In this document: in pieces, positions 1 through 34,410 of the stretch | Layout: the number at the start of each line of letters is the position of its first letter | Numbering within the stretch: the first letter of the stretch is position 1 | Program-made: the position numbers and the translations under genes | DNA from: Gemmatimonadales bacterium | Lineage (GTDB): Bacteria; Gemmatimonadota; Gemmatimonadetes; Gemmatimonadales; GWC2-71-9 | Direction: 5' to 3' | NCBI GenBank assembly: GCA_025937755.1 | Contig: JAICQR010000012.1 | Span: forward strand, 1-34,410 | Length of the DNA stretch: 34,410 bases | The notes under the pieces: generated by a model | Told to the model about the DNA's origin: nothing | The model's input: the letters and a program-made list of their open reading frames with translations, nothing else | Database searches by the model: none

Positions 1-8
1 AGCCCCGA

Positions 9-32
9 GCGGGCGGCCGGCCGGCCGCCCCT
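9..32. terminator. GC hairpin GGGCGGCC-ggcc-GGCCGCCC at the 3' end of the TPR gene
   Basis: Perfect 8-bp inverted repeat at 11-18/23-30, directly after the minus-strand stop (31-33); no strong U-tract. Confidence 0.5.
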
Positions 33-1149
33 AATGCACGATCCGCACGATGCCTGCTGCTGCACTGCCGCGCATGAACGCTTCGGCGCTGGTGACCGGG
101 ATGATCACGCCGGTCTCGGCCTGCCCCTGGCGAGCGTGGCCCGCCATGAAATCCGCCAGCGAGGCTTCGCTCCACCGGGGATCCTGCGCCTTCATCAGCA
201 GGACGATCTCATCCCAGGTGCCGCGAAGCTGCTCACCCGCCAGCGTCGCCACCTGATGCACCTCGACCTGGCCCGGCCTCCGCTGCATCGTGGCCGGCTC
301 GGTCAGCAGCGTCCCGAACAGTTCCAGCTGGTTCGGGTCACGCACCGTGCCATCGGGCTGCTGCGCCTCGACCTCGGCCAGCAGCATGTCCACCGGATCG
401 GGATCCCCAGCGAGTTCCTCCAGGCGCTCGAGCCAGGGCGTGATCTCGGGATCGTCTTCCGGCAGCCGGTAGAGAGTCCGCTTGAGTTCGATCACCCGCC
501 AGATGCCGAGCTCGTCGTAATGGTCGTCGGTGCGGGTCCGCTCGAAGTGATGCAGCGCGGCGTCGCTCTCGCCCCGCTCATAGAGCATGTTGGCGAGATA
601 GATCCGGGATTCAACGTGGGTCGGCTCGATCGACAGCGCCCGTCGCAGCCAGTAGATGGCATCGGCGTCGCGACCCAGGCGATGGGCGCTGTAACCCTGG
701 GCTGCGCTCGCGTCAGCCGAATCGGGATGCGCCTGCGCCGCCAACTCGAAGAAACGATGCGCAGCGGCCGCCATGCCATCGCGGAAGAGCGCCCGCCCCA
801 CCTGCAGCATCAGGTCGTGATCGTCGTGGAAGCCGAGCTGCAGGATGCGGTCGAAGGCGCGGATGCCGCCAGCACGGTCACCGATCTTGAGCAGCACCTC
901 GCCCAGCCCGGCGAGGGCATCCTCGTGGTCGCTGTCCAGTGTCAGCGCGGTCTCGAAGCTCCGCCGGGACCAGGCGTACTCTTCCCGGGCGAGGTAGGCG
1001 TACCCCATCCCGATGTGCAGCTCGACGGCATTGGGATAGACCGCGACGCCATCCTTCAGGACCGCGAGGGCGTCGTCGTAACGACCCTCGTTGTAGCACT
1101 GATGGGCCTGCTCGTCGAATTCGTCGGAGCTGCGGAACGCCTCGGACAT
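31..1149 (-). CDS. Tetratricopeptide-repeat protein
   Basis: 372-aa ORF with successive TPR-like helical repeats (e.g. NAVELHIGMGYAYLAREEYAWSRRSFETALTLDSDHEDALAGLGEVLLKIGD). Confidence 0.85.
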   Translation of the reverse strand: MSEAFRSSDEFDEQAHQCYNEGRYDDALAVLKDGVAVYPNAVELHIGMGYAYLAREEYAWSRRSFETALTLDSDHEDALAGLGEVLLKIGDRAGGIRAFDRILQLGFHDDHDLMLQVGRALFRDGMAAAAHRFFELAAQAHPDSADASAAQGYSAHRLGRDADAIYWLRRALSIEPTHVESRIYLANMLYERGESDAALHHFERTRTDDHYDELGIWRVIELKRTLYRLPEDDPEITPWLERLEELAGDPDPVDMLLAEVEAQQPDGTVRDPNQLELFGTLLTEPATMQRRPGQVEVHQVATLAGEQLRGTWDEIVLLMKAQDPRWSEASLADFMAGHARQGQAETGVIIPVTSAEAFMRGSAAAGIVRIVH

Positions 1150-1280
1150 GGGCGGGATCTCCGCGCTGGAAAAGAGGTTAAGAGCAAAGTAGGAGAACCC
1201 GATTACCGCAGCAAGCGTCGCAGCCTGAAACCCGCCGCGACGGCGCCCCGTAGGAACGGCACCCTTACCTGGAGTACCTC

Positions 1281-1709
1281 ATGCGGTGGCTCATCGCGTC
1301 GCCCCTGCTGCTCGGCCTGGCGCTCACCAGCGCGCAAGCCCTGCAGTCGCAGACAGTCATCAGTGACACCGCCCTGGACGGCACGTGGGCCGGCAGTGCG
1401 TTCATCTTTCAGATCACCCCCGACGACATCCGGGAAGACTCTGCCGGCTTCGAGATCACGCTGGCCACCGCGGACAGCGGCACCCGAGGCGGCCTGACGC
1501 TCACGACCAGCAGCCAGCGCCAACTCACGGGCGCCATACTGCTTCAGGCGCGGACTGGCGCCGCCGTCACTTTGTCCAGCGAGGTGGACGGCGCCGACGT
1601 CGTGTTCAGCGGTGCGACCACCGACTCGACCATGACCGGCACCTTCGTCGCCACCGCCAACGGTGAAACGGTCGGCACCGGCAACTGGAGCGTCAGGCGC
1701 GAGCGCTGA
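1281..1709 (+). CDS. Secreted hypothetical protein
   Basis: 142-aa ORF with N-terminal signal peptide (MRWLIASPLLLGLALTSAQA). Confidence 0.7.
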   Translation: MRWLIASPLLLGLALTSAQALQSQTVISDTALDGTWAGSAFIFQITPDDIREDSAGFEITLATADSGTRGGLTLTTSSQRQLTGAILLQARTGAAVTLSSEVDGADVVFSGATTDSTMTGTFVATANGETVGTGNWSVRRER

Positions 1710-3338
1710 CTATTCCGCTCCCATGAACGGATAGCGGTAGTCGTAGGGCGGGCTGAACGTTTCCTTGATGCTCCGGGGGGAAACCCACCGGATCAAGTTG
1801 AGGATCGAGCCCGCCTTGTCATTGGTGCCACTCGCTCTCGCGCCGCCGAACGGCTGCTGCCCCACCACCGCGCCGGTGGGCTTGTCGTTCAGGTAGAAGT
1901 TGCCGGCGGCGTTCACCAGCACCCGGCTGGCCTCGACCAGCGCGGCCCGGTCCTGCGCGAAGACCGCGCCGGTCAGGGCGTAAGGGCTGGTCTGGTCCAC
2001 CAGCTCCAGCGTGTCGGCCCATTTCCGGTCGGGATACACGTACACAGTGAGCACCGGGCCGAACAGTTCTTCGCAGAGCAGCTTGTGCGCCGGATCCTTC
2101 GCCTCGATCACGGTTGGTTCGATGAACCAGCCCTCGGAGTCATCGAAGCCGCCACCGGCGTGAATGGTCGCGTTGTCGTCGCGCTTCGCCGCCTTGAGGT
2201 ACCCCGACAGCTTGGTATACGCCCGGGCGTCGATCACCGCGCCCATGAAGTTGGTGAAGTCGGCCACGTCGCCCATGCGGATACTGGCGATCATCTCCAG
2301 CATGTCGCGCTTCACCGCCGGCCACAGCGAACGCGGGATGTACGCCCGCGATGCCGCGCTGCACTTCTGGCCCTGATACTCGAAGGCGCCCCGCACCAGT
2401 GCCACCGCCAGCGCCTTCGCGTCCGCGCTGGGGTGCGCCACCACGAAGTCCTTGCCCCCGGTTTCTCCCACCAGCCGGGGGTAGCTGCGATAGCGGGGCA
2501 GGTTGTTACCCACCGTCTGCCACAGCGACTGAAACACCGGGGTCGATCCGGTGAAGTGGATTCCTGCCAGCGAGGGATGGGACAGCAGCAGGTCACTGAT
2601 CTCCGCCGCGGGACCGGGGACGAAATTAATGACACCTGGCGGCAGCCCGCATTCCTGCAACAACCGGAAGAAATGCCAGTTGCTTAGCGACGCACTCGAG
2701 GCCGGCTTCCACACCACGGTATTGCCCATGATCGCGGGCGTGGTGGGGAGGTTGCCGCCGATGGCGGTGAAGTTGAACGGCGTGATGGCGTAGACGAATC
2801 CTTCCAGCGGCCGGTGCTCCATCCGGTTCCACATCCCGGGCGAGCTGATCGGCTGCTCGTGGTACAGCTTCTCCGCGAAGTGCACGTTGAAGCGCAGGAA
2901 GTCAATCAGTTCACAGGCGCTGTCGATCTCCGCCTGGAAGGCGGTCTTGCTCTGGCCCAGCATCGTCGCTGCGTTGATGATCGGACGCCATGCGCCGGCC
3001 AGCCGGTCGGCGGCCTTCAGGAACACCGCCGCGCGGTCCTCGAATCGCCAGCTGGCCCAGTCCCGCTGCGCCTCCACCGCCGAGGCGATCGCAGCCTGGA
3101 CTGTCTTCCGGTCGGCCTGGTGGACCTTGCCCAGCACATGCTGGTGCCGGTGCGGGCTCACCACGGGAACCGTCTTCGCGCCCCGAATCTCTTCGCCGCC
3201 CACCACCACCGGGATGTCGGCCACCTCGCCGCCCAGCGTGCGCAGCGCGTCCTTCAGCTGCTCGCGCTCGGGCGAGCCCGGGGCATAGCTCAGCACCGGC
3301 TCGTTGTGCGGTGCGGGGATGTTGAATGTGCCGTTCAT
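1710..3338 (-). CDS. pruA: L-glutamate gamma-semialdehyde (1-pyrroline-5-carboxylate) dehydrogenase
   Basis: Aldehyde dehydrogenase family; GQKCSAASR catalytic Cys motif and LVGETGGKDFVV typical of P5C dehydrogenases. Confidence 0.93.
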   Translation of the reverse strand: MNGTFNIPAPHNEPVLSYAPGSPEREQLKDALRTLGGEVADIPVVVGGEEIRGAKTVPVVSPHRHQHVLGKVHQADRKTVQAAIASAVEAQRDWASWRFEDRAAVFLKAADRLAGAWRPIINAATMLGQSKTAFQAEIDSACELIDFLRFNVHFAEKLYHEQPISSPGMWNRMEHRPLEGFVYAITPFNFTAIGGNLPTTPAIMGNTVVWKPASSASLSNWHFFRLLQECGLPPGVINFVPGPAAEISDLLLSHPSLAGIHFTGSTPVFQSLWQTVGNNLPRYRSYPRLVGETGGKDFVVAHPSADAKALAVALVRGAFEYQGQKCSAASRAYIPRSLWPAVKRDMLEMIASIRMGDVADFTNFMGAVIDARAYTKLSGYLKAAKRDDNATIHAGGGFDDSEGWFIEPTVIEAKDPAHKLLCEELFGPVLTVYVYPDRKWADTLELVDQTSPYALTGAVFAQDRAALVEASRVLVNAAGNFYLNDKPTGAVVGQQPFGGARASGTNDKAGSILNLIRWVSPRSIKETFSPPYDYRYPFMGAE

Positions 3339-3390
3339 GTCGCCTCGTTCGCCTTTCGCGGTTCGGGCGGTCGCAGACCACCCCTGAAGT

Positions 3391-3427
3391 CACTTCTCAC
3401 TTTTCGCTTCTCACTTCTCACTTCTCA
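3391..3427. repeat. Heptanucleotide tandem array (unit CTTCTCA)
   Basis: CTTCTCA CTTTTCG CTTCTCA CTTCTCA CTTCTCA from 3393; spans the 3' end of the upstream substrate-binding gene. Confidence 0.85.
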
Positions 3428-4250
3428 CTCTCTCAAATCCATGCCTCTCCAGCACCGCCTGCCCCTCGTTGCCCCGCAGAAACTCAAGGAACTGCCGGGC
3501 CACCGACGAGTCCTGCACCACGCTGTCGGGCTGGATCACCCGGGCGGCATACCATGTCGCCCGCGGCGACTCCACCGGGAGTGGCAGCTCCCGATAGATG
3601 CCGGTGCTGTCGCTGGCCAGCGCAGACCGGAATATGATGGCGGCATCGGCTTCGCCCCGCTGGAGCCGCTGCAGGACCGCCTCGGCCGATGACTCCTCCG
3701 CAACGGCGCCCAGTTCCACCCGCTCGGCAAAGTCGCCGCCGTAGCCGATCACGGTGGCCATGCGCCCCAGCAGTTCGCGCGCATACCGTCCCAGCGGCAC
3801 GTCTGGTCCCGCCAGCGCCACGCGCACTCCCGGTGAAGCCAGGTTGACCGGCGACCGCATCAGGTCCGGCGCCACGCCACTGGTGCTCGCGACCAGCACC
3901 ACGGTCGAGGCGGCGATCGGCGCAGGCGCGCCCACCAGTCCCCGTTCGAGCGCGTAGTCCATCCACGCCTTGTCCCCGGTGATCAGCACCGACCCGGCGC
4001 CACCGCGCTCCAGCGCGGTCACCAGCTCCGGCGTGCCCATCACCTGCAGCTGCACGCTGATCGTCGTATCCGGCGCGCGAAATTCGTCGGAAAGGTCCCG
4101 AGACGCGTCCAGGAGTGATGACGGCAACAGCACGGTCACCGTCCTCGACGGGTCTGGGGTGCCGGCGCCACAGCCGGCCACCAGGAGCACCGGCAGAAGT
4201 TGCCGAATCACTGGCCGAAGCAGTGCAGGGCCGCGTTGATTTACTGGCAT
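3411..4250 (-). CDS. Molybdate-type (ModA-like) extracellular substrate-binding lipoprotein
   Basis: Lipobox-like LLVAGCGAG; periplasmic binding fold segments TVTVLLPSSLLDASRDLSDEF..., GEADAAIIFRSAL. Confidence 0.75.
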   Translation of the reverse strand: MPVNQRGPALLRPVIRQLLPVLLVAGCGAGTPDPSRTVTVLLPSSLLDASRDLSDEFRAPDTTISVQLQVMGTPELVTALERGGAGSVLITGDKAWMDYALERGLVGAPAPIAASTVVLVASTSGVAPDLMRSPVNLASPGVRVALAGPDVPLGRYARELLGRMATVIGYGGDFAERVELGAVAEESSAEAVLQRLQRGEADAAIIFRSALASDSTGIYRELPLPVESPRATWYAARVIQPDSVVQDSSVARQFLEFLRGNEGQAVLERHGFERVRSEK

Positions 4251-4253
4251 GGG

Positions 4254-4288
4254 CTCTCGACTCTCAACTCTCGACTCGCAACTCGCGT
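4254..4288. repeat. Heptanucleotide tandem array (unit CTCTCRA)
   Basis: CTCTCGA CTCTCAA CTCTCGA CTCGCAA CTCGCGT in the divergent intergenic region. Confidence 0.75.
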
Positions 4289-4353
4289 GGTACTGGCGCC
4301 AACCGTGCGCTCCAAGCTAACATCTACCCGACCCAGCCACCGGATATTGACCG

Positions 4354-4752
4354 ATGAATCGCGCGCTTGCGCCGCTCGCTCTCGCTCTGCTCCTGACCGC
4401 CTGTCCCACCTACGACGAATACCCCAAGCTCAGCGACCAGAATGGGCTGGTTGACGCCGACACCTACGCCCGCTACGGCGCGGAGCAGGCGCAGGCCATG
4501 GCGATCGCGCGCGAGTATGGCCATTTCCATGCTGGTGATTCGCGGGCCGACCTGCAGGCCGCCGCCGACAGCGCGATGGCGTACGCCCGCAACCTGCCCG
4601 ACGTCACCGGCATCACCGCGGACTCCCTCGGCCACCGCCTCACCATCCAGTTCCGCAGCGGATGGCGGACGATGGTAACCCCGATCGACGACGGCAAGCG
4701 CGGCGCCGAGACGCCGAACCTACCCGCTGCCGCCGCTCCTGCCGCCGGCTGA
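4354..4752 (+). CDS. Putative lipoprotein, unknown function
   Basis: Signal-like N-terminus MNRALAPLALALLLTACPTYDEY. Confidence 0.7.
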   Translation: MNRALAPLALALLLTACPTYDEYPKLSDQNGLVDADTYARYGAEQAQAMAIAREYGHFHAGDSRADLQAAADSAMAYARNLPDVTGITADSLGHRLTIQFRSGWRTMVTPIDDGKRGAETPNLPAAAAPAAG

Positions 4753-4758
4753 GTTGCC

Positions 4759-5097
4759 GTGACACCCTGCATCGAGGTCACGACCACCGTTTCCGACCGC
4801 GATGTGGCCCGCCGACTCGGAACCCGGGCAGTGGAGGCCCGACTGGCGGCCTGTGCCCAGGTCATCGGCCCGGTGCTGAGCGTGTATCGCTGGCGAGGAG
4901 AGGTGCAGGAGGCGGAGGAATGGCGCTGCAGCCTCAAGACCGTCGGCGCGGCGTGGCCCGCCCTCGCGGCCTTCCTTCGCAGCGAGCATTCATACGAACT
5001 GCCCGAGATCGTCGTAGCGCCGCTGGACGGCACCACCGAGTATCTCTTGTGGGTCGAGTCCTGCGTGAGCGTGCCCCATTCTCCTGCAACCGCGTGA
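4759..5097 (+). CDS. cutA: Divalent-cation tolerance protein CutA
   Basis: 112 aa; EARLAACAQVIGPVLSVYRWRGEVQEAEEW...YELPEIV is the CutA1 signature. Confidence 0.92.
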   Translation: MTPCIEVTTTVSDRDVARRLGTRAVEARLAACAQVIGPVLSVYRWRGEVQEAEEWRCSLKTVGAAWPALAAFLRSEHSYELPEIVVAPLDGTTEYLLWVESCVSVPHSPATA

Positions 5098-5107
5098 GGA
5101 TCCGCCC

Positions 5108-5809
5108 ATGAACGACGTTGCCAAGCCTGGACTCGCCGACTGTGCCGAGATCTTCTACTCGCCGAGTGAGGTGTTCGAGCGCCGGCGCGGAGGAGAATGG
5201 GCCGGCCCGTTCTTCGTGTTCGTTATCGCGATGATTCTGCTCTTCTTCGCGACCAGGGGCCTGCTCCAGCCGATGATGGACGCCGAGACCAATCGAAGCC
5301 TGGCCAAGTTGGCCGCCAATCCAAACGCCACGCCCGAGCAGATCGAGGCAGCCCGGGGCATGGGCCAGAAGTTTGCCGCGGTGGGCGTGATCATCTTTGT
5401 CCTGGTCATCCCGTTCCTCTCGGGACTGGCGCTCAAGGTGGTATCGAAGATCGCCGGCGCCGCGGTGACCCTGAAGCAGAGCATGGCGATCGGCGTCCTC
5501 TCGCTCTTTCCCATGCTGCTCTCGTCCGTCGCCAGTGGCGCGCAGGGCGCGGTGATGGACGAGTCGGCCCAGACCGGCCGCTACGCATTCAGCATCGGAC
5601 CAGCCCGGTTTCTCGATCCCGATACGACATCACCCGTCATGATGGCGGTCGCCGGCCACTTCGATCTCTTCTCGCTCTGGATCTTCTTTCTGATGGGACT
5701 GGGCGTGAAGGTGATCGGCAGGACCAGCACCGGCACCGCCGTCGCGGTCGCCGTGGGCATGTGGGTCGTCTCACTCCTGCCGGCCCTGCTGGGCGGCATG
5801 TTCAGCTGA
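5108..5809 (+). CDS. YIP1-family membrane protein
   Basis: Multiple hydrophobic segments; N-terminal YSPSEVFERRRGGEWAGPF pattern of Yip1-domain proteins. Confidence 0.75.
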   Translation: MNDVAKPGLADCAEIFYSPSEVFERRRGGEWAGPFFVFVIAMILLFFATRGLLQPMMDAETNRSLAKLAANPNATPEQIEAARGMGQKFAAVGVIIFVLVIPFLSGLALKVVSKIAGAAVTLKQSMAIGVLSLFPMLLSSVASGAQGAVMDESAQTGRYAFSIGPARFLDPDTTSPVMMAVAGHFDLFSLWIFFLMGLGVKVIGRTSTGTAVAVAVGMWVVSLLPALLGGMFS

Positions 5810-5814
5810 CGCCG

Positions 5815-6084
5815 ATGTCACGCCGCACGTTGCTCACGCTGGTGGCCATCGCAGTCATGGTGGTGGTGCTCTACACCTCCACCATGACCAGCCAGCGCGC
5901 CGAATGCACCGCCGTGGTCACCTTCCGCGGCGCGACCGACAGTGCCACCGCCTCGGCGGCGACCCGGGACGAAGCCGAGACCCAGGCTCGCAACACCGCG
6001 TGTGGCACGATCTCGAGCGGCATGACCGACCGCATCGCCTGCACAGGCACCCCACCCGCACGACTCAGCTGCCGCACACTTTGA
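5815..6084 (+). CDS. Small membrane-anchored or secreted hypothetical protein
   Basis: ATG at 5815, 89 aa, N-terminal hydrophobic helix (LLTLVAIAVMVVVLY); in frame with the 5197..6084 ORF. Confidence 0.6.
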   Translation: MSRRTLLTLVAIAVMVVVLYTSTMTSQRAECTAVVTFRGATDSATASAATRDEAETQARNTACGTISSGMTDRIACTGTPPARLSCRTL

Positions 6085-6088
6085 CAGC

Positions 6089-7432
6089 ATGAGTCGCCTG
6101 CGTGTGCCGCATCCGATCGCCCTGCTGATCGGTTGCATCCTGCTCGCGGCGATCGCTACCTGGCTCCTGCCCGCCGGCCGCTACGAGCGCCGTCACGACG
6201 AGGCAACCGGCCGCGACATCGTCATCGCGGGCACCTATCAGCGAGTCGAGGCGCAGCCGGTGGGCCCATTCAGCGCCGTCGTCGCCATCCCCCGCGCCAT
6301 CGCCGCCGCCGCCGACGTCATCGCGCTGGTGTTCCTCGTGGGTGGGGCGTTCGCAGTCATCGAGCAGACCGGTGCGCTTCGCCGTGCGGTGCGGCGGCTG
6401 GTGGGGGCGCTCAAGGGTCGCGAGCTCCTGGTGGTGCCCGTCACCTGCATTGCCTTTGCCGCTGGCGGCGCGCTCCAGAACATGCAGGAAGAGATCATCG
6501 CCTTTGTGCCCCTGCTCCTGCTGCTGGTGCGCACGCTGGGATTCGATGCGCTCACCGCCTGTGCGATGTCGGTGGGAGCAGCAGCGGTAGGCTCCTCGTT
6601 CAGCCCGGTCAACCCGTTCCAGGTGCTCATCGCCCAGAAGCTGGCCCAGTTGCCACCGGGTTCGGGCAGCGTGTTCCGGCTCGTCTTTCTCGCCGTCGCC
6701 ATCGCGCTCTGGATCTGGGGAACCAGCCGCTACGCCCGGCGGATCCGGACCAGTCCGGAGGAACTCGCCATCGAGCCCGAGGAGCGGGGACACGGCGCGC
6801 GGCTGGATTTCATTCTCCTGCTCGTTGTGGCAGCATTCGTGATGCTGCCGGTCGGGCTCAACGTCCTCGGCTGGGGATTCGACGAGCTGTCGGCGCTGTT
6901 CCTGATCGTGGGTGTCACTGCCGGGCTCATCGCCGGGCTGGGAGTCAGTGGTACCGGCGAGGCCTTTGTGCACGGATTCAGCCAGATGGCCGGCGCGGCG
7001 CTGCTCATCGGCTTCGCCAAGTCCATTTCGGTCGTGCTTGAGGACGGGATGGTGCTCGACACCATCGTGCATGGTCTGGCGACTCCGCTCGAGGGCCTGC
7101 CACCGGCCGGCGCCGCACTGGCCATGATGGGCGTGCACACCGCCATCCACGTTCCGGTCCCCAGTGTCAGCAGCCACGCGGTACTTACCATGCCAATCCT
7201 GGTCCCGCTGTCGGACCTCCTGGGCGTGGGCCGACAGGTTACCGTGCTCGCCTATCAGTACGGCGCAGGGCTGACCGACCTGCTCACTCCGACGAACGGT
7301 GCGCTGATGGCCATTCTCGCCGCAGCCGGCGTCCGGTTCGAGCACTGGTTCCGATTCGTGCTGCCGATGTTCGGGTTGCTGCTGGGGCTGGGTGCTGTGG
7401 CCGTGGTGCTGGGCCTGAGGCTTATCGCATAG
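6089..7432 (+). CDS. YfcC-family putative carboxylate/basic amino acid transporter
   Basis: 447-aa polytopic membrane protein; QNMQEEIIAFVPLLLLLVRTLGFDALTACAMSVGAAAVGSSFSPVNPFQ. Confidence 0.85.
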   Translation: MSRLRVPHPIALLIGCILLAAIATWLLPAGRYERRHDEATGRDIVIAGTYQRVEAQPVGPFSAVVAIPRAIAAAADVIALVFLVGGAFAVIEQTGALRRAVRRLVGALKGRELLVVPVTCIAFAAGGALQNMQEEIIAFVPLLLLLVRTLGFDALTACAMSVGAAAVGSSFSPVNPFQVLIAQKLAQLPPGSGSVFRLVFLAVAIALWIWGTSRYARRIRTSPEELAIEPEERGHGARLDFILLLVVAAFVMLPVGLNVLGWGFDELSALFLIVGVTAGLIAGLGVSGTGEAFVHGFSQMAGAALLIGFAKSISVVLEDGMVLDTIVHGLATPLEGLPPAGAALAMMGVHTAIHVPVPSVSSHAVLTMPILVPLSDLLGVGRQVTVLAYQYGAGLTDLLTPTNGALMAILAAAGVRFEHWFRFVLPMFGLLLGLGAVAVVLGLRLIA

Positions 7433-7467
7433 GGTGCGTCCTGCGCCCCTTCTTTCAGGCACCATAT

Positions 7468-7905
7468 ATGCGTACCCTCCATCCCATGAGCGACGTGATT
7501 ATCCGCGAGCTGTCCCAGGACGAGGACTTTGGCCACTGGTTCCATGAGCTGATCGAGCTCGAAGGCCGGGAAACCGGTCATGTCGGGGCCGCCGAAGACC
7601 GCTATCTGGTGCTGAGCAATGAGATCGGCGACTGGATCGGTGGCCTCCGGTTCACCCTGCGCGGTGGTATCGCCCAGGTCGTCGAAATCGCCGTGACGCC
7701 TCCGGAACGCCACCACGGACACGCCCATCGGCTCCTGGAGGCGTTTGAGGCCAGCGCGCGGGACAACGCCGCACATCTGGCGGAGTTCTGGACCGATGAC
7801 AAGGACTCCGAGGCGCTCCTCGCCGCGATGGGCTGGTCCGCAGTCCTCCGCCGAGACCGGTACATGGCGGATCACAGCTGGGTGTTGATGGAGAAGCGGT
7901 TCTAG
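7468..7905 (+). CDS. GNAT-family acetyltransferase-like protein
   Basis: QVVEIAVTPPERHHGHAHRLLEAFEASARDNAAHLAEFWTDD resembles the GNAT acetyl-CoA binding region. Confidence 0.65.
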   Translation: MRTLHPMSDVIIRELSQDEDFGHWFHELIELEGRETGHVGAAEDRYLVLSNEIGDWIGGLRFTLRGGIAQVVEIAVTPPERHHGHAHRLLEAFEASARDNAAHLAEFWTDDKDSEALLAAMGWSAVLRRDRYMADHSWVLMEKRF

Positions 7906-7939
7906 GCGTCCTGTCCGAATGGCAGATACGGCGGATCGT

Positions 7940-7972
7940 GGCCTCCCATGTCGGCATGGGGGGCCGCTTTGT
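7940..7972 (+). terminator. Rho-independent-type terminator after the GNAT gene
   Basis: GGCCTCCCATG-tcgg-CATGGGGGGCC, 11-bp stem with one G.U pair, followed by GCTTTGTCT. Confidence 0.7.
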
Positions 7973-8076
7973 CTCTCCAGCCGATCATCGCCACACTATC
8001 CTCGACCTCTCCGTGGGGCTAATGTTAGGGATGTTCCGATTTCTGCCTTTGCGTCTCGAACTGAGACTTGCCGCCT

Positions 8077-9051
8077 ATGAGCATCACTGATGCAGCGCGC
8101 GCGCTGCTATCCAAGGTCGAGGTCCTGGAAGACCTGGAAGCCAAGGTGCGCCAGATGATGGAAGTCCACGAGTCCAAGCGTGAGTTGTGGATGCCGAGCG
8201 ACCTCATGGGCCCTGCGCCCGACGAAGACCCCGACGCCCATCGTAAGGAACTCCGCGAGCGCGCCCGGGGCATCCCCGATCATGTCCGTTCCGCGCTCGC
8301 GGTCAACCTCCTCACCGAGGAAGGTCTGCCGCACTTCCACCGGCTTCTGGCTGTTTACCTCGGCAATGAGAGCCACTGGAGCGCCTGGAACAACCTGTGG
8401 ACCGCCGAAGAAGATCGCCACGGACAAGTGCTCCACGATTACGTCCGGGAGTCGTCGCTGCTCAACCAGCGACGCCTCGAGGAGATGCAGTTCGAGTACC
8501 TGCGGGCCGGATTTGCTCCGGCCTGGGATCGCGATCCATACCGGGTATTTGCCTACACCACGGTACAGGAGCGGGCGACCCAGCATTCCCACGCGGCCAC
8601 GGGCAACCTCATCGCCGAACACGATCCGCGCCTGGGAATCATCCTCGACCGCATCGCGCGCGAGGAAGCGCGCCACTTCGCCTTCTATCGCACGGTGATG
8701 GGAGCGGTGCTGGAGCGAGACCCCGACCAGGCGCTCCACTCGATCGCACAGGTTCTGCCCAGCATCGACATGCCGGGGCACACCATGCCGGGCTTCCGGG
8801 AGATGGCGGACGCCATCCGTCGTTCCGGCATCTACGGGCCCCGCGATTACCTGCGGATCGTGCAGGAGCAGATCCGCTACTGGAAAATCGAGACCCTCGA
8901 GGGACTGGGCGAGATCGGGCGCCAGGCCCAGGAGCGCATCCTGGCCATTCCCGACCGGCTCAAGCGAGTTGCCGACGCGATCGAATCGCGCTCGAAGCGC
9001 AAGACCTTCAGCTTCGACGTGGTCTTCAACCGCGAGTTTGCCCTCGAATGA
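8077..9051 (+). CDS. Acyl-ACP desaturase (ferritin-like di-iron, plant-type FAB2/DesA family)
   Basis: Two E-E-x-x-H di-iron motifs: EEDRHG and EEARHF; W-S-A-W-N-N-L-W-T-A context. Confidence 0.88.
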   Translation: MSITDAARALLSKVEVLEDLEAKVRQMMEVHESKRELWMPSDLMGPAPDEDPDAHRKELRERARGIPDHVRSALAVNLLTEEGLPHFHRLLAVYLGNESHWSAWNNLWTAEEDRHGQVLHDYVRESSLLNQRRLEEMQFEYLRAGFAPAWDRDPYRVFAYTTVQERATQHSHAATGNLIAEHDPRLGIILDRIAREEARHFAFYRTVMGAVLERDPDQALHSIAQVLPSIDMPGHTMPGFREMADAIRRSGIYGPRDYLRIVQEQIRYWKIETLEGLGEIGRQAQERILAIPDRLKRVADAIESRSKRKTFSFDVVFNREFALE

Positions 9052-9488
9052 GGCTGTTACTGGTCTTCCTCGCCGTTGGCGTGCTCGCCTGCTCGAGGAA
9101 GACCCCGGCAGCAGAGCGGGAGGAAAGGCCGCGCACCGCAGCGGACTCGGCCGAGGTCGATGCCACCTACCTCGGCCGCGAGATCTACCAGCTGCTCGAC
9201 CAGGCATCGGACTACCGTGGTTCCCACCGCGGCCGGGCCCCCCGGTCCTTGCGGGACCTCGGGGTGGACAGTCTCACCGCCGATCTCGCGCGCGCCCTTA
9301 CCACCAGCAGCGGCGGGCTCCGGGCATCGGCCACATTCCGCGATCCGGCCGGACATCAATTCGTGTCGTGCTCCGGCGAGCTTCGGGTGCTTGAAGACGC
9401 CGTCCTGGGCGATGGCCGCTACGTCCTCGACTGCACCATGCGCGATGGCGTCACAATCCCGGTGCAGGCCGGCAGCTCCCTGGAGTGA
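9048..9488 (+). CDS. Hypothetical lipoprotein
   Basis: ATGA overlap with the desaturase stop; lipobox-like VGVLAC. Confidence 0.7.
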   Translation: MRLLLVFLAVGVLACSRKTPAAEREERPRTAADSAEVDATYLGREIYQLLDQASDYRGSHRGRAPRSLRDLGVDSLTADLARALTTSSGGLRASATFRDPAGHQFVSCSGELRVLEDAVLGDGRYVLDCTMRDGVTIPVQAGSSLE

Positions 9489-10066
9489 TGCCGCCCGGGC
9501 TCGACGCGGCGCTTCGGATCGTCATCGCGATCCTCTTTTTCGCTTCCGTCATCATCGCGGTCACGCACTGGGCAGTGCGCCAGGGGCACATCGGGGCCTT
9601 CGGTGCCTGGCCCCGCCTGGTTCGTCGCGTATCCGACCCCGTGATTCAGCCCCTTGAGCGCCGCCTGGTGCGCGGCGGGCGGAATCCGCAGGACGCGCCG
9701 CTGTGGCTTGCCGGGCTGGTGCTGGTAGGCGGCTTGGTATTTCTCTGGCTGGCACGGAGTCTCGCGGGCGCCGTGTCGAATCTGCAGGTGATAGCCTCCG
9801 GTGGCCCTCGCGCGCTGACCTTTGCCGCCATCCGGCTCGCTGCCGGACTGCTCAAGCTCGCGTTGATCGTGCGCGTCATCAGCAGCTGGTTCGGCCGCGG
9901 CGAGTACTCGCGCTGGCTGCGCCCGGTTTACCGGCTCACCGACTGGCTCATCCGCCCGCTTCGGCGCCTGGTGCCCCAGCTGGGCATGCTCGACCTGACC
10001 CCCCTCGTGGCCTACATCGTGGTGATGCTGGCGGAGGCCCTGCTCCTCTCGCTGCTGGCGGGATGA
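9485..10066 (+). CDS. YggT-family membrane protein
   Basis: Two YGGT-type segments (RLVRRVSDPVIQPLERRL; WLRPVYRLTDWLIRPLRRLVP); overlaps adjacent genes. Confidence 0.85.
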   Translation: MMPPGLDAALRIVIAILFFASVIIAVTHWAVRQGHIGAFGAWPRLVRRVSDPVIQPLERRLVRGGRNPQDAPLWLAGLVLVGGLVFLWLARSLAGAVSNLQVIASGGPRALTFAAIRLAAGLLKLALIVRVISSWFGRGEYSRWLRPVYRLTDWLIRPLRRLVPQLGMLDLTPLVAYIVVMLAEALLLSLLAG

Positions 10067-10350
10067 GCGGCGCGATTGAGGCAGGCAATGGCGGCGTGTT
10101 CGTGCGGGTTCATGTGCAACCGCGCGCCAGCAGAAGCGAAGTGGCCGGCTTGCATGGAGACGCAATCAAGGTGAGACTGCGCGCCCCGCCGGTCGATGGT
10201 GCCGCCAACGACGAGCTGATCCGCTTCGTGGCAGAGACGCTGGGCCTCCGGCGCGATGAAGTTTCGCTGGTGAGTGGCGCCGGCAGCCGCGCCAAGCGGC
10301 TGTTCATACGCGCGCCGCTCGAGCTCGTCGAAACCCGGCTTGCGACCTGA
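10063..10350 (+). CDS. DUF167 / YggU family protein
   Basis: VHVQPRASRSEVAGLHGDAIKVRLRAPPVDGAANDELIRFVAETLGLRRDEVSLVSGAGSRAK; ATGA overlap with yggT-like gene. Confidence 0.92.
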   Translation: MSGAIEAGNGGVFVRVHVQPRASRSEVAGLHGDAIKVRLRAPPVDGAANDELIRFVAETLGLRRDEVSLVSGAGSRAKRLFIRAPLELVETRLAT

Positions 10351-10368
10351 GACCTGCGCCTTGAGACT

Positions 10369-10399
10369 TTGACCCGAACGCTTAGATTGCAGGTACAAT
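10369..10399 (+). promoter_or_regulatory. Candidate sigma70-type promoter for metH
   Basis: TTGACC (10369-10374), 19-bp spacer, TACAAT (10394-10399); predicted start about 10405, at the 5' end of aptamer P1. Confidence 0.6.
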
Positions 10400-10404
10400 C
10401 GTTC

Positions 10405-10454
10405 CGTGGCGATTTGCGCTGCTTGCGGCCACGTTAAACAATCGCTAAAACGCG
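10405..10454 (+). ncRNA. SAM-II (SAM-alpha) riboswitch aptamer
   Basis: P1 CGTGGC/GCCACG (10405-10410/10428-10433); conserved blocks GATTT, TTGC, GTTAAA, GCTAAAA in SAM-II order; pseudoknot pairings GATT/AATC and TGCG/CGCG. Confidence 0.85.
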
Positions 10455-10456
10455 TC

Positions 10457-10488
10457 CGCTCGGGGCCGTTTTGGCACCGGGCGTTTTT
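10457..10488 (+). terminator. Intrinsic terminator between SAM-II aptamer and metH RBS
   Basis: CGCTCGG-g-GCC-gtttt-GGC-a-CCGGGCG followed immediately by TTTTT (10484-10488). Confidence 0.8.
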
Positions 10489-10500
10489 GCAGGAGTTCTG

Positions 10501-14213
<3,713 letters not shown>

Positions 14214-14217
<4 letters not shown>

Positions 14218-16061
14218 ACGACGGGCGGTCGGTCCGGTCGCTGCTCGTCGACGGGAAGGTGCACGTTGCTGACGGTGCGATGGGCACGATGCTCTATTCC
14301 CGGGGCGTGTTCCTCAATGTCTGCTACGACGAGCTGAATCTGCGGCAGCCCGACCTGGTGCGGGACATCCACGTCGAGTACCTCCGCGCCGGCGCCGACC
14401 TGCTGGAGACCAACACTTTCGGTGCCAACCCGATCAAGCTTGCCAGCCACGGTCTCGCGGACGACACCGAACGCATCAACACCGCGGCTGCCGGACTCGC
14501 GCGCGACGCCGCGGGGAACCGCGCTGCGGTCGCCGGCGCCATCGGACCCCTCGGTGTGCGGATCGAGCCCTTCGGCAGCCTCGGCGTGGATGAGGCCCGC
14601 GAGGCCTTTGCCCGGCAGGTCCGCGGCCTCCTGGCCGGCGGCGTCGACGGGTTCCTGCTGGAGACCTTCAGCGACGTGGGCGAGATCGGCGCGGCCATCG
14701 CCGCGGTCCGCGCTGAGTGTGGTCTCCCGATCATCGCCCAGATGACCATCGGCAACGATGGCCGGACCGCGTTCGGCACCGAGCCCGCCAGCTTCGGCCC
14801 CGAACTGGTGGCGCTCGGCGCGGATGCGGTCGGCGTCAACTGCAGCGTGGGGCCGCACGGCGTGCTGGAGGCGGTCGAGGCCCTGGCCCGGGTCGTCACC
14901 GTACCGATCTCCGCCCAGCCGAACGCCGGATTGCCTCGCGATGTGGGCGATCGCAAGATCTACATGGCCAGCCCCGAGTACATGGCAAGCTACGCCCGGC
15001 GCATGGTCGAAGCCGGGGCCCGCATCGTGGGCGGCTGCTGCGGGACGACGCCGGAGCACATTCGCGCCATCGTCGGGTTCGCCAAGAGCGCGTCCGTCCT
15101 GCAGGTCACCGCCACCGAAGCGCCGGCCAGCCTCCCGGCGGCACGCGAGCCGGTGCCCCTGGCCCAGCGCAGCCGGCTGGGTGAGCGCCTCGCCAGCGGC
15201 AGGTTTGTGTCCACGGTGGAGATCGTACCGCCCAAAGGCGTCGATCCCGAGCCAATGTACGCCCAGGTGCGCGCGCTCAAGGCCGCCGGGGTCGACGCGG
15301 TCAACGTGCCCGACGGCCCGCGGGCGCAGAGCCGCATGGGCGCGCTCCTGTCGGGACTCCTGATCCAGCGCGAGGTCGGCATCGAGGCTGTCGTGCACTA
15401 TTGCTGCCGCGATCGCAACCTGCTCGGCATGCTGTCGGATCTCCTGGGTGCAGCCGCCAGCGGCATCTCCAACCTGCTGCTCATCACCGGCGATCCGCCC
15501 AAGATGGGGCCCTATCCCGATGCAACCGCGGTCTTCGACATCGACTCGATTGGCCTCACCAACCTGGTGGCCCGGCTCAATCATGGGCTTGATCCCGGCG
15601 GCAACGACCTCGGCAGTGCTACCCGCTTCGTCGTCGGCGTCGGCGTCAACCCGGCTGCACCCGACTTCGAGCGCGAGTTGCGGCGGTTCGAGTGGAAAGT
15701 CGAGGCCGGCGCCGAGTATGCCATTACCCAGCCGGTGTTCGACCTCGAGCAGCTGGACCGGTTCCTGGCCCGCGCTGAGGGGTACGGGGTGCCGATCATC
15801 GCCGGCATCTGGCCCCTGGTGTCGCTGCGAAATGCCGAATTCCTTGCCAATGAGGTGCCGGGCATCACCGTGCCCGATGCCGTGCTCGCGCGGATGCGCC
15901 GCGCCAGTGCGGGTGGCAAGGAGGCCGCTCTGGCGGAGGGCGTCAGCATCGCGCGCGAGATGCTCACGGCGGTGCGCCAGCGGGTGCAGGGTGCCCAGGT
16001 CTCCGCCCCGCTGGGCCGGGTGCCGGTGGCGTTGGAGGTGCTGGACGGCGCCCTTGGTTGA
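14214..16061 (+). CDS. Bifunctional homocysteine S-methyltransferase / 5,10-methylenetetrahydrofolate reductase (YitJ-like)
   Basis: N-terminal Hcy-binding domain ([24 protein letters not shown]) fused to MTHFR-like domain ([14 protein letters not shown]..., [26 protein letters not shown]); GTGA overlap with metH. Confidence 0.92.
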
Positions 16062-16097
16062 GCCCGCCACCCGGCCACGGTAACTTCTCCGCACCCT

Positions 16098-16113
16098 GCC
16101 GCGCCGGCGCGGC
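16098..16113. promoter_or_regulatory. 16-bp perfect GC palindrome upstream of the acyl-CoA dehydrogenase gene
   Basis: GCCGCGCCGGCGCGGC in the intergenic region; operator or hairpin role unproven. Confidence 0.3.
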
Positions 16114-16139
16114 CACTGCACCCGGATTCCGGAGTCATC

Positions 16140-17303
16140 ATGCAGGACCTGTCGAGCGCCACCCAGCCGCTCTCCGTTCTCTCTGAAGAAGAGACCATGT
16201 TCCGCGATGCGGTCCGGGAGTTTGCCGAGACCGAAGTGCGGCCCCACGTCTCGGCAATGGACGAGGCGGGTGCCTTCCGCAAGGAATTGATCCCGAGATT
16301 CTTCGAACTCGGGCTCATGGGCATCGAGGTGCCGGAGCAGTGGGGTGGATCCGACGGCAATATCTTCATGGCCGCCCTGGCCATCGAGGAGCTGGCACGG
16401 GTGGACGCATCGGCCGCGATCTATGTGGACGTCCACAACACGCTGGTCAATAATGCCGTGTTGCGCTGGGCCAGCGACGAACAGAAAGCGCGCTACTTTC
16501 CCCGCCTCACCAGCGATCTGCTCGGTGCCTTTGCACTCTCCGAACCCAACAGCGGCAGCGACGCGTTTGCCCTCGAGGCCAAGGCCACAAAGACCGCCAC
16601 CGGCTGGGAACTGACCGGCCGCAAGTTCTGGATCACCAACGGCGCCGAAGCCGGCTTCTTCATCGTCTTCGCCAACGTCGATCCGTCGAAGGGATACAAG
16701 GGCATCACCGCGTTCCTGGTCGAACGCGATTTCCCCGGCTTTGCGGTGGGCAAGAAGGAAGACAAGCTCGGCATCCGGGCCTCCAGCACCTGCGAACTGA
16801 TTCTCGAAGGATGCCAGGTCCCGGATGAGAACGTGATGGGGCCGGTGGGACAGGGTTACAAGATCGCCATCGAGACCCTGAATGAGGGGCGCATCGGCAT
16901 CGGCGCCCAGATGCTGGGCGTGGCTCAGGGCGCCCTCGACGCCGCGACCGGCTACATCAGGGAGCGGAAGCAGTTCGGCAGGGCCATCGCCGAGTTCCAG
17001 GGCGTGCAATTCCAGGTGGCGCAGCTGGCCACGGATCTCGCCGCGGCAAGGCTCATGGTCTATAACGCCGCGCGGCTCAAGGACGCTGGACAGGTGTTCA
17101 CCCAGGAAGCTGCCATGGCCAAGCTGTTCAGCTCCCAGACGGCGGACCGGATCACGTCGCAGTGCCTCGAGCTGTTCGGCGGTTATGGGTACTCAAAGGA
17201 ATATCCCGCCGAGAAGTACTATCGAGACGCCAAGATCGGGACCATTTACGAGGGCACCAGCAACATGCAGTTGCAGACCATCGCCAAGCTCGTGCTTAAG
17301 TAG
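16140..17303 (+). CDS. Acyl-CoA dehydrogenase
   Basis: FALSEPNSGSDAFAL, KFWITNG, QCLELFGGYGYSKEYPAEKYYRDAKIGTIYEGTSNMQ. Confidence 0.95.
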   Translation: MQDLSSATQPLSVLSEEETMFRDAVREFAETEVRPHVSAMDEAGAFRKELIPRFFELGLMGIEVPEQWGGSDGNIFMAALAIEELARVDASAAIYVDVHNTLVNNAVLRWASDEQKARYFPRLTSDLLGAFALSEPNSGSDAFALEAKATKTATGWELTGRKFWITNGAEAGFFIVFANVDPSKGYKGITAFLVERDFPGFAVGKKEDKLGIRASSTCELILEGCQVPDENVMGPVGQGYKIAIETLNEGRIGIGAQMLGVAQGALDAATGYIRERKQFGRAIAEFQGVQFQVAQLATDLAAARLMVYNAARLKDAGQVFTQEAAMAKLFSSQTADRITSQCLELFGGYGYSKEYPAEKYYRDAKIGTIYEGTSNMQLQTIAKLVLK

Positions 17304-17343
17304 CCTTACCGCCCTACCGCCTTACCGCCTTACCGCCTTACCG
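17304..17343. repeat. Octanucleotide tandem array (unit CCTTACCG)
   Basis: CCTTACCG CCCTACCG CCTTACCG CCTTACCG CCTTACCG, beginning at the base after the TAG stop. Confidence 0.9.
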
Positions 17344-17437
17344 CGGCGGGCTCAGAAATTGCCGCCCCTGCCCGGCAGGCGCCCCTCGGCGGGGCCCCGG
17401 CCGGGAAGTGGTTGAATCTCCGCTACAGCTGCTTCCG

Positions 17438-17466
17438 TCAAGCCCGGATCGGGCTTGAGTTTATCC
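17438..17466 (+). terminator. Candidate terminator after the acyl-CoA dehydrogenase gene
   Basis: TCAAGCCCG-gat-CGGGCTTGA, perfect 9-bp arms, followed by GTTTATCC. Confidence 0.5.
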
Positions 17467-17588
17467 CCGGTCGGCAACATGTTGCGCTGGTGCGGCTCTT
17501 GCACTGTCAGTTGCACGGCACCCCCGCCGAACATAGCGCCGCCAGGGCGCGTGTTTCGCACCGCAACCACACGGGAGATCGCCATACC

Positions 17589-19112
17589 GTGACGTGGCTT
17601 CGTAATGCTTTTCCTGGAACCGTTTACGCCACTCGGCTGCTGCTGGCTGTAGCGGCAGCTACGCTTGCGCTGCCTGGCTCCGCACGGGGACAGGATGATC
17701 TCGCTGGCGTTCGCGCCAACGTCCAGGACTGGTGGGAAACTGCGGCGAACGTGGCACCTGGCAACTGGGGCATCGCGATCGCCGATGAGCGGGGCAACAT
17801 GATCTGGAGCGTCGCGCCCAACGAACCGCTGGTGCCCGCGTCGACCGTCAAGCTCTTCACCACCGGCTTCGCGCGCAGCGTGCTTGGTGGGGACGCCACT
17901 CGCCCTACCCGGATCGTCGGCAGTGGCTGGATTGCACCGGAAACCGGCACCTGGGTTGGTTCGTGGGCGCTCGAGCTCAATGGAGACGTTACCCTTGGCC
18001 GGGGCAGCGCCACCGGGCCTTCACTCCACGACCTGGCCCGCCAGCTCCGCGCCTCCGGTGTGCGGCGCCTGACCGGGCCGCTGGTCCTTCGGAGTGTCTC
18101 GGGTGAGGCCAATGCGACCTGGCCCGAGGTCTGGGCCTCGCGTCACCGCGGGCGCACGTTCGCTCCGCTGGTCGGTCCTGTGACGCTCAATGAGAACGTG
18201 GTCTCGTTCACGGTAAAGCCCGGGTCAGCCTCGGGCCGTCGCGTCATCCTGACCAACACCGCACCTGACGGCATTTCGTCGCTGGTTCGGATTACAGCCA
18301 CCACATACAACGGTCGCCGCAACCGGCTCCGCTTCTCGGCTCAGCCCGACGGCACCTTCCTCATCAGCGGGACGCTCGGCACCCGTGCCGGAACGCGGAC
18401 CTTCCGCACCCCGTCCACTCGGCCGGAAAAGGTGGTCCGCGCCGTCTGGGGCAATGCATTGGCCCAGGCCGGAATCGAGTGGCAGGAGAAGGGTTTCACT
18501 GCGCCGGCGTCGGACGCGCCCATGGCGGTCCTGGCCGAAGTGACGTCGCCCTCGCTCGACTCGGTGGCAAGTGAGGTCAACCGCCGGAGCCTCAACATCG
18601 GCGCAGAACTGCTGCTGCAGTGGGCCGCCGGGCGTGGCCCCGATGCTCCCCGAGCGCTTACGGACCACGTGCACGCCGTAGCCGGCGCTGATGCTCCGGT
18701 GCACCTGGTGGACGGCAGCGGCTTGTCCAACCAGGATCGCGTCGCCCCCTCGACTTTTGTGCAGTACCTGGCCCGGTTCCCACTCACCCAGGGCGGCCGC
18801 AACTTCTCCCAGTTGCTGCCCGCCAATGGCAGTGGCACCCTCAAGCGCCTGCGCATGGGATTGCCGGAGCTGGGCGTAGTGCGTGCCAAGACCGGCACCC
18901 TCAACGACGTGGCGACGGTGGTGGGTTATCTCGGGCGCCCCGATGGTGTCCTGCTGGTATCGCTGATGTACAACGGCAAGCGCACTTCGGCGGCGCGCCA
19001 GCAGCAGTGGGCCCTCTTCCGCACCCTCGGCGCCGATGGCGTCGCCATTCCATCGTTGAGCGATACCCTCGCGACCGACGACGTGCAGCTGGGCGGAGAG
19101 ACGAGCCGGTAG
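17589..19112 (+). CDS. dacB: D-alanyl-D-alanine carboxypeptidase/endopeptidase (PBP4, peptidase S13)
   Basis: SxxK PASTVKLF, SxN RSLNIGAEL, KTG RAKTGTLND; signal peptide after GTG start (start inferred). Confidence 0.9.
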   Translation: MTWLRNAFPGTVYATRLLLAVAAATLALPGSARGQDDLAGVRANVQDWWETAANVAPGNWGIAIADERGNMIWSVAPNEPLVPASTVKLFTTGFARSVLGGDATRPTRIVGSGWIAPETGTWVGSWALELNGDVTLGRGSATGPSLHDLARQLRASGVRRLTGPLVLRSVSGEANATWPEVWASRHRGRTFAPLVGPVTLNENVVSFTVKPGSASGRRVILTNTAPDGISSLVRITATTYNGRRNRLRFSAQPDGTFLISGTLGTRAGTRTFRTPSTRPEKVVRAVWGNALAQAGIEWQEKGFTAPASDAPMAVLAEVTSPSLDSVASEVNRRSLNIGAELLLQWAAGRGPDAPRALTDHVHAVAGADAPVHLVDGSGLSNQDRVAPSTFVQYLARFPLTQGGRNFSQLLPANGSGTLKRLRMGLPELGVVRAKTGTLNDVATVVGYLGRPDGVLLVSLMYNGKRTSAARQQQWALFRTLGADGVAIPSLSDTLATDDVQLGGETSR

Positions 19113-19176
19113 GGCGGCGGGCGGTAGGGCGGTAAAGCGCTAAGGCGCTAAGGCGGTAAGGCGGTAAGGCGGTAAG
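19110..19176. repeat. Octanucleotide tandem array (unit CGGTAAGG/CGGTAGGG)
   Basis: TAGGGCGG...TAGGGCGGTAAAGCGCTAAGGCGCTAAGGCGGTAAGGCGGTAAGGCGGTAAG; includes the dacB TAG stop. Confidence 0.85.
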
Positions 19177-19183
19177 TGAGCAG

Positions 19184-19221
19184 AACGGGGATCCCGGCAT
19201 AGTGCCTGGATCCCCGTTTCA
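19184..19221. terminator. Hairpin between convergent dacB and the DUF3185 gene
   Basis: AACGGGGATCC(19184-19194)/GGATCCCCGTT(19208-19218), inner GGC/GCC, short T run. Confidence 0.7.
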
Positions 19222-19228
19222 CAGACCT

Positions 19229-19260
19229 ACCGCCCTACCGCCCTACCGCCCTACCGCCTA
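19229..19260. repeat. Octanucleotide tandem array (unit CTACCGCC), inverted relative to 19110-19176
   Basis: CTACCGCC repeated, ending in the CTA that encodes the minus-strand TAG stop. Confidence 0.85.
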
Positions 19261-19482
19261 GGCCTTGCCCCTCGCACCCACAGCGATCAACGCTATGCCG
19301 CCAATGACGGCGATACCGCTGAGAATCGGCGAGATCGGCACGCTCTCCTTCTCGCTGGCCGAGACCTGAACCGGACCCGCGTCAACCACCGTCTTGTCAC
19401 GGGTGAATGAAAATCCGCCCGTCACGAACCCCACGACTCCCAGCACCACCAGCACGAGACCAACGAGCGTGGCAACCTTCAT
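19258..19482 (-). CDS. DUF3185-type small membrane protein
   Basis: MKVATLVGLVLVVLGVVGFVTGGFSFTRDK...ISPILSGIAVIGGIALIAVGARGKA. Confidence 0.75.
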   Translation of the reverse strand: MKVATLVGLVLVVLGVVGFVTGGFSFTRDKTVVDAGPVQVSASEKESVPISPILSGIAVIGGIALIAVGARGKA

Positions 19483-19495
19483 GCAGCCCCCCGGA

Positions 19496-19645
19496 TCAAA
19501 GTGGGCGTCGACCCTGGATGACGCGAATCAGGACGACGACGATGGCGATGACCAGCAACAGGTGGATCAGGCCGCCGGCGACATAACCCGTGAGCATGCC
19601 CAGCAACCAGAGTACGACAAGGACTATGAAGATGGTCCACAGCAT
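19496..19645 (-). CDS. lmo0937/DUF5670-type 49-aa membrane protein (not in the ORF track)
   Basis: Translation MLWTIFIVLVVLWLLGMLTGYVAGGLIHLLLVIAIVVVLIRVIQGRRPL*; GGAGG Shine-Dalgarno 5 nt upstream of ATG. Confidence 0.88.
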   Translation of the reverse strand: MLWTIFIVLVVLWLLGMLTGYVAGGLIHLLLVIAIVVVLIRVIQGRRPL

Positions 19646-19730
19646 CCGGACCTCCAGGAGATGGGTTGAAGGGGCTTAACCTCACCCCAACGAAGTATGC
19701 CTCTGAAGTCGATCCACCGCCAACCGACGA

Positions 19731-19751
19731 CTTCCCACTTCCCACTTCCCA
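19731..19751. repeat. Heptanucleotide tandem array (unit CTTCCCA x3)
   Basis: CTTCCCA CTTCCCA CTTCCCA, just 3' of the HEAT-like gene stop. Confidence 0.8.
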
Positions 19752-19757
19752 CCAGCC

Positions 19758-21239
19758 TCACCCGACCATGGTCTGCGGCGGATTGCCGAGCGCCTTCGCC
19801 ACCGCATCGCGTACCCGCGCCTCGCGATCGTCGCTGAGACTGCGGAGTGCGGCCTCCGCCTGGGCCGAACCTGAGAGTCCCAGTGCCTCGATCGCGGCGA
19901 TGCGGTTGGCCACCGGCTTACGCGCCAGCAATCGCCCGCCTGGTGCCGCCGCGTTCGCCAGCACCTTGACCGTCTCGGCCGTCCCGATCCGGCCCAGCGC
20001 CAGCAGCATCTCCCTGACAATCTCGGCGTGGGTTTCCTCTTCCACCGCCACGCTGATCGACATCGCCAGCCCGCGGAGCCGGGCGTCGACCTGCTGGACC
20101 AGCGCCAGCCGCACCGCGGGAGACTTGTCCCGCAGCAGCGCTCGAAGCGGCTCCAATCCGCTGGCCACACCGATTCGCGCCAGCGCCACCGCGACCGAGC
20201 GCCGGACTCGCTCGTCCGGGTGCCTGGCATGCTTGGCCAGCCTCGGCACGGCTGCGTCCAGGCGCAGCTCGCCGGCCAGATCGGCCACGTTCCTGACCAC
20301 AAACCATTCGTCGTGCGTCAGCATGTTGACCAGGAGATCGGTGCCTTCGGTCATCTGCCGCAGGGCATCGAAGTAGGCGCGGCGATCCTCCATCCGGTCC
20401 GACGAGGCGAGCAGCGCCAGCAGTGCCTCGGTGGCGCTGGCTCCGACACGCCGCATCACGGCCTGGCCCGCCTGCTTGTGCTCTGCCTGCGGCACCAGCC
20501 GCGCCAGGTTCTCGACCACGGACCTCGGCATCATGCGGCGCATGGCGATGCCGTACGACCGTGACAGCCCGGAAGCTCCCGCGGCCTGCTCCGCTTCGAC
20601 CAGCGTCGCGGCGACATCCAGCACCTCGGGCCACTTCTTTTCGTCGGCCAGGCGATCGACCGCGCGCACCACCTCGTTCAGGCGGTCTGCCACGGAGGGA
20701 TCGCGTGGTGCCGCCCGGATTGCCGTCAGGTGGTCCGGCAACTCGGCGCGCTGCCGCTCGATACCGGAGGACATGGCCGGCACTCCGGGACCGGCCACTC
20801 CCTCGTGGACGTTCCAGTCGCCGGCCACATCGAGATTGTCGGGGGCAGGTGGCGCCAGGACCAGGATCGACCGAACCGCGGCGGGAAGCGAACCGGCCAT
20901 CAACTGCAGCGATTCAAAGGTGCGGGGCGGTTTCCCCAGCATCCGCACCACGTCCAGGAGCTGGGCCACCGTCGCGGTTCCGGCGAGCCTGAGTTCGCCG
21001 ATGCCACGGTCCAGCAAGTGGGTGCGGAGCGCCCCCACCAGCGGCAACTGGTCCAGCACCGGCACGCCATACACTCGAAGACCGCGGTCGTTTGCCCGCA
21101 GGTCGAGTCCCCGACCTCCGATCGCGGCCAGCAGTTTCCGGTACTGAGCCGCCTGCTCTGCCCGCGCCTCCGGCCGATCACGCAGGAGCATGATCATCGA
21201 GGCCAGTTCGAAGGCGACTTGTCCGGGGGCGCTCAGCAT
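19758..21239 (-). CDS. HEAT-repeat domain protein
   Basis: C-terminal repeated helical units (VPRLAKHARHPDERVRRSVAVALARIGVASGLEPLRALLRDKSPAVRLALVQQVDA...). Confidence 0.75.
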   Translation of the reverse strand: MLSAPGQVAFELASMIMLLRDRPEARAEQAAQYRKLLAAIGGRGLDLRANDRGLRVYGVPVLDQLPLVGALRTHLLDRGIGELRLAGTATVAQLLDVVRMLGKPPRTFESLQLMAGSLPAAVRSILVLAPPAPDNLDVAGDWNVHEGVAGPGVPAMSSGIERQRAELPDHLTAIRAAPRDPSVADRLNEVVRAVDRLADEKKWPEVLDVAATLVEAEQAAGASGLSRSYGIAMRRMMPRSVVENLARLVPQAEHKQAGQAVMRRVGASATEALLALLASSDRMEDRRAYFDALRQMTEGTDLLVNMLTHDEWFVVRNVADLAGELRLDAAVPRLAKHARHPDERVRRSVAVALARIGVASGLEPLRALLRDKSPAVRLALVQQVDARLRGLAMSISVAVEEETHAEIVREMLLALGRIGTAETVKVLANAAAPGGRLLARKPVANRIAAIEALGLSGSAQAEAALRSLSDDREARVRDAVAKALGNPPQTMVG

Positions 21240-21391
21240 GGATATGGGATGGTCGTCGGCATGGGAGAATTTGACAAGTGTAGGCCGGTTCCGTGGTTAC
21301 GGCAATCCGTGGGGCGTCTATATTACTGACATCGGTGCGTCCTTCTTCCAACTTCGACCCGCCATTCGGGCGGGGGTGAGATATCAGCGAT

Positions 21392-22675
21392 ATGCGTAGT
21401 GTGTTGTTTGCCGGGGTAGCCCTTCTGCTGTCCATCGCCGGACCAGCCGCCGCCCAGCGAGCAGTGCCGGTTCCTTCAGATCTCGTCGCCGACGTGAAGT
21501 TCCTCTCCGACGACGCCCTTGGGGGCCGCCTCACCGGTACCGCCGGCGCGGACAGCGCCGCTGCCTACCTCGCACGGCGTTTCGCCGAGGTGGGCCTGCA
21601 GCCCGGCCGGGGAGGCTGGTTCCAGGATTTTCCCATGGACGCCAGTGCTCCTGGGGCCCGGCAGGCTCGGCAGGAAGGCGCCCGGGGCCGGAACGTTATC
21701 GGAATTCTGCCGGGCGTGGACCCGGCGCTCCGCGATGAGGTCGTCGTGGTCGGCGCCCACTACGACCATCTTGGCGGTGGGCACTTCGGCAGCCTCGACC
21801 CCGACAGCACCGGCGCCGTGCACAATGGCGCCGATGACAATGCCTCCGGCACCGCTGCGCTGGTGCAGATCGCCCGCCAACTGCAGACCATGCCTCCGCG
21901 ACGGACGGTGGTCTTCATCGCCTTCGCGGGCGAGGAGCTGGGATTGCTGGGCTCCTCCTGGTACGTCAAGCACCCGGTGTATGAGTTGAACGAGACCGTC
22001 GCGATGGTCAATCTCGACATGGTGGGTCGGCTCCGCGACGGGCGTCTCATCGTGTACGGCACCGCCACCGCCACCGAATTCCCCGCCCTGCTCGACTCGC
22101 TCAACTGGTACCAGGGCTTCGACCTGAAGAAGCAGGGCGACGGCTACGGCCCCAGTGATCAGTCATCGTTCTACGCCGCGAAGATACCGGTGCTGCATGT
22201 CTTTACCGACCTCCACGCCGATTATCACCGCACCACCGACGACTGGGAAAAGCTCAACTTCGAGGGCCTGGCACGGGTCTCCGAGTTCACCGCCGGCATC
22301 GCGTCGGCGATTGCGGGCCGCACCGCTCCACTCACCTTTGTCGAATCGGCTGCGCCAAGCCACATGGCCCTGGTCGCGCCTGGCGGTACCTCGCCTGCCA
22401 CGCCCGGTTATGGTGCATACCTCGGCACCATCCCCGACATGTCCGAGAGTCCCGGCGGCGTTCGGCTGATGGGCGTGCGCAGCGGCAGCCCCGCGGATTC
22501 CGCAGGACTCAAGGCCGGTGACATTATCGTGAGGATCGGCGAGCACGAGGTTTCCGACCTTCAGGCGATGACGGTCGCCCTCCGCTCCTACAAGCCGGGT
22601 GATTCGGCTGACATCGTGATCCGGCGCGACGAGGAGACGGTGACCACGCAGGCCACCTTCGGCAGTCGGGACTGA
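21392..22675 (+). CDS. Secreted M28-family peptidase with C-terminal PDZ domain
   Basis: VVVGAHYDHLGGG, NGADDNASGTAALVQIAR, FIAFAGEELGLLGS; PDZ-like GVRLMGVRSGSPADSAGLKAGDIIVRIGEHEV. Confidence 0.92.
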   Translation: MRSVLFAGVALLLSIAGPAAAQRAVPVPSDLVADVKFLSDDALGGRLTGTAGADSAAAYLARRFAEVGLQPGRGGWFQDFPMDASAPGARQARQEGARGRNVIGILPGVDPALRDEVVVVGAHYDHLGGGHFGSLDPDSTGAVHNGADDNASGTAALVQIARQLQTMPPRRTVVFIAFAGEELGLLGSSWYVKHPVYELNETVAMVNLDMVGRLRDGRLIVYGTATATEFPALLDSLNWYQGFDLKKQGDGYGPSDQSSFYAAKIPVLHVFTDLHADYHRTTDDWEKLNFEGLARVSEFTAGIASAIAGRTAPLTFVESAAPSHMALVAPGGTSPATPGYGAYLGTIPDMSESPGGVRLMGVRSGSPADSAGLKAGDIIVRIGEHEVSDLQAMTVALRSYKPGDSADIVIRRDEETVTTQATFGSRD

Positions 22676-22678
22676 GCC

Positions 22679-23134
22679 GTGCCCGTCCTCCGGTCCGAAC
22701 GCATCGTTGCGGCCCTGCGTGGCGCCTTCGCCCGGGATGCCGGACGCCAGGAACTGCTCCAGCTGGCCGCCGACCGGATCCAGGCCGCCGGCGCGCCGTA
22801 CACCTCGGTCTACATGTACATGCTTGCCGGTGATGACCTGGTGCTCGAGGCCCACGCCGGCCGCGAAACCGAGCACACTCGCATCGCCGTGGGCCACGGC
22901 GTCTGCGGCACGGCGGTCGAGCAGAAGGCGGACCAGAACGTTCCCGATGTCCGCGCCATCGACAACTACATCGCGTGCAACACGTGGACCCGGTCTGAGC
23001 TGGTGGTGCTCATCCGGCGAGGCGACTTGATCCTGGGCCAGATCGACGTGGACAGCGACGTGCCGGACCCGTTCACACCGGACGAGGAAGCGGAAGTGAA
23101 ACAGGTCGCCGACGCACTCGCCGTATTGCTGTAG
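22679..23134 (+). CDS. GAF-domain protein resembling free methionine-(R)-sulfoxide reductase (MsrC/fRMsr family)
   Basis: GHGVCGTAVEQKADQNVPDVRAIDNYIACNTWTRSELVVLIRRGDLILGQIDVDSD matches fRMsr-type motifs with two of the expected cysteines. Confidence 0.65.
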   Translation: MPVLRSERIVAALRGAFARDAGRQELLQLAADRIQAAGAPYTSVYMYMLAGDDLVLEAHAGRETEHTRIAVGHGVCGTAVEQKADQNVPDVRAIDNYIACNTWTRSELVVLIRRGDLILGQIDVDSDVPDPFTPDEEAEVKQVADALAVLL

Positions 23135-23154
23135 GGGCGACGCACAGGAGACCC

Positions 23155-23988
23155 ATGGAGGAGACCTTCCGCCGTGACATTCGCGGCGTGTCGTTATTCG
23201 AGCGTCGGGTTGGGGAGGGACCGCCGGTCGTGGTGCTGCACGGCGGGCCGGGCGCAGACCATGCGTACCTCCGCCCCGGCTTCGATGCGCTCGCCTCCGG
23301 TCGGACCCTCATTTACTACGACCAGCGCGGCGGGGGCCAGTCGCCCGTGCCGCGCGACACACCGGTGGGATGGCAGGAGCAGGTGGCCGATCTCGAGGCG
23401 CTGCGTGAAGTGTGGGGCTTGCCGTCGCTGACACTCGCCGGCTACTCCTGGGGCGGACTGCTTGCCATGCTGTACGCCATCCATCATCCGGAACAGGTCG
23501 AACGGCTGGCGCTGGTCTCGCCAGCGCCAACCTGGCGCGAGGCGCGCAACGAATTCGAGGCCGAGTTCTCAACCCGCAACATGTCTCCCGAGCTGCAGGC
23601 CGAACGGACACGGCTGCGCGAGAGTGGACTCCGCGAGCGCGACCCCGACGCCTTTGCCCAGCGGCTGTTCGAGCTGAGCGTAATGCCCTACTTCCACGAT
23701 CCCGCCAATGCGACCCGGCTGACGCCCTTCCGTATCACCGGCCGCACCCAGCAGGAAGTCTGGAATAGCCTGGGCGACTACGATCTCCGCTCCGCCCTGC
23801 GGGGACTTCGGCTTCCCGCGGTCGTGGTGCATGGCGAGTCCGATCCGATCCCGCTGGCCACGGCTCGCATGACTGCCGAATGCCTCACTGCCGAGCTGCA
23901 CGCCATCCCCGAGTGCGGCCACGTGCCTTATGTGGAGCAGCCCGAGGCATTCGTGCGGAATCTCGACGGATTTCTGCCTCGCTCGTGA
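23155..23988 (+). CDS. Alpha/beta hydrolase, proline iminopeptidase-like
   Basis: VVLHGGPGADHAYLRPGFDAL, YYDQRGGGQS, AGYSWGGLLAMLYA nucleophile elbow. Confidence 0.85.
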   Translation: MEETFRRDIRGVSLFERRVGEGPPVVVLHGGPGADHAYLRPGFDALASGRTLIYYDQRGGGQSPVPRDTPVGWQEQVADLEALREVWGLPSLTLAGYSWGGLLAMLYAIHHPEQVERLALVSPAPTWREARNEFEAEFSTRNMSPELQAERTRLRESGLRERDPDAFAQRLFELSVMPYFHDPANATRLTPFRITGRTQQEVWNSLGDYDLRSALRGLRLPAVVVHGESDPIPLATARMTAECLTAELHAIPECGHVPYVEQPEAFVRNLDGFLPRS

Positions 23989-24632
23989 ATCCCATCGCCT
24001 CTCCTTTCGCCGAGGCATTGCAGGATGTGCCGGCGAAGCGCTTCCCCGCCATTCGTGAAGCACTGGAAGCGTCCGACCGCGACGCGCGCGACCGGGACGC
24101 GTTCATGGTGACCCGTCCCGCCGTCGAGCTTCTGCGAGACCTCCGGCCGGAGGAAGGCCTGGGTGAGTCCATCGACCAGCTCGCCGCCTTCCTGCACCAC
24201 GCCTACCTGCACTGGACCGATGGCGAACGCGTGGATGAGATCGGCGACCGCCAGCTGACCGCGCTGCTGGCGGTCGAACCGGATCGGACATCAGTACCGA
24301 GCTCGGCGCGATACAGTCGCCTCCCCGAGCGTGTGGTCTGGGCCGAGGTCATCGAGGGTCAGCCTCCGGAGCCGCTCCACGGCTGCTCCATCTACGTCGA
24401 GCCCGACGGTGCCCTTCGGGTGCTGGGCATCTTCGGGCTGCATCCCAGTCGTCCCGGGTTCAGTGTGGTCGAGGCTGCGGGCCCCCGCGCCGAGCGGCTC
24501 GCGCGCGAGGATGGCACCCCGCTGTTCGGGCCCCGGCTCGCCGGCGGCGAAGTGGCCGGGTTGCACTCGATCGCCGGGCAGGAGGAACTGCTCGAGCTGG
24601 GCTGGCGTCTGCAGGCCCAGGCAGACGCATGA
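23985..24632 (+). CDS. Hypothetical protein
   Basis: 215 aa from GTG at 23985 (GTGA overlap with upstream stop); also overlaps the downstream PolX gene start. Confidence 0.65.
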   Translation: MNPIASPFAEALQDVPAKRFPAIREALEASDRDARDRDAFMVTRPAVELLRDLRPEEGLGESIDQLAAFLHHAYLHWTDGERVDEIGDRQLTALLAVEPDRTSVPSSARYSRLPERVVWAEVIEGQPPEPLHGCSIYVEPDGALRVLGIFGLHPSRPGFSVVEAAGPRAERLAREDGTPLFGPRLAGGEVAGLHSIAGQEELLELGWRLQAQADA

Positions 24633-26362
24633 CGGTCGCTTCCCAGCTCGACCGCCGCGCCGTTGCGCACGCGCTGGAGCAGATTGCGGAGCTGATGGAG
24701 CTGAAGGGCGAGTCGGGCTTCCGCTCCCGGTCGTTCCGCACCGCCGCCCGCGCCATTCGCTCGCTGTCTGTGGACCTGCCGACCGCGCTGGCCGAAGACA
24801 CGCTTCGCGGTGTCCGCGGTGTGGGCCCGGCCACGCTGCATGTCGTGACCGAACTCGCCGAGACCGGACGCTCGACTCTCCTGGAGGAGCTCCGGGAACA
24901 GGTGCCTCCAGGGCTGGTGGAGATGCTGCGAATCCCCGGGCTCGGTGTATCACGCATACGGCAGATCCACGACCTGCTCGACATCGATTCCGTTCCTGAG
25001 CTCGAAGCAGCCGCCCTGGATGGTCGCCTCGCATCGTTGCCCCGCTTCGGCGTCCGCACCGCGGAGAACGTTCGCGACGGAATTCGCTTCCTCCGCCGCG
25101 CCAGCACATTCCGGCTGGCCCATCATGCCGCGGACGAGGCACGAGCCCTCGCGCAAACGCTGCTGCGCCTGCCTGATGTCATCGCGGTCCATCCGGCAGG
25201 CGAAGTGCGGCGGCTGAGTGAAGTGGTTGAGTCGCTGGTGCTGGTGGTGGTGAGCAATCTTCCGCCGGCGGAACTGCTCGGCCGCCTCCGCCAGATGCCC
25301 GGCGTGGATGAAGTCCTCGAGGCCGATGAGCGTGTGGTGACCGTGCGGTTCGCCGGCGGTACCGCCGCACGCGTCATGGCGACTCCGCCCGCCAACGCCG
25401 GTGCCGTGCTGGTGCACGCCACCGGCAACGACGCCCATGTGCGGCTGCTCGAAGCCCGGGCCTCGGCCCTGGGCATGAGCCTCACCGGGGCGGCGCTGTG
25501 GCGCGGCAGCACCTTCGTCCCCACCCCCGACGAGGCCGCGCTGTACGCGGCGCTGGACCTGCCCTGGGTGCCGCCCGAATGGCGCGAAGGCACCGACGAA
25601 CTGGAGGCGGCAAGCAGCGGCACCGGATCCATGCTGGAGCGCGGGTTGCTCCGCGGGCTGCTGCACTGCCACACCCAGTATTCCGATGGCACCGGCACCG
25701 TGCGCGAACTGGCCGAGTCCTGCAAGGCCCTGGGGTACGAGTACGTCGGCATCACCGATCACAGCGGTGCGGCAGCCTACGCCGGCGGTCTCACTGCTGA
25801 TTCGCTGCTCCGCCAGGCCGATGAGATCGATGCACTCAATGCGTCCGGCATTGGCATCCGCGTGCTCAAGGGCGTCGAGGCCGACATGCTCCAGGATGGG
25901 TCGCTGGAGTATCCGCCTGCAGTTCTCGACCGGCTGGACTTCGTCATCGCCTCGGTCCACAGCCGCTTCAATCTCGATCGCGCTGCCATGACCGCGCGGA
26001 TCGTCGCCGCCATGCAGAACCCGTACGTCACCATCATCGGCCATCCCACCGGAAGGCTGCTGCTCCAGCGCAAGCCGTATGACTTCGACCTCGATGCCGT
26101 CCTGGCCACCGCGGCCGAGCGCGGCGTCGCCCTCGAGATCAACGCCGACCCGCATCGTCTCGACCTCGGCTGGCGCCACCTGGTCCGCGCCCGGGAACTG
26201 GGTGCCACGGTCTCGATCGGAGCCGATGCCCATAGTGTGGCGGGGTTGGAGAACGTTTCGTGGGGCGTGGGCATGGCTCGGAAGGCCCGCATCGAACCCT
26301 CGCAGGTGCTGAACACGCGATCCGCTGCGGACTTCGTCGCCTTTGCCCGGGCCCGGCGCTGA
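24629..26362 (+). CDS. PolX-family protein with HhH and PHP domains (polymerase site apparently degenerate)
   Basis: HhH-like [19 protein letters not shown] motifs [43 protein letters not shown]. Confidence 0.88.
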
Positions 26363-27039
26363 TGGCCACCAGGAGGATATCGACCAAGCGCGCGGCGGCC
26401 GCAAGGGAGACCTTTGCCCGGCTTTCGGCCGAGTATCCTGATGCCCACTGCGAGCTCGACCACCGCGACGCCTTCGAGCTGCTGGCCGCCACCATCCTTT
26501 CGGCGCAGTGCACCGACAAGCGGGTGAACCTCGTCACGCCCGTGCTCTTCGCCCGCTATCCCGATGCCGCAGCGCTGGCAGTGGCCAACCCGGCCGATGT
26601 CGAGGACATCATCCGGCCCACCGGTTTCTTCCGCAACAAGACGAAGAGCCTGGTCGGCATGGCGCAGGCGCTCGTGGCGGACCACGGCGGTGAGGTACCG
26701 GAATCGATGGAGCAGTTGCGGGTCCTCCCCGGCGTTGGTCGGAAGACCGCCAACGTCGTGCTCGGCAATGCCTTCGGCATCAATGAGGGCGTGGTTGTGG
26801 ACACCCACGTCGCTCGCGTTTCGGCCCGGCTGGGTCTGACCCGGCAGACCGACCCCATCAAGATCGAACGCGACCTCATGGCGCTCTTCCCCCGCGACCA
26901 GTGGGCACTCCTGTCGCACCTGCTCATCTTTCATGGCCGGCGGGTGTGCGTCGCCCGGAAACCACGCTGCGCCGAGTGCGTTCTCGCCTCGTTCTGCCCG
27001 ACTGCCCCTCGAGAGCTTCGAAAGGCAATCCACAGATGA
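26362..27039 (+). CDS. nth: Endonuclease III
   Basis: Hh[18 protein letters not shown], catalytic [15 protein letters not shown], 4Fe-4[18 protein letters not shown]. Confidence 0.95.
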
Positions 27040-27926
27040 CACAGATGAAACTGCTGATGACGCTGATGGGCCTGGCGCTCGTGCTTGGTGCGTGCTCGCC
27101 TGCAGGGGATGATGCTGGAGCGGCAGGTGATACCGCTGCCTCAAACGCGCAGGCGGCAGATGCAATTGCGCCCGGCGCGGAAGGGGCGGCGGCGCAGCTC
27201 GCTGGGTCTACTCGGCACGGCGAATGGGCGTCGATTCCCGTTGCCGGTGGCGATTCAGTTCGTGCGTGGGTGGTCTATCCCGAGCGGCCCGACCCGGCGC
27301 CGGTGGTGGTCGTCATCCACGAAATCTTCGGCCTTACCACCTGGGTGCGCTCGGTGGCGGACCAGCTCGCTGCCGAAGGCTATATCGCCATCGCGCCCGA
27401 TCTGCTCAGCGGCCACAGCATGCCCATGGCGCCCGACAGCTTCATGGCGGCGGAGGGTGGGATCGATTCGGCCATTGCCATGGTCAGCCGGCTGGATCAG
27501 GATGAGGTCATGACCCGGATCGGCGCAGTGGGCGAATGGGGCCTCGCGCTGCCGCCCGCTGCGGACACGTGGGGAGTGGTGGGGTTTTGTTGGGGGGGCA
27601 CAACGGTGCTGGCGGCCGCTGCCCTGATCCCGGGGCTCGATGCGTCGGTTGCGTACTATGGCGGCATCCAGCAGGACGAGGCTGACTTGTCGCGCACCAC
27701 GGTGCCGACGCTGGCGCTGTATGGTGGCGACGACGCGCGGGTCAATGCCACGCGCAGCTATGTGGAGGAGAGCTTCCGCGCAGCGGGAGTGGCGTTCGAG
27801 TCGGAGACCTACGAGGGTGCCGGCCACGGGTTCCTGCGGCAGCAGACGGGCCAGGACGGCGCCAACGCGCACGCCGCGGCAGCTGCGTGGCCCCGGATGC
27901 TGGGGTGGTTCGAGCGGTACCTCTAG
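27036..27926 (+). CDS. Dienelactone hydrolase-family lipoprotein
   Basis: Lipobox-like [56 protein letters not shown]. Confidence 0.88.
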
Positions 27927-28618
27927 TCCAGTCCCTCGCGCTTGCGGTTGAAGAACCCCTTGATGCCGGTGAAGTGATCGGGGGGAAACGCCTCGGTAGA
28001 CAGCCGCTGCCGCACATCCACGCTACCGAATCGCACCGTGCCGAACAGCTGCACCACCAGCCCGTTCGGCTCGGCGCCGTGGCCGCCTTTCATGTTGACC
28101 TTGCCGCCACCGATGAAGTCCTCGATCTCGTTCTCGATCCGGGTGCCGACCGGCACCACCAGCTTGAGTTCGCCCAGCGTCACGTCCACATCGATCAGCA
28201 GCGTGTCCCACGTGAACAGCGCGTCGCGCAGGTCAATGAGCAGTTCGCCCATGATCACCTTGGTCTCGATCTCGTAGGGAACAACCCACTGCCCTCGCCG
28301 CTTGGTGCTGGCGAAGATCGCGGTCATCCGGAGGCTCTGCGGCGCCTGCGACGCTGGCGCATACGACTCGAGCGAAATCTCCCTGGGGCCGTCCGGCGTA
28401 TCACGTCCCGCTTCCCACTTCCCACTTCCCACTTCCCACTTTGTAGTCCCCACTTCCAGGTCGGCGATCAATTGGCCGATTGCCGCAGGCGTTGGCGCCT
28501 CCCGCACCAGCGTCAGCCGCTGCTCGAACAAATCCACCGAGAGAATGCCCTGGGCCTGCGCCAGGCAAAGCTGGTGAATCGCTTCGCGCCGCCGATCCTC
28601 GAGTTCGTGTCCGGTCAT
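27923..28618 (-). CDS. DUF1707-like / LiaF C-terminal-like protein
   Basis: N-terminal DRRREAIHQLCLAQAQGILSVDLFEQRL; C-terminal FGTVRFGSVDVRQRLSTEAFPPDHFTGIKGFFNRK-type LiaF region; start at MTGHEL preferred. Confidence 0.6.
   Translation of the reverse strand: MTGHELEDRRREAIHQLCLAQAQGILSVDLFEQRLTLVREAPTPAAIGQLIADLEVGTTKWEVGSGKWEAGRDTPDGPREISLESYAPASQAPQSLRMTAIFASTKRRGQWVVPYEIETKVIMGELLIDLRDALFTWDTLLIDVDVTLGELKLVVPVGTRIENEIEDFIGGGKVNMKGGHGAEPNGLVVQLFGTVRFGSVDVRQRLSTEAFPPDHFTGIKGFFNRKREGLD
28411..28441. repeat. Heptanucleotide tandem array (unit CTTCCCA x4+) inside a CDS
   Basis: CTTCCCA x4 from 28411, encodes KWEVGSGKWEAG linker on the minus strand. Confidence 0.85.
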
Positions 28619-28640
28619 GGCCGGGAATATACTTCGAACC

Positions 28641-30725
28641 ATGAACCACCTCGACGAGGCCGCTTCACCCTATCTGCGCAGTGCGGCGCACCAGCCGATC
28701 CACTGGCGTGCATGGTCGCCGGAGGCGTTCGCCGAGGCCAAGGCTGGCGATCGCCCCATCCTGCTCGACATCGGTGCCGTATGGTGCCATTGGTGCCATG
28801 TGATGGATCGGGAGACCTACGAGGACGCCGGCATCGCCGAGCTGTTGAATGCCAGCTTCACCTGCATCAAGGTGGATCGCGACGAGCGGCCCGACGTGGA
28901 TGCCCGTTACCAGCGCGCTGTCCAGGCGCTGACCGGCCAGGGTGGCTGGCCCCTCACCGTATTTCTCGATCCCGGCGGCGAGCCGTTCTTCGGAGGTACC
29001 TACTTCCCGCCCGACGACCGCTTCGGGCGGCCCGGGTTTCGCACGGTACTGAAGAGCGTACTGGCCGCATGGCGCGACCGGCGTCCCCAGGTTGCCGCGC
29101 AGGCGAGCGCCGTGCGACGGGCGGTTGCTGAATCTTCGCGGGCCGGGAGCGGTGAGATCACCGGCGCGATATTCGAGGAAGCCGAGCAGTTGCTGCATCG
29201 GGTGTTCGACCAGACGCACGGCGGCTTCGGCTCCCAGCCCAAGTTTCCCCATCCAGCCGCACTGCTCCTGCTGACCGATCGCTGGCGCTCCACCGGCTCC
29301 GCCGATGCTCGCGAGATGGTGACGCGAACCCTCACCGGCATGGCGCTGGGTGGCATCCACGACCAGATCGGCGGGGGGTTCCATCGCTACAGCGTGGACG
29401 CCGAGTGGATCGTGCCCCATTTCGAGAAGATGTCCTACGACAACTCCGAGTTGTTGCGCGCGTATGTGGAGGGATGGGCGGCATTCGGTGATCCACTCCA
29501 TCGTGCCGCGGCTGGGGGCATCGTCCGCTGGGTGCGCGAGGTGATGGCCATCGAGGGCGGCGGCTACGCCGCCAGCCAGGATGCCGATGTCGGGCTGGAG
29601 GACGACGGCGATTACTTCACGTGGACTCGCGCCGAAGCCGCTGCCGCCGTCGGCGCTGCGGACTTCGAGGTCGCCGCTGCGGTGTGGGACATCGGCACCG
29701 CCGGCGAGATGCATCACGCCCCCGACCGCAACGTGCTGTTCGTCGGGGAATCGGTGGAGCACTATGCCCGGCGAACCGGCAAGCCCGAGGTGGCGGTCAC
29801 GTCATCGCTCGTGCGCGCAGCCGATGCGCTGCGGGAAGTACGTGCGGCTCGCCCCACGCCCTTCGTCGATCCGACCCGCTACACCGGCTGGAATGCCATG
29901 ATGGCGTCCGCCCTGCTCCGCGCCGGAATCGTGCTGGAGAACCGCTGGGCGGAGGAGCACGCGCTCGCCACCCTCGCGCGGATCCGGGGCGAGGCGGCCG
30001 AGACGGACCACGTGCCCCACGATCCCGCTGGCGCCATCAGCGGTCTGCTGGAGGACCAGCTGCAGTGCGCCATGGCGGCGCTGGACGCGTTCGAAGCGAG
30101 CCAGGATCGCGCCTGGCTCGACTGGGCCCTCGCGCTGGCGCAGCGCACCTGGCGCGACCACGCGGCCCAGGACGGCGCGCTGGAGGACCTCGCGCGCGGC
30201 GCTGGCCGCGAGGGCCTCCTCAGCGCGCCGATCCGCCCGGCGGATGATGCGCCGACGCCCTCACCCAACGGCATTGGCGCGCTGCTGGCACTGCGGCTCG
30301 CGGCACACACCGGAGACGGCGAATGGCACCGTCGCGCCGAACGGATCATCTCCTTGTTCGGTGCCGAGTCGGCCGCGTCACCCTTGCACCGGGCCACGCT
30401 GCTCCTTGCCGCCGCATGGTTGCTGGGCGACGTCACCCACCTCGTGATAGTGGGCCGCCGCGACGACCCTGCCGCAGTTGTCATGCATCGCGCTGCCGTG
30501 GCTTCGTCCGTGGCGCACCGGGTCATCCGGTGGCTGGCGCCGGGCGACCCGCGCGCGGGGTTGCCGGACTCGCTCATCGCGCTTCTGAACGTTGCGTCGG
30601 AGGCCGTCGCCACGGGCTACTGCTGCACCGGCACCAGCTGCCGCGCGCCAGTGAAGAACGTGGAGGAGTGGCACGATCTGCTTGCCGAACTCTCATCGAA
30701 CGGAGCACCGCATGGGCACGCGTGA
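28641..30725 (+). CDS. DUF255 / YyaL-type thioredoxin-domain protein
   Basis: NHLDEAASPYLRSAAHQPIHW...WCHWCHVMDRETYED...GWPLTVFLDPGGEPFFGGTYFPPDDR. Confidence 0.93.
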   Translation: MNHLDEAASPYLRSAAHQPIHWRAWSPEAFAEAKAGDRPILLDIGAVWCHWCHVMDRETYEDAGIAELLNASFTCIKVDRDERPDVDARYQRAVQALTGQGGWPLTVFLDPGGEPFFGGTYFPPDDRFGRPGFRTVLKSVLAAWRDRRPQVAAQASAVRRAVAESSRAGSGEITGAIFEEAEQLLHRVFDQTHGGFGSQPKFPHPAALLLLTDRWRSTGSADAREMVTRTLTGMALGGIHDQIGGGFHRYSVDAEWIVPHFEKMSYDNSELLRAYVEGWAAFGDPLHRAAAGGIVRWVREVMAIEGGGYAASQDADVGLEDDGDYFTWTRAEAAAAVGAADFEVAAAVWDIGTAGEMHHAPDRNVLFVGESVEHYARRTGKPEVAVTSSLVRAADALREVRAARPTPFVDPTRYTGWNAMMASALLRAGIVLENRWAEEHALATLARIRGEAAETDHVPHDPAGAISGLLEDQLQCAMAALDAFEASQDRAWLDWALALAQRTWRDHAAQDGALEDLARGAGREGLLSAPIRPADDAPTPSPNGIGALLALRLAAHTGDGEWHRRAERIISLFGAESAASPLHRATLLLAAAWLLGDVTHLVIVGRRDDPAAVVMHRAAVASSVAHRVIRWLAPGDPRAGLPDSLIALLNVASEAVATGYCCTGTSCRAPVKNVEEWHDLLAELSSNGAPHGHA

Positions 30726-31305
30726 CCCCCGGGTGGACGCATACATCGAGCGCTCGGCACCGTTCGCCCAGCCGATTCTCGAGCACATTCGGTCGGTAAT
30801 GCACGAGGCCTGCCCCGACGTGGAAGAGACCATGAAGTGGAGCATGCCCCACTTCATGTACCACGGCATGCTGGGCGGGATGTCGGCCTTCAAGGCGCAT
30901 TGCGCCTTCGGCTTCTGGAAGGGAACGCTGATAGTCCCGGAACAGGAGGAGGCAGCGATGGGTCAGTTCGGCCGGATCGAGAGCATCAAGGACCTGCCGC
31001 CTCGGCGCAAGTTCGTCGGCTACGTGAAGAAGGCGATGAAGCTCAATGAGGAAGGCGTCGCCGCACCGCGGGCCGCCCGCTCCAGGCCGAAGAAGCCGCT
31101 GCCCATGCCGTCGGATCTGGCCAAGGCACTCGGCCGCAACAGGAAGGCCAGGGCCACCTTCGATGCCTTCCCGCCCAGCCATCGTCGCGAGTATATCGAG
31201 TGGATCACCGAGGCAAAGCGAGAGGACACCCGGGCCCGTCGAGTGGACCAGGCGGTCGAATGGATGGCCGATGGCAAGTCGCGGAATTGGAAGTACCAGA
31301 AATGA
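30712..31305 (+). CDS. DUF1801 / YdeI-type (OmpD-associated-like) protein
   Basis: VDAYIERSAPFAQPILEHIRSVMHEACPDVEETMKWSMPHFMYHGML; C-terminal FPPSHRREYIEWITEAKREDTRARRVDQAVEWMADGK. Confidence 0.85.
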   Translation: MGTRDPRVDAYIERSAPFAQPILEHIRSVMHEACPDVEETMKWSMPHFMYHGMLGGMSAFKAHCAFGFWKGTLIVPEQEEAAMGQFGRIESIKDLPPRRKFVGYVKKAMKLNEEGVAAPRAARSRPKKPLPMPSDLAKALGRNRKARATFDAFPPSHRREYIEWITEAKREDTRARRVDQAVEWMADGKSRNWKYQK

Positions 31306-31345
31306 ACGGCTGGAACCCCGGGCCTGCCGCTAGTACCATACGAGG

Positions 31346-31672
31346 GTGACCGTAAGCCCTGGACTCAAGCGAATCCGCCAGAGCCTGATCCTGATGCTGC
31401 TGGGACTGGTGCCGATGTTCCTGTGGCTGCTGCTGATCGCGCCCACGGCGCTGATGCCGGGCGGGCTCTCGCCCGGCGCCGCGGCGGTGCTGTTCGGACT
31501 TTCCGGCGGCATCACGGTGCTGTCGCTCGTGGCCTATCGCGAGCTGACGGCGGTGCGGCTGGATGCGGGCGCCCCCGAGCGGCCCATGGCGGCGATCATT
31601 GCGATGTTCGCGGTTGCTGGCGCAGTATTTTCGCTGGTGGTGTTGCTGTATGGAGTGCGCCGGCTGATGTAG
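31346..31672 (+). CDS. Hypothetical membrane protein
   Basis: 108 aa with three hydrophobic segments; GTG start. Confidence 0.65.
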   Translation: MTVSPGLKRIRQSLILMLLGLVPMFLWLLLIAPTALMPGGLSPGAAAVLFGLSGGITVLSLVAYRELTAVRLDAGAPERPMAAIIAMFAVAGAVFSLVVLLYGVRRLM

Positions 31673-31799
31673 CCGGAGGGCAATATCGAGCGAAAGGCGA
31701 AGTAGCGGCCCGGACGGCAAGCCACTACTCTACCCCATCGTCTCTCCGAGGGCCTGGCGCCCCGGCAAGCGGTCCGTCATCACTCTTCTGGAGCATGTC

Positions 31800-31979
31800 A
31801 TGGCAACTCGTCTCGAAAAGACCATCAAGCGCGAGCTCGAGCTCGACGGCAATCTCTACACCGTGGCGATCGGTCCGGAGGGGATCAAGATGACGCCCAA
31901 GGGCGGCCGCAAGGGCACCGAGTTGACCTGGCGCCAGGTGCTGGGCAGCGCCGCCGCGCCTGAGTCCGCCGGCTTCTAG
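31800..31979 (+). CDS. 59-aa hypothetical protein (not in the ORF track)
   Basis: Translation MATRLEKTIKRELELDGNLYTVAIGPEGIKMTPKGGRKGTELTWRQVLGSAAAPESAGF*; TGGAG upstream. Confidence 0.65.
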   Translation: MATRLEKTIKRELELDGNLYTVAIGPEGIKMTPKGGRKGTELTWRQVLGSAAAPESAGF

Positions 31980-31991
31980 CTCGCTCGAGGT

Positions 31992-32037
31992 TGCGCCGGC
32001 CGGAAGGAGCCCTCGGGTTCCCTTCGCGGTCGGCGCA
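31992..32037 (+). promoter_or_regulatory. Long imperfect hairpin directly upstream of the DUF2007 gene
   Basis: TGCGCCG(31992-31998)/CGGCGCA(32031-32037) with internal GGAAGG/CCCTTC-type pairing. Confidence 0.5.
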
Positions 32038-32042
32038 CTCAC

Positions 32043-32228
32043 ATGAAGCAGGTGTACATCGCCTCGGGCCCGGCCGACGCCGAATTTATCCGCGCCCTGC
32101 TCCGCGCCGAAGGCATCGGCGCGGTGGTGCAGGGCGATAGCGCGCTGCCCTCCGCCCCACTCCCCTCCGTCTGGGTGCCGGACGAAGACGTACCCCGAGC
32201 CCGCGAATTGCTTGACGATTCGGCGTGA
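32043..32228 (+). CDS. DUF2007-type putative signal-transducing protein
   Basis: MKQVYIASGPADAEFIRALLRAEGIGAVVQGDS...PSVWVPDEDVPRARELLDD. Confidence 0.85.
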   Translation: MKQVYIASGPADAEFIRALLRAEGIGAVVQGDSALPSAPLPSVWVPDEDVPRARELLDDSA

Positions 32229-32626
32229 CTCCCATTCTGCTCTACGACGCCACCTGCGGCTTCTGCGCCGCGAGCATCCAGTTCGTCCTCCGCCATGAAC
32301 GCCGCCACATCCTGACGTTCGCGCCCCTCGACGGTGCCATCGGACGTAAGGTGCGCGCCACCTGGCCCGACGTGGCCGCGGCCGACACCATGATCCTGCT
32401 TGATGGCACCCCAGGACGCCCGCAGCTTCGCTCCGATGCGGCACTCAGCGTCGCGGCGATGATGGGAGGCCCGTGGCGCCTGGCATCCATCGCACGGCTT
32501 GTGCCCCGTCGCCTTCGTGATGCACTGTACGATCTGGTAGCGCGCCATCGGCACCGCCTGGCAGACGCCTCGGCGTGCCTGATACCGCCGGCGGACGCGG
32601 CAGACCGCTTCCTTGATCAGAACTGA
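32225..32626 (+). CDS. DUF393 (DCC-type thiol-disulfide oxidoreductase) protein
   Basis: LLYDATCGFCAASIQFVLRHERR; GTG start overlapping upstream stop. Confidence 0.88.
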   Translation: MTPILLYDATCGFCAASIQFVLRHERRHILTFAPLDGAIGRKVRATWPDVAAADTMILLDGTPGRPQLRSDAALSVAAMMGGPWRLASIARLVPRRLRDALYDLVARHRHRLADASACLIPPADAADRFLDQN

Positions 32627-32663
32627 CGCGCAGGCGCCAGTTTCCCTGAACGCCGAGGTCTTC

Positions 32664-33278
32664 ATGCCCGCACATGCCTGCCGGGCCAGCTACCGCGCCG
32701 CTGCGCTGCTGTTGCTGGCCGGGTGCAGTCCCGGCGCCGATCGCACCGATGGCATCGATGGCGCTGGTGGCACCAATGGCGCCGCCAGGTCCGAGTCGCT
32801 CCCGGTGGTAGCCGATACGGTGGATTCTCTTGCCTGGGTGGCGCGCGCCGATGGCATCGGCCCTATCCGCGCCGGCATGACCATCGCCGAAGCGTCCTCC
32901 GCCATCGGCGAATCACTCAAGGTGGACTACTCCGACTTCGGGACCTGCGACTACGTCACGCCATCCATCCTGCCGGAAGGTGTGTCGCTCATGGTCATCA
33001 GTGATACGGTCGAGCGGGTCGATGTTGTGGATCCGAGCGAAGTCCGGACTGCGGCGGGCGCGGGAATCGGGGATGCAGAATCGTCAGTGGTCACGCGCTA
33101 CGGGTCCGCAGCGACCGTCATGCCGCACAAGTACACCGGCCCGGAGGGGCACTACATCGTAGTGACTCCGCCCGGCGATTCGCTGCATCGTATTGTCTTT
33201 GAAACCGACGGCGCCGCGGTGACCATGTTTCGGGTCGGCCGGGCGCCGGCGGTGAACTACGTGGAGGGCTGTGCGTAG
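32664..33278 (+). CDS. Hypothetical lipoprotein
   Basis: Lipobox-like ALLLLAGCSPG; start at ATG 32664. Confidence 0.7.
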   Translation: MPAHACRASYRAAALLLLAGCSPGADRTDGIDGAGGTNGAARSESLPVVADTVDSLAWVARADGIGPIRAGMTIAEASSAIGESLKVDYSDFGTCDYVTPSILPEGVSLMVISDTVERVDVVDPSEVRTAAGAGIGDAESSVVTRYGSAATVMPHKYTGPEGHYIVVTPPGDSLHRIVFETDGAAVTMFRVGRAPAVNYVEGCA

Positions 33279-33289
33279 GGCTCCATCAG

Positions 33290-33309
33290 GGGCGGCCGGA
33301 AGGCCGCCC
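33290..33309. terminator. GC hairpin between convergent lipoprotein and rpsU genes
   Basis: GGGCGGCC-ggaa-GGCCGCCC; no U-tract. Confidence 0.55.
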
Positions 33310-33319
33310 GGTGACTGGC

Positions 33320-33517
33320 CTATTCGTCCCGGCTTGCGCTGCGCTTGCGGCGACGCCGGCGAGCAGCGGCGGCCTTCAACTGGCGCGCCTCGCTCGGCTT
33401 GACGTAGTAGCGCTTCTTGCGGAGTTCCTGCAGCAGCCCTGACCGCTGCACCTTCCGCTTGAACAGGCGGAGCGCCTGCTCGATACGCTCGTCGTCACGC
33501 AGACGGACTTCAATCAT
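33320..33517 (-). CDS. rpsU: 30S ribosomal protein S21
   Basis: IEVRLRDDERIEQALRLFKRKVQRSGLLQELRKKRYYVKPSEARQLKAAAARRRRRKR. Confidence 0.95.
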   Translation of the reverse strand: MIEVRLRDDERIEQALRLFKRKVQRSGLLQELRKKRYYVKPSEARQLKAAAARRRRRKRSASRDE

Positions 33518-33561
33518 TCGAATTCACCCTGCCCTTGTGGCGCTGGGAGTGGAGAGGCAAG

Positions 33562-33595
33562 AACCGGCCGGCCCCATGTAGCGAGCCGGCCGGTT
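33562..33595 (-). terminator. Hairpin downstream of the csp gene
   Basis: AACCGGCCGGC/GCCGGCCGGTT, perfect 11-bp arms, 12-nt loop. Confidence 0.6.
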
Positions 33596-33617
33596 CATTG
33601 TGGTCAGTCCTGATACC

Positions 33618-33830
33618 TCAGGCGCCGAGCCGAACCACGTTCTCGGCCGCGGGGCCCTTCTGGCCCTGAACGACGTCGAACTCCACCCGCTCACCCTCGG
33701 TGAGCGACTTGAAGCCCTGGGCCTGGATGGCCGAGTGGTGCACGAAGCAATCCTTCTGACCGTCCTCCGGCGTGATGAAGCCGAAGCCCTTCGCGTCGTT
33801 GAACCACTTGACCGTTCCGGTTGTACGCAT
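33618..33830 (-). CDS. Cold-shock protein (CspA family)
   Basis: [33 protein letters not shown]...; RNP1 KGFGFI and RNP2 CFVHH. Confidence 0.95.
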
Positions 33831-34023
33831 GTCCTGTTTTCCTGTTTCCTTGCGGTCCTGAGACCGCGTGTGAATCGTGACAGCCTCACGAAGGCTCCGA
33901 CGGTGGGCCGCGGAATTGCGGCCGCCCCGCGCGATTCACAGTCAACAGAAAGGGGCCGGCACGAAGCCTGGCCCCAAGTGACACTCGGAACTGGTCCGCA
34001 TCGACTGAATGCGGGAATCGCTA
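33831..34023 (-). promoter_or_regulatory. Predicted long structured 5' leader of the csp gene
   Basis: Several perfect inverted repeats between the predicted start and the csp ATG (see findings). Confidence 0.55.
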
Positions 34024-34029
34024 GCCCCG

Positions 34030-34058
34030 ATAATAGCCATTTTGCCCTGTTTCCGCAA
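34030..34058 (-). promoter_or_regulatory. Candidate sigma70-type promoter for csp
   Basis: Minus strand TTGCGG, exactly 17 bp, TATTAT. Confidence 0.55.
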
Positions 34059-34153
34059 TATCCCGCCTCCGCCGTTCCCTTCCCGGGCCCGCGCCCCCAC
34101 CTTCTGAAGATCTCCCGTCGGCACCCCAGCAGGCGGGCGCAAGCGAGGGCCAG

Positions 34154-34410
34154 ATGCGAATTCGCAACCTGTTGCCGTTATTGATCTTGAGTGGTGGATG
34201 CGCCGCCGCCGGGCCGCGGCTGGAGCCGGGGCCTGTCGTCTTCGAGCGCAGCATGGCCGTGGGCGAGTACAGCGTGGTTCGGCTGGAAGAGGACAAGGTC
34301 TACGTCCTGGAGGTGCGATATGGCCGGATTTCGGTCAGCGTCCGGCCCGACAGACCGGGGACCCTGCCGCCCCTGATCAGCTCCAACGTGGTAGGTATCC
34401 GGATCCAGCC
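34154..34410 (+). CDS. Hypothetical lipoprotein, truncated by the window end
   Basis: ATG at 34154: MRIRNLLPLLILSGGCAAAGPRLEPGPVVFERSMAVGEYSVVRLEEDKVYVLEV..., open to the edge. Confidence 0.6.
   Translation, partial: MRIRNLLPLLILSGGCAAAGPRLEPGPVVFERSMAVGEYSVVRLEEDKVYVLEVRYGRISVSVRPDRPGTLPPLISSNVVGIRIQ

Follow-up and report, generated by a model that had tools for sequence, protein, structure and literature searches.

The leader of metH in this Gemmatimonadales genome carries an element that is, by family membership, a genuine SAM-II riboswitch and would accordingly be expected to bind SAM. It very probably acts in cis as an OFF switch of the operon encoding metH and a homocysteine S-methyltransferase/methylenetetrahydrofolate reductase (HMT/MTHFR) fusion, by transcription attenuation; that it binds SAM, that transcription terminates and in which direction it responds are predictions from the sequence.

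The window, i.e. the whole stretch of 34,410 nucleotides that was analysed, was searched against 4227 Rfam families. RF00521 (SAM-II) covered 10396-10465 on the forward strand with 45.0 bits (E = 3.6e-7; curated cut-off 36 bits), and none of the other families, including SAM-I (RF00162), SAH and SAM-SAH, reached its cut-off in the window. This search had been proposed in the initial annotation, and its result agrees with the SAM-II identity given there; the sequence, the coordinates, the 6-bp P1 and the order of the conserved blocks were likewise confirmed, the blocks lying in the correct order at 10405-10450 with GCTAAAA at 10444-10450 (+). In the genome as a whole (a 2.32 Mb draft, about 80% complete) the window element was the single RF00521 match, with an E value of 5.6e-9. 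The features of the locus are as follows.

10394-10399, forward strand: probable -10 box TACAAT, read from the sequence; ends 5 nt before P1
10405-10454, forward strand: SAM-II aptamer, within the RF00521 match 10396-10465
10405-10410, forward strand: P1 5' strand CGUGGC, six perfect pairs with 10428-10433
10411-10415, forward strand: L1 GAUUU (G8-U12 of 2QWY); U11 = 10414 contacts the SAM sulfonium (PMC3764141)
10417-10419, forward strand: P2a 5' strand CGC, pairs with GCG 10452-10454; canonical register, covariation in relatives
10423-10426, forward strand: P2b 5' strand UUGC (U20-C23); U21 = 10424 and G22 = 10425 are SAM contacts (PMC3764141)
10428-10433, forward strand: P1 3' strand GCCACG, from the sequence and the RF00521 match
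10434-10443, forward strand: L3 UUAAACAAUC, a conserved block including TTAAA 10434-10438; equivalent of the 2QWY A-minor loop L3
10444-10449, forward strand: P2b 3' strand GCUAAA (G42-A47); U44 = 10446 and A47 = 10449 are SAM contacts; doubles as the predicted antiterminator 5' strand
10444-10475, forward strand: predicted antiterminator hairpin, GCUAAAACG 10444-10452 with CGUUUUGGC 10467-10475 plus inner GUCC:GGGC, -17.3 kcal/mol
10457-10483, forward strand: predicted intrinsic terminator stem-loop, -17.1 kcal/mol
10484-10488, forward strand: U-tract UUUUU of the terminator, from the sequence
10491-10495, forward strand: metH Shine-Dalgarno AGGAG, from the sequence, outside aptamer and terminator
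10501-14217, forward strand: metH, cobalamin-dependent methionine synthase, GTG start, 1238 aa; NF007024 2045 bits, TIGR02082 1669 bits
14214-16061, forward strand: bifunctional homocysteine S-methyltransferase/methylenetetrahydrofolate reductase; NF006396 725 bits, PF02574 and PF02219

In the SAM-II crystal structure 2QWY, GAUUU forms loop L1 and makes major-groove triples with P2b, P2b consists of UUGC paired with GC(U)AA, and L3 packs on P1 (PMC3764141). Both elements of the H-type pseudoknot, P2a and P2b, are present in the window, P2b as UUGC 10423-10426 with GC(U)AA 10444-10448, while P2a is best drawn as CGC 10417-10419 / GCG 10452-10454. Comparison with 2QWY (PMC3764141) found the equivalents of the SAM contacts U11, U21, G22, U44 and A47 all intact. 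In the leaders collected from the phylum the U11 and U12 equivalents are T in 131/131 cases and the A47 equivalent is A in 127/131.

P2a is also supported by covariation: among relatives with the common loop length (loop-9), the first 5' and the last 3' position covary (MI 0.90; G-C in 34, C-G in 31), and 83% of these sequences pair at all three positions. Most relatives have a loop one nucleotide longer than that of the window; in the group with the window's loop length (loop-8), each of the 29 sequences pairs in one or other of two canonical P2a registers. Since P2b and most of P1 are nearly invariant in the 131 leaders, they provide no covariation evidence.

The initial annotation had drawn the pseudoknot otherwise. 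The proposed helix of GATT 10411-10414 with AATC 10440-10443 is contradicted by 2QWY, where the crystal data put GATT in L1 and AATC in L3; since L3 packs on P1, GATT/AATC is no helix of the SAM-II fold and was rejected. The other proposed helix, TGCG 10415-10418 with CGCG 10451-10454, is shifted from the crystal register, yet 76% of the loop-8 sequences fit it, and within this subgroup covariation does not separate it from CGC/GCG.

The aptamer lies upstream of metH on the same strand, and metH, with its complete set of MetH Pfam domains, overlaps the fusion gene by 4 nt. The placement of the riboswitch before metH and an HMT/MTHFR fusion, as originally annotated, is thus supported by TIGR02082, NF007024, NF006396 and Pfam. 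The function of this operon fits feedback by SAM, which counts in favour of SAM-II control. The nearest named relative of MetH (68%; the next ones 60-64%) comes from a Gemmatimonadales MAG that has its own SAM-II at the corresponding place before metH (46.2 bits); the similarity and the shared arrangement both support the earlier assignment of the DNA to Gemmatimonadota.

Transcription probably begins a little upstream of P1. Leaders of metH have an A-rich, ACAA-like element 12 to 8 nt upstream of P1, as counted without a shuffle control; a consensus promoter scanner proposed a different pair, TTGAGA 10361 / TAGATT 10388. Folding of the growing transcript gave two mutually exclusive hairpins of near-equal predicted stability, the predicted antiterminator overlapping both P2b/P2a and an arm of the terminator. 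When SAM is scarce, GCUAAAACG would be free to pair with CGUUUUGGC, the resulting hairpin would consume the terminator loop and the inner 3' arm, and RNA polymerase would read into metH. Abundant SAM would fix the H-type pseudoknot, in which P2b and the binding pocket hold GCUAAAA and P2a holds GCG. Since the antiterminator 5' strand carries U44, A47 and the 3' side of P2a, SAM binding should block the antiterminator; the terminator would then fold and transcription would stop at the U5 tract, ahead of the ribosome-binding site.

The terminator of the window was not called by a generic terminator scanner, and the fold of the whole leader has no unusual stability (z -0.57). Across the phylum, a terminator was found 3' of the aptamer in 60/67 metH-type leaders and was undetected in 7/67, against 11.6 in shuffles (maximum 15), a type of comparison that somewhat overstates significance because the relatives are not independent. 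Since the energy-based duplex test is weak in GC-rich shuffles, the antiterminator was assessed by the length of a helix anchored on GCUAA. In the metH-type leaders the anchored helix had a mean length of 6.00 bp versus 4.16 in shuffles (sd 0.17; maximum 4.43), and it reached at least 7 bp in 27 leaders versus 6.3 expected. Versions of 11 bp occur in L023, L031, L118 and L177, and in L192/L193 one side of the helix has changed to AAAG and the opposite side carries the matching CTTT. The antiterminator duplex of the window itself is only modestly above shuffles (p 0.035), and its support comes from the conservation of the predicted helix across metH leaders.

Leaders of other genes also have a terminator (58/62 versus 13.2 in shuffles, maximum 18). 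Their GCUAA-anchored helix is at background, 4.05 versus 3.90 bp, and a helix of at least 6 bp between the P2a 5' loop strand (GCCGC) and the terminator 5' arm is present in 46/62 of them versus 22.8 in shuffles (maximum 31). This suggests two antiterminator designs within one riboswitch class.

The same aptamer could act on translation, the SAM-stabilised P2 hiding the ribosome-binding site and the hairpin being incidental. Such SAM-II switches are known, as in S. meliloti metA (PMC9373788), and five HMT-MTHFR leaders among the relatives (L007, L009, L168, L171, L175) are without a terminator, their coding sequence beginning immediately downstream of the aptamer (L007, for instance, has GCTAAAACGCCAGGATG), which suggests that they are translational variants. 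In the window, however, P2 has no GAGG-type Shine-Dalgarno sequence, the AGGAG lies 37 nt beyond P2a and a terminator with its U5 tract stands between the two; a terminator is present in 52/54 metH leaders. Because the Shine-Dalgarno sequence is outside the aptamer, a translational mechanism is disfavoured here and we regard it as unlikely.

That the aptamer has a relaxed or altered ligand preference, e.g. for SAH or another metabolite of the methionine cycle, is very improbable. Specificity is not readable from sequence and the loop is shorter than usual, but U11, U21, U44 and A47, through which the aptamer recognises the sulfonium and the methionine end, are intact and no SAH or SAM-SAH family reached its cut-off. 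The loop length is presumably also that of the 2QWY RNA, which we counted against an altered ligand. A decayed or chance match without function is scarcely credible: the score is below that of many relatives (up to 61 bits), but the E value was obtained against all families, the position before metH is conserved in many genera, and terminator and antiterminator are conserved as well.

The window shares with RF00521 (SAM_alpha, metA element) P1, L1 GAUUU, UUGC, L3, GCUAAA, the P2 pseudoknot and the SAM contacts, with the published SAM-II members the site upstream of methionine biosynthesis genes, and with many of them the downstream terminator (PMC1273637, PMC2258182); terminator-type platforms were predicted to be common in the class (PMC1273637, PMC2258182). 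It differs in its host, the known ones being alphaproteobacteria, Bacteroides and other proteobacteria, in its target, which is metH instead of metA/metX/metY/metZ, and in having no Shine-Dalgarno sequence in P2, unlike the known SAM-II system. A close parallel is S. meliloti metZ, for which attenuation was predicted from structure and a riboswitch sRNA was also described (PMC9373788). In both leaders a Rho-independent terminator induced by SAM would precede the start codon; target gene and phylum differ.

RF00521 was present in 58/61 genomes belonging to the window's own family and order and in 112/160 genomes drawn from the phylum; in the order of the window SAM-II is near-universal and stands most often on metH. 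The 131 leaders were oriented and classified by downstream gene, and in this set, which was sampled by score and is not phylogenetically balanced, the first gene was metH in 54, threonine synthase in 14, HMT-MTHFR in 13, metY in 8, panB in 8, metF, homoserine dehydrogenase and an ATP-grasp ligase in 5 each, aspartate kinase and metX in 3 each, and a few others in the rest. NCBIfam confirmed PanB, ThrC, MetY, MetF, MetX, CysH and Hom as representative targets. Thus metH is the commonest target among these leaders, and the metH context of the window is the rule here. The initial annotation had called this context less typical, which holds against the alphaproteobacterial literature, where the targets are metY, metA, metX, metC and hom (PMC4239095), but not within the phylum. 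SAM-II was absent from 15 additional metH loci, which came from alpha-, beta- and gammaproteobacteria, Nitrospirota and other groups. No relevant report of SAM-II in Gemmatimonadetes, Gemmatimonadota or Gemmatimonas was found in a search that stopped short of subscription papers and the Rfam full member list.

The two SAM riboswitch classes are unevenly distributed in the phylum. Family f5 has SAM-I, mostly without SAM-II; the order of the window has SAM-II and almost no SAM-I, and no RF00162 match was found in the window's own genome. In genus g69 (family f7) SAM-I (RF00162) and SAM-II (RF00521) were both above cut-off in seven genomes (G075, G078, G084, G086, G090, G102, G169; loci L191-L193, L211-L216, L229), with SAM-I before metX, lysC (aspartate kinase) and metY and SAM-II before metH. 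A survey of 2007 had found no species with both (PMC2258182), and we found no later report of the two in one species, most subscription papers being outside the search. Outside the phylum, SAM-I occupies the same position in the metH leader of nine Bacteroidota loci (L056, L065, L075, L080, L082, L086, L096, L098, L108) and of a Rubrobacteraceae MAG (L061); the Bacteroidota S-box leaders share the site before metH and have an unrelated fold (RF00162). On balance we favour the view that Gemmatimonadota present a replacement series of SAM riboswitch classes, from SAM-I alone through both with a divided regulon to near-universal SAM-II, in which SAM-II would have been rewired into two antiterminator designs, using the GCUAAA strand at metH and the GCCGC P2a loop strand at most other targets.

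The phylum, the gene target and the split between SAM-I and SAM-II appear to be unreported in the searchable papers. The expression platform, metH as the main target in the phylum and the split are modest extensions of a known class. With them SAM-II, hitherto mostly alphaproteobacterial, becomes a main methionine regulator in Gemmatimonadota as well, its leading target there being metH, and the attenuation model of the metH leader is a concrete, testable prediction. Since there are genomes with SAM-I and SAM-II side by side, the replacement of one SAM riboswitch class by another is open to study.

Some further arrangements were seen. G102, G090 and G078 each have a divergent, back-to-back pair of SAM-I leaders. 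The panB leaders with SAM-II (L002, L112, L139, L142, L160, L170, L189, L203) precede a pantothenate gene (3-methyl-2-oxobutanoate hydroxymethyltransferase) that consumes methylene-tetrahydrofolate and is an unusual target of a SAM riboswitch. The protein encoded downstream of SAM-II in L135, L141, L159, L165 and L200 is ATP-grasp ligase-like (RimK-like, far below the family cut-off); no NCBIfam family was above cut-off for it, and its gene is a candidate for an unrecognised methionine-related gene. L002 and L159 (G049, contig C13, 14227-14302 on the reverse and 14510-14583 on the forward strand) form a pair of divergent SAM-II elements within about 350 bases, one facing panB and the other the ATP-grasp gene.
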